Shown here piece after piece: positions 1 to 64,000 of a DNA stretch of 64,000 bases. Numbering within the stretch: position 1 is the first letter of the stretch; the number at the start of each line of letters is the position of its first letter. A model generated the notes under the pieces. It was not told where the DNA came from, did no database searches, and was given only the letters and a program-made list of their open reading frames with translations. A program made the translations under genes and the position numbers. The stretch is taken from the NCBI RefSeq assembly GCF_004786035.1, contig NZ_CP035088.1, positions 5,034,001 through 5,098,000 on the forward strand, read 5' to 3'. The stretch is from Pseudomonas viciae. Lineage in GTDB: Bacteria; Pseudomonadota; Gammaproteobacteria; Pseudomonadales; Pseudomonadaceae.

Positions 1-1435
1 TCGTCATCCACATCTCCGACAAGCTCGCGCTGATTCGCTTGCCACGATTGAACGCGATCAAATAGTCGAGGGCCCCCGCGACCTGCTTGAACTCGGTAAC
101 GTCGGTCCGGTAGAGCAGCGTTTTGATCTGAATCCAATCCCTGCCAGGGTCACCGGTAAGCACCAAATCAGCAGCGCCATTGATGAGTGCTTCAGCACTC
201 CTCGCGAGATTGGTCTTCGGGGGCTTACCCTCTGCTATGCTGGCGCTCCACTTCAAGTAGGTTGCTGCCTCCTTGATCGCCGTCGCACTGCCATCTGCGC
301 GCCTGATCGAGGCGAGCAATTTAAGACAGGCTGCGATATCAGCTGCACGCCGTTCAGGAAGCTTGGGCTCCAGCAGGAATGCTGCCAATCTGGCCGACAG
401 CAGAACTGCGGCCTCGTCGAACAACACTTTGTGAGGAATGGGCTTCGCCCCTCCGTTCAAGGCAGCTGAAATTTTGGCGACGCCACTGCCGGTTGTTGCG
501 AGGATGACCAAGTTTTCCAATTCCAGACCGTCAGCTTTAGCACCACTGAAAAATCGACCGAGCGCCACACGCATCCACTGGGCAGGATCGTTTCTGGGGT
601 CATACAGAATGCGACCAACACCGGCATACGGGGCTCTTCTCGGCGTATTCGCCAGGACGTCATTGCCGAAAACAGCGATTTCAGTGCCAGGGCTGCGGTT
701 GTTGTCGGAGCCGAGATCCACCAAAACAGGAGTTAAGGCGTCTTTGATATGCTCGATTCGCTCCGGACCTACACCCTCCAAGTGGTCAAAAATCTGCTGA
801 TCAAGATCAGCCAGGCAAATGATTTGGCAGAGGTCGGCCAGCTTCTCGATGCAGCCCCAAGCCGCATTCCCAGTGTCTTGAGCTTCATCAACAATGATCA
901 CAGGGTGAGTGTCTGCCACCAGTTCCCGGAGCAACTGACACCTTTCGAGCAGCTCACTGGACTTAGGAGCAAACCAGTCAAAACAGATTTGTCCCTCTTC
1001 CGCGAACAATCGCTCCCGCTCGGCTTGCCACGCGAGCCACTCGGCCGTCCCCTGCTCTCCTTTCTTCGGCGCTTTTAATCCACCGGACAAGGCCCTTTCA
1101 TCTTGAGGTAGCAGGATCTTGAGCTTTCCCTTCGGTGAACCAAGCAGGTAGCCATGGCTTTTGAGCAGTGACCAGCAGAAGGAATGGAAGGTCTGGAGAC
1201 TGAGCTGCGAACGTACCGTCTTATCGACCAGCAGACTCGACGCCTCTGCAACCCTAGCCACGGCTGCGCGAGAAAAACTGAGGAAGAGTATTGACTGCCC
1301 CGGCTGCAACCCAGCAGCAATAATCTTCGTGGCTTTCTGAAGGGCGATAGTGGTCTTCCCGCTGCCAGGCCCTCCAACAATCAGGAGGTGGGCATCCTCG
1401 TCCAGAATCGTCTGACGCCGCTCGCAGATGATCAT
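1..1435 (-). CDS. gajB: Gabija protein GajB-like UvrD/PcrA-type helicase (3' end outside window)
   Basis: Reading leftward from ATG at 1435, the frame is open to the window edge (about 478 codons; the known Bacillus GajB is about 494, so little is missing). Superfamily 1 helicase features are seen: Walker A GGPGSGKTT at residues 21-29, a motif Ia-like stretch LFLSFSRAAVARV near 50-62, and Walker B/motif II IIVDEAQD near 180-187. The start codon overlaps the gajA stop as ATGA, so the two genes are translationally coupled. UvrD-like helicases coupled to class 2 OLD nucleases are the Gabija anti-phage arrangement: GajA cuts DNA and GajB is thought to sense or unwind DNA ends and control it. The Gabija name rests on domain pair, order and sizes. 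A generic OLD/UvrD pair outside strict Gabija cannot be excluded. Confidence 0.8.
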   Translation of the reverse strand, partial: MIICERRQTILDEDAHLLIVGGPGSGKTTIALQKATKIIAAGLQPGQSILFLSFSRAAVARVAEASSLLVDKTVRSQLSLQTFHSFCWSLLKSHGYLLGSPKGKLKILLPQDERALSGGLKAPKKGEQGTAEWLAWQAERERLFAEEGQICFDWFAPKSSELLERCQLLRELVADTHPVIIVDEAQDTGNAAWGCIEKLADLCQIICLADLDQQIFDHLEGVGPERIEHIKDALTPVLVDLGSDNNRSPGTEIAVFGNDVLANTPRRAPYAGVGRILYDPRNDPAQWMRVALGRFFSGAKADGLELENLVILATTGSGVAKISAALNGGAKPIPHKVLFDEAAVLLSARLAAFLLEPKLPERRAADIAACLKLLASIRRADGSATAIKEAATYLKWSASIAEGKPPKTNLARSAEALINGAADLVLTGDPGRDWIQIKTLLYRTDVTEFKQVAGALDYLIAFNRGKRISASLSEMWMT

Positions 1436-3246
1436 AGGGCTCCTACCAGATCCTCTTCATCCTCTTCCTCAGCCGGTCTATCACCGGGGCGAGCGGCAGG
1501 ACCAGGTTTTGGAAAGTCGTTATAAACACGCGTCAGGAAGTCTGTGATGCCCGGAGGTAGCTCATGCAGCGCGCAAAGGTCCAGCAACCGGGCTGCATAC
1601 CCATTGCCCTTGTTGCTCTTGAGCGCCTTGAGCATGTTATCCGTTACGCCCTTGTCATCAGGGCGCTCGGCGGGGATGCCAATGTTCCCCTGGTCACCAG
1701 ATTCACGAAGCGCGCAAAGGAACGTCCATTGGTGCTCGACCGGCGTCTGGGTTACCAGGAGCTGCTCGATGTTCGGGAAAGGAATCTCGTTCGGGAAGTC
1801 GAAGGCTTCCGCAAATTTTTGATTTTCCTCCGCCTTGCGTGACTTGTAGTCATAGAACGCATACGTTCGTAGGCCAAGCGCCTTGAAGAATGCACCGAAA
1901 TTAGGCAACGAACCGTCGCCCTCGACGGGGAAAATCGTGATACCTGCCAAATCCAGGGCAAACAGATCTGGGTTGGCCTGCTCCATCTTCTCAGCGACTG
2001 CAGTCAACGCACCGTGCTCGGTGATCCCCTCCGCGACAATCACCCCAGGGCCCAGCATCGCTTCCGCCAGGCCACGGCGGGCATGGCGCTTGTACATCTT
2101 GCCTTTCAGTGTGGTGCCAGAAGCGACGGTCGTCGACTCCACTGTCGCCTCGCCATTACGCCGTAGGATGATGATCTGTGAGGGGTCGAATCGCTCGATC
2201 ACATACGGGGAATGCGAGGTGACAAAGCACTGAGTCGTCTCTTCTAGAAGGTACTTCGAAATTCGCCGCTGCGTATGCGGTGGCAGGGCAATCTCAGGCT
2301 CCTCCATCGCGAAAATCACGTTGTCCTTTTTCACCTCGGCGATGAAAGACAGGAGTGCTAGCACAAGGGTGTTTAGCGTACCTGTCCCGACATGCTGGAA
2401 TGGGACTGGCTTTTGGTCAGCGGTGATTGAAATGAAGAATGACATCGTCTTGCGCAGGTGCTCTCGCGTGAGCTGCGAAACGAACAACTGGGTCGCCTTT
2501 CCAGCGCCACCTACGGATATGTACTGAGCAAGCCTCTCTTCAATCGAATCCAGTACTGGCCGAAGGTCGGCAGCATCCGAATCAATCGGAGGATCTAGCT
2601 CCCGAAGCCGCTTGATAGACTTTTCCCATAGGCCAGTACGAACACCTTGCAACCGGAGGATCAGGTCGAGCAAAGAACCTCGCTCAAGGCTGAGAGCCCG
2701 TGAGCCTGTGCGCAAAGTCCGAAGGTAGAGAAACCCAAACAGCCGCTTCACTGTTTTCTTTACACGCTGAAGCTCGCCGTCTTCGAGGCTGGGGCTGTAT
2801 GAGAAGAACGTGTCCGCCTCGAACTCATCCTCCTCCGGGTTGTAGAAGGCTTGGGTCTCAATGCGCAGGCATCGAATAACATCGGGAGGGACGGCGGCAT
2901 CTACCTCACCTGCCTCCAACAGACGTTCCTCTTTGACATGCCACAGCTCCGTGTGGGCGGCGCAGGTGCGCTCAACCTCGCCACTGAGATCCACCAGCAT
3001 GACTTCGATCCTGATCTTTACGGGAGTGGCCCCGTCAGCATCCAGGTACGAGGCGTTGTAAAAATCGAACTCTTGAACCGGGGGAAAGCGGGAAAGCCTG
3101 TCCGGACTGAGCACAAGGTCCAAAGCCTCGCAAATCGTGCTCTTCCCGACGTTATTGCCCCCTACCAACAGAGTGTGTCCGTCAAACGTAAGGTCAGCTG
3201 ACTTTACACCCCGAAAATTTTCAATCTTCAAATTGATGACGCGCAT
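1432..3246 (-). CDS. gajA: Gabija protein GajA-like OLD-family ATPase/TOPRIM endonuclease
   Basis: This 604-residue protein has the architecture of class 2 OLD nucleases. The N-terminal ABC/SMC-like ATPase shows Walker A GGNNVGKST (29-37), a signature-like GTGTLNTLVLAL (287-298), Walker B VIFAMEEPE (310-318) and an H-loop TSHSP (343-347). A TOPRIM domain follows, with the metal-binding glutamates in VIVAEGITE (402-410) and an acidic FYDYK stretch near 464-468. Length fits GajA (578 in Bacillus cereus). In Gabija, GajA forms a tetramer that nicks DNA when nucleotide levels fall during phage infection. It is the first gene of a leftward operon and overlaps gajB by 4 bp. The start GTGCGC-type region is preceded by about 170 bp of divergent intergenic DNA facing the TIR gene. 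The last 20 residues are very acidic. Confidence 0.85.
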   Translation of the reverse strand: MRVINLKIENFRGVKSADLTFDGHTLLVGGNNVGKSTICEALDLVLSPDRLSRFPPVQEFDFYNASYLDADGATPVKIRIEVMLVDLSGEVERTCAAHTELWHVKEERLLEAGEVDAAVPPDVIRCLRIETQAFYNPEEDEFEADTFFSYSPSLEDGELQRVKKTVKRLFGFLYLRTLRTGSRALSLERGSLLDLILRLQGVRTGLWEKSIKRLRELDPPIDSDAADLRPVLDSIEERLAQYISVGGAGKATQLFVSQLTREHLRKTMSFFISITADQKPVPFQHVGTGTLNTLVLALLSFIAEVKKDNVIFAMEEPEIALPPHTQRRISKYLLEETTQCFVTSHSPYVIERFDPSQIIILRRNGEATVESTTVASGTTLKGKMYKRHARRGLAEAMLGPGVIVAEGITEHGALTAVAEKMEQANPDLFALDLAGITIFPVEGDGSLPNFGAFFKALGLRTYAFYDYKSRKAEENQKFAEAFDFPNEIPFPNIEQLLVTQTPVEHQWTFLCALRESGDQGNIGIPAERPDDKGVTDNMLKALKSNKGNGYAARLLDLCALHELPPGITDFLTRVYNDFPKPGPAARPGDRPAEEEDEEDLVGAL

Positions 3247-3560
3247 TTCCGCAAATCCCTATGCCTGTTCGACACCTGAGCTTGGCTCATCCAGCCGACG
3301 CTGCATAGCCATTACTGCGGAAAAAATGGTCATCATGAGATTCATGATCAATTCATTCTGAAACGCTGCCTTACATGCTTTGAGTAGGTAGCAGGTGCCG
3401 CTCGTAACGTGATGGGATGCTCAGCTATATCCAAGCAGGCCTACAAGAGCCTCGCTTAGCGCTGGAGAAAATTACTCCACGATGCCAAAGTGACTTAGCA
3501 TCGGCTGATTTAATTATTGCCTTCCGTTCTTATATGCCCAGTGGGCCAAGGATGTCCTGC
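3247..3560. other. Divergent intergenic region between gajA and the TIR/SEFIR gene
   Basis: No convincing gene lies here. An in-frame extension of the TIR/SEFIR ORF runs back to an ATG at 3417, but that start lacks a clear ribosome site and its extra 48 residues look unlike a protein N-terminus of this family. The segment should hold the divergent promoters of the two defence units. I see no clear operator or terminator. Confidence 0.4.
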
Positions 3561-4472
3561 ATGTACAACCTGTTGATGACTGCTGGCGAAGATGACTGGA
3601 ACAATCCCACATGGACCATGAGTAGAGATCGATTTCTCGAACACACCGTGGCCGCGATCAGGGAAAGGTATCAAAACCTGAGCCCGGATGCCCTCCAACA
3701 CCTCAGGCAAATACCCACCCTATTTGCTTACGAAGAGTTTCGCAACCAGCCAGCACGGGTTGGCCGCGTTACAGAAATTCAGCAATTGCAGAATGCGCTT
3801 CGAATCACCCTGGCAATTGATCCGCACATTCCACCGATTCCACAGACGGTGTTTAGGACGATCTACGCAGACCTTGATATTAACACGCGTAATTTTGAGC
3901 ATAGCCGCACCCATTGGGCCCTCAAAGATGTAGATCTACCCAACGTCCTCGCAGCGCACAACCTATCGGGAACCGCACAACTGCTGCCGCAATCTAGGCC
4001 GCCGAAGGTTTTCGTCTCATACTCGTGGGATTCGCCAGAGCACCGCCAGTGGGTTGCTCACCTGGCCGCAACACTGCGCTCCAATGGGATAGATGCCATT
4101 CTCGATCAATGGCACGTTCGAGGCGGAGAGGACCTTGCAGCGTTCATGGACCGATCTCTTCGAGAAGCGGATCGTGTGTTGGTCATCTGTACAGACGGGT
4201 ACTACCAACGCGCAGTCGCGAGACAAGGTGGAGTGGGATATGAGCACTCCATGGTCACTGGGGAGTTGATGAGAAATGTGGGCTCCAACAAATTCATCCC
4301 GATAGTGCGTCAATCAGGGACCCAAACGCAGGTCCCCCCCGAGCTAAGTGGCCGGTTGCGATTTGATCTGGCTCCTGGCCCTAACTACCTCACGCATCTT
4401 GATGCCCTTATCAGAGACCTGCACAACGTTCCGACTCCGATTCCACCATTGGGGCAGAACCCATTCCTATAA
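3561..4472 (+). CDS. TIR/SEFIR-domain protein, probable anti-phage effector
   Basis: The C-terminal half (about residues 150-260 from this start) is a TIR/SEFIR fold. It opens with the beta-A motif KVFVSYSWDSPEHRQWV, continues with a GGEDLAAFMDRSLREADRVLV stretch split over helix C and beta D, and ends near GELM...FIPIVR. TIR domains in bacterial defence usually cleave NAD+ or make cADPR-like signals; SEFIR is a close relative. The N-terminal 140 residues (MYNLLMTAGEDDW at the start, later LFAYE and RVGRVTEIQ) form a second region I do not recognise by name, although it resembles N-termini of other SEFIR proteins. I chose ATG 3561 because AAGGA lies about 9 bases upstream; the longer ORF starts at 3417. 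It is a single gene, divergent from gajA, so it is probably an independent effector. The catalytic glutamate was not assigned. Confidence 0.7.
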   Translation: MYNLLMTAGEDDWNNPTWTMSRDRFLEHTVAAIRERYQNLSPDALQHLRQIPTLFAYEEFRNQPARVGRVTEIQQLQNALRITLAIDPHIPPIPQTVFRTIYADLDINTRNFEHSRTHWALKDVDLPNVLAAHNLSGTAQLLPQSRPPKVFVSYSWDSPEHRQWVAHLAATLRSNGIDAILDQWHVRGGEDLAAFMDRSLREADRVLVICTDGYYQRAVARQGGVGYEHSMVTGELMRNVGSNKFIPIVRQSGTQTQVPPELSGRLRFDLAPGPNYLTHLDALIRDLHNVPTPIPPLGQNPFL

Positions 4473-4787
4473 CTATTCGGCGTCAGCAATCGAATCAGGC
4501 ATCTGGAATGGAGAGCGAACCGCCTGCCATTCTCTGGCGACTTTCCGCGTAGCGGGCTACATGCCGACCTGGGTGAAGCCATAACATCAAGCACCTGCGG
4601 GGCCGGCCCTGACCAAGGGCAGACCACAGGCCATTACTGCATCAGCCCTCTTCAGCCCGTCTTTTAGACCGAGCAGGACACTACTGATACGCCACGTTTT
4701 TCTGGGATACTGGGCCATGGATTAGTCCAGAAGCCTCTAGCATGGGCTCTGGCGGTTAGTAATTGAGCAATACGTTCGGATGCACAA
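4473..4787. other. Intergenic region after the TIR/SEFIR gene
   Basis: About 315 bp without a supported gene. Short ORFs here overlap the end of the TIR/SEFIR gene in other frames and have no protein-like character. No strong hairpin with a T-tract was found. Confidence 0.35.
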
Positions 4788-5465
4788 ATGTCAAGGATTG
4801 ATCTGAAGGTTCCGTTTTCACAGAAAGATGAAGCGAAATCACTGGGCGCTCGATGGGACCCAAGCCTGAAGACCTGGTATATCCCCGAGGGCGTCGCAAT
4901 AGGCCCCTTGGCCCGATGGCTGCCGGTGACAGAGCATTCAGACTTGGAGCACGGACCGGAATTTTGCGTCAGAGCGCCTTACTACTACGTCATGGAGTCA
5001 ATCTCCGACTGCTGGAGCTGCTCCAATTGGACCCGCGTATTTTCGTTCAAGCTGCCAGAAGAGCACGAAGAATTCGTGTACGCGGAAGATGAAGACGAAG
5101 GTTTCGCGCTCACGAGCAACCTCGGTGAGTGGAAGCGACATGGGTATCGTGGAACGGTCTCCAACGTGGACTGCCTCTCCCCGCAGGTCACGAAGCAGAT
5201 CCATCGCTTTACCAACAAGTTCAAGCACGCCTACAGCAAAACGGTTGGCAGCCGTTACCTGATGAATCACTGCGAACACTGCGGGGCAAAGCTCGGCGAT
5301 TTTTTCATGCACAGCGAACCTGGCGGGGCTTTTTTTCCGACCACACCAGACGAAGCTCAGCGGATGTCTCTTGTCAGAATCAACGAACGGTTCGATGCGA
5401 ACTGTAGCGTCGGCTTCGCCTCCGAAGACTTTTTCGACTGGATGCAGATTCGCGAGCAACCCTAA
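4788..5465 (+). CDS. DUF5710-domain protein with C-terminal cysteine motifs
   Basis: The first 35 residues (IDLKVPFSQKDEAKSLGARW then DPSLKTWYIP) match the DUF5710 pattern, a small domain common in plasmid and island proteins including primase-like ones. The rest of the 225 residues is not recognised. It has CWSC near residue 76 and HCEHCG near 160, which may bind a zinc ion, and an acidic stretch near 98-105. Flanks are 315 and 232 bp without genes, so it is probably monocistronic. The role is unknown; location between two defence-type units suggests cargo of the island. The domain call is fairly firm, the function open. Confidence 0.65.
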   Translation: MSRIDLKVPFSQKDEAKSLGARWDPSLKTWYIPEGVAIGPLARWLPVTEHSDLEHGPEFCVRAPYYYVMESISDCWSCSNWTRVFSFKLPEEHEEFVYAEDEDEGFALTSNLGEWKRHGYRGTVSNVDCLSPQVTKQIHRFTNKFKHAYSKTVGSRYLMNHCEHCGAKLGDFFMHSEPGGAFFPTTPDEAQRMSLVRINERFDANCSVGFASEDFFDWMQIREQP

Positions 5466-5697
5466 TCACAACGTTTAACCACCCGATAGCCCGATGGCTG
5501 TCCCCCGCACATCCTTGGCAAATTAGCTAATGGTCGCCCTCTCTCAGTGAGCGATAACGGATGCGCCCAGCAAATCACTCCAATCCAACTGACCTACGTT
5601 GATGCCAGGCCCCTGTACCATCACTGTGCTACCATCAATGACTCTCAGCTGACGTCAGAAGCGCTCGGCACTCATAGTCACTACGGACGAGCATGGC

Positions 5698-6858
5698 ATG
5701 GACGATCAGACACACAGTTCACCTGATGCTAATACAGATGCAGAGATTAAAAGCTCTGAGGTGAAATCGCTTGTTGTGTTGAACGCATGTGCCGCGAAGT
5801 TTTTCAAGAAAAAACTCGGCGGCCTATCGTTCTACGATAGTAATAAAGGCAGCGACTGGGACCTAGCGTCCCCAGTATGTGTTGACTTCGTCAATCTCAT
5901 TGGCAAGAAGTTTTCCAGAAGCGGAAGGATCTACGGATACGTGGACCCGAACATGCTCGCTGCTGCCGATAATTTCTCAAAATATTCTAGCAACCTCGAT
6001 TTCCACGCGCTTGTCACTGGCGTTATGGAACGGCTGTGCCACGAGGCAAACGACCCGGCACGTCGCTCTCTCAATGAGGGTTACGTTGTATTTTCACACT
6101 ATCAAGACTACCGACAGGTCGATCACCTCTTGATTGTCATGCTTGGCAAAAAAGGCGGATATGATTTTGACGATGACACCAACCTTAATCCGAAAGGTAC
6201 GGAAAGTCTGAACCTTCAAGATTTCCGCCAAGCCTCTTGCATGGACCTGACGGAATTCAGAAAAGGCTTCCCCGAAAATACAGGTGATTCCTACCTCTAT
6301 TTTATTAAAGGAAATTCTAAAAGCGAATTCTTCAACGTTGCACTGGGTTGCTCTGATTCAATGCCAGGAAAAGTCTGCGTTGACAACCTAAAAAACGCTC
6401 TGGGTGCATACCTTACTGACGAAGCAGGTGATCTGCCCTCCTCGGAACGGCGCACAATTCACAATCGCGTCGTTAACTATATCGAAAGCAAAGCAGGCGA
6501 ACGTGTACACCTTTCCGAAATCCAGCACGTTATCAACAAATGCCTGCAACCAGGCTCGCCTCACCTTGGCGGCCTCATGAAATTTATCTCAGAAAACTCT
6601 GAGCGCTTTAAGGTGAGCGAAGAATTCCAGCCCTCTGGTGTCGCTGCTAAAAGCATGGGATATGTAGATGTTAAGCTGCCGTCCGGAGAGTTCGCGGGGC
6701 GCTTGAAACTAGACGCCGTGGCCGTTGGTGACAGCACTGCCGACCTTAGCGTCGACAAGGACTTCGTGTACCTAAAGGTGAAGCTCCCAAGCGACGTATC
6801 AAACAGGCTTAAGGGCATAAATGCTGAGGATCCATCGTCAGGATCCCAAGATGCTTGA
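5698..6858 (+). CDS. NdpA/YejK-like nucleoid-associated protein (NA37 family)
   Basis: At 386 residues this has the size and layout of the 37-kDa nucleoid-associated family. It contains the family-like segment DHLLIVMLGKKGGYDFDDD (about 142-160), followed by LNLQDFRQASCMDLTEFRK (about 172-190), corresponding to the conserved sheet and the aromatic/polar stretch after it. The housekeeping YejK binds double-stranded DNA in the nucleoid. This copy lies in the island, has modest GC and overlaps the next gene, a membrane protein, by up to 38 bp, so it is not the core copy. The first 23 residues are polar and likely disordered. It probably binds DNA and partners with the membrane protein; this is inference from coupling. 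Confidence 0.75.
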   Translation: MDDQTHSSPDANTDAEIKSSEVKSLVVLNACAAKFFKKKLGGLSFYDSNKGSDWDLASPVCVDFVNLIGKKFSRSGRIYGYVDPNMLAAADNFSKYSSNLDFHALVTGVMERLCHEANDPARRSLNEGYVVFSHYQDYRQVDHLLIVMLGKKGGYDFDDDTNLNPKGTESLNLQDFRQASCMDLTEFRKGFPENTGDSYLYFIKGNSKSEFFNVALGCSDSMPGKVCVDNLKNALGAYLTDEAGDLPSSERRTIHNRVVNYIESKAGERVHLSEIQHVINKCLQPGSPHLGGLMKFISENSERFKVSEEFQPSGVAAKSMGYVDVKLPSGEFAGRLKLDAVAVGDSTADLSVDKDFVYLKVKLPSDVSNRLKGINAEDPSSGSQDA

Positions 6859-7978
6859 TCGTATCTCGTTGGATGATGATCAGCTCATATTCGATACGGA
6901 GTCGCTGGATATAAAGGACGCCCATGAGTTCCTCAAAACTTATGGCTGCCACAGTCCTGACAATCTGGATCTGATTGGGCATGAGCTTTTCCTGCTGAAG
7001 CCCTCAGCATGGGACGAGGGCTACGTGCCCTTCTTTGCCAACGCCGAGGCAATGTGGCATGCGCTACGAACGCGCAGCGCAAAGCCTGGACACGTGCAAA
7101 TCATCGGCATGAACGAGGATCAGCATGCGTCGGTTTCCCGACTGTTAGACCTGTACTTTTTAGTTAGAGAAACACTCAAAACGCTTTGCCATAGCGAAGG
7201 CGACGACAGCCAGATCCTCAAGTATATTTTCTTCAGCTCTAAAGAGTCACTTCTTACAAAGCTGGAAGTCTCGTACCTGATGGCATGCGATGAGCTAATG
7301 GCCATCAAAGTCGACGAAAAAGGCATGAAGCACGCTCAAACGATGCATGCAGCTGTGATGGCAGACGAGGACGTTCACTGCGAAGAAAGACGTCACGTTA
7401 TGCGAGAAACGCTGACGGAATTCTTGAAGGATGAGAAAGACTACAACATCCGCATGATAATGGTGTCCATCTCGACCTTCTACAAGAAATACAATGAGCG
7501 CTATAAGGTTTATGTAAGCAAATTCTCAGTCAACAAAATTCTCACTGAGATTGAAAGTGATTGCGTTAGTTTTTTAGGTAAGGTCCAAGAAGCCATCATG
7601 GCCCAGCAGACGAAGGCGTTTGCTGTGCCAGGTGGCATAGTGGCAGCTGGTGCTATTTTAAAACCTGCTACGACCGCATGGGATTATCTCGTCATACTCG
7701 TGGGGCTGATCATTTCAACCTGGATGATCACTTCGTTAAACAACAACGTAATCAGCCACATCAACCTGCTTGCAGAGGAGTTCGAGCGCTCCACCAAAAA
7801 GTACGATGACATCGTCGTGGGCGTAGAAGAGATTCAAGAAAAAATTGAAGACTCACGAATAAAGCTTTCAACTTCGTCTAAGTCCGCCAACTCCAAGCTT
7901 AACGGGCTAACCCGCGTATGCTGGCTAATATTCATACTGGTAAGCCTGATTTTGCTCAAACGCTTCTTGGAAACGTGA
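6821..7978 (+). CDS. Membrane protein coupled to the NdpA-like gene, unknown family
   Basis: I do not recognise this 385-residue protein. The N-terminal 260 residues are soluble and charged. Two hydrophobic segments follow, AFAVPGGIVAAGAIL (about 264-278) and YLVILVGLIISTWMI (about 287-301), then about 60 residues of likely coiled coil (KKYDDIVVGVEEIQEKIEDS) and a last membrane helix, VCWLIFILVSLILL, near the C-terminus. This suggests a large cytoplasmic part anchored by a hairpin and a terminal helix. Two starts are possible: ATG 6821 (TAAGGG upstream) and ATG 6851 (AGGA upstream, 8-bp overlap with the previous stop). In both cases it is coupled to the NdpA-like gene. By analogy with other defence pairs it could be the membrane effector of a DNA-sensing module; that is inference only. 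Confidence 0.6.
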   Translation: MLRIHRQDPKMLDRISLDDDQLIFDTESLDIKDAHEFLKTYGCHSPDNLDLIGHELFLLKPSAWDEGYVPFFANAEAMWHALRTRSAKPGHVQIIGMNEDQHASVSRLLDLYFLVRETLKTLCHSEGDDSQILKYIFFSSKESLLTKLEVSYLMACDELMAIKVDEKGMKHAQTMHAAVMADEDVHCEERRHVMRETLTEFLKDEKDYNIRMIMVSISTFYKKYNERYKVYVSKFSVNKILTEIESDCVSFLGKVQEAIMAQQTKAFAVPGGIVAAGAILKPATTAWDYLVILVGLIISTWMITSLNNNVISHINLLAEEFERSTKKYDDIVVGVEEIQEKIEDSRIKLSTSSKSANSKLNGLTRVCWLIFILVSLILLKRFLET

Positions 7979-8232
7979 TGGTCGTGATAGAGACGGTAGC
8001 TACCTGCCATCCCCCCTGATACAGATCCATTAGTGCTTTCGATGGCCATCACTAGCGGGTCAGCGCCAGAGCCAATTAGGCTACCGTAGCGCTCCATCGG
8101 AGCGTGAATTTACCCTGCCGGAACGTCTACCTGACAAGCCATCACCTGCTCCGAAGGACACAATGCACGCAAAGCCCCATAGACTGAATGAGTTCACCAG
8201 TCGAGATGTTTGGTGCTGGAGGAGGCGTCCAG

Positions 8233-8856
8233 TTAGGGCAACCCAACCTGCGGCATGTAAGCCTTGGGCACAGGCCATGGGACGCCGACCTCTAGTGCAT
8301 CTAACAAATCCGCCCAATATTGCATCATCCTACGTCTCGGCTCGACGTATTCCGCATGGTTGTTCGCATCAGCGTGCGAAAGCTGCGCCTCAATCCATTC
8401 TTCGACAAAACCAACCTCGTTGAGCGCCGTTGAGATGGTGGCCCTGATGCCATGACCGGTGAGCCTCCCTTTGTAACCCATCCGGCTAATGGCGGTGTTA
8501 AGGGTATTTTCACTGATCATTTCCTGCGGTTTGAATCGGTGAACCAGCAGATACTGCACCGCGCCCCCTTAACCGCATCAGCCGCTGCACAATTGCAATC
8601 GCTTGAGCAGAAAGCGGAATCACATAAGGTGGGATCTCATTCCCCTGTGTTCGCACACGACTCCGGAGTTGCTTCACACCCTCCGGCGGCACCAGCCAGA
8701 CCCCCTTGTCGAAGTCGAATTAGTCTGGCGTCGCCGCCCGTAGCTCTCCTGTGCGCACGCCCGTCAGCAGCAATAGACGAATGCCAATGCCAGCGCTTCG
8801 AACCAGTCGTATGCACCTGCAGAGATAAGCCATTCCTATCAGTTAACGTATAAGGA
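8233..8856 (-). pseudogene. Decayed tyrosine integrase, near-identical remnant of the 11.6-12.9 kb integrase
   Basis: The stretch aligns almost base for base with parts of the intact integrase at 11641-12954, in the same orientation. Four lesions are visible. About 585 bp of the N-terminal and central part are missing, with the junction near 8781-8785. A TAA stop at 8720-8722 replaces the codon of Gln256. A 2-bp deletion near 8557 (GTGC region in the intact copy) shifts the frame. An 18-bp deletion near 8362 removes six residues, QIRATY, which include the presumed catalytic tyrosine. The C-terminal tail also diverges. It cannot make an active recombinase and marks an older or recombined island end. 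Confidence 0.85.
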
Positions 8857-8929
8857 GCATAAGAATTATGTGTATATGACCAATATCAATTATGGACTTG
8901 CCCCTACCAAACTGGACACCAACTCCCCG

Positions 8930-9805
8930 TTAAATTGATGTTGCTGCCAAGCGCCTGAACTCCCTCGGCGAACGATAGTTCAAGGCGCTGTGCGGATGCT
9001 GCTCGTTGTAATGCTCGAAGGCAATCGCCAGGTTACGCAGCGCCGTTTCCCGATCCGGCTTGGGCATGTGCGCCACGTAATCACGTTTGATCGTCTTCAC
9101 GAAGCTCTCTGCCATGCCGTTGCTCTGCGGGCTACGCACAGGCGTGGTCACCGTCTGCAAACCGATCTGTCGAGCAAACAGGCGCGTCTGTTCGGCGGTG
9201 TAGGCCGAACCGTTATCGCTGAGCCATTGCACCGGCGTGGCGGGCAGCTGATCACCGAAACGCTTCTCCACGCTTTCCAGCATCAAGTCGCGAATATCAT
9301 CGCCGCTGTAACCGGTCGGGCTCGCGACCCAGCCGATGGCTTCGCGATCGCAGCAATCGAGGGCGAAGGTCACGCTCAGTTTGGCGCCGTCCTCACAACG
9401 GAATTCAAAGCCGTCCGAGCACCAACGCGTATCGCTGGTTTGCACCGCAATACGGCCTTCGTGCCGACGCGGCACGCCGGGTTGTTTGATCCGGCGTTCA
9501 AGCAACAGGTTGTGATCACGCATCACCCGGTAAACCCGCTTCACGTTGACCGCGGGTAGCAACTGGGCTTCACGGGCACGACGCAGCAACCCCCAGACTC
9601 GACGGTAGCCATAGCTGGGCAGTTCGCTGACCTGTTGCTGGATTTCGGCCACCAACTCAACGTCGTTCACAGGCCTGCTTCGCCGTGTCTTGGGCGATAC
9701 CGATTGCTTGATTCGAACCGTTAATTGCGAGCGCGCCACACCGAGACATTCGCTGACCAGCTTCACTGGTCGTCCCCCGGCAACAAGGGTGAGTGCGCAA
9801 TCCAT
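8930..9805 (-). CDS. IS2-group transposase OrfB (DDE integrase domain)
   Basis: The 291-residue product closely follows the InsD protein of IS2. It has an N-terminal HTH_21-like segment with [15 protein letters not shown], then the rve catalytic core: first Asp in [10 protein letters not shown] (about 128), [13 protein letters not shown], second Asp in WLSDNGSAY (about 196), and Glu in [16 protein letters not shown] (about 232). The C-terminus [19 protein letters not shown] is typical. In this family the active transposase is OrfAB made by programmed frameshifting in the orfA/orfB overlap; the overlap here is 43 bp. No truncation is visible. Confidence 0.92.
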
Positions 9806-10155
9806 TTTCGCGACCGGGCGATCTCCACGGCTTCTTTGAGGATCTCCGCTTCCATCGTTTTCTTGCCCAGCATCCGTTGCAGTTCACGGATCTGCTTGAG
9901 CGCATCGCTCAACTCGGAGGCAGGCACCACGGCTTCGCCCGCGCTGACCGCCGACAGGCTGCCGTCCTGGTAAAGCTTGCGCCACTGGAACAGCTGGTTG
10001 GCATTGATGCCGTTGCGCCGAGCCACCACCGAAACGCTTTGCCCTGGCTCAAGGCTCTCGCGAACCATGGCCAGCTTTTGCTCTGGACTCCAGCGGCGCC
10101 GCCGCTCCTGGCCCAAAAGCTCCCCACTCTTATCGTTGCTGTTAGTCATAAACAT
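9763..10155 (-). CDS. IS2-group OrfA (helix-turn-helix, InsC-like)
   Basis: This 130-residue protein has the [20 protein letters not shown] opening and helix-turn-helix ([20 protein letters not shown], about 40-59) of IS3-family OrfA. A leucine-zipper-like region follows ([20 protein letters not shown], about 86-105), used for dimerisation. It binds the IS ends and supplies the N-terminal part of the fused OrfAB transposase. A run of A residues in the LGKK codons is a possible slippage site. It starts 64 bp inside the right end, as expected for the promoter-proximal gene. Confidence 0.9.
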
Positions 10156-10261
10156 AACCGTTTGCCTATCCCTTATCGTAAGGAGGAAACGGTGTCCTGT
10201 CTTTCATGGGGCTCGTTCAAATTACAAAGAGGCACTCATTGAAAAACCTTCTTGACGACGA

Positions 10262-10927
10262 ATGAACACGCATGATCAATGTAATCAAAAGGTAATCCTG
10301 GAGAGAGAACCCGTGGAATCCCTAAACCCAACACAGCGCCGCATTCATCAAGCCGCCTTTCGCCTGTTCGCTGAGAGAGGTACATCACAAGTGAACATCC
10401 TCGACCTCGCGCAAGAGGCAGGAGTGGCGCGCGGAACGATCTATAGCAACATCGACAGTATGGAAAGCCTGTTCGAGGCGGTCGCTAGTCATCTCGCGAG
10501 AGAGATGTATGAGCGCATCAACAAGAGCTTCGATTCACTGACCGATCCGGCTCAGCGCCTTGCCAATGGCATTCGTCTCTTCATTCGTCGAGCTCACGAA
10601 GACTCCCAGTGGGGGGCATTCATACACAAGTTCGCCATGAGCAATTCTGCATTGCGCGAAATGTTCAGCAGCCAGGCGTCCACGGATCTTCGGAGCGGGC
10701 TTTCAGGTGGGCGGTACACGTTTCAGCAAGAACAATTGCTCTCAGTACTGACGCTGATATCGAGCAGTGTTCTCGGCTCGATTTTCCTCGTAATTGAAGG
10801 TCATAGGACGTGGCGCGACTCCGGCTCTGACACCGCCGAGCTGTTGCTGCGGGCATTGGGTGTGCCGCCAGAGGAGGCGCGTGCGTTGGCGACCATAGAG
10901 CTGCCGACACTTCCGCCTCTCGACTGA
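10262..10927 (+). CDS. TetR/AcrR-family transcriptional regulator
   Basis: A TetR N-terminal domain is clear: IHQAAFRLFAERGTSQVNIL then LAQEAGVARGTIYSNIDSME (about 28-68). The ligand domain of about 150 residues is not assignable. The ATG at 10262 has a weak ribosome site; a GTG at 10313 follows GGAGAGAGAACCC and may be the true start (204 residues). The IS right end lies only 37 bp before the ATG, so the native promoter has probably been separated or replaced by the IS. No target gene is adjacent, as the DNA on its left is mobile and the next 700 bp hold no clear gene. Confidence 0.75.
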   Translation: MNTHDQCNQKVILEREPVESLNPTQRRIHQAAFRLFAERGTSQVNILDLAQEAGVARGTIYSNIDSMESLFEAVASHLAREMYERINKSFDSLTDPAQRLANGIRLFIRRAHEDSQWGAFIHKFAMSNSALREMFSSQASTDLRSGLSGGRYTFQQEQLLSVLTLISSSVLGSIFLVIEGHRTWRDSGSDTAELLLRALGVPPEEARALATIELPTLPPLD

Positions 10928-11640
10928 GTGCGTAGTTGATTCAACAAGAAACGCCCCTGGTTTTTTTCAGGGGTGGGGACCACTTTGCCAAAAAAACCCG
11001 AAAAACAAGAACAATGAACAATGAACAATAGAAGTGAATTGCACCGGTTAGTGACACCAAAGCCGGCTTTGTGCTAAATCCAGTTATTGTACGAAATCGA
11101 ACGTGATCTCAAACGGGATTTACCAAGGGACGTTTGCTCTACGTTCGGGCAGCACAGAAGCCTCAATTAGCACACCCTCGTCCTTCGTGCAGTGGCAACA
11201 ACACGTAGAACGTCGACCGGCGTAGGATGGATTTCCTCGTCTGTGACGTCGCAATTTGCAACCAAATCAAGACGGTATGTGTCGAAGCAGCGCTTTGCCA
11301 CCTCTCTAGCTGACGGCAGACTATTAGGAGGATCCATGGAAAGCCAAGCGCCGCAGACCATTAGAAAGCTGCCGGCGTTCATAGAGGCTAGTAGTCGAGT
11401 GATTGTCTCAGGCGTCAAGCAACCACCCATGGAGAAATATCTCGCCTACCAGATTCAGCTGCGATTTTGTCGATCCAGTTGATCGCGTTAGTAGCACTCA
11501 CCGCTGCTCCTCTCTTTGGCTTTCTCAAAGCCCTTCTTGACCCGATCAGTAATCGAAGGAGTCATGCCGCAGCGCCTAACTCCCTAGCCTCCTCAAATCT
11601 ATCCTGTCCGACCTTTATCGCAAAGCCTAACTTCAGACTG
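10928..11640. other. Gene-poor island stretch between tetR and the integrase
   Basis: About 710 bp with no recognised gene. Just after tetR there is an inverted pair, CCCCTG and CAGGGG, around a T-rich loop (about 10951-10971) that may fold as a weak terminator. A short minus-strand ORF (11167-11430) is listed separately with low confidence. The rest looks like decayed island DNA. Confidence 0.4.
11167..11430 (-). CDS. Possible small hypothetical protein
   Basis: This 87-residue ORF begins MGGCLTPETITRLLASMNAG and has a fairly protein-like composition, but no family is recognised. A weak GGCGAG precedes the start. An overlapping plus-strand ORF of 96 residues competes for the same DNA and looks less protein-like. 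It could be a remnant of a larger lost gene. Confidence is low. Confidence 0.25.
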   Translation of the reverse strand: MGGCLTPETITRLLASMNAGSFLMVCGAWLSMDPPNSLPSAREVAKRCFDTYRLDLVANCDVTDEEIHPTPVDVLRVVATARRTRVC

Positions 11641-12954
11641 CTAATCAGCAGATACCCGCTGCGCGCTCAGAAAATCCGTTGAAGGTCGCCTGATTTTCGG
11701 CATGTAGGCTTCAGGCGTAGGCGGCGGAACGCCGACCTCTAGTGCATCTAACAAATCCGCCCAATATTGCATCATCCTACGTCTCGGCTCGACGTATTCC
11801 GCATGGTTGTACGTAGCGCGAATTTGGTTGGCATCAGCGTGCGAAAGCTGCGCCTCAATCCATTCTTCGACAAAACCGACCTCGTTGAGCGCCGTTGAGA
11901 TGGTGGCCCTGATGCCATGACCGGTGAGCCTCCCTTTGTAACCCATCCGGCTAATGGCGGTGTTAAGTGTATTTTCACTGATCATTTCCTGCGGTTCGTA
12001 TCGGTGAACCAGCAGATACCGTGCACCGCGCCCCCTTAACTGCATCAGCCGCTGCACAATTGCAATCGCTTGAGTAGATAGCGGAATCACATAAGGTGGA
12101 ATCTCATTCCCCTGTGTTCGCACACGACTCCGGAGCTGCTTCACACCCTCCGGCGGCACCAGCCAGATCCCCTTATCGAAGTCGAATTGGTCTGGCGTCG
12201 CCGCCCGTAGCTCTCCTGTACGCACGCCCGTCAGAAGCAATAGACGAATACCAAGCCGTGTCTTTTCTGCACACTCATAGTGGGTGACGGTTCTGAGCAA
12301 TCCTGGAAGTTCATTAACTTGGAGGAAGGGATTATGGCGGACCGGCCGCGGCGTCTCGGCAACGATATCAAGATCTGCTGCTGGGTTCACATCAATAAGC
12401 CCTTCCGCCATAGCAAAACGAAAGATCTGGTTGAGCCAGGTCCGCACCTTTCGAGCAGACACCAGCGCGCCTCTGCGCTCAATTCGTCGAATGAGCTCCA
12501 GCACGTCGCCACGAGAAATATCCGCGATCGGAAGATCGCCCAAACACGGCAGCATGTCCTTCTTCAGGTATTTGCTGGCTTGCCCCGCACTGCCCTTCTT
12601 GCTTTTCGTCAGTTTTTTACTGCGGAACTCATGCCAACGATCAGCAACCGCTTCAAACGTGTTGTTGGCGGCGTGAGAGGCTTTCTGCCTCTCGGCACGA
12701 CGATGCGATCGAGGATCGATATTGTTGGCCACCAGCGCACGTGCAGCCTCTCTCCGCTGACGAGCCTCCTTTAGACTCACGTCGGGATAGATGCCGAGGG
12801 AAATACGCAATTGCTTGTCATGCCAATAGAAACGGAAATGCCAACGCTTCGAACCCGTCGGGGGCACTTGCAGAGATAAGCCATCCCCATCAGTTAACGT
12901 ATAAGGCTTGGTGGCGGGCTTGGCTTGCTTGATCGCTGTATCTTTCAGAGCCAT
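11641..12954 (-). CDS. P4-type tyrosine integrase of the tRNA-Asp island
   Basis: The 437-residue protein has the P4-integrase layout. An Arm/DUF4102 DNA-binding domain comes first (MALKDTAIKQAKPATKPYTL, about 1-90), then a SAM-like core-binding domain (about 100-200) and the catalytic domain. The catalytic set is visible: Arg245 in TGVRTGEL, His346 and Arg349 in GHGIRA, His372 in QLSHAD and the likely nucleophile Tyr382 in RATYNHAEY. It starts about 235 bp from the 3' end of tRNA-Asp and reads away from it, as usual for islands inserted in tRNA 3' ends. It should excise and integrate the island that extends left beyond the window. Confidence 0.92.
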   Translation of the reverse strand: MALKDTAIKQAKPATKPYTLTDGDGLSLQVPPTGSKRWHFRFYWHDKQLRISLGIYPDVSLKEARQRREAARALVANNIDPRSHRRAERQKASHAANNTFEAVADRWHEFRSKKLTKSKKGSAGQASKYLKKDMLPCLGDLPIADISRGDVLELIRRIERRGALVSARKVRTWLNQIFRFAMAEGLIDVNPAADLDIVAETPRPVRHNPFLQVNELPGLLRTVTHYECAEKTRLGIRLLLLTGVRTGELRAATPDQFDFDKGIWLVPPEGVKQLRSRVRTQGNEIPPYVIPLSTQAIAIVQRLMQLRGRGARYLLVHRYEPQEMISENTLNTAISRMGYKGRLTGHGIRATISTALNEVGFVEEWIEAQLSHADANQIRATYNHAEYVEPRRRMMQYWADLLDALEVGVPPPTPEAYMPKIRRPSTDFLSAQRVSAD

Positions 12955-13054
12955 CAGACACCTCCTTTTGTATCAAGGAGGGGAATACAACCCAGCGGTA
13001 GACGGACCAATACGAAAATTGATACGCAAGGAATCGTAAAAGGCTGTGCCAGCG

Positions 13055-13077
13055 GTGTACTTAAATGTGTACTTAAA
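13055..13077. repeat. Two direct copies of GTGTACTTAAA upstream of the integrase
   Basis: GTGTACTTAAA occurs at 13055-13065 and again at 13067-13077, a 12-bp period, between the integrase start and tRNA-Asp. Short direct repeats at this place are often arm-type binding sites of the integrase or its excisionase. That role is inferred from position only. Confidence 0.5.
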
Positions 13078-13187
13078 AACCGTGGCTGGGGATGGATTCC
13101 AGTGGAATTCAGAAAACGAAAAAAGCGACTCAAGGCCGCTATTTCCGTGACTTCCAGGCGTTCAGTGGGCCTTAGTGGAAGCAAATA

Positions 13188-13264
13188 TGGCGCAGCGGAC
13201 GGGACTCGAACCCGCGACCCCCGGCGTGACAGGCCGGTATTCTAACCGACTGAACTACCGCTGC
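13188..13264 (-). tRNA. tRNA-Asp (GTC)
   Basis: The minus strand folds as a 77-nt tRNA. The acceptor strands are GCAGCGG and CCGCTGC, the anticodon loop contains GTC in CCTGTCACG, the T-arm is GGTTCGAGTCC, and CCA is encoded at 13190-13188. Its 3' end faces the P4-type integrase, so it is the likely attachment site of the island to the left. Confidence 0.95.
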
Positions 13265-13284
13265 GCGTAACACTTTGGAACGAA

Positions 13285-13360
13285 TGGTGGGTGATGACGG
13301 GATCGAACCGCCGACATTCTGCTTGTAAGGCAGACGCTCTCCCAGCTGAGCTAATCACCC
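13285..13360 (-). tRNA. tRNA-Val (TAC)
   Basis: The minus strand gives a 76-nt tRNA starting GGGTGATTAGCTCAG, with anticodon TAC in CCTTACAAG, T-arm GGTTCGATCCC and encoded CCA. It lies 20 bp upstream of tRNA-Asp in the same orientation, so both are probably one transcript. Confidence 0.95.
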
Positions 13361-13519
13361 TTCGCTTTCGGTGTGGCGCGCATTCTACGGAGCACTCCCA
13401 AAGCTGGCAAGCACTTTTTAAATTAATTTTTTCAGGCCTTCCAAAGGCTTAGCGAAGGGTTGGCCTATGGCGCTGCGAAGAGAATAATGCCCCCTTTGTA
13501 TAAAGGAGAGACTCACCCC

Positions 13520-14440
13520 ATGTGGTTCAAAAACCTGCTTATCTATCGCCTGACCCAAGATCTGCCTTTTGATGCCGAGGCGTTGGAAACTGCACTGGCC
13601 AGCAAACTGGCGCGTCCATGTGCAAGCCAGGAGTTGACCACTTACGGTTTCGTCGCGCCGTTTGGCAAAGGCGAAGACGCCCCCCTGGTGCATATCAGCC
13701 AGGACTTCCTGCTGATCGCCGCGCGCAAGGAGGAACGCATATTGCCTGGCAGCGTCGTACGCGATGCCCTGAAGGAAAAGGTCGAAGAGATCGAAGCCGA
13801 GCAAATGCGCAAGGTCTATAAAAAGGAACGAGACCAGCTCAAGGATGAAATCATCCAGGCGTTCCTGCCGCGTGCGTTCATTCGTCGCTCGTCCACCTTC
13901 GCCGCCATCGCGCCGAAACAGGGCCTGATTCTGGTGAACTCCGCCAGCCCGAAACGCGCCGAAGACCTGCTGTCGACCCTGCGCGAAGTCATCGGCTCGC
14001 TGCCAGTGCGCCCACTGACAGTCAAAATGGCCCCGAGCGCCACCATGACCGACTGGGTCAAGACCCAGAAAGCCGCGGACGACTTCTTCGTGCTGGACGA
14101 ATGCGAACTGCGCGACACCCACGAAGACGGCGGCATCGTGCGCTGCAAGCGCCAGGACCTGACCAGCGACGAAATCCAGCTGCACCTGAACACCGGCAAG
14201 GTGGTGACGCAATTGTCGCTGGCCTGGCAGGACAAGCTGTCCTTCGTGCTCGACGACAAAATGGTGGTCAAGCGCCTGAAGTTCGAAGACTTGTTGCAGG
14301 ACCAGGCGGAACAGGACGGTGGCGACGAAGCCCTCGGCCAACTGGACGCCAGCTTCACCCTGATGATGCTGACGTTCGGCGAGTTCCTGCCAGCGCTGGT
14401 TGAGGCGTTGGGCGGGGAAGAGATTCCGCAGGGGATCTAA
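13520..14440 (+). CDS. rdgC: Recombination-associated protein RdgC
   Basis: The 306-residue product opens [20 protein letters not shown], as RdgC proteins do, and has the usual length. RdgC forms a ring-shaped dimer on double-stranded DNA and limits RecA activity. I chose ATG 13520, which follows AAAGGAGAG; an in-frame ATG at 13460 has no good ribosome site. The C-terminus EIPQGI is followed by a 45-bp tandem duplication of its own end. This is the first core gene right of the tRNA pair. Confidence 0.95.
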
Positions 14441-14510
14441 AGGCCAGATTGGTTACCCTTGTGGAAGATTCCACAGGGGATCTAAAAGCCAAATGATTAC
14501 CCTTGTGGGA
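14421..14510. repeat. 45-bp tandem duplication spanning the rdgC stop codon
   Basis: The unit starting AGATTCCGCAGGGGATCTAA at 14421 contains the last codons and stop of rdgC. It is followed by a second, slightly diverged copy starting AGATTCCACAGGGGATCTAA at 14466. The second copy runs straight into a REP element. Confidence 0.8.
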
Positions 14511-14592
14511 GCGGGCTTGCTCGCGAAGGCGGTGGGACAGTCACAGAAATGTTGACTGACACGCCGCCTTCGCGAGCAAGCCCGCTCCCACA
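14504..14592. repeat. Inverted pair of REP elements (BIME)
   Basis: Two near-perfect inverted copies of the Pseudomonas REP, TGTGGGAGCGGGCTTGCTCG at 14504 and its reverse complement ending at 14592, flank a short spacer. They can form a large hairpin after rdgC and may protect or end its transcript. Confidence 0.9.
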
Positions 14593-14630
14593 TTGGTTTT
14601 TGTGGTGTTATTAAAAATAAGGATCAGGTC

Positions 14631-15596
14631 ATGCGCGCATTGGCTGCATTGAGTCGCTTTGTCGGCAACACCTTCGCTTACTGGGTACTGATTTTCGCGG
14701 TGCTGGCCTTCTTACAGCCGCAGTGGTTCGTCGGCCTGAAAGTCGCCATCGTGCCCTTGCTGGGGCTGGTGATGTTCGGCATGGGCCTGGCGCTCAAGGT
14801 GGAAGACTTCGCCGAAGTGGCCCGTCATCCGGGCCGCGTCGCCCTGGGAGTGGTTGCTCAATTCGTGATCATGCCCGGTACGGCGTGGCTGCTGTGCCAA
14901 GTGTTCAGCCTGCCGCCGGAGATCGCCGTCGGCGTGATCCTGGTGGGTTGCTGCCCGAGCGGTACATCCTCCAATGTCATGACCTGGCTGGCGCGCGGTG
15001 ACCTGGCCCTGGCCGTGGCGATTTCCGCCATCACCACCCTGCTCGCCCCTCTGCTGACCCCCGCGCTGATCTGGCTGCTGGCCTCGGCCTGGTTGCCGGT
15101 GTCGTTCTCGGCGCTGTTCTGGTCGATCCTGCAAATCGTCCTGTTGCCGATCGCATTGGGCATCATTGCCCAACGCCTGTTGGGTGCCCGGGTTCGTCAT
15201 GCCGTAGAAGTCCTGCCGCTGATATCCGTGGTGAGCATCGTAATCATCGTCGCGGCGGTGGTAGCGGCCAGTCAGGCGAAAATCGCCGAATCCGGCCTGC
15301 TGATCATGGCCATCGTGATGCTGCACAACAGCTTCGGTTACCTGCTGGGGTATTTCACCGGGCGCCTGTTCGGGTTGCCACTGGCCCAGCGCAAGACCCT
15401 GTCGCTGGAAGTGGGCATGCAGAATTCCGGCCTGGGCGCCGCGTTGGCCAGCGCGCATTTCTCGCCACTGGCGGCAGTGCCCAGCGCGCTGTTCAGCGTC
15501 TGGCACAACATTTCCGGGGCATTGCTCTCGACCTATTTCCGGCGCATGAGCGAAAAACAGGACCGTGAACTGCTCGCCCGACAAGCAGCGGACTGA
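14631..15596 (+). CDS. Bile acid:sodium symporter (BASS) family transporter
   Basis: This 321-residue inner-membrane protein has about ten hydrophobic helices and two family motifs: GCCPSGTSSNVMTWLARGD (about 104-122) and LEVGMQNSGLGAALA (about 260-274). They match the crossing-helix sodium-site regions of BASS proteins. Bacterial members carry organic acids such as pantoate or keto acids; the substrate here is not determined. AAGGATCAGG precedes the ATG. The guanidine riboswitch and sugE follow at 49 bp, but the riboswitch suggests separate control of sugE. Confidence 0.85.
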   Translation: MRALAALSRFVGNTFAYWVLIFAVLAFLQPQWFVGLKVAIVPLLGLVMFGMGLALKVEDFAEVARHPGRVALGVVAQFVIMPGTAWLLCQVFSLPPEIAVGVILVGCCPSGTSSNVMTWLARGDLALAVAISAITTLLAPLLTPALIWLLASAWLPVSFSALFWSILQIVLLPIALGIIAQRLLGARVRHAVEVLPLISVVSIVIIVAAVVAASQAKIAESGLLIMAIVMLHNSFGYLLGYFTGRLFGLPLAQRKTLSLEVGMQNSGLGAALASAHFSPLAAVPSALFSVWHNISGALLSTYFRRMSEKQDRELLARQAAD

Positions 15597-15644
15597 CAGG
15601 CAGACTTGATCGAGCGGTCAATAATTGGCACTCTATCGCCCAGC

Positions 15645-15692
15645 GCGGGGACGACCCCGCCACTCGATCAAGCTCTATCCGGGGACGACCCC
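15645..15692 (+). ncRNA. Guanidine-II (mini-ykkC) riboswitch
   Basis: Two short hairpins carry identical ACGA loops closed by GGGG/CCCC stems: GCGGGG-ACGA-CCCCGC at 15645-15660 and GGGG-ACGA-CCCC at 15681-15692. About 20 bases separate them. Two ACGR-loop stem-loops are the defining structure of the guanidine-II riboswitch. It lies 21 bp upstream of sugE, and GGAGG just before the start would be freed on guanidinium binding, so control is probably at translation. Confidence 0.93.
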
Positions 15693-15713
15693 ATCCATCG
15701 ATGGAGGTGTGTG

Positions 15714-16028
15714 ATGTCCTGGATCATTCTGTTTTTTGCCGGCCTGTTCGAAGTCGGCTGGGCGGTCGGCCTGAAGTACACTGACGGCTTCAGCCGCCCG
15801 CTCCCCACTGCACTGACCATTGCCGCCATGGCGATCAGCCTAGGCCTGCTCGGCCTGGCGATGAAGGAATTGCCCTTGGGCACGGCCTATGCGATCTGGA
15901 CCGGGGTCGGTGCCGTGGGCACGGTGATCGCCGGGATCATTTTGTTTGGGGAATCGATGGCGTTGGTTCGGTTGGCCAGCGTGGCGTTGATCGTTGCCGG
16001 GTTGATCGGGCTCAAGGTCAGCGCCTGA
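15714..16028 (+). CDS. sugE: Guanidinium exporter SugE/Gdx (SMR family)
   Basis: The 104-residue protein has four membrane helices and the SMR glutamate in [19 protein letters not shown] (Glu13), plus the Gdx-subtype segment [17 protein letters not shown]. Gdx proteins exchange guanidinium for protons as dual-topology dimers. ATG 15714 follows GGAGG; the longer in-frame ORF would run through the riboswitch and is not the gene. The guanidine-II element directly upstream supports export of guanidinium rather than quaternary ammonium compounds. Confidence 0.95.
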
Positions 16029-16050
16029 ATGCTCCTGCAGGAGCAAAGTC

Positions 16051-16117
16051 TGTGGGAGCAAGGCTTGCCCGCGATAGCGATCGCAAGGACGCATCGCGAG
16101 CAAGCGTTGCTCCCACA
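16051..16117. repeat. REP inverted pair after sugE
   Basis: TGTGGGAGCAAGGCTTGCCC and a facing REP ending CTCCCACA form an imperfect hairpin between the convergent sugE and MFS-acyltransferase genes. A small GCTCCTGCAGGAGC palindrome (16031-16044) lies just before it. Confidence 0.85.
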
Positions 16118-16159
16118 GGTTTTAATCCCACAAGCCTTTTGCTCCCACCGTTTTTCGTT

Positions 16160-18034
16160 CTAGCGGACAGTCCCGCGCAACTCTCCCACCAACGCCTGCA
16201 ACTGCGAAGGCGTTGCCGTCTCGACCGCTATCGCCGACCCCGCCACCAGCGTCACCCGCGACCAAAACCGGCGAAACAGGCCCTTGGCCGGGTCACGACT
16301 GAAGAAACTGCCCCACAAGCCTTGCAATGCCAAGGGAATCACCGGCACCGGGGTCTCCTGGAGGATGCGCGTCAACCCACTCTTGAACTCATTGATCTCA
16401 CCGTCAGCCGTCAGTTTTCCTTCAGGGAAGATGCACACCAGCTCACCGTCCTTCAGGTATTGGGCGATTCGTGTGAAGGCCTTTTCGTAGATGTGAATGT
16501 CCTCCTGGCGCCCGGCAATCGGAATAGTCCCGGCGGTACGGAAGATAAAGTTCAGTACCGGCAGGTTGTAGATCTTGTAGTACATCACGAAGCGAATCGG
16601 CCGACGCACCGCACCGCCAATCAGCAAGGCATCGACGAAGGACACGTGATTGCAGACCAACAGCGCCGCCCCCTCATCGGGAATCGCGTCGAGGTTGCGA
16701 TGCTCCACGCGGTACATGGAATGGCTGAGCAGCCAGATCATGAAACGCATGCTGAACTCGGGGACGATCTTGAAGATGTAGGCGTTGACGCCGATGTTCA
16801 GCAGCGACACCACCAGGAACAGCTGCGGGATCGTCAGTTTGGCCAGGCTCAGCAAGACGATGGAGACAATCGCCGAGACCACCATGAACAACGCGTTGAG
16901 AATGTTGTTGGCGGCGATCACCCGCGCCCGTTCGTTCTCGACGGTGCGCGACTGGATCAGCGCGTACAGCGGCACGATGTAGAAACCGCCGAAAATGCCA
17001 AGGCCGAGGATGTCGATCAGTACCAGCCAGGCGTGGCCGAAGCCGAGCACTTGGAGCCAACTGTGCCCCTCGACGCTGTCGGGAATCCCACCGGAATGCC
17101 ACCACAACAGCAACCCGAATACGGTCAGGCCGAAGGAGCCGAACGGCACCAGGCCGATCTCGACTTTACGCCCGGAGAGCCGTTCGCAGAGCATCGAACC
17201 CAAGGCGATGCCCACCGAAAACACGGTCAGGATCAAGGTCACCACGGTTTCGTCGCCGTGCATCCATTCCTTGGCATAGGCTGGAATCTGCGTCAGATAA
17301 ATCGCCCCGACGAACCAGAACCAGGAGTTGCCGACAATCGAGCGCGACACCGCCGGAGTCTGTCCCAAGCCCAGTTTCAGAGTGGCCCAGGATTGGCTGA
17401 AGATGTTCCAGTTCAGGCGCATTTGCGGCGAGGCGGCGGCCGCGCGCGGAATGCTGCGGCTGGCCAGGTAACCAAGCACGGCCACGCCGATAATCGCGGT
17501 CGAGACGACGGGGGCGTAATGCGCCGAAGACATCATGATCCCGGCGCCGATGGTGCCCGCGAGGATCGCCAGGAACGTACCCATCTCCACCAGCCCATTG
17601 CCGCCGACCAGTTCGTCCTCGCGCAACGCTTGCGGCAGGATCGAATACTTCACCGGGCCGAACAGCGCCGAATGGGTGCCCATGGCGAACAGCGCCACCA
17701 GCATCAACCATAGATGATCGAACAGAAAACCCACCGCGCCGACCACCATGATGGCGATTTCGCCGAGCTTGATCAGACGAATCAACGCGTCCTTGGCGAA
17801 TTTTTCCCCGAACTGCCCCGCCAGCGCCGAGAACAGAAAGAATGGCAGGATAAACAGCAACGCACAGAGGTTGACCCAGATCGAGCGGTCACCGTCGATG
17901 GTCAACTTGTAGAGGATGGCGAGAATCAGCGACTGCTTGAAAATGTTGTCGTTGAACGCGCCCAGGGACTGCGTGATGAAGAACGGCAGGAAGCGCCGCG
18001 TGCGAAGCAAGGTGAACTGCGAAGGGTGACTCAT
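16160..18034 (-). CDS. LplT-like MFS transporter fused to a PlsC-type acyltransferase
   Basis: The 624-residue protein has two parts. Residues 1 to about 410 form an MFS transporter of the lysophospholipid type (FLPFFITQSLGAFNDNIFKQ near the N-terminus, about 12 helices). From about 430 there is a glycerolipid acyltransferase with the catalytic CNHVSFVDALL (HX4D) and the FPEGKLTADG glycerol-phosphate motif. The layout is that of Aas/LplT fusions that bring in and re-acylate lysophospholipids, but the acyl-ACP synthetase part of longer fusions is absent, so it must use acyl groups from elsewhere. ATG 18034 follows AGGAAC; an upstream in-frame start at 18094 is less likely. Confidence 0.85.
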   Translation of the reverse strand: MSHPSQFTLLRTRRFLPFFITQSLGAFNDNIFKQSLILAILYKLTIDGDRSIWVNLCALLFILPFFLFSALAGQFGEKFAKDALIRLIKLGEIAIMVVGAVGFLFDHLWLMLVALFAMGTHSALFGPVKYSILPQALREDELVGGNGLVEMGTFLAILAGTIGAGIMMSSAHYAPVVSTAIIGVAVLGYLASRSIPRAAAASPQMRLNWNIFSQSWATLKLGLGQTPAVSRSIVGNSWFWFVGAIYLTQIPAYAKEWMHGDETVVTLILTVFSVGIALGSMLCERLSGRKVEIGLVPFGSFGLTVFGLLLWWHSGGIPDSVEGHSWLQVLGFGHAWLVLIDILGLGIFGGFYIVPLYALIQSRTVENERARVIAANNILNALFMVVSAIVSIVLLSLAKLTIPQLFLVVSLLNIGVNAYIFKIVPEFSMRFMIWLLSHSMYRVEHRNLDAIPDEGAALLVCNHVSFVDALLIGGAVRRPIRFVMYYKIYNLPVLNFIFRTAGTIPIAGRQEDIHIYEKAFTRIAQYLKDGELVCIFPEGKLTADGEINEFKSGLTRILQETPVPVIPLALQGLWGSFFSRDPAKGLFRRFWSRVTLVAGSAIAVETATPSQLQALVGELRGTVR

Positions 18035-18114
18035 CTTCCATGTTCCTGAGTGGCGTGGACGCTTATTGGAATGAAGCTTTTCGATCCAGGCCACACATTA
18101 CCTGTCTTTAGCGA

Positions 18115-19263
18115 TTATTTCGCCAGCCCCGCAATACACGGTGACACGAACAACTCACCGTGCCAGGCCCCGAGAACGGTACGCCGAGCCACGATCAGCC
18201 ACATCACCACCAGCATCGCCACCAACCCGCAACCGAACACGCTGAAAAAACCCAGGTTCAGCAGGTCCGCCAGCTTCAACGTGGTCAGCGCATACACCCC
18301 CAAGGGGAAGGTAAAGCCCCACCAGCCGAGGTTGAACGGGATACCGGCGCGCAGATAGCGTGCGGTGATCAGCATTGCCATCAACATCCACCAGAACCCC
18401 AGGCCCCATAGCGTGATGCCGGCCACCAGGCCCAAGCCGGCGGCGATGTCGCCGACGCCAGGCAAACCATTGGCAGTAAAGATCATGGGGGCATCGCTTC
18501 CCAGCAGCAACATGCCCAAGGCACCGGTGCCGATCGGGCCGAGGGCCAGCCAGCTCGAGGCGGCCATGTTTTCGTGGGGCAGTTTGTGCAGGGCCATGCG
18601 CAACAGCAAAATCGTCAGAATGCTGAACGCCACCGGTAGGGAAAAGGCCCAGAGTACGTAGCTGGTTACCAGCATGACCAGTTGCGCATGTGCGTCGGCC
18701 AGATGCGGTGCCAACAGCCCGCCGCTGGCGGCAGCGACTTCGGCGGCCACCACCGGCAACAGCCACACGGCGGTCATCTGGTCGATGCGGTGTTCCTGGC
18801 GAGTGAACATCAGGAACGGAATCAGCACGCCGCAGGCCAGAGACATGACCACGTCGATCCACCATAACGCCTCCGCCAACGGCAGCACACCGTCGCCCCA
18901 GCGCGGCAGGCCAAACACCAGAAAGCCATTGATGATCGTCGCCAGCCCCATGGGAATCGTGCCGAAAAACATCGAAACCGTTGAATGGCCGAAAATCCGC
19001 CGCGCCTCGTCGAAGAACAACACCCACCGTGCGCTGTACAACCCGGTGAACAACACGAACAGCACGATGTTGAACAACCACAACCCTTCGCCCAGGAGGC
19101 GCAGGCCCGGAACATTCCCAGGCCATTGCGCCAAGGCCAGCGCCAGGACACCGGTGCCCATGACCACGGCAAACCAGTTAGGCGTGAATTGGCGAATGGC
19201 TTCCAGTGGCCTGGGCAAATGACTCAAGGGACGAAAGCGGGTCTTGGCGGTGCAGCATGTCAT
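18115..19263 (-). CDS. TDT/SLAC1-family transporter (TehA-like)
   Basis: The 382-residue protein has about ten hydrophobic helices with the family opening FTPNWFAVVMGTGVLALAL and later NLGWWGFTFPLGVYALTTL, both typical of the tellurite-resistance/dicarboxylate (TDT) family that also includes plant SLAC1 and yeast Ssu1. Substrates in the family are small anions such as malate, chloride or sulfite; none can be chosen from sequence. It is transcribed leftward and ends about 80 bp before the MFS-acyltransferase gene start. Confidence 0.85.
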   Translation of the reverse strand: MTCCTAKTRFRPLSHLPRPLEAIRQFTPNWFAVVMGTGVLALALAQWPGNVPGLRLLGEGLWLFNIVLFVLFTGLYSARWVLFFDEARRIFGHSTVSMFFGTIPMGLATIINGFLVFGLPRWGDGVLPLAEALWWIDVVMSLACGVLIPFLMFTRQEHRIDQMTAVWLLPVVAAEVAAASGGLLAPHLADAHAQLVMLVTSYVLWAFSLPVAFSILTILLLRMALHKLPHENMAASSWLALGPIGTGALGMLLLGSDAPMIFTANGLPGVGDIAAGLGLVAGITLWGLGFWWMLMAMLITARYLRAGIPFNLGWWGFTFPLGVYALTTLKLADLLNLGFFSVFGCGLVAMLVVMWLIVARRTVLGAWHGELFVSPCIAGLAK

Positions 19264-19366
19264 GGCGAACTCCTGTCCTCGGATGAGGTGGAGCCATGCT
19301 AGATCCGGATCGAATATCTATATAACGGGTAATTTCTCTATATGTAATCGGTTTTACAGATAACCG

Positions 19367-19678
19367 TTAAACACTGCCTTCGGTTTCGATCACTAGAATT
19401 CGGGCTTCTCCCAACGGCTTGGCCACATGCTCGGTGCCCACCGAGGCGTAGAAAATATCCCCCGTCTGCAGCAACGTATCTTTTTCCACGCCCTGCTCCC
19501 GATAGCACATCTGCACCTGCCCATCGAGCACCACGAAAACTTCCTGACCGTCATTGATGTGCCATTTGTACGGCTGATCAGTCCAGTGCAGGCGCGTGGT
19601 GATGCCGTTCATGTTGGCAATATCCAGCGCCGCCCAGGCACGCTCGCCAGTGAAGGATTTGCTGCGAATAATTTTCAA
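19367..19678 (-). CDS. Small cupin-domain protein
   Basis: A single cupin fold: WHINDGQEVFVVLDGQVQMCY covers the first motif, and LLQTGDIFYASVGTEHVAKP the second. Metal-binding residues of motif 1 are only partly kept (H..D..E). The product would be 103 residues from the TTG at 19678, where the sequence KIIRSKSF begins as in close relatives I recall. An ATG at 19762 would add 28 residues without conserved character and overlap the MFS stop. It sits close downstream of the MFS gene and is probably co-transcribed. Function is unknown; small cupins bind or isomerise small molecules. Confidence 0.7.
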   Translation of the reverse strand: MKIIRSKSFTGERAWAALDIANMNGITTRLHWTDQPYKWHINDGQEVFVVLDGQVQMCYREQGVEKDTLLQTGDIFYASVGTEHVAKPLGEARILVIETEGSV

Positions 19679-19748
19679 GGAAATCGTCCGGCAAAAATGA
19701 TGAGACGCCAAGACTAACCCACTGCCAGCGGCGCCTGCACTCCTGGTT

Positions 19749-20942
19749 TCAAGGCCGAACACCCTCGCCCGCCGGTTTTACCGACTGACGCACCAGCCCC
19801 AGTAGCGCAGCGGCCGATAACACAATTAACACTGCACCATAGCCATCGGTGGTCGGGATCAACCCGAACACCCGCGTCAGGTTCCCGGCCAGCAGCGATG
19901 GCAGGCTGAACGCCAGGTAGCTGAGGACATAAAACGCCGACATCAAGCCGGCCCGCTCGTGGGGCAAGGCCAGCGGCATGATGCTGCGCAAGGCGCCCAG
20001 GAACCCTGCGCCGAAACCGCTGCCGGTGACCAGCGTACCGGCGAAGAACAACGGCAAGCTGGCGCCGTGTACCGCGACCAGCACCAGCGCCTGGCCGATC
20101 ACCAACAGGCTCGCGGACAGGCGCAGCATTTTGTCGGCTTCCTGGTTGCGTAGCGTATAGATGGACAACGCGCCGGTGAGTGTCAACACCGCCACCAACG
20201 CCCCACCGATCAGGTTGGACGTCGATCCGGTCGCTGCCCGTACCAGGGAAGGCGCCAGTGACAGATAGAAGCCGCCCACCGCCCAGGCCGCCAGGTTCAG
20301 CGGCAGTACCAACCACAAGGCCCGTCGCGCCTGGAGCGGCACATGCAAGGTCGGACGCAGGGACTGCCAGGCCCCGGGTTGCGGGCTGACGCTTTCAGCC
20401 AGGCGCCAGAGATAAAGGGCCTGGGCCAGGAACAGCCCGAGCAGAATCCAATACGTCAGTTGCAACGGCCGCGGCGCGAACTCAGCCAGCAGGCCACAGC
20501 CCAGCGCCCCGCACGCCATGCCCAACAAGGGCGCGACGCTGGTAATCAGCGGGCCTTGCCGACGGTCGAAGTCCAACAACGCAGCGCCCAGCACACTGGT
20601 CGCCATGCCTGTGGCGAAGCCCTGGATCAACCGGGCACCGATCAGCCAGGCGACACTGTCAGCGTTGATGAACAGCAGCATCGCCAGCATATTGAGCAAC
20701 AGCGCCACGAAGATCACCGGTTTGCGGCCCAGGTAGTCCGACAGCGAACCCACGATCAGCAGGGCAGCCAACAGACTGAAGGCGTACACACCGAATATCA
20801 GCGTCAGGATCGCCGGGGAAAACTGCAATTGCTCCTGGTAGAGGTGATACAACGGCGTCGGCGCACTGGACGCGGCGAGAAAACCGAGCAAGGTAATCGC
20901 CAGGAATATCAGGCTGGCACCGGTTGAAGCTGGACGGGACAT
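19749..20942 (-). CDS. MFS transporter, divergent from a TetR regulator
   Basis: This 397-residue 12-helix MFS protein has the family motif A-like SLSDYLGRKPVI (about 66-77) and a motif C-like segment near PLLGMACGALGCGLL. It is probably a drug or metabolite exporter. The start MSRPAST (ATG 20942) is preferred over the ATG at 20957. It is divergent from tetR at 21047 and the shared 105 bp hold a perfect palindrome, so it is likely repressed by that TetR protein. Confidence 0.85.
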   Translation of the reverse strand: MSRPASTGASLIFLAITLLGFLAASSAPTPLYHLYQEQLQFSPAILTLIFGVYAFSLLAALLIVGSLSDYLGRKPVIFVALLLNMLAMLLFINADSVAWLIGARLIQGFATGMATSVLGAALLDFDRRQGPLITSVAPLLGMACGALGCGLLAEFAPRPLQLTYWILLGLFLAQALYLWRLAESVSPQPGAWQSLRPTLHVPLQARRALWLVLPLNLAAWAVGGFYLSLAPSLVRAATGSTSNLIGGALVAVLTLTGALSIYTLRNQEADKMLRLSASLLVIGQALVLVAVHGASLPLFFAGTLVTGSGFGAGFLGALRSIMPLALPHERAGLMSAFYVLSYLAFSLPSLLAGNLTRVFGLIPTTDGYGAVLIVLSAAALLGLVRQSVKPAGEGVRP

Positions 20943-20964
20943 GGGCACGCTCCACAAAAGCCTT

Positions 20965-20993
20965 CGGCAAAAGCTAATTTTTAGCTTTTGCCG
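20965..20993. promoter_or_regulatory. Perfect inverted repeat, likely TetR operator
   Basis: CGGCAAAAGCTAA (20965-20977), TTT, then TTAGCTTTTGCCG (20981-20993): a perfect 13-bp inverted repeat with a 3-bp spacer. It lies between the divergent MFS and tetR genes, where a TetR dimer would control both. Confidence 0.85.
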
Positions 20994-21046
20994 AGTGTGC
21001 TACTGGTATGCGCTTAAAGCAAATTCTTTGTGTTAAGGTCCGATGC

Positions 21047-21586
21047 ATGGCTATTAAAGAAGGTTTACGCCCCGGCGGCAGAAGCGCCCGGGTCCAAGAA
21101 TCGATTCATTCGGCGGTCCGCGAGCTGCTGCAAGAGCAGGATCGCGCCAGCCTGACCGTGCCGCAAATTGCTGCGCGCGCAGGCGTAACGCCGTCCACCA
21201 TCTACCGGCGCTGGGGCGATCTGCCGGCGCTGCTGGCCGACGTCGCCATCGCCCGCATGCGCCCCGACAGCGAACCGGCCAACACCGGCAGCCTGCGCGG
21301 CGACCTGCGCGCCTGGGCCGAGCAATACCTGGACGAAATGAGCTCCGAGCCCGGTCGTAACATGATGCGCGACATCCAGGCCTGCGCCACGCCGGGGTAT
21401 TGCGTGGGGATCATCAGCAGCCAGTTGCAGATCATCCTGGATCGCTACCCCGATGCGCCGAACCCGGGCGTCGATCGGCTGATCAATGTAGTGGTGGCGC
21501 CGACGGTGTTTCGCATCCTCTTCGCTACCGCGCCGTTGGCGGTCGAGGAGTTGTATCGGTTGGTGGATGTGGCGTTGGGTCAGTAA
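21047..21586 (+). CDS. TetR-family repressor of the divergent MFS gene
   Basis: The 179-residue protein has the TetR helix-turn-helix LTVPQIAARAGVTPSTIYRR (about 37-56) followed by a TetR_C-type ligand domain. ATG 21047 has AAGG about 8 bases upstream; the longer ORF from 21008 would run into the operator region. Divergent position and the palindrome suggest local repression of the exporter, relieved by its substrate. Confidence 0.88.
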   Translation: MAIKEGLRPGGRSARVQESIHSAVRELLQEQDRASLTVPQIAARAGVTPSTIYRRWGDLPALLADVAIARMRPDSEPANTGSLRGDLRAWAEQYLDEMSSEPGRNMMRDIQACATPGYCVGIISSQLQIILDRYPDAPNPGVDRLINVVVAPTVFRILFATAPLAVEELYRLVDVALGQ

Positions 21587-21592
21587 CGCCGC

Positions 21593-21614
21593 CATCGCGA
21601 GCAAGCTCGCGATG
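21593..21614. repeat. REP-derived hairpin after tetR
   Basis: CATCGCGAGC, AA, GCTCGCGATG is a perfect 10-bp inverted repeat and looks like the inner part of a REP element. It starts 7 bp after the tetR stop and may act as a transcript end. Confidence 0.6.
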
Positions 21615-21763
21615 AGGTCCGCCAGGCCCCCCATAACCCAATGCTGATCGCAACCCGCGACACCCCGCCACGCCTCGACCTTGGTCGACACTGACGAACC
21701 CGAGCGGGCATGCGAGACTGTCCTGCCGGGCTCAAGTCCCGGTGTCTTTGTCCGGGAGTTTCC

Positions 21764-24700
21764 ATGTCGTTGTCCAGCGGGCTGATCGCCGTTGTCGCCC
21801 TGGCCTATATGGCCATCATGTTCGCCATCGCCTTCTACGGCGACCGGCGCAGCACGCCGCTGCCGCCGCGAGTGCGCGCGTGGGTCTACAGCCTGTCGCT
21901 GGCGGTGTACTGCACCAGTTGGACGTTCTTTGGCGCCGTGGGCCAGGCTGCCGAACAGCTCTGGTCCTTCCTGCCGATCTACCTCGGGCCGATCCTGCTG
22001 CTGGTGCTGGCGCCGTGGGTCCTGCAGAAGATGGTGATGATCAGCAAACAGGAGAACATCACCTCCATCGCCGACTTCATCGCCGCCCGCTACGGCAAGT
22101 CCCAATCCCTGGCGGTGGTGGTCGCATTGATCTGCCTGGTGGGCGTGCTGCCGTACATCGCCTTGCAACTCAAGGGCATCGTGCTCGGGGTGAACCTGTT
22201 GATCGGCGCCGGCGCCGACGCCATGGGCACCCGCGCCCAGGATACCGCGCTGATCGTCTCGCTGATCCTGGCGCTGTTCACCATCCTGTTCGGCACGCGC
22301 AACCTCGACGCCACGGAACACCACCGCGGCATGGTGCTGGCGATTGCCTTTGAGTCAGTGGTCAAGCTGCTCGCCTTCCTCGCCGTTGGCGCATTCGTGA
22401 CCTACGGGCTTTACGACGGTTTCGACGACCTGTTCAACCAGGCGATGCTTGCACCGCGCCTGGAGCAATACTGGAAAGAAACCATCAATTGGCCGTCCAT
22501 GGTGGTGCAGACCGGGGTGGCGATGATGGCGATCATTTGCTTGCCGCGACAGTTCCACGTGACCGTAGTGGAGAACATCGAGCCCCAGGACCTGCGCCTG
22601 GCCAAGTGGGTGTTCCCCGCCTACCTGGCCTCGGCAGCGTTGTTCGTGGTGCCCATCGCCCTCGCCGGGCAAATGATGCTGCCCAGCTCGGTGCTGCCAG
22701 ATTCGTTCGTCATCAGCCTGCCGCTGGCCCAGGCCCACCCGGCCCTGGCGGTACTGGCGTTCATTGGCGGCGCCTCGGCGGCCACCGGCATGGTGATCGT
22801 CGCGAGCGTGGCGCTGTCCACCATGGTCTCCAACGACATGCTGTTGCCCTGGCTGTTGCGCCGCAACAACGCCGAGCGGCCCTTCGAAGTGTTCCGCCAG
22901 TGGATGCTCTCGGTCCGCCGGGTGAGCATCGTGGTGATCCTGCTGCTGGCCTACGTCAGCTACCGGCTGCTGGGGTCGACGGCGAGCCTGGCGACCATCG
23001 GCCAGATCGCCTTCGCCGCCGTGACCCAACTGGCCCCCGCCATGCTCGGCGCGCTGTACTGGAAACAGGCTAACCGTCGTGGTGTGTTCGCCGGCCTCGC
23101 CACCGGGATTTTCCTGTGGTTCTACACCCTGGTGTTGCCGATCGCCGCCCACAGCCTCGGCTGGTCGCTGAACAGCTTCCCAGGGCTGGCCTGGTTGCAC
23201 GGCAATCCTTTGAACCTGCCGATTACCCCGCTGACCCAAGGCGTCGTGCTGTCCCTGACTGGCAACTTCACCCTGTTTGCCTGGATTTCCGTACTGTCGC
23301 GCACCCGCGTGTCGGAACACTGGCAGGCCGGACGTTTCATCGGCCAGGAAATCAGCGCCCGCCCCAACCCCCGCTCGATGCTGGCGGTACACATTGAAGA
23401 CCTGTTGCAACTGGCCGCGCGCTTCGTCGGCGAAGAGCGCGCGCGCCAGAGTTTCATCCGCTTTGCCTACCGCCAGGGCAAAGGCTTCAACCCAAGCCAG
23501 AATGCCGACAGCGAGTGGATCGCCCACACCGAACGCCTGCTGGCCGGTGTGCTGGGGGCCTCATCGACACGGGCAGTGGTAAAGGCTGCGATTGAAGGTC
23601 GGGAGATGCAGCTCGAAGACGTCGTGCGCATCGCCGACGAAGCCTCCGAAGTGCTGCAGTTTAACCGCGCCCTGCTGCAAGGCGCCATCGAGAACATCAC
23701 CCAAGGCATCAGCGTAGTCGACCAGTCCCTGCGGCTGGTGGCGTGGAACCGTCGCTACCTGGAGCTGTTCAAGTACCCGGACGGCTTGATCAGCGTCGGT
23801 CGGCCGATTGCCGACATCATCCGCTACAACGCCGAACGCGGCCTCTGCGGCCCGGGCGAGGCGGAAGTCCACGTCGCCCGACGCCTGCACTGGATGCGCC
23901 AGGGCCGCGCCCATACCTCGGAACGACTGTTCCCCAATGGCCGGGTGATCGAGCTGATCGGTAACCCGATGCCCGGCGGCGGTTTTGTCATGAGTTTCAC
24001 CGACATCACTGCGTTCCGCGAAGCCGAAAAGGCCTTGACCGACGCCAACGAAGGCCTGGAGCAACGGGTCGCCGAGCGCACCCGGGAACTGTCACAACTG
24101 AACCTGGCGCTGACCGCGGCGAAAAGCACCGCCGAGGCGGCCTATCAATCCAAGACCCGTTTCCTGGCGGCCGTCAGCCATGACTTGATGCAACCACTCA
24201 ACGCCGCGCGCCTGTTCTCCGCCGCCCTGTCCCACCAGCACGAAGGTTTGCCCAGTGAAGCCCGGCAACTGGTGCATCACCTGGACAGCTCGCTGCGCTC
24301 GGCCGAAGACCTGATCACCGACCTGCTGGACATTTCCCGCCTGGAAAACGGCAAGATCAACCCGGAGCGCAAGCCATTCGCTCTCAACGAACTGTTCGAC
24401 ACCTTGGGTGCGGAGTTCACGGCGCTGGCCCAGGAACAGGGATTGAAGTTCCGCGTGCGCGGCTCGCGACTGCGCGTGGACAGCGACATCAAGCTGCTGC
24501 GACGGGTTTTGCAGAACTTCCTGACCAATGCCTTTCGCTACGCCAAAGGCCCGGTGCTGCTGGGGGTACGTCGGCGCAACGGCGAGTTGTGCCTGGAAGT
24601 TTGGGACCGCGGACCGGGCATTGCCGAAGACAAACTGCAGGTGATTTTCGAAGAATTCAAACGCCTGGACAGCCACCAGACCCGCGCCGAAAAAGGCCTG

Positions 24701-25234
24701 GGCCTGGGCCTGGCGATCGCCGACGGGCTGTGCCGCGTGCTCGGCCATACCCTGCGCGTGCGTTCCTGGCCGGGGCGCGGCAGCGTATTCAGCGTCAGCG
24801 TACCGCTGGCCAGCACACAGGCCGTCCTGCCGAGCTCGGTGGCCGAGCCCAACGGCCATTTACCCAGCGGCGCCCAGGTGCTGTGTGTCGATAACGAAGA
24901 CAGCATTCTGATCGGCATGAACAGCCTGCTGAGCCGTTGGGGTTGCCAGGTGTGGACGGCGCGTAACCGTGAAGAATGCGAGCGCTGGCTCGCCCAGGGC
25001 TGCCGGCCCCAACTGGCCCTGGTGGACTTTCATCTGGATAACGGCGAAACCGGCACCGAGCTGATGGCCTGGTTGCGCACCCGCATGGGCCTGCCGATCC
25101 CCGGCGTGGTCATCAGCGCCGATGGCCGGCCCGAAATGGTCGCCCAGGTGCATGCGGCGGGCCTGGATTACCTGGCCAAGCCGGTGAAACCGGCAGCGCT
25201 GAGGGCGTTGTTGAGTCGGCATTTGCCGTTGTAA
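21764..25234 (+). CDS. Solute-symporter hybrid histidine kinase/response regulator (MxtR-like)
   Basis: The 1156-residue inner-membrane protein joins five parts: a sodium:solute symporter-like domain with about 13 helices (1-490), a linker, a PAS domain (about 640-760), a histidine kinase and a C-terminal receiver. The H-box AVSHDLMQPLNAARL places the phosphorylated histidine at 806. The N-box is LQNFLTNAFRYA, followed by a G-rich GLGLGLAIADGL. The receiver has Asp1088 in ALVDFHLDNGETG. Size and order match MxtR of P. aeruginosa (PA3271) and differ from CbrA, which lacks the receiver. MxtR acts with ErdR in acetate metabolism. The start ATG follows GGGAG at 6 bases. Confidence 0.88.
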   Translation: MSLSSGLIAVVALAYMAIMFAIAFYGDRRSTPLPPRVRAWVYSLSLAVYCTSWTFFGAVGQAAEQLWSFLPIYLGPILLLVLAPWVLQKMVMISKQENITSIADFIAARYGKSQSLAVVVALICLVGVLPYIALQLKGIVLGVNLLIGAGADAMGTRAQDTALIVSLILALFTILFGTRNLDATEHHRGMVLAIAFESVVKLLAFLAVGAFVTYGLYDGFDDLFNQAMLAPRLEQYWKETINWPSMVVQTGVAMMAIICLPRQFHVTVVENIEPQDLRLAKWVFPAYLASAALFVVPIALAGQMMLPSSVLPDSFVISLPLAQAHPALAVLAFIGGASAATGMVIVASVALSTMVSNDMLLPWLLRRNNAERPFEVFRQWMLSVRRVSIVVILLLAYVSYRLLGSTASLATIGQIAFAAVTQLAPAMLGALYWKQANRRGVFAGLATGIFLWFYTLVLPIAAHSLGWSLNSFPGLAWLHGNPLNLPITPLTQGVVLSLTGNFTLFAWISVLSRTRVSEHWQAGRFIGQEISARPNPRSMLAVHIEDLLQLAARFVGEERARQSFIRFAYRQGKGFNPSQNADSEWIAHTERLLAGVLGASSTRAVVKAAIEGREMQLEDVVRIADEASEVLQFNRALLQGAIENITQGISVVDQSLRLVAWNRRYLELFKYPDGLISVGRPIADIIRYNAERGLCGPGEAEVHVARRLHWMRQGRAHTSERLFPNGRVIELIGNPMPGGGFVMSFTDITAFREAEKALTDANEGLEQRVAERTRELSQLNLALTAAKSTAEAAYQSKTRFLAAVSHDLMQPLNAARLFSAALSHQHEGLPSEARQLVHHLDSSLRSAEDLITDLLDISRLENGKINPERKPFALNELFDTLGAEFTALAQEQGLKFRVRGSRLRVDSDIKLLRRVLQNFLTNAFRYAKGPVLLGVRRRNGELCLEVWDRGPGIAEDKLQVIFEEFKRLDSHQTRAEKGLGLGLAIADGLCRVLGHTLRVRSWPGRGSVFSVSVPLASTQAVLPSSVAEPNGHLPSGAQVLCVDNEDSILIGMNSLLSRWGCQVWTARNREECERWLAQGCRPQLALVDFHLDNGETGTELMAWLRTRMGLPIPGVVISADGRPEMVAQVHAAGLDYLAKPVKPAALRALLSRHLPL

Positions 25235-25274
25235 CAAACAAGCTGTGATTGTGCCACCTGTGGCGAGGGAGCCT

Positions 25275-25342
25275 TGTGGGAACAAGGCTTGCCTGCGATG
25301 GCGGTCTCAAGGAAGTCATCGCGAGCAAGCTTTGCTCCCACA
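25275..25342. repeat. REP inverted pair between convergent genes
   Basis: TGTGGGAACAAGGCTTGCCT and the facing copy ending GCTCCCACA form an imperfect hairpin between the kinase gene and rmuC, which converge here. Confidence 0.85.
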
Positions 25343-25367
25343 AGATTCCCTCTCCACAAGTTTCTGC

Positions 25368-26870
25368 TCAGCCCTGGGTTTTCGCGCTGGTTTCTTCAGG
25401 CAACCCAGGCAACCCATCCGCGTCTTCCATCGCACGCTCAAGCAATTCGGCGGGCAAACTCTTGCTGGCCCGGGCGCCAAGCAACTTGAGCTGTTCGCTG
25501 CGGCTGATCAGATTCCCACGCCCTTCTGTCAGCTTATTGCGCGCCGCGCTGTAGGCTTTGTCCAACTGCTGAAGGCGGCTGCCGATCTCGTCCAGGTCCT
25601 GGATGAACAGGACGAATTTGTCATACAGCCACCCCGCTCGCTCGGCGATTTCCCGGGCGTTCTGGCTCTGGCGTTCCTGCTTCCACAAGCTGTCGATCAC
25701 CCGCAAGGTCGCCAGCAGCGTGGTCGGACTGACGATCACGATGTTGCGGTCAAAGGCTTCCTGGAACAGGTTCGGCTCAGCCTGCAAGGCGGCGGAAAAC
25801 GCGGCTTCGATCGGTACGAACAACAACACGAAATCCAGGCTGTGCAGCCCATCCAGACGCTTGTAATCCTTACCAGCCAAGCCTTTGACGTGGGCGCGCA
25901 ACGACACCACGTGTTGCTTGAGGGCGAGTTGGCCAATGGCGTCGTCCTCGGCGGCCACATACTGCTGATAAGCCGTGAGGCTGACCTTGGAATCGACCAC
26001 CACTTGCTTGTCGCCGGGCAGATAAATCAACACGTCAGGCTGGAAGCGCTCGCCATCCGGGCCCTTGAGGCTGACCTGGGTCTGATATTCGCGGCCCTTC
26101 TCCAGGCCGGCGTGCTCAAGCACCCGCTCCAGGATCAATTCGCCCCAGTTACCCTGGGTCTTCTGGCCCTTGAGGGCACGGGTCAGGTTGGTCGCTTCAT
26201 CGCTCAGGCGCAGGTTCAGCTGTTGCAGCCGCTCCAGTTCCTTGCCCAGGGAGAAACGTTCCCGGGCCTCGGCCTGATAACTTTCTTCGACGCGTTTTTC
26301 GAAAGACTGGATGCGTTCTTTCAACGGATCGAGCAACTGGCCCAGGCGCTGTTGGCTGGTCTCGGCGAAGCGCTGCTCACGCTCGTCGAAGATTTTTCCG
26401 GCAAGCTCGGCGAACTGTGCCCGCAGCTCATCCCGCGAACCTTGCAGGTCATCCAGGCGTTGCTGATGGCTTTCCTGTTGCTCGCGCAATTCAGCATGCA
26501 ACGACGCCGCCTGGACATCGAGCCGCCGCAGTTCCGCTTCCTTATTGGCGCGCTCCAGATTCCAGGCGTGGGCCGCATCCCGGGCATTGTCGCGCTCGAT
26601 CTGCAGCAATTCGACTTCGCGACAGGCAGCGGCGAGCTCGGCTTGCTTGGCGGCATTGGCCTGGCTCAGGTCGCTGATTTCGTCACGGCAGGCATCGAGC
26701 TGGGCGTTGAGGCCGTCGTGGGCCATGTGGGCGGTGGCCAGGCGCTCTTCCAGCAAGGCCTGTTCATTCTGCGCGGCGCTGGCCTGGCGTTGCAGGTGCC
26801 AGGCCAGTGCGAGCAACGGCACCGCAGCGCCGGCCAGGCCAAACAACAGGCTGGTCAAATCCATAGCCAT
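25368..26870 (-). CDS. rmuC: DNA recombination protein RmuC
   Basis: The 500-residue protein has an N-terminal membrane helix (LLFGLAGAAVPLLALAWHL), a long coiled coil to about residue 190, and the RmuC nuclease-like domain with KTQGNWGELILERVLEHAGL and VLIYLPGDKQVVVDSKVSL (about 235-310). RmuC limits inversions at short inverted repeats and has a predicted restriction-endonuclease-like fold. AGGA stands 7 bases before the ATG. The gene starts 61 bp from the next leftward gene, so the two may be co-transcribed. Confidence 0.93.
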   Translation of the reverse strand: MAMDLTSLLFGLAGAAVPLLALAWHLQRQASAAQNEQALLEERLATAHMAHDGLNAQLDACRDEISDLSQANAAKQAELAAACREVELLQIERDNARDAAHAWNLERANKEAELRRLDVQAASLHAELREQQESHQQRLDDLQGSRDELRAQFAELAGKIFDEREQRFAETSQQRLGQLLDPLKERIQSFEKRVEESYQAEARERFSLGKELERLQQLNLRLSDEATNLTRALKGQKTQGNWGELILERVLEHAGLEKGREYQTQVSLKGPDGERFQPDVLIYLPGDKQVVVDSKVSLTAYQQYVAAEDDAIGQLALKQHVVSLRAHVKGLAGKDYKRLDGLHSLDFVLLFVPIEAAFSAALQAEPNLFQEAFDRNIVIVSPTTLLATLRVIDSLWKQERQSQNAREIAERAGWLYDKFVLFIQDLDEIGSRLQQLDKAYSAARNKLTEGRGNLISRSEQLKLLGARASKSLPAELLERAMEDADGLPGLPEETSAKTQG

Positions 26871-26931
26871 GACAATTCCTGCCGATCCAATAAAGCCCGA
26901 AGGTTAACCAAGCGGCCGGGGGTTGCCCAGC

Positions 26932-27255
26932 TCAGTCTTCGATTTCACCCAGAGCCTGGCGGGCACGGTGATCCCCGGCCCGGGCAGCTTGGCGCAGCAG
27001 CTCGTGACCAATGCGTCGGTCCCGGGCGTTCCCGCATTCACGGCACATCAACTGCCCGAGGCGACTTTGTGCAGCCACCACGCCTTCACGGGCTGGTTGC
27101 TTGAGCAGACGACCGGCCAGGTGTTTGACACTGGGGCTGTCTCCCAGGCGCGGGCTGTCGAGCAGCCACTCGGCTACACGCATCGACATACGCTTGGGTG
27201 AGGTAACACCGGAGGGTGTGGAAGTAACAGGATTTGATACTGAGCGAAACTTCAT
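26932..27255 (-). CDS. Sel1-like repeat hypothetical protein
   Basis: The 107-residue protein has helical pairs of Sel1 type, for example HLAGRLLKQPAREGVVAAQS then RLGQLMC and ELLRQAARAGDHRARQALGE. It also has CRECG, an unusual small cysteine motif. The first 22 residues are low complexity. It lies just upstream of rmuC in the same direction. No function is known to me. Confidence 0.65.
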   Translation of the reverse strand: MKFRSVSNPVTSTPSGVTSPKRMSMRVAEWLLDSPRLGDSPSVKHLAGRLLKQPAREGVVAAQSRLGQLMCRECGNARDRRIGHELLRQAARAGDHRARQALGEIED

Positions 27256-28163
27256 AAAGCACTGCGGGACAGATCAGAAGGCGCGCCACTCTACTCCTTT
27301 TTTCGCACGGGTAAAGTCGAAAAAAACCAGCACGCCCGTCCTAGAGCAAGCGCTTGGGACAATCCACAGAAGCTGTGGATAACTCAGTGGACAACCGACC
27401 CTGAACTCGCCGCAAGCCCTATGGAATGGGGCCTGCGCTCAAACTGACGATTTTTTCACCAGTAAAAAAAAGCGATGTTTTTCATTGACTTAAATTTTGG
27501 ATACAGGCACCTACCCCAGATTGTTTGCACATGACAGTACGGTGACAAGCCCCATAGCGAGTGTGCACAAGTAACACCTAAACTGGTTATAACGCCGCGA
27601 TTTCTTGGCGCATCCGGGGGTAAAAACCTGGGGATAACCCGTGGAGTGGCTTTTCTCCCGGCTGACCGGCATTAGGGTTACGCCCTATTTGAATATTTTT
27701 TAACCAACGCCCTTCCCTTCAGAGGGGTGATCCGTTAGTATCCGCAGCGTTAGTACCAAGCTGAAAGTCAATTCCGGGTCGAACACATCTCCGCGGTCAG
27801 CCTTCCCTCAAGAGAAGCCCTCACCGATAAAAAGAGACCGACCCCCTCGATGGTTTCCAGGTAAACCTTGCACCAACACAGCCTTTGACCCAATGCAAAG
27901 GGTGTTGCCAAGCACATTACTCTGACCGAACCAGCCTGCAAATTGATCAGGATCTTCACCCCGGGCCCAGAACCTTTGCCCTTGATGTGTTGCCTGCCCT
28001 CCTAAGTACCTACCTGCCAGCCCAAGCGCGCACTTTATATAGCGCTCAAACTGGCTGCTTTGTTCCAGTCGGGTTCTTCGTTCGACCAATGGTGGTCGAC
28101 GTTACTGGAACGTTTTAACGTTGCACGGTTCTTAACCGTGTCATTTGTAGGAACACCCATAAC
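27256..28163. other. Long intergenic region with DnaA-box-like sites and an AT-rich stretch
   Basis: About 900 bp without a convincing gene. A perfect DnaA box occurs at 27374-27382 (TGTGGATAA), next to a related AATCCACAG, and TGGGGATAA lies at 27629-27637. Between them, about 27448-27500 is strongly AT-rich with runs of T and A. The part 27720-28160 may be a long leader or small RNA of the gene at 28164. Short ORFs here look random. No tRNA or known riboswitch was seen. Confidence 0.5.
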
Positions 28164-28388
28164 ATGTCTACTCAAATCCATACCCAGGACGCTATCCGCA
28201 CCCTGACCAACGCTTTTGCCCCAATGAACTGCCTGATCATGGCCGCTCGCAAAGGCTGCTTCAGCTTCACCCTGGTCAACGAACACGGCATCGCTCGTCA
28301 CAGCGAACGCCTGTACCCCGATCAATACTCCAGCGCCGAACCGCTGCAGGCCGTGATTGAGCGTACCCGTCAGGCACTGGTTGCCTGA
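28164..28388 (+). CDS. Small conserved-type hypothetical protein, DUF3509-like layout
   Basis: This 74-residue protein, MSTQIHTQDAIRTLTNAFAP at the start and ending VIERTRQALVA, is followed by a strong terminator. Length and order (helix, beta hairpin with FSFTLVNEHG, closing helix) resemble Pseudomonas DUF3509 proteins, but the match is by eye and weak. It begins 24 bases after TGTAGGAAC, a usable ribosome site only if spacing is longer than normal; ACACCCATAAC precedes the ATG directly. Function is unknown. Confidence 0.6.
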   Translation: MSTQIHTQDAIRTLTNAFAPMNCLIMAARKGCFSFTLVNEHGIARHSERLYPDQYSSAEPLQAVIERTRQALVA

Positions 28389-28410
28389 CACACCAGAAAG
28401 GCTGAAACCC

Positions 28411-28440
28411 AAAAGCCCCGCCGAAAAAGCGGGGCTTTTT
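28411..28440 (+). terminator. Rho-independent terminator
   Basis: AAAAGCCCCGC, a CGAAAAA loop region and GCGGGGCTTTTT form an 11-bp stem ending in a T run, 22 bp after the small gene at 28164-28388. The A run on the other side allows bidirectional use. Confidence 0.93.
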
Positions 28441-28662
28441 GTTGCCTGGAATTTCTCAACCAAGCGCAACGGCTTAAGCACTGGGGGATATAACAGTTAT
28501 AACCATTCGCTGAAGATGTTTTAAAAACAGTCCTTTACAGCGGAAATATGACACTACACTTCAAGTCAAGCGGCATGAACCGCTTACGGTGGGGCCTGAC
28601 CGATCCACTGCTGCCAAGCCCACACCTTTCAGGCCCCGCCCCTTTCACACTTCGAGGGTTTT

Positions 28663-29145
28663 ATGGGTATCGCTGCCAGCGAACTGTGTCGATATGTGAT
28701 CCGCCCGACGCTCCTTTACCTGGGGCGCCACAGCACAACGGCGGAATCCCTGCTGCTAGGCATTGCCGCCAGCCAGTCGGCCCTGGGTTCGGCCCTGCAT
28801 GACCGTCGCGGCCATGGCCTCTATCGCATTCCCGAGCCCCGCCACCAAGCGCTTTGGGACCATTACCTGGCGCTGGACCCGGAACGTGCCAGCCTGGTGC
28901 GCGGCCTCGCCAGTCAGCATGCCTTTCTCAGCGGCCCGCACCTGGAATTGACCGTCAACCTGCGCTACGCCACGGCCATTGCCTGGCTGCTGGTTGAGGA
29001 ACAGAACACCCCGCTCCCCGACGCCGACGATCTACTGGGTATGGCCCGGATCTGGCGCCAGACGTTTCACCCTCAAGGGCGCCTGCGAGATTTCACCTGC
29101 GCCTGGCAAAACTGTGTCTCACCGCTGAATCAGGTCGCTTGCTGA
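28663..29145 (+). CDS. Conserved Pseudomonas hypothetical protein (PA1289-like position)
   Basis: The 160-residue protein begins MGIAASELCRYVIRPTLLYL and has a lysozyme-like-sized helical sequence with HYLALDPERASLVRGLASQ and NLRYATAIAWLLVE. The order with fadL, glutathione peroxidase and MFS next to it corresponds to PA1289-PA1286 of P. aeruginosa, where it is a hypothetical protein. It has no signal peptide. A structure search would be needed to say more; a glycosidase or phage-lysin-like fold is only a guess. Confidence 0.7.
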   Translation: MGIAASELCRYVIRPTLLYLGRHSTTAESLLLGIAASQSALGSALHDRRGHGLYRIPEPRHQALWDHYLALDPERASLVRGLASQHAFLSGPHLELTVNLRYATAIAWLLVEEQNTPLPDADDLLGMARIWRQTFHPQGRLRDFTCAWQNCVSPLNQVAC

Positions 29146-29290
29146 CAGGAAATTTAGAAACTTCCTACAACGTTCGCGAATTTGGTCGGATTGTCCTACA
29201 AAACCGCTCTAAATCAAGCGAAACAGGCTATAGCGCTTGAACGAAAATGTTGGTAATTTTCGCCCCGGTGATCATCAGGAGTTTCTAACA

Positions 29291-30571
29291 ATGAAAAAAA
29301 TCATGCTCAAAACCACCCTTGGCCTTGCCGTGACCTTGGCATCCACACAACTTTTCGCCAGTGGCTTTGCCTTGAACGAACAAAGCATCAGTGGCATGGG
29401 CACTGGTTTCGCGGGTCGCTCTTCCGCTGCCGACGACGCAAGCACTGTATTTGGCAACCCTGCCGGCATGTCGCGCCTCAAGCGCCAGCAAGTGACCGGT
29501 GGCTTCGCCGCCATTGACGCCTCCACCGACATCAACGATGCCAGCGGCACCCAATCCGGTACCAACAAGGGCGACATGGTGCCGCTCACCGGCGTGCCGA
29601 TGGGCTATTACGTCAAGCCTATCGATGATCAATGGGCTTTCGGCCTGGGTGTCTACGCACCGTTCGGCCTGATCACCGACTACGAAAACAACTTCCAGGG
29701 TCGTAACTTCGGCAGCAAGAGTGAAGTGAAGGTCGTGACCTTCCAGCCAACCGTCAGCTACGCCTTCAATGACAAGGTGTCGATTGGTTTTGGGCCGACT
29801 ATCAACCGGCTTTCCGGGTCTTTGGAGTCCTCGCTGACCACGCCGTTTTCGCCTAACGACGGTAAAGTGAAGATCAAGGGTGACGACATTGGCTACGGCT
29901 ATAACGTCGGTCTTTTGGTCCAGGCGACCGACACCACTCGCGTTGGCCTGACCTATCACTCCAAGGTCAAGTACAAGCTTGAAGGCCATACCGAAGTAAC
30001 CCCTGGTGCAGGTACGCCCGCCCCAGTTTTGGGTGCCGGACGTTACGATGCCTCGTTGGACATCACGACGCCTGAGTCGGTGGACTTCTCGGTTACCCAG
30101 CAACTCAACGATGCCTGGACTGTTTACGCCGGTAGCACCTGGACGCGTTGGAGCCGCCTGAAAGAAATTACCGTGAACAACGAAGGCGTCACGACAGCCG
30201 GTGGTGGGTTCGCACCCGCCCTCCTCGGCACCATCACCGAAGAACAGAACTGGCACGACACCTGGGCCTATGCCATCGGTACCTCCTACCAGTTGAACAA
30301 ACAGTGGGTACTGCGTACCGGCCTGACCTTCGACCAGTCGCCTGCCAACAACCAGGACCGCTCGCCACGCATTCCGACCGGCGATCGGACCATCCTCAGC
30401 CTGGGTGCCGGCTGGAGCCCGACCGAAGACCTGACCATTGACGTGGCTTACTCCTACCTCAAGGAAGAAAAAGTCAACGTCGGCGGCAGCAATGCATTCG
30501 GCCAGAGCTACAACGCTGAATACGAAAACAGCGCCAACGGTTTCGGTGTCGGTGCGACCTACCGCTTCTGA
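29291..30571 (+). CDS. OmpP1/FadL-family outer-membrane transporter
   Basis: The 426-residue protein has a signal peptide (MKKIMLKTTLGLAVTLASTQ, cleavage near LFASG). The FadL N-terminal hatch follows (SGFALNEQSISGMGTGFAG, with SSAADDASTVFGNPAG), and then about 14 beta strands ending in GVGATYRF with the terminal aromatic residue needed for outer-membrane insertion. FadL proteins take up long-chain fatty acids or other hydrophobic compounds. The start ATG 29291 follows CAGGAG; the longer ORF from 29237 has no signal sequence at its start. Confidence 0.92.
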   Translation: MKKIMLKTTLGLAVTLASTQLFASGFALNEQSISGMGTGFAGRSSAADDASTVFGNPAGMSRLKRQQVTGGFAAIDASTDINDASGTQSGTNKGDMVPLTGVPMGYYVKPIDDQWAFGLGVYAPFGLITDYENNFQGRNFGSKSEVKVVTFQPTVSYAFNDKVSIGFGPTINRLSGSLESSLTTPFSPNDGKVKIKGDDIGYGYNVGLLVQATDTTRVGLTYHSKVKYKLEGHTEVTPGAGTPAPVLGAGRYDASLDITTPESVDFSVTQQLNDAWTVYAGSTWTRWSRLKEITVNNEGVTTAGGGFAPALLGTITEEQNWHDTWAYAIGTSYQLNKQWVLRTGLTFDQSPANNQDRSPRIPTGDRTILSLGAGWSPTEDLTIDVAYSYLKEEKVNVGGSNAFGQSYNAEYENSANGFGVGATYRF

Positions 30572-30611
30572 TGATTCACGGCGAGCCTGAACCGCTCGCC
30601 CGCTGAAACGA

Positions 30612-30648
30612 AAAAAGCCCCGCACTCTGCAAAGAGCCGGGGCTTTTT
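30612..30648. terminator. Bidirectional terminator between fadL and glutathione peroxidase
   Basis: AAAAAGCCCCG and CGGGGCTTTTT form the outer stem, and CTCT/AGAG extend it inside. A and T runs on both sides suit the two convergent genes. Confidence 0.92.
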
Positions 30649-30660
30649 CGTGGCTGGCGG

Positions 30661-31212
30661 TCAGGGTTTGGAGGCGATGGCCGTCTCTACCGCCTTGATG
30701 AACTCAGGATCGTCAGGTTTGATCCGGCTGGAAAAACTGCCCACGACCTTGCCCTGGCGATCCACCACGTACTTGTAGAAATTCCATTTCGGCGCTGCGG
30801 ATTGTTCGGCCAGGTGCTTGAACAACGGTATGGCATCAGCACCGCGCACCGGTTGCGGTTCGGTCATGGTGAAGGTCACGCCGTAGTTGACGTAACAGAC
30901 CTTGGCCGTTTCCGCGCCATCCTTGGATTCCTGCTTGAAATCGTTGGACGGCACGCCCAGCACTTGCAGCCCTTGGTCTTTGTAGCGCTGGTTAAGCGCC
31001 TCGAGGCCTTTGAATTGTGGGGCGAAGCCACAGAAGCTGGCGGTGTTGACCACTACCAACGGCTTGCCGGCGAAGCGTTGGCACAGATCGATGGTTTCCT
31101 TGGCCCGCAGCTTGGGCAACGAACCCTCCAGCATTGGTGGGCAATCGGCCGCCCATACGTGCCCGGTCACAGCCAGCAACAGAGCGGGAACAGCAAGCCT
31201 GCGCATCAGCAT
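30661..31212 (-). CDS. Exported glutathione peroxidase family protein
   Basis: The 183-residue protein has a signal peptide ([20 protein letters not shown], then AADCPP), so it acts in the periplasm. The peroxidase motif [15 protein letters not shown] carries the active cysteine in place of selenocysteine, and [15 protein letters not shown] supplies the conserved Trp and Asn of the active tetrad. Lysine of the common NVASKCG motif is replaced by Phe. Cys23 and another Cys at DLCQRF could form a disulfide. It removes hydroperoxides, probably with thioredoxin-like donors. Confidence 0.88.
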
Positions 31213-31279
31213 GTCGCAATCTCCTTGAAAGCACCTCAGACCACGACGTTACTCCGCAGCGCCTGACCCCGTCCACCGC

Positions 31280-31399
31280 TCAGCAGTTGCCCATGCCCAA
31301 TTGCATCAAGGCCAACCCGCCCTGATGCCAGCCCCACCAGGCAAACGCCAGCAGCAGACCGGCGCCAACGGCAATCAACCATGGGCCGACGCGACTCAT
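31280..31399 (-). CDS. 39-residue membrane protein coupled to the MFS gene
   Basis: ATG at 31399 overlaps the stop of the MFS gene as ATGA. The product starts MSRVGPWLIAVGAGLLLAFA and ends with QLGMGNC, so it is one membrane helix plus a short tail. The tight overlap and high hydrophobicity support a real gene. It may be a small partner or stabiliser of the MFS transporter. Confidence 0.7.
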   Translation of the reverse strand: MSRVGPWLIAVGAGLLLAFAWWGWHQGGLALMQLGMGNC

Positions 31400-32604
31400 G
31401 CCGCACCTGCCTGGACTTGCAGACGCGCCACCGGACGTTCGCGCACCGGCCAATTCAACGCCGCCGCCAACAGGCTGAGCAGGATCGACACCTGCCAGAT
31501 CAAGTCATAACTACCGGTGCGGTCGTACACCACCCCGCCCAACCAGCCACCGAGGAACGAGCCCAACTGGTGGAACAGGAACACGATCCCACCCAGCATC
31601 GAGAGATTTCGTACGCCGAACAAGGTTGCGACCGTGCCGTTGGTCAACGGCACCGTCGACAACCACAAGAAGCCCATCGCCATCCCGAACGCATAGGCCG
31701 TGGTGGTCGTCACCGGCAGCCACAGGAACAAGCCGATCACCACCGCCCGCACCAGGTACAACCCAGTCAGCAGCCGCGGCTTGGACATGCGCCCGCCCAG
31801 CCAGCCTGCGGTGTAGGTGCCGAAGATGTTGAACAACCCCACCAGGGCGAGCACGGTCGTGCCGACGCTGGCCGGCAGGTGTTGGTCCACCAGGTAGGCC
31901 GGCAAATGCACGCCGATGAACACCACTTGGAAACCACAGACAAAAAAGCCAATCGCCAACAGCCAAAACCCGGAATGGCTGCAGGCCTCGCGCAACGCCT
32001 CGGACAAGGTTTGCTCATGGCCCATAAGCGGCGCCGGCACGTCCTTGAGCATGCTCACCAACGGCACGATCAAGGCCACCAGCAGCCCCAGCGCCAACAG
32101 GGCGGCAGACCAACCGAGCCAACCAATCAACCCCAGCGTACCGGGCAACATGGCGAACTGACCGAAGGAGCCGGCGGCACTGGCGATGCCCATGCCCATG
32201 CTGCGTTTTTCCGGCGGCACGGCGCGTCCAACCACGCCGAGGATCACCGAGAACGAGGTGCCGGACAGGCCGATACCAATCAACAGACCCGCGCTCAACG
32301 ACAGCGACCAAGGCGAGTCGGCCATGCCCATGAACAGCAGGCCGACGGCATAGAGAACGCCACCGATCAGCACCACTTTCGCCGCACCGAAGCGGTCGGC
32401 CAGCGCGCCGGTGAAGGGCTGCGCCAACCCCCAGATCAGGTTCTGCAAGGCAATGGCGAAGGCGAACACCTCGCGCCCCCAGCCGAACTCGGCGCTCATC
32501 GGCGCCAGGAACAGGCCGAAGCCATGCCGCACACCCAAAGACAACGCCAAAATCAGCGCGCTGCCCACCAGGACCCAACCACAGGTACGCCACATCGATG
32601 TCAT
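31396..32604 (-). CDS. MFS transporter of the MarR-controlled operon
   Basis: The 402-residue 12-helix transporter begins MTSMWRTCGWVLVGSALILA and has an MFS motif A in GALADRFGAAKVV. It resembles oxalate/formate-type MFS proteins (VRHGFGLFLAPMSAEFGWGR near the N-terminus). ATG 32604 is chosen, because the longer frame from 32670 runs through the operator and into marR. The gene is 52 bp downstream of marR in the same direction, and an operator-like palindrome lies in the gap. Substrate unknown. Confidence 0.85.
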   Translation of the reverse strand: MTSMWRTCGWVLVGSALILALSLGVRHGFGLFLAPMSAEFGWGREVFAFAIALQNLIWGLAQPFTGALADRFGAAKVVLIGGVLYAVGLLFMGMADSPWSLSLSAGLLIGIGLSGTSFSVILGVVGRAVPPEKRSMGMGIASAAGSFGQFAMLPGTLGLIGWLGWSAALLALGLLVALIVPLVSMLKDVPAPLMGHEQTLSEALREACSHSGFWLLAIGFFVCGFQVVFIGVHLPAYLVDQHLPASVGTTVLALVGLFNIFGTYTAGWLGGRMSKPRLLTGLYLVRAVVIGLFLWLPVTTTTAYAFGMAMGFLWLSTVPLTNGTVATLFGVRNLSMLGGIVFLFHQLGSFLGGWLGGVVYDRTGSYDLIWQVSILLSLLAAALNWPVRERPVARLQVQAGAA

Positions 32605-32619
32605 TGTTATTCTCCGCTC

Positions 32620-32635
32620 GCGGGTATATACCCGC
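32620..32635. promoter_or_regulatory. Palindromic MarR operator before the MFS gene
   Basis: GCGGGTATATACCCGC is a perfect 16-bp palindrome, 15 bp upstream of the MFS start. A related site lies just upstream of marR, so both are likely MarR binding sites. Confidence 0.8.
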
Positions 32636-32656
32636 TTATCATCGAACGAACCGGCA

Positions 32657-33061
32657 TTACGCCAGTTCATCCAGCAAGGCCAGCAACGCCGCGCGCTTCT
32701 CGGCGCCCAGCTTATCGATCAACCGTCGTTGCGCCGCTTCCCAGGCCGGCAACGCCGCCGCCAACCGGGCATGCCCGGCTTCGGTGAGTTCGACGATGCG
32801 GTTGCGCAGGTCTTCCCCCTCGGCCAACGCCACCAACCCCTCACCTTCCAGCACCCGCAGGTTACGCCCCAGGGTGCTGCGGTCCAGGCCCATGGCCTCG
32901 GCCAGGGAGGAAATACTCGGCTGGTCGAGGCGCGCCAGGTTGCTCAGCAAAGAATACTGGGCAACGTTGATCCCGAAGCCATCGAGGGCGCCGTCGTAAT
33001 ACCTGCTGACGCCACGCGCGGCACGACGCAGGTTGATGCACAAACATTGGGAAGGAAGCAT
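32657..33061 (-). CDS. MarR-family transcriptional regulator
   Basis: The 134-residue protein has the winged-helix core: SISSLAEAMGLDRSTLGRNL (about 49-68) is the helix-turn-helix and LVALAEGEDLRNRIVELTEA the wing. Proteins of this family bind palindromic operators as dimers and are released by small ligands. It is first in an operon with the MFS transporter and the 39-residue protein, and probably represses its own operon. Confidence 0.9.
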   Translation of the reverse strand: MLPSQCLCINLRRAARGVSRYYDGALDGFGINVAQYSLLSNLARLDQPSISSLAEAMGLDRSTLGRNLRVLEGEGLVALAEGEDLRNRIVELTEAGHARLAAALPAWEAAQRRLIDKLGAEKRAALLALLDELA

Positions 33062-33064
33062 GGT

Positions 33065-33080
33065 GCGTGTATATACCCGT
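33065..33080. promoter_or_regulatory. Second MarR operator, upstream of marR
   Basis: GCGTGTATATACCCGT shares the core GTATATACCCG with the palindrome at 32620-32635. It lies 4 bp before the marR start, fitting autorepression. Confidence 0.75.
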
Positions 33081-33376
33081 GATTAAGGGAATGCAAATTT
33101 TAATGGCGCAACACAAAACCTGTGAATCCACCAAACCCTGAAAAAGCCTAAAATATCAACCCGTTCGACCTGACAGCCATCGCGACCATTCATCACTCAG
33201 CGCCCCCCACCTGTAATGTCTGACAGGTTTCAGCTGGGTTGAATCGAGATATAACGAACCCGTGCCTCCAGCCCTGCACCAGGGCTTCGAAGAAGGGCCG
33301 TGTGAACCATGCCGTCACGCAGTAGGAAGATTCCGCCGCCCCCACGCCATCAATGATGATGAATGGGAGAATTTTC
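33081..33376. other. Intergenic region between marR and the LuxR-type gene
   Basis: About 300 bp without a gene. An AGCCCTG/CAGGGCT hairpin lies at 33270-33286 with no T run, so it is not a normal terminator. It marks the border between core genes and the Rhs locus. No other element was seen. Confidence 0.4.
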
Positions 33377-33652
33377 ATGTACCACGCCACCGTTGTTCCT
33401 GGACACCCGTCGCCCTACCAGACCCGCTTCCAACCCACCGAAAGCAAACCGCCTCAAGCCGTCCGACTGACAAACCGGGAAAAGGAATTTTTGCAGTGGA
33501 GCGAGGTTGGCAAGTCTTCCTGGGAGATTGCCATGATCGTCGATTGCAGCGAGGCCAACGTCAATTATCACTTCAATAACATCCGCCGAAAATTCGGCGT
33601 CAGTTCACGTCATCTTGCGGGGAAGATTGCGCGTGAGCAGGGGTTGATCTGA
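33377..33652 (+). CDS. LuxR-type helix-turn-helix protein without sensor domain
   Basis: The 91-residue protein is almost only a LuxR_C DNA-binding domain: [20 protein letters not shown], then [20 protein letters not shown] and [15 protein letters not shown] (about 31-86). The autoinducer domain is missing, with just 30 residues in front. ATG 33377 follows GGGAGAA; the frame runs back to 33353 without a better start. It stands alone, convergent to the Rhs locus and could control it. Confidence 0.85.
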
Positions 33653-33763
33653 GCGATTGATCGCGTATCTACCGCAAAATCTGAAACGAGCAATTCTGGG
33701 ATGTCGGGCAGGAAATTGCAGCCCAGCTCAATCGCTGTGAAAAAAACGCCAGCCAAAAACATT

Positions 33764-33801
33764 CGCCACCATGAACAAGTTGGAACTTGGTCATGGTGGC
33801 G
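33764..33801 (-). terminator. Long near-perfect palindrome, probable end of the Rhs transcript
   Basis: CGCCACCATGA (33764-33774), CAAGTT/AACTTG in the middle and TCATGGTGGCG (33791-33801) make a 38-bp near-perfect palindrome with one mismatch. On the minus strand it is followed by AATGTTTTTGG, which suits termination of the leftward Rhs gene ending at 33880. Confidence 0.6.
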
Positions 33802-33879
33802 GGCTGGTGGCATTTACTTGAATGATTGGGTTGCGGGTTGACCTTTTTACTCCAACCAGAAAAGTATTTTGACGAGCAC

Positions 33880-36800
33880 TTACTTTCTCCTTACTCCCCT
33901 CAGTTGAGCACCCAGTTCTTCTGTTCGTCTCGCCAGCCTGAAATACGTTTCTAAATTCCAGAGTGTGTCTTCATTATTCAGCGCCCTTGTATAGCTAGTA
34001 AAGAGTTGTTGTTGTTCCTTCGTTCTAGCGGCGTTTATAGCTGAGTTTCTAGCGGCTTGTTTTGCGATGTTTTCGGTTTCTCTCGCAGTATTTCTAGCGG
34101 TGGTTTCGGCGTTTCTAGCAGCGTCTCTTGCCATCTTTTTTATTTCGTAGAGCTTCTGGGCTCTACTAGGAGGAGATGGGGTTGCGACCGGAGGAACTTC
34201 GGGCTTTGAAATTCCGCGTGTTTGATCGAGCATGTTCTGCCCCCCAAAGAGTACTCCTGGGGCGGGTGTTCCTGGAGTACTAGGGGGCACTGTTGGCACG
34301 TTAGCAGTACGGGGGGCATCTCCAATTTTCAATACCATAACTGGATTACCAGCTCTCGCAGTCGCATCGGCTGCGGCCGCAGTCGTCCGGATTGAGGGTG
34401 CAATACCACCGCTACTAGAACCCCGCGTAAATGAAAGTGGTATTTTATATATCACATGCCCCGTCGGATCCGTAAAACTAATCGGATCCCCGTCACAATA
34501 AGCATAAGCATTCACCCCCCCATCCCCAAACGGACTCCAACTGTCCGGACTATGAAACCTCATCAGCAACGGATTGAACGCCCGGTAACCATTGCCCAGC
34601 AAATACCACCCGGTCTCATCCCTGACTTCACCGTTATAGCCCGGATGTGAAGCCACCACCTGGGTCGCATCGCGATACCCATAAGCGCTGTAAGCGATTT
34701 CAGTCACTTCACCGCCTTCAACCTCCCTGAGCACACTACCGCTGCCGTCACCGGCCAGTATTAAAGACTTTGGGGATGCACCTTCCTGCCGCTCGGCGAG
34801 CGTCACTCCATCGGCCGATAGGTAAGTCCTGCTCTGGGTCGGGCTGACTGAATTGACGGGTTTCCCATCGCGATAAAACTGTTGCTCCCGGTGGGTATCG
34901 CTGCCGCTGGCCGACAACTGATCGCCGCCGTCGTAAGCGTAAAACCGGCTCACCTCCGAATCGGGCCCACTCACTTCAACCAAACGGGACAGCAGATCAT
35001 AGGACAAGGAGCGCCCCTCTTCGTCCTTGATCAGGTTGCCGTTGGCATCGTACTCAAGTTCGATATTCGGGTAATCGGCATGGCTGTTGGTGACGCGTGT
35101 CAGTTGCACCGGGTCCGGGCCGCTGTATTCGAAACGCGCCGTATTGCTTTCAGTGGTCTGGCCCTTGATGAAGGTCGTGCGCACTTCTTCATGATTATCC
35201 AAGGCATCGAAGAAAAACATCTGCCGTGTCATGCGGTTGCCAAAGGGGTCCACCGGCGACTGAGGCCCTTCACAGCGATATTCTTCGAGCCGCCCGCGAA
35301 GTTCGTATCGATAAGTCTCGTTGCGAAGCAAGGTATCGCCCTGGCTCGCGCCCTCACTCAACTCACGCTGTACGATCTGGTCCAGGCCATTCCAGACCTG
35401 TTTCAACCATGACTTGCTGCCATTGAGATTAAACTCGCGCAATGTTTCGCGCCCCAGGGCATCGTACTCAAGATCGATGACCGCACTACTGTTCGCGCTA
35501 TCCACCGTCGCAATACGCTTCATCAAACCCTGGTCGTTATAGGTAAAGTCACTCCGGATATAGCCATCGGTGCCCACTTGGCCAAGTTGGGTATAGGTCA
35601 ACCTGCCGTTGGTTAGATCATAGTCAAACAGCTGAACCTGCTCCGTGACATCTTGGTAACGAATCAGTCGCCCGAGCCGGCTATGGACATAAACCATTTC
35701 ATAAGGATCAGCGACCTCCGTCACCGTGCGTGTTTCCGTCTTTATCTCGCCCTGAACGTCATAAGTCCGTTCCAGCTCAATGTCGAGCTCCGATGAACTG
35801 AGAAGCCGGGCGTTCTGCGAATCATAGTCATAGGTGGCTTTGATCGGCGTGGGCACTGCATTCAGACGACTGATCGTTTCTTCGCCCGCAACAGCGTTGC
35901 GAGTGAGCGGTTCATCCGTCAGCTCATAGGCATACTCATAGTGGATGACATCGCCGCTGGGCTGGATGACCCGATTGGCCTTGCTGTAGGTGGTGTCGTA
36001 CTCATGCCGGGTGACTCGCCCGCCGGTCGTGGACAGGGTGATTCGCTCCAGGCTATCGAACGCCTGTGTACCCAGTTCCGTTGCCCCTACTTTGATCGAC
36101 GTCGGCAGATCGCCACGGCTGTGGCCTGCGTATTCACGAACCACCTTGTCCGTTGTCGGTAAAGTGGTTTCAAGCATGCGATCAAACACATCGTAGGTGT
36201 AGGAGGTCTTGTATCCCGCAGCGTTTTCTTCCTGCACAGTGCGCCCCAGGCCGTCATACAGATAGCTATGGAGGCTGATAGAGTTTTCAGCCAGATCGAA
36301 ACGTTGAACTTTCACCGGTTTTTCCAGGCGGTTGTTGGTCGTGACCGTCTGGCCCATGCCTTGGGTCCACTCTGTTTTGGTGAAGGCGATAGGGTCCTCC
36401 ACGGTGTGTTGCGTGACGCCCGCCGGGTCGGTGCTGCTGGACTGTTGCCCCCAATCGTCAAAGGTGTAAGTGGTTTTCAAAGGCAGGGGTTGGAGTTCCA
36501 GCCAGTCGATTTCCTGCTCTTCAGTCAATTGCCCCAACGCGTTGTAGGTCGCCCGATAGATGTCTCGATAAGCGCCATTGGAGAAGTCGGCATCCTGCTG
36601 TTCTTCCCGGACAGCGCGGTTCAACCCATCGAACCAGGTACGGGTTTTGATCTTCTTGACGTTTTCAACTTCCTGGAATGCTTGCCCGGTCGAGGGCTCC
36701 TGGCCATCGTCTGTCGGGCGGACGAGCCGGTAAGTGTAGGCACGCGTCGCCGCGTAGGTGGGGTCATCGGGGGCGACCGTTTCCGTCAGTACCCGCACCA

Positions 36801-38718
36801 AGGCGTCATAGGTCGTGCGAATCCTGATGTCCTTGTCCTGGGTCAACAAGGGTTCGCCATTGAGCAGCGAGCGTTCGGCAGTGATAACTTTGACCAGGCC
36901 GTCGTGACCGGTGAGGGTCTCGGTTGTTGCGAACACGGTTTCACCGAGCAGCACTTCGTTGGCGTTATTGATTTTATTATTTTCCGACTTGTCCTCGTCC
37001 GTCTTGACCCGGTACTCGTACCCCGTCGTCGAGACGTAATTGCGGCCCCCACCCACCATGGTCAGTGTTTTCAGCTTCTCGAGCCCATGCAGCAACGGAT
37101 CATCAGGCGTGTCGAAATAATCGAGGGCGCTGGTCTCCAGCAGCACTTCAGTCTGGCCAACCATCTGGTGCAAACTCTCCTCGGTCATGATCACTGAAAC
37201 TTCGCTGATGGCACTTTTATCCAGCGCTGGCAAAGTCTTATAGCTGTACCGAGTTCGTAATGTCGGCGCACCGGCCTGCAGGTCAGGCACCAGTTCCGGA
37301 TCCGTTGCCGGTATGATCGTGGTGTGTTCGACATGCCTGACAAAGCCATAAGGGTCTTTTGGGCACTTGTCGGGCACTCCACCAGCCGGGTAGTAGGAAC
37401 TGGCCTCGGCGACGCCACTGGCCTGGACGCTCAAGGTCTGGTTGCCGTGGATGTCGTACTCACTTCGCTCGACATCTTCACGCCATTTACGCGCATCGTC
37501 CGTCAACTCCCAGCGGGTAATCGCCTCTTTGGGCAACTGGCACTGGCGTGGTTGCGCATCGAAAGACAACGTATCGTCGTCATCGGCGTAATAGCGGGTT
37601 TTTTGGGTCTGCTTGTGGGTGCCCTGCAGGGTGGTTTCCGACACCAGCAAGTGGAAACGGTTGAACCGGCGGGTCACGCTGCGTACCGCGTTGGTCCCGA
37701 CCATCAATGTCTCGGTGGACTCATACTCGTACGGGTCGAGCTCCTTATAAAGGTTGTCCAGATGATCCTCCGTCCATCCGATGCCACTGCCATAGCCGAG
37801 AAAATTATGGCCGTCGGCGCCATAGGTGTACTTCACCACGATGGGACGCTGTCCACCGCCCGGATCGGTAATATGGTCGGTCACCCTGGGTAATTTGCGT
37901 TGCTCATTGCCGGCACCGGGAAAACCATGGCCCGTATCGTTGTACATAACGGTTTCATGGGCGCCCAAGGGCGTCCAGACCTCGCGAATGCAGGTGAGGT
38001 CTTTCTCCGGGTTGTATTTGAAACGCCAACCGGCATTCTCGGTGGTCGGCAAGGTAATTCGATCGACACGATCACTCTTCATGCTCAGGACCACCTCGGC
38101 CAACGGCGAACCATTGACGATCCTGAAGCCTATTTTGACGGCATTGGTGATGAGATGACGGGTAACTTGCAGCAATAGACCACCGCTGTCTCGGATGGCG
38201 CTGAGCATCGGCTCTCCGGAACCGACTGTCATATATTCCAAGGTAATTTCGTGTCCTTGCGGGGAATACATTCTTACCGGCACGGCCACCTGCGGGCTGG
38301 CACCTCTGAGTTCCAATATCTCGACAAGCCCGGCCTTGTGAACGATCTTGAACTGGTCGCCAGGCAGCTGGTAAAACTGAAAGTCCTCGATTTTTTGCTC
38401 TTTCATGCGCTTACGATTGGCCACGCCTTCATAGGGGCCAGTGACTTTGAATGTCTGCCCCGAATACACCGAAACGACTTGGGTACTGGGCGTGTACTGG
38501 CTAAGGGCAAGGTTCCAACCCTTGCCGTATCCGCTATCCGTCAGATTCAAAGGGTTGTAGTTAAGCGTCAATGGAACGGACGGCCCCCGCAGAGAATGAC
38601 TGAACAGTTCCGGCAACGATAACGACACGGTATAAAAGCCGGTTCGTGGATCGACGCCCGTCTGGATGAAACTCATAAAGTTAAAGGCGTTGGAGTGCAC
38701 AGCGGTGGACGCAGTCAT
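33880..38718 (-). CDS. Rhs/YD-repeat protein with coiled-coil C-terminal tail
   Basis: This 1612-residue protein starts MTASTAVHSNAFNFMSFIQT; the region before 38718 in the longer frame is not conserved. It has an Rhs N-terminal shell region, many YD repeats (for example YLYDGLGRTVQEENAAGYKT) and the conserved core near its end (LLGNGYRAFNPLLMRFHSPD and AYAYCDGDPISFTDPTGH). After the core come about 190 variable residues: a Pro/Thr-rich linker, then a charged helix rich in Ala, Arg and Glu (about the last 90). Such tails are usually toxins, but this one resembles a coiled coil and no domain is recognised. No immunity gene follows in the 228 bp to the next gene. It is 60% or so like the second Rhs by eye. 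GC is lower at the tail. Confidence 0.88.
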   Translation of the reverse strand: MTASTAVHSNAFNFMSFIQTGVDPRTGFYTVSLSLPELFSHSLRGPSVPLTLNYNPLNLTDSGYGKGWNLALSQYTPSTQVVSVYSGQTFKVTGPYEGVANRKRMKEQKIEDFQFYQLPGDQFKIVHKAGLVEILELRGASPQVAVPVRMYSPQGHEITLEYMTVGSGEPMLSAIRDSGGLLLQVTRHLITNAVKIGFRIVNGSPLAEVVLSMKSDRVDRITLPTTENAGWRFKYNPEKDLTCIREVWTPLGAHETVMYNDTGHGFPGAGNEQRKLPRVTDHITDPGGGQRPIVVKYTYGADGHNFLGYGSGIGWTEDHLDNLYKELDPYEYESTETLMVGTNAVRSVTRRFNRFHLLVSETTLQGTHKQTQKTRYYADDDDTLSFDAQPRQCQLPKEAITRWELTDDARKWREDVERSEYDIHGNQTLSVQASGVAEASSYYPAGGVPDKCPKDPYGFVRHVEHTTIIPATDPELVPDLQAGAPTLRTRYSYKTLPALDKSAISEVSVIMTEESLHQMVGQTEVLLETSALDYFDTPDDPLLHGLEKLKTLTMVGGGRNYVSTTGYEYRVKTDEDKSENNKINNANEVLLGETVFATTETLTGHDGLVKVITAERSLLNGEPLLTQDKDIRIRTTYDALVRVLTETVAPDDPTYAATRAYTYRLVRPTDDGQEPSTGQAFQEVENVKKIKTRTWFDGLNRAVREEQQDADFSNGAYRDIYRATYNALGQLTEEQEIDWLELQPLPLKTTYTFDDWGQQSSSTDPAGVTQHTVEDPIAFTKTEWTQGMGQTVTTNNRLEKPVKVQRFDLAENSISLHSYLYDGLGRTVQEENAAGYKTSYTYDVFDRMLETTLPTTDKVVREYAGHSRGDLPTSIKVGATELGTQAFDSLERITLSTTGGRVTRHEYDTTYSKANRVIQPSGDVIHYEYAYELTDEPLTRNAVAGEETISRLNAVPTPIKATYDYDSQNARLLSSSELDIELERTYDVQGEIKTETRTVTEVADPYEMVYVHSRLGRLIRYQDVTEQVQLFDYDLTNGRLTYTQLGQVGTDGYIRSDFTYNDQGLMKRIATVDSANSSAVIDLEYDALGRETLREFNLNGSKSWLKQVWNGLDQIVQRELSEGASQGDTLLRNETYRYELRGRLEEYRCEGPQSPVDPFGNRMTRQMFFFDALDNHEEVRTTFIKGQTTESNTARFEYSGPDPVQLTRVTNSHADYPNIELEYDANGNLIKDEEGRSLSYDLLSRLVEVSGPDSEVSRFYAYDGGDQLSASGSDTHREQQFYRDGKPVNSVSPTQSRTYLSADGVTLAERQEGASPKSLILAGDGSGSVLREVEGGEVTEIAYSAYGYRDATQVVASHPGYNGEVRDETGWYLLGNGYRAFNPLLMRFHSPDSWSPFGDGGVNAYAYCDGDPISFTDPTGHVIYKIPLSFTRGSSSGGIAPSIRTTAAAADATARAGNPVMVLKIGDAPRTANVPTVPPSTPGTPAPGVLFGGQNMLDQTRGISKPEVPPVATPSPPSRAQKLYEIKKMARDAARNAETTARNTARETENIAKQAARNSAINAARTKEQQQLFTSYTRALNNEDTLWNLETYFRLARRTEELGAQLRGVRRK

Positions 38719-38850
38719 GGCTAACCTCACGAACAATTCAATATAGATAGCTAATACATGCAATGCGACTGACGCCGCACTGCGTGCAAGCAACTTACCG
38801 AAATCCAAGCATGCTTTGATCAACTCTTCCGGACGGGCATACCTGATGAC

Positions 38851-41688
38851 CTACACTTGTTCACTGTCATCAAAATGATCCACATATAATCGATTGCGGT
38901 CCGAAGCAGGAAAACCAATAGCAAGGCTGTGTTGATTACCTTCATCATCCGTCAAATAAACATTAATTTTTTTAGCCCTTAGAGGATGTAACTTCTCCCG
39001 TTGATCCTGCCGAATACCGTCGGAATGCTCGCAGCGAAACAAGCCAATTCTGAACTTACCTTCCGCCAGGGAATGCCCAGGTTTCATCTCGGTCTGCACG
39101 GGAAGACCAAGGTTCTGGACCAATAGCGTTTCATAACGCATGATATTTCCATCACTCGGCTTCAACGGATCGTTATAGCCATAGCCGGTGTAACTGAACA
39201 TGGTTTCATTAGGGGCAGGGCTTTCCCATTGCACGATCGACCGCAACCCTCGAACCTCCGCCCTCAGGAAATCGACACCGACTTGACCTTCCCGCAGATA
39301 AGTCAGCGCCCAGTAATCCGTCGTCTTCAAGTACCAGTCGAAGTCATAATCACTGTCTGGATCACTCCCGCCACCTCCATCAATACGCTGACGTGTCAAT
39401 TTATAGTGATCTATGTGGGGGGTTGGCGGAGGGACGGGGGTAAACTGAATAATCCCGTCTGGATGTCCCGGTGTCGGCTCAACGTCCGAGCGCCAGGGAT
39501 GTCCCAACTCATCCTTAAACAGTGCATAAAATTGGGTGGCCTTGGTGGCGCGAGTCACCATGAATACATCGACCCTACTGGGTAGCGATGCACGGTCGTC
39601 AGGTTCCGGTTGTGTTTCGCGCGGAGCCGAACCCGGGTACGGTTTAAAACGGTTGAAATCCCTCGTCTGCGCCCACCTCCGTTCGGCTTCCGGCGAGCCC
39701 TCATCTTCAATACCCTCTTGCAGGGCCGGCACCTCAGGTACAAGTTGGTTTGATCCGACGTAGACCATCCTCAATGAATCTTCTTCCTCCTGGGTCAGCC
39801 TCGCGTCGCCATTGGTCTGGATAACCGCTTGCAATGACAACTGTTGAAACCCGTTGGCGAACAATTGGTCGGAACGCAATGACACCAACTTAAAGCTCGT
39901 GAGGCCCGACCACCTGGCTTCCTCAATGTGGGATGCCAGTTTTATGATGCTGTAACCCGCATAGACGAGCATGCCCGAGGCAGAAATCTCGCACCTGACG
40001 ATGTCGTAGGGCCGACGAGGCGTCGCCGGGGCGGTGTAGACACCATCATTGCTGACAGTCCCGTCTCCAATCACCCGCCAGATGCGCTCAATAGTCGCCG
40101 GGGCGCCTGACTTCTCGGTTAACGTCACGGTCGCCGAGCGCCCCACATTGGCAGAATACCGTGGCTCTATTTCCAGCGTAGGTGCAGCCCTCGTCAGCAC
40201 CACCGCGGCCTCAACCGTCTCGCCCGTGTCATCCTCGACGGTAATAGTGTCCACGACGGTGAATTCAGGCAGGGCAAGCAATACGGCGGCCGACGGCGGT
40301 GTATAGATGGCGGTATTACCGGTTGCGGAGAGTCTTCCATACGTGGGTTGTTTCCAGGTCAACGTCGCCCCCTTCAGCGCTGTTGCGACGAAGGTCACGG
40401 TATTCGTTTCCCCCTCGATGCGTGCTACGACCCCCGGCGAAATCGTCATCGATTGGGTCGTGACCAGCAACAACGCCTGGACTTTATGCTTTAGCTTTGT
40501 CTGAGGATCGACGTAGGAGGCCGTGATGATATTGCGCACCAGTTCCCGGCCTAAATCGGCAGCCGCGACTGGCTGGTAAAGCCCGGAGGTCGGGTTGATC
40601 GAACCCGCCGATGTGTTCGAGTTGAGACTCCTGACGCTCCAGCTGACATCCATCGCGGCGCCATTAAGATAAGCCTTGAATTCAACCGGCTCGCCACCAG
40701 CCTTCATTACGTGAACCCCAGGCTCGATGATCAGCGACGTGCTGGAGGGGGCCAGGCTGCCGAATATCACCAGGTCGGCAGGTTCACGGCGGGTATGTTC
40801 CACAAAGGTATTTTTTTGTCCGGGAAACAACAGACTGTGAATCAGCTCTAATTTGTCGTCGTCGGATCGATCGACATATTCCTGAGCCAGTACGATGGTG
40901 GCCGAATAGTCCTGGTCGCTGTCATCGGGAATCAGGTAGGGGAAACGTTCCGGGGGCGGAATATCCCCGCCATGGGCGCTGCCTCGCAGTTTGACCATGA
41001 CCACCACAGCGCCGTCGGCTGCATTTTTCGCCCCGGCCACTGCGGCCCCGGGCGCCCGCTGGGTCAGGACAATGAAGTTCGTCGGGGTTAAATCACTGCC
41101 CCCCTTCAGATCGAGGATACCCAGCACATAAACCTGCTCCTCGGGCGGCAAGGCCTTGAACCGCTGGTCAAAGTACTCACCGAGCTTGGCCTGGCTGTCG
41201 CTCGGCCCCACGAGATTGCAGGAAAATCGGGTGCCCTTGGACAAATCCAGCGTTACCCTGCCCAGTCGATCGACCACCCCAACCACCAATGAGAGGTCCA
41301 GCTCCACTGTCAATGTATAGCCATGTGCCTCGGTAATGTCGAACTCATACAACAAGCCAACGGTCTTGTCATGAACGCTGAAGTTCCCGCCCAGAATACT
41401 CAAGGTCAGCTTGGCCCGGGATGTGTCCAGCCGTGCAGGTTCGAACGACAGCAGCGGCTTACCCAGCAGGATATTCTTCATGATCCCATATTCGGTTGCT
41501 GGGGTATTGAGGTCCATCGTGCCGGAGAAGGTCGGCAAATAGTTGGAGCCATCGTATTTATCCAGCCATTGCTGCTGGAGTACCCGATTAAGCCGCTCAC
41601 GGTTGAAGACACATACAGCACCCCAACCCCAGGTAATCGAGCCTTCTTTCATTTTTTCAACAATATCGGCAATGGAGTTAGTGGCCAT
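38851..41688 (-). CDS. Large Ig-like-domain protein 1 of the Rhs locus
   Basis: The 945-residue protein starts MATNSIADIVEKMKEGSITW; the longer frame to 41775 lies inside the previous gene. The first 300 residues form a non-repeated region. From about 310 to 620 there are bacterial Ig-like (BIG2-type) modules, seen by PTSGLYQPV, ISPGVVARIEGETNTVTFVA and DGVYTAPATPRRPY, that is, the G-x-Y-x-A/P-P signature. The last 300 residues are specific to it. No signal peptide or anchor is seen. It overlaps the upstream paralogue by 11 bp, so the genes form one leftward operon ending with the Rhs gene 132 bp further. Function not known. Confidence 0.75.
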   Translation of the reverse strand: MATNSIADIVEKMKEGSITWGWGAVCVFNRERLNRVLQQQWLDKYDGSNYLPTFSGTMDLNTPATEYGIMKNILLGKPLLSFEPARLDTSRAKLTLSILGGNFSVHDKTVGLLYEFDITEAHGYTLTVELDLSLVVGVVDRLGRVTLDLSKGTRFSCNLVGPSDSQAKLGEYFDQRFKALPPEEQVYVLGILDLKGGSDLTPTNFIVLTQRAPGAAVAGAKNAADGAVVVMVKLRGSAHGGDIPPPERFPYLIPDDSDQDYSATIVLAQEYVDRSDDDKLELIHSLLFPGQKNTFVEHTRREPADLVIFGSLAPSSTSLIIEPGVHVMKAGGEPVEFKAYLNGAAMDVSWSVRSLNSNTSAGSINPTSGLYQPVAAADLGRELVRNIITASYVDPQTKLKHKVQALLLVTTQSMTISPGVVARIEGETNTVTFVATALKGATLTWKQPTYGRLSATGNTAIYTPPSAAVLLALPEFTVVDTITVEDDTGETVEAAVVLTRAAPTLEIEPRYSANVGRSATVTLTEKSGAPATIERIWRVIGDGTVSNDGVYTAPATPRRPYDIVRCEISASGMLVYAGYSIIKLASHIEEARWSGLTSFKLVSLRSDQLFANGFQQLSLQAVIQTNGDARLTQEEEDSLRMVYVGSNQLVPEVPALQEGIEDEGSPEAERRWAQTRDFNRFKPYPGSAPRETQPEPDDRASLPSRVDVFMVTRATKATQFYALFKDELGHPWRSDVEPTPGHPDGIIQFTPVPPPTPHIDHYKLTRQRIDGGGGSDPDSDYDFDWYLKTTDYWALTYLREGQVGVDFLRAEVRGLRSIVQWESPAPNETMFSYTGYGYNDPLKPSDGNIMRYETLLVQNLGLPVQTEMKPGHSLAEGKFRIGLFRCEHSDGIRQDQREKLHPLRAKKINVYLTDDEGNQHSLAIGFPASDRNRLYVDHFDDSEQV

Positions 41689-44188
41689 TTTGAGTGTCCT
41701 CAGCAAGTGAAGCGATCTGGTCCAGACACTCTTTGGCCTTTTCGCGGACGTCAGAGTCCTGGCTGAACTGTTCAACTTTTTCGTAGACGTCTTCCAGCAA
41801 ACCGTTCAGGTCATCAAGAGCGGTAGTTTGTGGGATTTCAGGTGGAGGCTTCGCCGGAAGGGGAGCGAGTGGGAAGGAAAGAATAGTGAAGCCGGAAAAT
41901 TGCACCCAACCCAGATCAACCATCGAAGTGATCAGAGCGAACTGACTGTTGGTTGTTTGACTGACGGTAAAAATCCCGCTATCTACATCAATGTTCCCAG
42001 CGTCTTCGGGTATACATTGCCAAATAACCGTTTCTGTTGGGGTGGCGCCACTGATCAAGGGGAGCAGCCGTACTTGATTTGCCGACACCCCGTCAAAACT
42101 GGTGTCTATAACCATTGAAATATAATGCCTGACGACAATCAGGGTTGTTTGCTCCACATTTGTCGCCGTGTTTTTAACAATGACTTTATCTATCGTGAAG
42201 GCCGGGGCGGGCGCTAACAGCTTCGGCGGAGCGTAGTATGTATTTTCCCCATTTTCATTAGCCGTTTCGTTAATACGACCGTCGCCCTCGACACGCCATC
42301 TCAAGGCCCCACTCGTGCTATGGGCCGAAAGCATGCGACTTTCTTCGGGTTCCCCAGCTTTAGAGCCATTACAAACCTCGATCAGCGGATTCAATGTGAT
42401 TGCCCTGGCCACTACCGTCACCAGCGCCTTGCTTATATGGGGGGGATTGTTGCCGATACGCGCGGTGGCGACTATCTTGACCCGCTTATAGGTCCCATGG
42501 ATATCCGCCAATGAAGGGGCGGTATATTCACCTGAAGTGGGATGTATGCGTCCGACTCCCACAGTACCGCCTTCAAGGTCCTCGACACTCCAGGTTACCC
42601 CTGACACCGAAGGCTCTGCCTTGAACGTATGGGTCCCATCGTAAGTCAACATGTGCTCTACAGGTTCGATGGAAAACGTGGTCAGGCGAGGACTGATGGA
42701 GCCGAATAGCGCCATTTCCCCGGTAAGGTGCAAAGTCTTGAGTTGTACAGCGTCTTCGCTGTTGAAAAAAAGCGTGTGCAGAACGAATACGTCGATCGCC
42801 TCAAGCCCATTGAAAATAGTCATGGCCGCATTGGCCACGGCATCGCCTATTCGAGCTTCGAAGTCACGTGAACTCATATAGTTTCGCACATCAGAAGGTA
42901 GGTCTCCGGCACCAGAAATATTCAAAGGTGCTTGATAGCCCGCCACCTCAACCTTAAGCCGTCGCGATGTTTCATCAAGCGAAAACTGATAGTTACCATT
43001 CAGTCCTATGGCGATCTGATACGAATAGGGTGTCCCATCCACCGTACATGTCATAGTGCGGTATTTATCATCGGCGCCCATACCCACTCTACAATAGGAC
43101 AAAGCGTTTAAGGGAAAGAAGAGCGTCATGGTGAGTAAGCGATCACTGTCTATATAGATCGGCATCTTATAATCGGAGAATCGAGCCTTCTTACTACCAA
43201 CGGTCACTTCAAACGGTGGAATCGCCAAATAACCCTCGGTATCTGGCTTAACCTTAAGATGATAGACGAATTGATTGCTATTCTTCGTACCGATGAATTC
43301 AGCATTTGGCGCATTGAACGCCCGGGCAGTACCTTTACCGATAATGCCATGCATGAAAAAGTGACTGCCAAAAATCATCATTGCATCAAGATCAGGCCGA
43401 TCACTGGGTAAGGGATACAACCAATCCTCGCCTGGGGTACCGCCCATTATTTCGTCATCCATGGCGATGCGTACTTCAACGGCGCCGCTGCCAAAGTTCG
43501 CGGCTCCACGTGTAGCGGCGCCTTCTTCCATAATGGTGCGCAGCCTGAACTTCTGGGGTTTTATGAACGCCTGGGTGGTGGTCGCCAACGTCCCCAGGGA
43601 GAACGTCCGCTTTACCGGGTCGGCCTCCCGGAACTTGCGCTTGAAGAAAGCCCCAGCCATGCGGCGCTCATGCTCGACCCGGTCGCCCTTCACTTCCCAG
43701 ATGTAGCGTTGGGAACGAGGATCGCCCAAGTCCAGCACCACTTGGCCATCCTTCTGGACGGTGCCTTGGATATCTTTCAGTTCTACCCTGTCACCCACCA
43801 ATGTCGGATGATCCAGCGGGTCGTAAGAGCTGATTTTATTGATCTGAGCGAAGCCGAGCACGTCATCCATCGTTATATTTTTACCCCCGAGAATGGCCAT
43901 GCTCATATTGGCTTCAGCCGAATCCAGGTCGGGGTTGTTCTCGAAGCTCAAACGTGGCGCATCGGTGACGTAGTCAATCAACCAAGTCCACGTCTTGTCT
44001 GTTGAACCATAGGGTTCACTGATAGCAGGCATCACCGAATGTTTGTCATGTTTTTCGATATATTCCTGCAGCAGTAACAGGTTGCATTTGCCTCGATCGT
44101 AAGCCACCAGCGCGCTCCATTCAGTGGTACGCGGTTTGATGGCGGCCCATTCCAGATATTGGGCAAGGGTTCTTCGCGGTGCGGCCAT
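41678..44188 (-). CDS. Large Ig-like-domain protein 2 of the Rhs locus
   Basis: The 836-residue product starts MAAPRRTLAQYLEWAAIKPR (ATG 44188, preceded by AGAAGAGGA). It is a close paralogue of the next upstream protein over its whole length except the C-terminus, for instance MHGIIGKGTARAFNAPNA in both. The central region is not recognised. Ig-like modules near 545-740 show TSGEYTAPSLADIHGTYKRV. The C-terminal 60 residues form an acidic amphipathic helix (LNGLLEDVYEKVEQFSQ). The residue content is that of a folded soluble protein. It is probably part of an assembly with the Rhs protein. Confidence 0.72.
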   Translation of the reverse strand: MAAPRRTLAQYLEWAAIKPRTTEWSALVAYDRGKCNLLLLQEYIEKHDKHSVMPAISEPYGSTDKTWTWLIDYVTDAPRLSFENNPDLDSAEANMSMAILGGKNITMDDVLGFAQINKISSYDPLDHPTLVGDRVELKDIQGTVQKDGQVVLDLGDPRSQRYIWEVKGDRVEHERRMAGAFFKRKFREADPVKRTFSLGTLATTTQAFIKPQKFRLRTIMEEGAATRGAANFGSGAVEVRIAMDDEIMGGTPGEDWLYPLPSDRPDLDAMMIFGSHFFMHGIIGKGTARAFNAPNAEFIGTKNSNQFVYHLKVKPDTEGYLAIPPFEVTVGSKKARFSDYKMPIYIDSDRLLTMTLFFPLNALSYCRVGMGADDKYRTMTCTVDGTPYSYQIAIGLNGNYQFSLDETSRRLKVEVAGYQAPLNISGAGDLPSDVRNYMSSRDFEARIGDAVANAAMTIFNGLEAIDVFVLHTLFFNSEDAVQLKTLHLTGEMALFGSISPRLTTFSIEPVEHMLTYDGTHTFKAEPSVSGVTWSVEDLEGGTVGVGRIHPTSGEYTAPSLADIHGTYKRVKIVATARIGNNPPHISKALVTVVARAITLNPLIEVCNGSKAGEPEESRMLSAHSTSGALRWRVEGDGRINETANENGENTYYAPPKLLAPAPAFTIDKVIVKNTATNVEQTTLIVVRHYISMVIDTSFDGVSANQVRLLPLISGATPTETVIWQCIPEDAGNIDVDSGIFTVSQTTNSQFALITSMVDLGWVQFSGFTILSFPLAPLPAKPPPEIPQTTALDDLNGLLEDVYEKVEQFSQDSDVREKAKECLDQIASLAEDTQNGH

Positions 44189-44231
44189 GATGTGTATCCT
44201 CTTCTCAGGACATGAAAGGACTTGCCGATCG

Positions 44232-46658
44232 TCACGAATGAATAGGCAAGTTATCCGTACACGTTGTGTCAGTGCGGGTAGTTGAAGAGCACTTTGTTTG
44301 GTTGGACAAAACTTCTGGGGCGGGCTTGGGCGCAAGGGGGGCGAGCGGTAAAGGAAGAATGGTAAAACCGTCGACCTGAAGCCAGCCTAAATCAATCCGC
44401 ACGGTGATGAGTACAAATTGACTGCTGGTCGTTTGACTGACAGTGAATAAACCCGTGTCTTGATCAATCGTCCCGGCATCTTCGGGTATATATCCCCACA
44501 TTGGTGGCTGTGGTGGAGTGCCGCCGCTTAGTTTGCAAGTCAACTTCACTCGATTGGCGGGCAAGTCCTCAAAATCGGTGTATATAACGACGGCCGAAAC
44601 AAAATGTTTGAGTACCATCAAGGTTGTTTGCTCTTGATGGGTGGTTGTATGGGTAACGATTATTTTATCTAGCGTAAATGAGGGCCCGGGCGCTGCGTGC
44701 TTCAGCGGCGCGTAGTATGTATTCTCGCCATTTTCATCAGCGGCTTCGTTAATACGACCGCCGCCCTCGACACGCCATCTCAAGGCACCACCCATGCAAT
44801 GGGCCGAAAGCGTACGACTTTCTGCTGGTTTCCCAGATTCGGAGCCATTACAAACCTCGATCAGCGGATTGAGCGTGATCGTCCTGGCCACCACCGTGAT
44901 CAGCGCCCTGCTGATATGGCGGTTGCCGGGTCCGGTCGCAGTAACTTTTATCCGCTTATAAGTGCCGGAGATCTGTGCCAGGGATGGGGCGATATAAGCA
45001 CCGGTGTCGGCATTCATTTGCCCCGCACCCGCAGCGTTACCCTCGAGATCTTCCACCGTCCATTTGACCCTTGAGGTGGCGGGCAGTGTTCTAAACTGGT
45101 GAGCCTGTCCGTGGCTCAACAGAACTTCCACTGGATCAATGACAAATGTGTCCAGGCCAGGGCCAATAGAGCCGAACAGCAGCATTTCACCCGTCAGATC
45201 GGCGGTCTTGAGTTGTATGGCATTCTCGGCATTTAATAAGAGCGTATTCAGCGTGAATACATCGATCTCTTCGAGGCCGTTGAATATTTGCATCGCTGTG
45301 AGGGCGACAAGATTGCCCAGCCCTGTTCGGAAGGCAGACGTGTCCATGTAGGAAAGCACGTCAAGTGGCAAGAGCAAGTTAGGAACGTAACGTACGAACG
45401 AATTGAATGAGCCCAGTTTCACCTTTAAACGATGCGACGCTTGATCCAGTGAAAATCGATAAGTGGCGCTCAAACCAAGGCCCATTAAACAATGGAATGG
45501 CACGCCATTCACGGTGCAGACCATCAGCCGTCTTACATCTTGAGAGCCCATGCCCACACCCAGCGATAGCGAGCCATCCGCGTCCCGGAAAAGTGTCATG
45601 GTGAGCCGATGATCAGCACTGAGATGAATGGGAAGTTTATAGTTGTGAAACGTCAGCTTTTTTGTGCCAATCAATGCCTCGAACGGTGGAATTTCCAGGT
45701 ACCCTTCAGTTCCATACTTGACGCCAAGCCATTCGACGAATCCTCTGGAATCCGTTCGACTTTCAAATTGGGCATTGGGCGCATTGAATGCCCTGGCCGT
45801 GCCTTTACCAATAATCCCATGCATGAAGAAGCGGGAGCCGAACATCATCATTGCATTGAGATCCGCTCGGTCACTCGGCAGGGGGTATACCCAGTCTTCC
45901 CCTGGCTCCCCACCTTGGAGGTCATCATCCAAGGCGATGCGCATTTCAATGGCGCCATTGCCGTAGTTCGAGGCTCCACGAGAAGCCCCGCCTTCTTCCA
46001 TGATGGCGCGTAGCCGGAAAGATTGAGGTTTCATGAAGGCTTGGCTGGTCTGTGCCAGCGTCCCCAGGGTAAATGTCCGCCGAACCCGGTCAGCCTCCCT
46101 GAACTTACGCTTGAAGAAGGCGCCGGCCGCCAGGCACTCATGTTCCGACTCATCGCCAGAAACTTGCCAGTGATGACCCTGGTAATCAGGATCGCCCAAA
46201 TCCAGCAACACCTCGCCGTCTTCCGTGACCCCGCCCTGAATGTCTTTGAGCTGTACCCGTTCGACCTCCAATGTTGGATGGTCCAAAGGGTCGAAGGAGC
46301 TGATTCTATTGACTTGAGCGAAGCCGCCCGCGTCGTTCAGCGCTATGTTCTTGCCTCCGACAATGGCCATGCTCATGTTGACTTCGGCCTTCTGGCCGTC
46401 GGGGTCGTTTTCAAAGCTCAGGCGTGGCGCATCAGTGACGTAATCGAGCAACCAGTGCCAGGTGAACTCCGATGAGCCATAGGTTTCATTGATGGGGGGC
46501 ATCGTCGAGTGTTTGTCGTGCTTCTCGATGTATTCCTGCAACAGCATCTGGTTACATTTGTTTCGGTCATAAGCCACCAGCGCACTCCACCCGCTGGTCC
46601 GTGGTTTGAGTGCGGCCCATTGCAAATACTCTGCAAACGTTTTCCGGGGCGCGGCCAT
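44232..46658 (-). CDS. Large Ig-like-domain protein 3 of the Rhs locus
   Basis: The 808-residue protein starts MAAPRKTFAEYLQWAALKPR and is about 65% alike by eye to protein 2. DNA blocks near 44700-44890 and 42230-42420 are more than 80% identical, showing a tandem duplication. The C-terminal acidic helix of protein 2 is absent; instead a Ser/Thr-rich end (CSSTTRTDTTCTDN) appears, so the copies have diverged there. Ig-like TGAYIAPSLAQISGTYKRIK is kept. It lies 43 bp upstream of the protein 2 start. Function is unknown. Confidence 0.72.
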   Translation of the reverse strand: MAAPRKTFAEYLQWAALKPRTSGWSALVAYDRNKCNQMLLQEYIEKHDKHSTMPPINETYGSSEFTWHWLLDYVTDAPRLSFENDPDGQKAEVNMSMAIVGGKNIALNDAGGFAQVNRISSFDPLDHPTLEVERVQLKDIQGGVTEDGEVLLDLGDPDYQGHHWQVSGDESEHECLAAGAFFKRKFREADRVRRTFTLGTLAQTSQAFMKPQSFRLRAIMEEGGASRGASNYGNGAIEMRIALDDDLQGGEPGEDWVYPLPSDRADLNAMMMFGSRFFMHGIIGKGTARAFNAPNAQFESRTDSRGFVEWLGVKYGTEGYLEIPPFEALIGTKKLTFHNYKLPIHLSADHRLTMTLFRDADGSLSLGVGMGSQDVRRLMVCTVNGVPFHCLMGLGLSATYRFSLDQASHRLKVKLGSFNSFVRYVPNLLLPLDVLSYMDTSAFRTGLGNLVALTAMQIFNGLEEIDVFTLNTLLLNAENAIQLKTADLTGEMLLFGSIGPGLDTFVIDPVEVLLSHGQAHQFRTLPATSRVKWTVEDLEGNAAGAGQMNADTGAYIAPSLAQISGTYKRIKVTATGPGNRHISRALITVVARTITLNPLIEVCNGSESGKPAESRTLSAHCMGGALRWRVEGGGRINEAADENGENTYYAPLKHAAPGPSFTLDKIIVTHTTTHQEQTTLMVLKHFVSAVVIYTDFEDLPANRVKLTCKLSGGTPPQPPMWGYIPEDAGTIDQDTGLFTVSQTTSSQFVLITVRIDLGWLQVDGFTILPLPLAPLAPKPAPEVLSNQTKCSSTTRTDTTCTDNLPIHS

Positions 46659-46715
46659 GGTACTTATTCTCTTCTCGGGAAATGGAGTGGCTGCCAGTCC
46701 ACTTAAAGTTGAGGG

Positions 46716-48164
46716 TCAATCCGCCAATACAAAACCGGCAGGTAGATAGGCTGTTTCCGCACCTTGCTCATAGGTAATAGTGACTTGCACATTGATGCTG
46801 CCACGCTTCAAAGGCTGAAACGCCGCAGGTAAAACAGCCTTTGCAATTAACCTGGCCGTAACGTCCGTATCCTTGACAACGTAGTTTTCAAGAATGAAGG
46901 CCGATACGGGAGAATCACTGTTGTTCTTCCCATTAATGACCGCATTGACGATCTGGTCTTCACGCATATACGGCCAGGCATGCAGGGTGAACAACTCGCC
47001 AACCGGGGTAATTCGGCTGACATAGATGGTCCCGTTGTTTTGCTGGGCCTGGGCGGACTGAATGGTCTGGTAACGATACTTGTCGATGGGCAATACGCGG
47101 ACAATGAACACTTGCGACGGCACCGGTGCCGGTTCTCCCTGCTGCATTACGGTGTAATAAACCCGAACCGCCTTATCCAGGTTCGCAGGAATGTATTGTG
47201 GGGGAATGTTGTACGTACGCCCCTCAGGGGTCACGGGCGCCAAGGCAATATGTTTGCCACTGGTGCCGTAGCCGTCCCAATACACTTTGACTTCGTCATC
47301 GGGCCCATAGTTGGCTTGCGGGTCAATATCGATGGTCACGCCGGAGGCGCTTAAGCTCAGGACATCCAAGACGCCCTCACCCGGTACCGGATCCTCCGGA
47401 TCGGGTCGGGCGTTCTGGACGATGACCATCGGCAGATTCAAAGGTGTGCGCACGTTGACCTGATAGGGTGTAGCCGAGAGCGCCGCACCGACCCTGGCAT
47501 ATTCGTAGCGCAAATCGATCCCGGCGCCCTGGCTGACGCTGACCCATTCGGCATCGAGCATGAATTCAAAAAAGCCTTTGTCCAGGGTCGATGCGTCGAC
47601 CCTGGCCCGCAAGACGATCGGCACCACGCCCGTGGCGGATGAAACGGCATGGCAGAGAAGGTCATCACCGTCGCTCATGCCGGGATAACCCTCGATGCGC
47701 AACGGCAAGCCATCGGGAAACAACAGGGGGTTGATCGTGCCGCCCTCGTGTCCGACGATCGTCAACTCCGGCAACATCGCCGAGCTCGGGGCCAGGAGTT
47801 GAAAGGTTTGCCGAGCGGAGAAGGTGACGGCCTGCTCGGTGCCGACGTATTGGATACCGTAGTGCAATTCAATGGAGCCATCCTCGACCCGCATCAGGTC
47901 GGAGCGGTTGAGAAACAGGCCCAGGGGTTTGCCCGGCTGCCCCTCCTGAATAACGCTCGGATAGGCCAGCGCCGGGAAATATTCGCTGCCGTCAGGGTAA
48001 AACCTGCGGCAATGCAAAGTGACCGTATCGCCCACCGCCATCGCCTGGTACGGCACCATCCACGGGGTGATGATCAACTCCGCCTTCTCCAGGTCCAGAT
48101 GAAGGTCATGGGCTTCTCTGATCTGCACCACCGGCAGTGGATTGGGCTGCATCCGAATCGTCAT
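46716..48164 (-). CDS. Beta-rich repeat-module protein A of the Rhs locus
   Basis: The 482-residue protein starts MTIRMQPNPLPVVQIREAHD. It shows a repeated module of about 100 residues, for example DDEVKVYWDGYGTSGKHIAL followed by IPPQYIPANLDKAVRVYYTV and a closing FIVRVLPI strand. The same pattern recurs in the proteins at 54279 and 58305. These look like Ig-like folds without a recognised family. It is the first gene of the leftward cluster that includes the three large Ig-like proteins and the first Rhs. No signal peptide is seen. Confidence 0.7.
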   Translation of the reverse strand: MTIRMQPNPLPVVQIREAHDLHLDLEKAELIITPWMVPYQAMAVGDTVTLHCRRFYPDGSEYFPALAYPSVIQEGQPGKPLGLFLNRSDLMRVEDGSIELHYGIQYVGTEQAVTFSARQTFQLLAPSSAMLPELTIVGHEGGTINPLLFPDGLPLRIEGYPGMSDGDDLLCHAVSSATGVVPIVLRARVDASTLDKGFFEFMLDAEWVSVSQGAGIDLRYEYARVGAALSATPYQVNVRTPLNLPMVIVQNARPDPEDPVPGEGVLDVLSLSASGVTIDIDPQANYGPDDEVKVYWDGYGTSGKHIALAPVTPEGRTYNIPPQYIPANLDKAVRVYYTVMQQGEPAPVPSQVFIVRVLPIDKYRYQTIQSAQAQQNNGTIYVSRITPVGELFTLHAWPYMREDQIVNAVINGKNNSDSPVSAFILENYVVKDTDVTARLIAKAVLPAAFQPLKRGSINVQVTITYEQGAETAYLPAGFVLAD

Positions 48165-48358
48165 GCTCCGGGTTCCTTATGCTTTAAAAATACTTAATGA
48201 AGTTTTTTCAGCGATGCAAAGGACAGCTACTGGGCTCCTGTCTTTAAGATTTACGCCTGAACGAGCGGCTTTGGAACTATCAGAAGTGTTAGGTTTACGC
48301 GGAAAAATTTTCGGTTATATTTATGCGAACCGCATCCTCTAAAAGCTGAGATCAGAAT

Positions 48359-48832
48359 ATGAACACTTTCAGAAAGAGCTTTACCCTTCTTTTATTTAGT
48401 CTAATAGGTTCCCATTGCATAATCACCGCAAGCAATGCCGCAGGATACATTATGGTTCGTGAAGGTGATGGCGTCCGAGAGTGCAGCATCCCAGCTATTC
48501 CAGGGGAGTATTATGTTGGAAACTATGGATGCACAAATGATCAGGCATATACCGTTCGCTTCGTTAACGTACCGTCCGCACTCCACATCACTTTTTTGGA
48601 TGATCGGTGGCCTGGAGGTAACTGCAGATGGAACGATAGTTGGGAAATAGAAGTTCGCATGACAAAAGACCCGACCACCACTCCCGCTGACAGCTACATA
48701 TCTCTCGCTGTAATGTACTCAGCACCTTTGAACTCAGTCATTGCACCTGGCGTATTGAAGATCAGGCATCGCGCAGGCGACAGCCAGATCAATGGACATC
48801 TTAGCTGCGTAGCTGTCAGCGAAGGAAAATGA
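48359..48832 (+). CDS. Small exported protein next to the second Rhs gene
   Basis: This 157-residue product has a signal peptide (KSFTLLLFSLIGSHCIITAS, cleavage near SNAAG). The mature part of about 130 residues has four cysteines (RECSIP, YGCTND, GNCRWND, LSCVAV), which could give two disulfides, and is rich in beta strands. It lies 33 bp upstream of rhs2 in the same direction, suggesting co-transcription. Low GC marks it as accessory. It is not recognised. A periplasmic immunity or chaperone role for Rhs is possible but unsupported by homology. Confidence 0.65.
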   Translation: MNTFRKSFTLLLFSLIGSHCIITASNAAGYIMVREGDGVRECSIPAIPGEYYVGNYGCTNDQAYTVRFVNVPSALHITFLDDRWPGGNCRWNDSWEIEVRMTKDPTTTPADSYISLAVMYSAPLNSVIAPGVLKIRHRAGDSQINGHLSCVAVSEGK

Positions 48833-48864
48833 AATATTAATATTACGCTTCAAGAGACATTAAT

Positions 48865-51800
48865 ATGGCCACCACCACCGCGGTCCACTCCAACGCCTTC
48901 AACTTCCTAAGTTTCGTCCAATCCGGAGTCGACGCGCGCACGGGCCAATACACGGTTTCCTTATCTCTACCAGAAGTCAAAACCTGCGAACTCAGCGGCC
49001 CGGTGGTGCCCCTGACACTCAACTTCAACCCTCTCAACACCGTCGACGCCGGTTTTGGCCTGGGTTGGGAAATGGGCCTGACGCAATATGCGTCCGACAC
49101 CCAGATCATCTCGTTGCATTCAGGCGAAACGTTCAGGGTGACGGGGCCCTACCCCGGTTTTACCCATCGCCTGCGGATGAAAGAGCAGAAAATAGAAAGC
49201 TTCCATTTATTCACCCTGCCCGATAACGATAACCGATTCAAGGTCGTGCACAAATCAGGGCTCGTGGAAGTGCTCGAATTGAAGGGGGCCTCGCCACAAG
49301 TGGCCGTGCCGGTAAAAATGTATTCCCCGCAAGGCCATGAGGTCAGCCTTGAGTACATTACCGCCCCCAGTGGCCAACCGATGCTCAGTGCCCTTCTCGA
49401 CAGCACCGGGGCATTGCTGCGGATCACCCGCGATACGGCCGCGCATACCGTCACGTTTGCCATGGGCCTCACCAATGGGATCCCTTCGGCGCAAGTGGTG
49501 CTGAACCTGATAAATGATCACGTCGAACGCATCACCCTGCCGACCACCGAAGGCGCCGGCTGGCGCTTCGAATACCAGACGGAGAAAACCCTGAGCTGCA
49601 TCAGCGCGGTCTGGACGCCTTTGGGTACCCATGAAACCATCCTGTACAACGACGAGGGCCATGGTTTCCCCGGCCGGGATACCCAACGCAAATTGCCCAG
49701 GGTGACCCGCCACACCACCGACCCGGGCGGCGATAATCCGCCCATTGTCGTGGCATACAGCTACGGGGCCGATAGCCATAATTTCCTCGGCTATGGCAGC
49801 GCCATCAACTGGGATGACGACGGCCTGGACAACCTCTTCAAAGTCCTCGAACCCTACACCTACACCACCACCGAAAGCCTGATGAGCGGGACCGAGACGG
49901 TGCGCAGCATCACCCGCACGTTCAACCGCTTCCACTTGCAGACCCAGGAAGTCATCGCCCAGGGCAACCACCAGAAAACCATACGCACCCGTTATTACGC
50001 CGATGATGACGACAAGCTGTCCTTCGACAACCAGCCACGGCAATGCCAGCTGCCAAGAAAAATGTCGACGTTATGGTCGATCAGTGATGACCCGCGCTTC
50101 TGGCGCATGGACACGGAAATCAGCGAATACGACATCCATGGCAATCAGACGCTACGGGTAGAGCCCAGCGGCGTGACCGAAAAAATCACTTATTACCCCG
50201 TTGAAGGGCTCGAAGGTTTTTGCCCGGCGGACCCTTATGGTTTTGTGCGGCATGTCCAGGAGAAGACTCTGGCGCCGGCAAACGACCCCGAGCGGGTTCC
50301 GGACCTTCAACCGGGCGCGCCGGTCATGCGCACCCGGTTTCGCTATGAGTCCTTGCCCCCCCTCACGCCCCTCGATGACAGCCCGATCACCTTGCCCTGG
50401 TTGTACGTGGTGGAAGAGCGCCTGTATGAATTGATCGACACGCCCGCGTCATCCTTCGGGCGCTCGAATGGGTTCGTGGCGCAAGAGCCGACGGAGCAAC
50501 AGCTTTCACGCACGGTTTTTCACTACATCAATGCTCCCGCCGACCCACTGACCCACGGCCGGCGCTCCCGGCAAGCCATCACCCTGGGCAGTGACAGCGG
50601 CCCCACGTCCTTCATCGAATACAGCTACACAAAAAACCCCAGCAAGCAGTCATTGCGCACCGAGCAACGAGCATCGACCGATGTCGACAGTGCCGTACGC
50701 ACAGTGGTCGACGAGCGCTCGATGCTCAACGGCGAACCGTTGCTGGTCACCGACAACGGCGTTCAACACAGTTATCGCTATGACGCCCTGAACCGGGTGC
50801 TGAGCGAAACCCAGGCCCCCGACAGCGACTACCCGGCCACGCGCCGCTACGGCTACCGTTTGATCCGCCCGGCCGATGCGGGGCAAACCCCGATAAGGAC
50901 CCAGGCCTACCAGCAGATGGAAGACGTCAAGGGCGTGCGGGTGCGCACGTACTTCGACGGGCTGAGCCGGGCCGTGCGCGAGGAAATGGAAGACCACGAC
51001 CACTCCGGCGCAAGCTATCGCGATATCTACACCGCGAAATACAACGCCAAGGGCTTTTTGGTCGAGGAAACGGAAATCGATTGGTTGGAAACCACCAACC
51101 TCAGCTTGACCACGTCCTACACCTATGACCTGTGGGGGCTGCAGGACAGCGTCACCCGGCCCGACGGGGTGAAGGAGTGGACCCTCAACAACCCGATAGC
51201 CTTTACCACCGAAACATGGATCGACGGCACCGCACGGGCCCGGACCATCACCAATCGTTTCGAAAAAACCGTCAGTGTCGAACACATCGGAGTAGATGGG
51301 CGACACCTCAGTCAAACAGCGTTCAAGTACGACGGGTTGGGCAATTGCACCCTGGAGATCGACGAACTCGGCCAGGTCACGCGCTATCGCTACGATGCTT
51401 TCGCGCGCTTGTGCAGTACCACCCTGCCCGACCTGACCACCGTCCATAACACCTACGCCGAGCACAGCCAGGCCGAGCTGCGCACCTCAATCGATGTCGA
51501 ACCGGGCAATATCCAGGTGCCCATGCGCAACGTCGGCGAACAAGCATTCGATGGCCTGGATCGGCTGGTCAGCATCACGGTGGGCTCAAGACACGAGCAA
51601 CAGGTATATGAAGCCGGCCATTTCCAACCCAAACACCGCATCACCCCGGCCGGCAACCAGATCAACTATCAATACAAGCGTGGCCTGAGCGAAAAACCGA
51701 CACTCATCAGCGCCCCCGACGATGAGTCTTCCTTCGAAGTCGACGTGCTGGACGCTCGGCTCGACAGCTCGAAAAACAACCAGGGCGAATATCACTTTTC

Positions 51801-53955
51801 CTATGATGAAGTGGGACGCCTGACTGGCGAAACCTGGAAAGATGCCGTCGATAACAAAACCTACCGCACGAGCTACAACACCTCGCTCAAAGGCCGTCGC
51901 TTGAGCCGTACCGATATCGGCAACCATCAAACCCTGATGGATTACGACCGACGCAACGGGCGGCTACTCGGCATCGAGCAAGGTCAATTGCAGGCCGTCT
52001 TCGAATACGATGCAATCGGCCGCCTGTTCCGCACCACCAGTACCGACAAGACCACTCAAAATAAACTGACGACCACCCTGGAATTCGATGAGCTCGGGCG
52101 CGAAACCTTGCGCACCTTGGTTTTGCTCAACGCACAAGGCCAACCAATCGACGCCGAACGCTCCATCGAGTTGACCTACCTGGCCGACAGCAATGTAAAG
52201 ACCCGGCACCTGCGGGTCACCGGCGCCAGCGCCCTGCTGGAAACCTACAGCTACGACCTGCGCGGTCGCCTGGAGCGCTATCGGTGTTCGGGCAGCGACT
52301 TGCCCAAGGACCGTTTTGGCAATGCCATCGTCAGCCAATACTTCGAGTTCGATACGCTGGACAACATCATTTATACGCGCACGGTGTTCAACGATGGACG
52401 CCTGGACATCGCGCACTTCACCTTCGCCGAGGACGATCCTTGCCAACTGGTGGGCGCCCGCCACAGCCATCCGGACTACCAGCACCTGGAAACCCGTTTC
52501 AACTATGACGCCGACGGTAACCTGGAACACGACGAGTTGGGTCGCCGGCTGAGCTATGACAGCCAGGGACGCCTGGTGGAAGTCAAAACCCCGGCGGGAT
52601 TGTCCCTCACCGCGTACCGTTATGACCCCCATGACCAGTTGCAGGCGGTCACGCCCCAAGGCGATACCCAGACCTTGCGCTTTTACCAGGGCACACGGGT
52701 CACTGACACGCTGCACGATGATCATCATGTCCAGCTCCTCTACCATAAAGGCCAACCCCTGGGCCAACAAACCCCCAGTGACACCGGGCAGACACTGTTG
52801 CTGCTGACCGACGCCAAGCGTTCGGTCATCGGCGAAAACCAGGGCAACGACCTGCGCAGTGCCGTCTACGGTGCTTATGGCGAACGGGACGAGAACAGCA
52901 GCCTGCAGAGCTTGCTGGCCTTCAATGGCGAGGCGGTAGAAAGCACTGGATGGTATTTGCTGGGCAATGGTTATCGGGCCTACAACCCGAGTTTGATGCG
53001 TTTCCACAGCCCCGATGCCCTGAGTCCGTTCGGCTCGGGTGGGCTTAATTGTTATATGTATTGTGCCGGGAATCCGATTGCTTTTAGTGATCCGACTGGG
53101 CATCAAGCGCAGAACGAGCTCATTCATAACACTTGGTTCAACCTTGGCGCGGGCTTGGGCGTTTCGCTCTTCGCCTTGTTCGTATCAGTCTTTACACTTG
53201 ACCCAGCTCCCATGATCGCGGCTTTGGCGGCTATTTCCGGATGGACAGCGAACACGACGGCGATGGTGACAATGGTGGTCGGGGCAACAGGGGCAGCTAT
53301 CAATGCTGCAGGGCCTGCCATTGCGGGAGCCACGTTTATTGCGTCGTTGGGGGTGGGGGCTGCAGCAATGTTCTTGCAGGATCCGAACCTCAGGAGAGTC
53401 GCGCTGTGGGGTGATATAGTCCTCGCTGGGATTGCGTTGCCCAGGATCAAAATTCCGACGCTCAAGATTCCAACGATCATGGGGCCGACGGCGCAAGCCC
53501 CGAGTCCCACGCCTAGGCCTTCGACGAGTTCCTTCGGCCCTTTAGATAATTTAGATTTTGATCAGTTCGGGAGGGAGGAGCCGCGAAAGTCATTTTCCAG
53601 CGACGCTAGCAGTGAGCACCCGTTCCCCCCACTCTCAAGCGCGCCAAGTTCAAGAACGCCATCGCCTAGGAGCAGTGTTAGCTCACAAGGCTCTGGCAGC
53701 AGTAGATCAAAACGAAGCATTAGTGACACTAGCGAGGCCCAAAACGGCAATGGCGCTGGTAAACCTTCGCGAGAAGGCAACGCTCGTGATCGTACTCGTA
53801 CTCGTACGAGGGAGGAATGGGTGGCGTTAGACCAAGCCAATCTGGAGGTAAATCCTGTAGAGGGGGGGCGAGATTGGTTTGCGCACAGAACAGCTGAGCA
53901 CCCAGACCAGCTAACTTGGGTGAAGCGGAAGAAGCGGCCGAAGCCCACCATATGA
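48865..53955 (+). CDS. Rhs/YD-repeat protein with membrane-helix and Ser/Arg-rich tail
   Basis: The 1696-residue protein starts MATTTAVHSNAFNFLSFVQS and shares its whole shell with the other Rhs protein. The core ends LLGNGYRAYNPSLMRFHSPD then CYMYCAGNPIAFSDPTGH. The tail after it (about 283 residues) has three or four hydrophobic helices (AGLGVSLFALFVSVF, MIAALAAISGWTANT, AMVTMVVGATGAAINAA, TFIASLGVGAAAMFL), then a Ser/Pro/Arg low-complexity stretch with RTRTRTREEW and a short basic end. No known toxin domain is recognised; the helices could place it in a membrane. No immunity-like gene follows before the REP at 54091. Confidence 0.88.
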   Translation: MATTTAVHSNAFNFLSFVQSGVDARTGQYTVSLSLPEVKTCELSGPVVPLTLNFNPLNTVDAGFGLGWEMGLTQYASDTQIISLHSGETFRVTGPYPGFTHRLRMKEQKIESFHLFTLPDNDNRFKVVHKSGLVEVLELKGASPQVAVPVKMYSPQGHEVSLEYITAPSGQPMLSALLDSTGALLRITRDTAAHTVTFAMGLTNGIPSAQVVLNLINDHVERITLPTTEGAGWRFEYQTEKTLSCISAVWTPLGTHETILYNDEGHGFPGRDTQRKLPRVTRHTTDPGGDNPPIVVAYSYGADSHNFLGYGSAINWDDDGLDNLFKVLEPYTYTTTESLMSGTETVRSITRTFNRFHLQTQEVIAQGNHQKTIRTRYYADDDDKLSFDNQPRQCQLPRKMSTLWSISDDPRFWRMDTEISEYDIHGNQTLRVEPSGVTEKITYYPVEGLEGFCPADPYGFVRHVQEKTLAPANDPERVPDLQPGAPVMRTRFRYESLPPLTPLDDSPITLPWLYVVEERLYELIDTPASSFGRSNGFVAQEPTEQQLSRTVFHYINAPADPLTHGRRSRQAITLGSDSGPTSFIEYSYTKNPSKQSLRTEQRASTDVDSAVRTVVDERSMLNGEPLLVTDNGVQHSYRYDALNRVLSETQAPDSDYPATRRYGYRLIRPADAGQTPIRTQAYQQMEDVKGVRVRTYFDGLSRAVREEMEDHDHSGASYRDIYTAKYNAKGFLVEETEIDWLETTNLSLTTSYTYDLWGLQDSVTRPDGVKEWTLNNPIAFTTETWIDGTARARTITNRFEKTVSVEHIGVDGRHLSQTAFKYDGLGNCTLEIDELGQVTRYRYDAFARLCSTTLPDLTTVHNTYAEHSQAELRTSIDVEPGNIQVPMRNVGEQAFDGLDRLVSITVGSRHEQQVYEAGHFQPKHRITPAGNQINYQYKRGLSEKPTLISAPDDESSFEVDVLDARLDSSKNNQGEYHFSYDEVGRLTGETWKDAVDNKTYRTSYNTSLKGRRLSRTDIGNHQTLMDYDRRNGRLLGIEQGQLQAVFEYDAIGRLFRTTSTDKTTQNKLTTTLEFDELGRETLRTLVLLNAQGQPIDAERSIELTYLADSNVKTRHLRVTGASALLETYSYDLRGRLERYRCSGSDLPKDRFGNAIVSQYFEFDTLDNIIYTRTVFNDGRLDIAHFTFAEDDPCQLVGARHSHPDYQHLETRFNYDADGNLEHDELGRRLSYDSQGRLVEVKTPAGLSLTAYRYDPHDQLQAVTPQGDTQTLRFYQGTRVTDTLHDDHHVQLLYHKGQPLGQQTPSDTGQTLLLLTDAKRSVIGENQGNDLRSAVYGAYGERDENSSLQSLLAFNGEAVESTGWYLLGNGYRAYNPSLMRFHSPDALSPFGSGGLNCYMYCAGNPIAFSDPTGHQAQNELIHNTWFNLGAGLGVSLFALFVSVFTLDPAPMIAALAAISGWTANTTAMVTMVVGATGAAINAAGPAIAGATFIASLGVGAAAMFLQDPNLRRVALWGDIVLAGIALPRIKIPTLKIPTIMGPTAQAPSPTPRPSTSSFGPLDNLDFDQFGREEPRKSFSSDASSEHPFPPLSSAPSSRTPSPRSSVSSQGSGSSRSKRSISDTSEAQNGNGAGKPSREGNARDRTRTRTREEWVALDQANLEVNPVEGGRDWFAHRTAEHPDQLTWVKRKKRPKPTI

Positions 53956-54278
53956 GACCACAGGCAAGCCCAGATTGCCTGGCTTTCCCATAAAGAAACA
54001 TCATTAAACAACGCCCAGCCTCCCCCAGAATACCAAGAAGGCTGGTCAGATTCATTGTGGCGGACACTCGCCTGATGTCAGTCAGGCAACTGTGGGAGCC
54101 AAGCTTGCTCGCGATAGCAATCTTTCTGTGCCGTTGATGTTGGATGTGCCGACATCATCGCGAGCTTGCTCCCACAGGGGGGCACCAGGCTGCATGCAAG
54201 GCTGTGATCACCTCGCAAAACGGTGATGCTCGTATTGGCGAGTCCAGCCAAAACACCTACCACAATGACCACCCGGAC
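53956..54278. other. Intergenic region after rhs2
   Basis: About 320 bp between the rhs2 stop and the end of the convergent gene at 54279. It holds a REP pair and no supported ORF. This is the place where an immunity gene would be expected, and none is seen. Confidence 0.6.
54091..54176. repeat. REP inverted pair after rhs2
   Basis: TGTGGGAGCCAAGCTTGCTC and a facing copy ending GAGCTTGCTCCCACA form an imperfect hairpin between rhs2 and the convergent gene. Confidence 0.85.
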
Positions 54279-55745
54279 TCACTCGATCAGCGTCGGCGTC
54301 AAAAGGTCGAACCGTGTCCATCTTTCACCCCCATCGAAGCTGACTTTGGTCTCGACGGTGAATTTTTGATTAGCCATCAGAGACGACATAAAGGCCTTCG
54401 GCAGCCGGACACGTATCCCTGCCGTGACTTCCGCCTGTTGAACCCGATGCTCATTCAACACAATTTCGCTCACGTTTTGAGCCTGGGCATTCTTACCCAA
54501 CACCGTAATGGTCACCAGGCACGCCTCGCTGATAAAGGCCCATGCACGTTGATAAACGGGCACTCCCGCATCGGTAATACTCGCTTTAGAGACAGGGTCG
54601 GTAAAAGGGGACTCAAGCTGAGGCACGTGGAATCGATACACAGGGTACGAGCCAATCGCTACCGTCAGGGTCCTGGACTGTTTGTTCGAGGAGTCTGCCA
54701 GGACCAGATCGTAATAAACCGTCACGCGCTTTTGGAACATCGCCGCAATATTGGCCGGTGGTACGCGCACTTGTTTTGTGCCCCAGGGCACGGGAATGGG
54801 GATGGCCCCCACCGTACCTGGCTCACCAAACTGCATATGGACGATATCGTCATTGTAATAGACGGCATCGTCAGGGATTTTCGCCGTGGCACCGACTATT
54901 ACGTTCTGTGGGTTCAGGTCGGCATACTCCGCGGGGCTTCCTTCAGCCTCGATGATCCACGGATGAGGCACGTAATGCGGCGCGCGCACCACCGCTACTT
55001 GAAACGAAACCGCCGTGGACTCGGCTGTTTCATTACCGGCCCTGTCGGCCACGTGGTAGGAAATCGAGCGCATGCCATCGCCCACGATACGGATCAGCGC
55101 TTCAGGGAAATCAATGAATATGGGGTCTTCATAGTCATCCCGTGTAAGGTCCTTGATAACCTCTTCGTACTGACCGTTGTTTTCATTCAGCCATTTTGCC
55201 GTGATTTTATCGCCGGGATTGGGCTCCGTATAAGGAGGAACCCTCACGGTAACAACCCCGCCATGGTCGATGAGGTACTGCTCGGAGAGGCCCTTCTCGA
55301 TGATGTACGGGTCGATCAGTAATTGACTGTTCACCGCCAGAATCGGCGCGGTGGTATCGAGCGTGATCACCAACACGGCGGATGTATCAGTCTCATGGTT
55401 ATAACCCTGCGTCTTGTAATGCAACCGATGACGCCCGTCATTACCGCGCAGAAATCGTTGAAACAAGGTCACATACTGGTCGGATGGCTCAATATCTGCT
55501 CCCTCCCAGGTGCGGCGATCTACCGGGTCCGGGTTGTCGTCAAGAAACAGTTCAACCGACTCTTCACCCAGCTTAGGATCAGAGTGCTCCCACAACTCAA
55601 ACCAGACCTTCAGGTCGTCGTGCGTGGCGGCTTCCGGGAGCAAATTGGGTTCACCACCCGGAATGTTATCGAGCAGTTCCTCCACGCTGGGTGCAAGCAG
55701 CTCTTTAGGGCTATAGGAAGACGACGTATTCGTTGACTCGCTCAT
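54279..55745 (-). CDS. Beta-rich repeat-module protein B of the Rhs locus
   Basis: The 488-residue protein starts MSESTNTSSSYSPKELLAPS at ATG 55745, with AAGGAG 8 bases before it. It has an acidic N-terminal segment and then beta-rich modules like those of protein A: DDIVHMQFGEPGTVGAIPIP, VRVPPANIAAMFQKRVTVYY and an Ig-like DTTAPILAVNSQLL region. No signal peptide or membrane helix is seen. It is convergent to rhs2 and stands between that gene and an autotransporter. Function is unknown. Confidence 0.7.
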   Translation of the reverse strand: MSESTNTSSSYSPKELLAPSVEELLDNIPGGEPNLLPEAATHDDLKVWFELWEHSDPKLGEESVELFLDDNPDPVDRRTWEGADIEPSDQYVTLFQRFLRGNDGRHRLHYKTQGYNHETDTSAVLVITLDTTAPILAVNSQLLIDPYIIEKGLSEQYLIDHGGVVTVRVPPYTEPNPGDKITAKWLNENNGQYEEVIKDLTRDDYEDPIFIDFPEALIRIVGDGMRSISYHVADRAGNETAESTAVSFQVAVVRAPHYVPHPWIIEAEGSPAEYADLNPQNVIVGATAKIPDDAVYYNDDIVHMQFGEPGTVGAIPIPVPWGTKQVRVPPANIAAMFQKRVTVYYDLVLADSSNKQSRTLTVAIGSYPVYRFHVPQLESPFTDPVSKASITDAGVPVYQRAWAFISEACLVTITVLGKNAQAQNVSEIVLNEHRVQQAEVTAGIRVRLPKAFMSSLMANQKFTVETKVSFDGGERWTRFDLLTPTLIE

Positions 55746-55846
55746 GAACAAGACTCCTTAAAGAAGCGCGAGGACAATGACCGTGGCCGTTATCCTCGCA
55801 GCGTGTAAAGAACATTGAACGCGTCGTGCAGCGTCAGCCCATTGAA

Positions 55847-58060
55847 TTACCAGAGATAGCGCACGCCCACGTTGCCCCCCCACGGTTGCTCGATCTTATT
55901 GCCGTTGCTGTAATCAAAATCAGCGTGGACCGACACCTTGTCGGTCAGTGTCACAGAGACACCCGCACCCAGCTCGCCGCGCGAACCCGAGAGATCATTG
56001 CTGAACTTGTTGTCGTTCACTTTCACTTCGTTGTTGTTGGCGAACTCGTGCACATACGCTGCACGCAGGTACGGCTGCAACACGTAACCTTCGCCTATGT
56101 CGAAGTTGCGTCCGACTGTCGCGCCGACCTTGCCCAACAGCGAATGCGTGCGGTCACCTTCGGCAGCCAAGCCGTTATCCAGGCGATAGTCCTTGCCCTG
56201 GATGATCACACCCGAGAGCTGGGTGTAGGGTTCGACAAAGTAGTCGTCGGCCAGCTTGAGGTGACGACCGAACTCCAGGGATGCACCGACGCCGTGGCTG
56301 TCATAGCGGCCCTTGGTTTTACGGCCATCGCTCAATTGGACCGAGGACTCGTTCTGGAAGCGGTTGAACTTGAGCACACCGTCGAAGTAGTAGCCGCTCT
56401 CCTCATCCAGCCACGTGGTGTAGGCACCCAGGTAGTAACTGTCGACTTCGCCCGTGGTGCCACGGCTAAGGTCCAGATCAGACTTGCTGTAGCCACCCAG
56501 CCCCCCCACCAACCACTGCCCATCACCGACCGGCAACGGTGCATCGGCACCCAACGACAGGCCCTGCTGGGTCTGTTTGTAAGCCACGCCAGCACTTGCG
56601 CCGACATCGAACTTGTTGCCATAGGCACGCATCCAGCCACCGGCCTTGCCTGTGTCTCTGCGCACTTCGCCCATGCGGCTGCGCAAGGTACTGAGTTCGC
56701 CGTACCAGACCGTCGGTGCGGCATTGAACAGCGCCAGCACTGATCGGGTACCGGGACTGATGACTTTTGAAGCGGTATTCAGGTACCAGTCATTGTCGCC
56801 TTGCTTGATCAGGTTGTAGGAGAAAGCCCCCAGGTCCACTTCCCCACCCAGCAAGGAAAACTGGGCATCGCCACCGCCGATGTGAACCACCGGAATGGAG
56901 CTCGCAGCCCCCGGCTCGGTGCCACTGCTGTCGAGCGCCACCAGATGATTACCGGTGGCCGTGCCGGTCACCGTCAGCGTATCGACCTGGCCCGTGGTGA
57001 AGTTGGTGTGCATGTAGAACGTGCCGTTGCCCGACAGCTCGCCCACGGTCAATTTGTAGAATTCGCCCGGGTTGCCGAACTGAATACCACCGCCGTTCAT
57101 GTCCAGCTTCTCGACCTCGCCGTCACCAACCATCACCCACCGGGCTTCGTTGTTGATAGTCAGGCTCTCGACGTTTTCCAGGCGACCGGTGAGCGTCGCG
57201 AAGTTGTCGAACACAACGTTAGCGCTGCTGCCTTCCTCCACGATGATGTCACCGACCAATTGGCTGTTATCGGCCTTGAAATTCGCCGAAGAACCATTGA
57301 CGACTTCCAAGAGCTTACCGTTGCCAGCCACCAGGGTAGAGCCGTTGTTGACTTCGATATTCACCCGTTCGTTGTTGGTCTGGGTCTGGCCATCGACAAC
57401 GATCGCCGAACCGGTCAAGCCTTCGACGCGGGAGTTATCCAGGATCAATGCGTTGTCGGCGGACAGGTTGAGGTCGGCAAACACGTACACACCGTTGAGC
57501 CCCCCAACGATGGTGCTGTCGGTGGCGGAAATCTTGCCGCCGAAACTTTGTACGCCGACGCCATTGGCGTTGCTGGCAGTCACGGTGGAACCGGCCTCGA
57601 GTATCAGTTGGCTGCGGGCACTGAGGACTGCTCCCGCTCGCCCACCCACGATCTCGCTGTCGCTGACCACCGCGGTAGATCCACCGGCGGCCGAGTTTGC
57701 CAGGCGCAGCCCGACGTTGCTGCTGACGACTTTGCTGCCGTTGGCGATGGTCGCTTCGCTGCCAACTAAATTGACGCCGTTGGCATTGCCTTGAGCGGTG
57801 ACCTGGGTATCGCTCAAATTGATCGTCGACCCGCCGGACGCATGGATCTGGTAAGTCGTGGCGCCATTGGCCGTCAGCTTGCTTTCGGTCTCCACCAGGT
57901 AATCGTCAGTCGTGGTGGTGGCATCGATGGTCTTGGACGCACCGTTTTCGATGAGCGTCTGTGCCAGGCCGGTCGGACTCAGTAGCAACAATGGCGCGAG
58001 GGTCACAAGTTTGAGAACGCGCGCAAGCGGCGTGATGGAGAATGAGTGGCTGACGGACAT
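55847..58060 (-). CDS. Autotransporter (type Va, pertactin-like passenger)
   Basis: The 737-residue protein has a signal peptide (LARVLKLVTLAPLLLLSPTG). A right-handed beta-helix passenger follows, rich in Asn, Gly and Ser (VNLVGSEATIANGSKVVSSN; SNANGVGVQSFGG). From about 465 there is a typical autotransporter beta-barrel, ending GNKIEQPWGGNVGVRYLW with the terminal aromatic residue. The passenger shows no catalytic motif, so adhesion or surface binding is likely. ATG 58060 follows AGGAG. It is on its own between the two beta-module genes. Confidence 0.88.
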   Translation of the reverse strand: MSVSHSFSITPLARVLKLVTLAPLLLLSPTGLAQTLIENGASKTIDATTTTDDYLVETESKLTANGATTYQIHASGGSTINLSDTQVTAQGNANGVNLVGSEATIANGSKVVSSNVGLRLANSAAGGSTAVVSDSEIVGGRAGAVLSARSQLILEAGSTVTASNANGVGVQSFGGKISATDSTIVGGLNGVYVFADLNLSADNALILDNSRVEGLTGSAIVVDGQTQTNNERVNIEVNNGSTLVAGNGKLLEVVNGSSANFKADNSQLVGDIIVEEGSSANVVFDNFATLTGRLENVESLTINNEARWVMVGDGEVEKLDMNGGGIQFGNPGEFYKLTVGELSGNGTFYMHTNFTTGQVDTLTVTGTATGNHLVALDSSGTEPGAASSIPVVHIGGGDAQFSLLGGEVDLGAFSYNLIKQGDNDWYLNTASKVISPGTRSVLALFNAAPTVWYGELSTLRSRMGEVRRDTGKAGGWMRAYGNKFDVGASAGVAYKQTQQGLSLGADAPLPVGDGQWLVGGLGGYSKSDLDLSRGTTGEVDSYYLGAYTTWLDEESGYYFDGVLKFNRFQNESSVQLSDGRKTKGRYDSHGVGASLEFGRHLKLADDYFVEPYTQLSGVIIQGKDYRLDNGLAAEGDRTHSLLGKVGATVGRNFDIGEGYVLQPYLRAAYVHEFANNNEVKVNDNKFSNDLSGSRGELGAGVSVTLTDKVSVHADFDYSNGNKIEQPWGGNVGVRYLW

Positions 58061-58267
58061 GAGTAACTCCTGGGTGAACAAGCTGTCTGGCAATCGCCCT
58101 TGCCTGGCGCCTTGCTGCCTTGCTCTGGACGATCAAAAGGCGGCAATCCTAAGCACTCGTTTCCGGAAGATATGTAGGACTTATCCCTGTGTTCGTGAGA
58201 TTTTTCTCATTGCTTCGGTGTGAAATATCGATGTAGAGGTCCCTCCATGAGGGAGCGTCAACATGCA

Positions 58268-58292
58268 CACCCGGGCAACAAACGCCCGGGTG
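58268..58292. terminator. Strong hairpin after the beta-module gene
   Basis: CACCCGGGC, an AACAAAC loop, GCCCGGGTG: a 9-bp perfect stem located 13 bp after the stop of the gene at 58305-60320 on the minus strand. There is no clear T run, so it may end transcription imperfectly or act as a stabiliser. Confidence 0.5.
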
Positions 58293-58304
58293 CATGCTTC
58301 CAGG

Positions 58305-60320
58305 CTAAGGCCTTGGGATCTCGCACGGCGTGTCCGGCATGTGGAAGGCGGTGATGGTTGTGTGCGGTGTCGATTCAAGTATTTCCGAGCCGTCATCGTG
58401 GAAATACTGGATCTTCGCCCGGCCCCTGTGATTCGTTCCTGCGTTCTCGGTATAAAGCGGCAGGATATGGTCCGCATAAGGTGCCACTCGAATGATAAAG
58501 CCGGTCAGAGGTGTACCGGCAGCGCCCAACACGTAGTCTTGCCTGAATATCGCGGCGGTGATCGGATCTTCAGGGTCGTTCAGAAACTCCCCTCTCATGG
58601 GGGTGAAGACGAAATTGATTTCGTCACCATCCTCGAGCACGCCGGTGAGGTCAGGGATGGCGACCTGGAGCGCGCCATCGTCATCCAGCACCGAGCAGCC
58701 TGGATAAGGGGTAGAGATGGTAGGAAAACTCGCAGGTGGCAGTTCAACGGCTATGGCATTGACGTTGACCTCGGTTGGGATGGATTCCAGGTCATTCTCA
58801 ATGCCTGGCGCGCTCAACTGATAGTGCACCGGTACCTTGGTGCCATTGCCCCCGTTCTTGATGTAAGTCCAAGGGATCTCGACGGTTTCGTCGTCGCCAG
58901 GTGTATGCTGCGTATCATCGAAGGTGATCTGGGCCTCAACGACACGAGTGCCATTCCAGAAAAAATCGATGACATGGCCGTCAACCGCCTCGTCGTACCA
59001 GGTAAAGGTGAAATCCGCCGCCTTGTCCTTGTCGTCCCGCGTCAACTGGTTGGTCCGGCTACCATCCCAATTCGTAACGACACCTATCGTCAAGCTTGGA
59101 TGCACCGGATTGGGCCAGCCGGGAAACGGCCAGGGGACCCAGGGGATCGGCACCTCGAAGTTGACGTCGATATCGAGGTCTTCAGGTCCGAATAGCCGGT
59201 TTTTACGCACGACGTGATAACTGATGTTGGTCCCCTTGTCGCCAGTGGTGTTTTCGCCGTATTCCTCGAGCATGAGGAGTTTCGGTTCCACCGGGATCTC
59301 GATCCTGGCCGGCGGGTTAGGCCCAACAGCAACGTCCTCCAGCGTCGTACTCCCCCACTTCAATCGAATGTAGTCATAGCTCTTGTGATTGTCATACAGG
59401 GGAATCCAGACGCTCACCCCCGACAAAGCATGCTCGACCACCAACGGCCCCGGATCCGCCTGGGGGACCTCCGGTGCTTGCAAGTTGGTCGGTAGCCGTC
59501 CGAAGGTGAGGCTTATTTTCTGCCAAAGCGACAGAACGCTGGGATTGGTCGCCTTGTCGATCAAGACATAGATGAACACGCATTCGGCATCGCCAAACTC
59601 ACGAACACGGTTGCCATCGATTTCTATCTCGGTGTCCGAGATGCCCGGGGCGGGGACATAGTCGAAGAAAATCGGGATGAGCCCAGTCGGCTCGTCAGGA
59701 ATATGGGCAGCGTCCACCAGATAAACGGCGATTTGATCAGTCGCTTGCCAATCATCATAACCAGGAATCGTGGCCTTCAACTTGCTGCCGGGGGCCAGGT
59801 TGCTGTCATCGAAGTAGGTGGTTGCAAAGGTCAGTGCATCCGGCGGGGCACGATCATAGGGTGGCAAGCGGTCGCAAATGAGCGGAGTTATCGGAGATTC
59901 GTCTGGTACCTCTGCGTTATAGATCCAATGGTCATATCTAACGCGGCACGGAGAGTTTTGCGGAAGAGCCTCGACCCCGATGAGCATCGGGTAGGGGAAG
60001 GTTTCCGGAAAGTCGCTACCACCCATGGGTATTACAAACTCATGTTCTGCCATGATCTCAAAACGACCATTGCCAGTACGATCGAACATGACCTGGATTT
60101 TCTCCGGTACGCCCACAGGTGGTAGGGCATCCCACTTACGAATTTGCACCTTCAACCCGTCCTTCAGTTCGGGGCCGCTGAGCAGACCTGTGGCGATGTC
60201 CACTATAGGATGATCAATGATGATGTATTGGTTGCCCAACCTCGACTGGTGCTCGGTGCGCTCCCTGAGATAAGCGCTGTTTGCCTCACGTCGCGCCAGT
60301 TTTTTATCCGCATTAGCCAT
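58305..60320 (-). CDS. Beta-rich repeat-module protein C of the Rhs locus
   Basis: The 671-residue protein starts MANADKKLARREANSAYLRE (ATG 60320, GGGAG upstream); the frame extends to 60461 without a better start. It has several modules of the type seen in proteins A and B, such as GHVIDFFWNGTRVVEAQITF followed by VEIPWTYIKNGGNGTKVPVH and a NVNAIAV strand. There are at least four of them, more than in A and B. A WVPWPFPGWPNP proline/Trp stretch lies near 440. No signal peptide is visible. It seems to be a longer relative of the other two. No function is assigned. Confidence 0.7.
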   Translation of the reverse strand: MANADKKLARREANSAYLRERTEHQSRLGNQYIIIDHPIVDIATGLLSGPELKDGLKVQIRKWDALPPVGVPEKIQVMFDRTGNGRFEIMAEHEFVIPMGGSDFPETFPYPMLIGVEALPQNSPCRVRYDHWIYNAEVPDESPITPLICDRLPPYDRAPPDALTFATTYFDDSNLAPGSKLKATIPGYDDWQATDQIAVYLVDAAHIPDEPTGLIPIFFDYVPAPGISDTEIEIDGNRVREFGDAECVFIYVLIDKATNPSVLSLWQKISLTFGRLPTNLQAPEVPQADPGPLVVEHALSGVSVWIPLYDNHKSYDYIRLKWGSTTLEDVAVGPNPPARIEIPVEPKLLMLEEYGENTTGDKGTNISYHVVRKNRLFGPEDLDIDVNFEVPIPWVPWPFPGWPNPVHPSLTIGVVTNWDGSRTNQLTRDDKDKAADFTFTWYDEAVDGHVIDFFWNGTRVVEAQITFDDTQHTPGDDETVEIPWTYIKNGGNGTKVPVHYQLSAPGIENDLESIPTEVNVNAIAVELPPASFPTISTPYPGCSVLDDDGALQVAIPDLTGVLEDGDEINFVFTPMRGEFLNDPEDPITAAIFRQDYVLGAAGTPLTGFIIRVAPYADHILPLYTENAGTNHRGRAKIQYFHDDGSEILESTPHTTITAFHMPDTPCEIPRP

Positions 60321-60511
60321 GTTATCGCTCTCCCATTGACAACGTTCAGCCGTTGAGACACCCACGGCCATCCAGTTTTTTGGCAGATCGATAACACCGG
60401 ACACTACACAACGCTTCCCATCGCTCTGCGTGGCAGCCAAGGCCTTGAGCGAATTAAGCACCGGTTTTTAACGAGGCGATACTGTCAGAGTTGACAGGTG
60501 CTACCGCCCGT

Positions 60512-61243
60512 TCAGAGCAACACCACCCCCAGCAACACCGCCATCTCCAGCAATTCCAGCAAGGCCCCGGCGGTATCCCCGGTGCACCCCGCGAGCCTGC
60601 GCAGCATCATCTGGCGCAAGCCGATAAACACCGCCGCGGCGACCAGCAGCGCAACGACGCCAGCCCAGCCCACCACCAGCACACAGCCCAGCGCGCACAC
60701 CCACAACACCTGCCACCCCGCACGCCGGGGCAAGTGATCGGCAAGTGCCTGACCCAAACCACCGGCACGCACATAAGGCGTGGTCAGGAACAGCCCAAGC
60801 AACGCGGCACGCCCCAACACCGGCACGATGATCAACATCACGCCCTGCCCTTGCTCGATCAACGCCAGTAGCGCGGTGAATTTGAGCAACAGCACCAACA
60901 CCAGCGTGATGACGGCAATCGGCCCGCTGCGTGGATCCTTCATGATCAACAGCGTGCGCTCGCGATCGCCGAAGCCGCCCAGCCAGGCGTCCGCGCTGTC
61001 GGCCAGACCATCCAGGTGCAGGCCGCCGCTGAGCAATACCCACGCCGTCAGCAACAACGCGGCGTGCAGCAACGGCGGCGCGCCTAGCAGCAGAGCGTTG
61101 AGCACCCACAGCAAAACACCGAACAACAGCCCCACCAACGGATAGAACAGCAGCGAACGGCCCAGTTGCTCAGGCTCGGGCATGCCCGGCAGGCGTACCG
61201 GCAGGCTGCTGAGAAATTGCAGGGCGATCCAGAATGGCAGCAT
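60512..61243 (-). CDS. cobS: Adenosylcobinamide-GDP ribazoletransferase CobS (CobV)
   Basis: The 243-residue inner-membrane enzyme joins adenosylcobinamide-GDP and alpha-ribazole in the last steps of B12 synthesis. The motif GGLHLDGLADSADAWLGG (about 72-89) with its acidic residues, and PRSGPIAVITLVLVLLLKF, identify it. It has about six hydrophobic helices. Only 2 bp separate it from the upstream cobC stop, so it is the last gene of a leftward operon. Confidence 0.95.
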   Translation of the reverse strand: MLPFWIALQFLSSLPVRLPGMPEPEQLGRSLLFYPLVGLLFGVLLWVLNALLLGAPPLLHAALLLTAWVLLSGGLHLDGLADSADAWLGGFGDRERTLLIMKDPRSGPIAVITLVLVLLLKFTALLALIEQGQGVMLIIVPVLGRAALLGLFLTTPYVRAGGLGQALADHLPRRAGWQVLWVCALGCVLVVGWAGVVALLVAAAVFIGLRQMMLRRLAGCTGDTAGALLELLEMAVLLGVVLL

Positions 61244-61245
61244 CT

Positions 61246-61821
61246 TCAGCCAACCTCTGTCAGCACGGCGTCGGACGACACTTGCAGAGAAAACAGCGCG
61301 CCGTGGGCGACTTCGACGTTGAGCAATTGTTCCCGAGGCAGGCCTCGGGCCCGGGCCAGCAGCAAACGCATCACGCCGCCATGGCTGATCAGCAAGATAC
61401 GTTGCCCGGCGTAGGCCGCGTGCAGGCGTTCGACCGCTGCCAGCACGCGGTTGGAAAACGCCAGCACCGGTTCGCCATCGGGTGGCGTGAAGCTGTAGGG
61501 ATCGGCCCAGAACCGGCCCAAGGCTTCGGCGTCGGTGTCCATCAATGCCGCCGCGCTGCGGCCTTCCCAGGCACCGAAATGCAGTTCTTGCAGGTCGTTG
61601 TCCAGGTGCAGCGGCACGCCGAGTTGGGCGCCGAGTTGTTCAGCGAAGCGGGCGCAACGCTGCAACGGTGAACTGACCAAGCGATCCCACGGTCCGCCCT
61701 GCTCCACCGCTGCGTGCATCTGTTCCCAACCCTTGGCGGTCAAGGCGTCGTCGAGGCTGCCACGCAGTCCGCCGCCCAGTTCGGTTTCGCCGTGACGCAG
61801 CAGGTCCAGGCGCAAGGTCAT
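61246..61821 (-). CDS. cobC: Alpha-ribazole phosphatase-type CobC (histidine phosphatase)
   Basis: The 191-residue protein is in the histidine phosphatase family: [12 protein letters not shown] with the catalytic His, [21 protein letters not shown] and the second His in [10 protein letters not shown]. In B12 synthesis it removes the phosphate from alpha-ribazole-5'-phosphate. ATGA overlap with cobT upstream and a 2-bp gap to cobS support the function. Name follows the enterobacterial scheme. Confidence 0.9.
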
Positions 61822-62873
61822 GCCGGGCGATCCGCCACGGCCGCTTCGGCGAACGTCGCCATCTGCCCGTGCAGATCACAGGCCAGGCGCAACAGCGGCA
61901 CCGCCAGCGCCGCGCCACTGCCCTCGCCCAGGCGCAGGCCCAGGTCCAACAGAGGTTCGGCGTTGAGGGTTTCCAGCACGTGGCGATGGCCGGGTTCGGC
62001 GCCGCGATGGCCGAACAGCAACCATGGCCGGCACGCGGGATTGAGCCGCACGGCCACCAGGGCCGCAACACTGCAGATAAAACCATCCACCAGCACCGCG
62101 ACGCCTTGCTGGGCACAGGCCAGATAAGCACCGACCAAGGCTGCGATTTCAAAACCACCGAGGTTGAACAAGGTCTGCAACGGGTCGTTGTGCTGGGCAG
62201 CGTGCAGCGCCAGGGCACGTTCGATGACCTGGGCCTTGCGGCTGACACCCGCCGCGTCCAACCCCGTGCCCGGCCCCACCAGATGCGCCACTGGGCAATC
62301 GAGCAAGGCGCAGGCCAGGGCGCTAGCGGCCGTGGTATTGCCAATGCCCATCTCGCCGCCGATGAACAGTTGCGCCCCAGTAGCGACGGCCCGGGCCACG
62401 CTATCGCGGCCGGCGTGCAAGGCTTGTTCGCCCTGGGACGCGCTCATCGCTGGGCCCTGGAGGAAGTTCGCCGTACCGGGGCCGACATTCAGATGGCGCA
62501 CACCGGGCAGGGCCAGCGAAGGCATCACGGTGCCCAGGTCCACCACTTCCAGGGACGCGCCCAGTTGCCGCGCCAGGACGCTGATGGCCGCGCCACCGCT
62601 GACGAAGTTGAGCAGCATCTGCCCAGTGACTTCCTGGGGATAGGCCGATACGCCTTCGGCCACCACGCCATGATCGCCGGCGAAAATGGCGATCCACAGT
62701 TGATCCAGGCTCGGCTTGACCTGCCCTTGCAGGCCCGCCAGTTGCACCGCCACCGATTCCAGTCGGCCCAATGAACCGGCGGGTTTGGTCAGTTGTTGCT
62801 GACGGGCCGTGGCCTGCTCCAAAGCCTGGGTGTCGAGGGGCTTGCATGGGTCCAGCCACCAGCGGTGATTCAT
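61818..62873 (-). CDS. cobT: Nicotinate-nucleotide--dimethylbenzimidazole phosphoribosyltransferase CobT
   Basis: The 351-residue enzyme makes alpha-ribazole phosphate from dimethylbenzimidazole. Conserved parts are [11 protein letters not shown] near the N-terminus, [20 protein letters not shown] and the [12 protein letters not shown] region (about 171-182), with the catalytic glutamate in [12 protein letters not shown] near 315. ATG 62873 overlaps the cobU stop by 4 bp (ATGA) and is preferred to the longer frame from 62960. The next gene cobC also overlaps by 4 bp. Confidence 0.95.
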
Positions 62874-63391
62874 AACGCAGTACCTTTGAGAGTCAGGGGC
62901 AGGCCGGCGACGGTCAGCACGACGCGCTGACAACGTTCGGCCAAGGCTTGATGCAGCCAACCGGCTTCATCGACGTAACGGCGAGTCAACTCGCCCAGCG
63001 GCACGACACCCATTCCGGTCTCGTTGCTGACAAAAATGACTTCACCGGGCAACGCGGCCAGGCAGTCCAGCAGTGCTTCGCGTTCGGTATGCAGTTGTTC
63101 GGGATCGTCGAGCATCAGCAGGTTGGTCAGCCAGAGGGTCAGGCAGTCCACCAACAGGCATTGCCCGGGAGCGGCGTTTTCCCGCAACACTCGGGCCAGG
63201 GCCAAGGGCTCCTCCACCAGCGCCCATTCGGCCGGACGGCGGGCGCGGTGCTGGGCGACTCGCTCGTTCATCTCGCCGTCCAGGGGTTGGCTGGTGGCGA
63301 TGTAGGTCACCGGCAGTCGAGTGTCCGTGGCGAGCTTTTCCGCCAGGCGACTCTTGCCGGAGCGGGCGCCGCCGAGGATTAGTTGCAGCAT
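62870..63391 (-). CDS. cobU: Adenosylcobinamide kinase/guanylyltransferase CobU (CobP)
   Basis: The 173-residue bifunctional enzyme has the P-loop [15 protein letters not shown] (about 4-18), [14 protein letters not shown] with the GMP-attachment region after it ([10 protein letters not shown] holds the His), [12 protein letters not shown] and [11 protein letters not shown]. It phosphorylates adenosylcobinamide and converts it to the GDP form used by CobS. It overlaps cobT by 4 bp and follows cobQ after a 132-bp gap with REP elements. Confidence 0.95.
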
Positions 63392-63428
63392 GTTGTTTAC
63401 CTTTCAAATGGCGGTGTTGCTGATGGCC

Positions 63429-63508
63429 CCATCACGAGCAAGCTCACTCCCACAGGGGACTTATGTACACCGCAGATCCAATGTGGGAGCGAGCTTGCTC
63501 GCGATGGC
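63429..63508. repeat. REP inverted pair between cobQ and cobU
   Basis: A degenerate REP (ATCACGAGCAAGCTCACTCC) and a better copy (TGTGGGAGCGAGCTTGCTCG from 63482) face each other in the 132 bp between cobQ and cobU. They may lower transcription from cobQ into the rest of the operon. Confidence 0.85.
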
Positions 63509-63523
63509 GCCAGCCGAATCGAC

Positions 63524-64000
63524 CTAAATCCCACAGAGTTCACGCAACACCACGGTATCCAAATGCCGCTCCACCAGATCCGCCAACCGCTCGATATCCC
63601 GCTCGCGCAAGCCGTGGTAATCCACCGTCTGCACAGACTGCAACCCGGCCCAGCGCAACAACGCACTGCTGGCCTGAGGCGATTCGAACAGGCCATGCAG
63701 GTAGGTGCCGAAAATCTGCCCGTCGAGGCTCTGGGCGCCGTCGCAACGGCCGTCCTCCAGATGCACCGCCGGGTTTTCCAGGGCCGGGCCTGTGGTCACG
63801 CCCGCGTGAATTTCGTAGCCGCTAACCTCAGCCTCTTCCAAGGCCAATCGCCCGCACACGTTGCGCAGTTGCTTCTCGTGTTCCAGGGTCGTTTCGAAAG
63901 CCAGCAGGCCCAGCCCGGCACTGGAGCCCGCCGCGCCTTCCAGCCCCAGCGGGTCGTGAACCTGCTGGCCAAGCATCTGCAAACCACCGCAGATGCCCAG
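63524..64000 (-). CDS. cobQ: Cobyric acid synthase CobQ, C-terminal part (5' end outside window)
   Basis: The frame enters from the right edge; about 158 residues are present. It begins [19 protein letters not shown], which holds the class I glutamine-amidotransferase cysteine, and continues with [17 protein letters not shown] and the His/Glu part [14 protein letters not shown]. CobQ amidates four side chains of adenosylcobyric acid a,c-diamide. It is the promoter-side neighbour of cobU. Confidence 0.93.

Follow-up and report, generated by a model that had tools for sequence, protein, structure and literature searches.

The overlapping genes at positions 5698 to 7978 of a 64,000-nt stretch of Pseudomonas viciae DNA (contig NZ_CP035088.1, 5,034,001 to 5,098,000; the whole stretch analysed is hereafter the window) form, judged by curated sequence models, a member of DS-1, a named bacterial anti-phage system, and a RexAB-like mechanism is our best guess, by analogy, for how it works. 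On the NCBIfam equivalog models NF053868.1 (DS1_1_antiphage) and NF053869.1 (DS1_2_antiphage), the first gene (DS-1A) scored 403.9 bits against a curated cut-off of 330 and the second (DS-1B) 349.6 bits (349.7 in the whole-genome search) against a curated cut-off of 315, and DS-1A lies directly upstream of DS-1B on the same strand, the genes overlapping. The initial annotation had proposed an undescribed two-gene anti-phage module and knew no named system with this pair. The conserved module stands, with an intact NA37 partner in 26/30 loci, but the pair is not undescribed, as both genes pass the cut-offs and carry NCBIfam DS-1 names.

According to excerpts of the DefensePredictor paper (Science, 2026; PMC13092281), 94 predicted units were cloned from E. 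coli strains and 42 were protective and termed DS systems, the E. coli units being assayed in MG1655, and the "YejK nucleoid-associated domain" appears in the list of domains for which an anti-phage role was newly validated; mutant data in the excerpts cover DS-2, 3, 5, 6, 8, 9 and 11, with none for DS-1. Joining the NCBIfam names with this partial text points to DS-1 as the YejK system. DS-1 was also among the subtypes detected in a Providencia survey (excerpted from PMC12935923), and no further title on DS-1 mechanism appeared among the literature matches listed. A comparison with PADLOC, proposed with the initial annotation, yielded no model in PADLOC-DB 2.0.0 (2023) for either gene (E ≤ 0.1).

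An E. coli prophage pair scored 451.4 and 375.2 bits on the same NCBIfam models. It differs from the window pair in that its DS-1A starts with a CxxC...CxxC zinc-ribbon-like stretch, which window DS-1A lacks, and in that E. coli copies lie in prophages whereas the window copy has conjugation genes next to it. Within alignment A7, the CxxC...CxxC start is seen in DS-1A of E. coli (L007:3622-4797) and Paraglaciecola (L008:3782-4960) and is absent from the other rows.

Gene calls and predicted architecture of the pair

Both ORFs are present as first described: DS-1A at 5698-6858 (+ strand, 386 aa), an NA37/YejK-type protein with an NA37 match at residues 70-318, and a membrane gene whose longest ORF is 6821-7978 (+ strand, 385 aa). 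The likeness of the first protein to NdpA/YejK was confirmed (PF04245, E 2.3e-21, 77 bits versus a cut-off of 24.6). The reported length of 385 residues is correct for the longest ORF of the second gene, but its start is most likely the second ATG, at 6851, to judge from the aligned sequences, which would give a product of 375 residues (DS-1B, 6851-7978, + strand) and an overlap of 8 nt (ATGCTTGA, 6851-6858, + strand) instead of 38. This ATG is the start in 13 of 15 aligned DS-1B homologues, the other two starting six residues later in one case and upstream in the other (P0080). Counter to it, 4 of 79 homologues are predicted at 385-386 aa, matching the longest ORF, although gene callers prefer long ORFs.

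An AlphaFold2 model of DS-1B (mean pLDDT 79.7) predicts an alpha/beta domain at residues 1-205 (6851-7465, + strand), followed by long helices at 207-269, 276-316 and 326-374. Two segments are clearly hydrophobic: residues 275-298 (Kyte-Doolittle peak 1.81) and, strongly so, the C-terminal residues 349-375 (7895-7975, + strand; peak 2.06), which correspond to the C-terminal helix of the initial annotation. Of the membrane hairpin that had been proposed (residues 256-298, 7616-7744, + strand, with a conserved P260), one arm is the clear segment at 275-298, but the other, 256-274, falls under the 1.5 hydropathy threshold in the window protein, and we infer it from hydropathy and conservation. 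Across the wider family, conservation is highest over residues 206-255 together with 256-275; the former (7466-7615, + strand) form a predicted long pre-membrane helix with the motif FSVNK...EIE, as seen in the alignment and in conservation by region.

A peak of conservation at and just before the membrane would suit signalling or gating, and it speaks against an unlikely alternative in which incoming phage DNA, coated by DS-1A, would be held at the inner membrane by DS-1B, so that it could not be replicated, packaged or segregated, while the cell stayed unharmed. Such tethering would suit a nucleoid-type protein joined to a membrane protein with long helices, as well as the reported topoisomerase-inhibiting role of YejK, but no DS-1B fold match supports it: searches of PDB and BFVD gave no match at E ≤ 0.001, with domain 1-205 barely covered. 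Helical matches of DS-1B to alpha-pore toxins and CorA were rejected as within the range expected for long-helix bundles.

DS-1A is distinct from the housekeeping YejK/NdpA

DS-1A belongs to the NA37 family and its full-length AlphaFold2 model matches E. coli YejK (9be2), but it scored 63.8 bits on the YejK equivalog model NF001557.0, under the cut-off of 341, and it is paired and additional to a resident copy, a separate full-length NA37 gene in the host genome (330.9 bits). The score and the separate resident gene rule out derivation of the pair from the housekeeping NA37 and agree with the earlier argument that the coupling is not housekeeping. NA37 proteins are close to universal in the host's family (98/99 genomes) but patchy elsewhere (3/56 genomes of a class sample).

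Pairing is conserved across two tiers of the family

We searched a genus sample of 398 genomes, including the host's own, with a model of the membrane gene (E ≤ 0.001) and found DS-1B matches in 27 genomes at 33 places, five genomes being over the DS-1 cut-off. A divergent tier with the same gene order, well under both DS-1 cut-offs, is commoner than DS-1 proper (23 versus 5 of the 398 genomes, one carrying both). Its members scored 91.6 and 77.3 bits (L048), 105.5 and 98.9 bits (L044), and 86.8 and 103.2 bits (Klebsiella phage P7641 pair), and it also occurs on a conjugative plasmid. DS-1 proper comprises the window pair with its close relatives, the E. coli prophage pair and a Paraglaciecola plasmid pair (401.3 and 361.1 bits). 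PADLOC gave no match to the four divergent pairs tested. This tier suggests that the curated models cover only part of the DS-1 family.

Thirty of the 33 places had loci and were analysed, the three without a locus being left out. An intact NA37 ORF lies immediately upstream on the same strand in 26 of these 30 loci, including all five over the cut-off (5/5 pairs intact), with gaps between -56 and +6 nt when first start codons are used; this bears out the co-occurrence that the initial annotation had set as a check. The count of 26 comes from an extended NA37 profile built partly from ORFs that it scored; the independent test, a profile built solely from the 17 DS-1A sequences of A2, gave an NA37 match in 27 of the 30 (shorter) loci. 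Several divergent loci are near-identical, so the 30 loci overstate the number of independent events; for example, L056, L057, L065 and L067 have equal ORF lengths and an equal profile score of 396.3. Beyond the genus sample, the NA37 partner is present in L003, L004, L006, L007, L008 and L073, the partner in L074 is annotated "nucleoid-associated protein", and the L005 locus is cut off and therefore outside the tally.

Three of the other four loci (L049, L055 and L068) keep pieces of NA37, split or fragmentary, beside a full-length membrane gene (420 aa), and the fourth (L066) has no NA37 and a membrane gene that is itself short (307 aa). Survival of the 420-aa gene beside a broken NA37, unless the breaks are sequencing errors, weighs against toxin-antitoxin-like maintenance, in which DS-1A would restrain a membrane toxin, DS-1B, and stabilise the mobile element. 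We consider this distinctly improbable: the pair does occur beside conjugation genes, in prophages and on a conjugative plasmid, and its genes overlap, as such a module might, but the NCBI family name is anti-phage, and the excerpts of PMC13092281 describe protection of E. coli by a YejK-domain system.

In a class sample of 369 genomes there were two DS-1B matches, with the host's own genome alone over the cut-off; the second (20 bits) was set aside, since by eye it resembles a photolyase-type protein. The DS-1B family is rare outside the genus in what was sampled.

The window pair lies in a probable ICE-like island

TraU, TraG_N, ArdC and TraI_2-type genes lie to the left of the window, and an integrase and tRNA-Asp/Val lie to the right of the pair, so the DS-1 pair is probably cargo of an ICE-like island, in keeping with the island location first assigned to it. 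The Gabija and TIR/SEFIR neighbours named in the initial annotation are real: PADLOC scored GajA at 719.5 bits and the bSEFIR gene (3417-4472) at 221.2 bits, and Gabija is complete because GajB continues intact beyond the left window edge as a 587-aa UvrD-type ORF (-328..1435). No Pfam family was matched by the N-terminal half of bSEFIR, up to about residue 178. Gabija (GajAB) shares the region with the DS-1 pair but lies on the opposite strand as separate genes and is not part of the pair.

Several features of the island stand apart from the pair. A DUF5710 protein flanks DS-1 upstream in the window (4788-5465) and downstream in P. gingeri (L004:11195-11893). Just right of the pair, an integrase remnant (8251-8855) matches stretches at 11698-12906 of the intact integrase gene (11641-12954) in blocks of 233, 207, 116 and 70 nt at 89-95% identity, and this decayed second copy suggests, at the sequence level, a tandem insertion of two elements at the tRNA locus. 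Between the remnant and a TetR-type gene (10262-10927), two overlapping ORFs at 8930-10155 resemble, by eye, an IS3-type transposase pair. The core gene rdgC (13460-14437) adjoins the island; excerpts of PMC11077077 describe structural homology of RdgC to phage RexA, and the position of rdgC here is probably a coincidence of the insertion site.

Defence neighbours were found around close relatives as well. In P. gingeri (L004), TraG_N likewise lies near the DS-1 pair, as do AriA/AriB-like genes; a Ppl-like gene lies near the pair in L003, and a NACHT-domain gene lies near the pair in L006, where 9325-10194 also matches PF05014. PADLOC over 101 ORFs of seven DS-1 loci, a set chosen by a greedy picker and including the pair's own genes, gave one RT_II-A and one NDT_II-A match across the whole set, names that we take to be those of retron II-A models. 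Ten hand-picked ORFs beside nine divergent loci, among them OprD, ArsB, Fic and a phage tail protein, included no defence system. The suggestion of defence neighbours thus stands for the window and for three of the seven close-relative loci (L003, L004 and L006) but not for the ten ORFs around the divergent tier.

Those ten accessory genes would be expected if the pair were an element-borne regulator, with DS-1A handling element topology or silencing, DS-1B an accessory and defence a side effect. This account is improbable, as it leaves the tight pairing with a membrane protein unexplained; moreover, the excerpts of PMC13092281 report a YejK-domain system as protective in E. coli, and the NCBI family named for that system includes the window pair.

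Carriage by prophages, phages and plasmids

Megablast, which would miss divergent copies, found the pair in 105 of 5,426 complete E. coli genomes (106 records, all at ≥ 99% identity), with 105 of the 106 places chromosomal. Each of the 20 records listed, of the 106, shows an antiterminator Q gene overlapped by the pair. The annotation of two regions, which belong to different E. coli prophages, places it between holin and Q and on the opposite strand, and a circular record with phage genes that is filed as a plasmid shows the same arrangement. The Klebsiella phage pair is encoded on the opposite strand and has an endolysin gene nearby. A cargo position by Q and lysis genes fits prophage-encoded exclusion.

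Neither window DS-1B (tblastn) nor the E. coli version had a match in 50,697 phage records, and the divergent version had three, all under 60% identity; the scarcity of copies in this collection weakens "phage-borne" as a general statement. Among 72,556 plasmid records, window DS-1B and the divergent version matched five each. A viral-contig scan gave two loci, one ending at the contig edge, and a genome-contig scan gave only two, too narrow for counts. A third protein search scored 7,998 candidates sharing most words.

A RexAB-like mechanism is the favoured reading

We favour the DS-1 explanation because the scores exceed the curated cut-offs, the genes are adjacent and overlapping, the pairing is conserved, the predicted DS-1A fold is YejK-like, and conjugation genes, Gabija and bSEFIR lie nearby. 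By analogy with what is proposed for RexAB, we give a roughly 50% probability to a mechanism in which DS-1A would sense invading phage DNA and activate its predicted membrane partner DS-1B, leading to membrane damage or arrest. From NA37 biology, DS-1A would bind DNA, and the trigger would be phage DNA itself or the topology or nucleoprotein state of that DNA; the signal would pass through the conserved pre-membrane helix of DS-1B (206-255), and the output, membrane damage or growth arrest, would stop the infected cell.

Lambda RexAB and P. putida RexABpp (PP_5643-5644) likewise comprise two genes, for a DNA-binding-type and a membrane protein, and share the phage-borne setting and proposed sensor-effector logic. 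They differ in that DS-1A is NA37 by sequence, with RexA similarity not detected, and in that DS-1B has 375 aa and a predicted soluble alpha/beta domain, where the small lambda RexB has 144 aa. The sequence comparison has little resolving power here: hhalign of NA37 with RexA gave a probability of 0.2 and the profile comparison of NA37 with RdgC failed, but the control comparison, RexA with RdgC, failed as well. The predicted fold of DS-1A, beyond its YejK-like match, has a middling second match to CENP-N, whose fold RexA resembles; RexA and RdgC were absent among the matches listed for the DS-1A model.

More tentatively, and with somewhat less than even confidence, these threads could be read jointly: DS-1 would have arrived at the RexAB plan a second time, with an NA37 DNA clamp of the RexA/RdgC/CENP-N/CENP-L fold class driving a membrane effector. 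It would spread on conjugative islands and in prophages, there as cargo placed between Q and the lysis genes, and behind it would lie a larger unlabelled family (23/398 genus genomes, a plasmid and a Klebsiella phage) that falls below the DS-1 cut-offs and is without a PADLOC-DB 2.0.0 model. The divergent tier, the Q position in E. coli and the predicted YejK/CENP-N fold of DS-1A go beyond the excerpted text of PMC13092281. Together, the conserved pairing, the E. coli prophage position and the fold clue make a direct, testable RexAB-like hypothesis for DS-1. The window pair is thus ordinary in its identity as a DS-1 member, a RexAB-like mechanism for it is plausible, and the data suggest a larger unlabelled family behind it.
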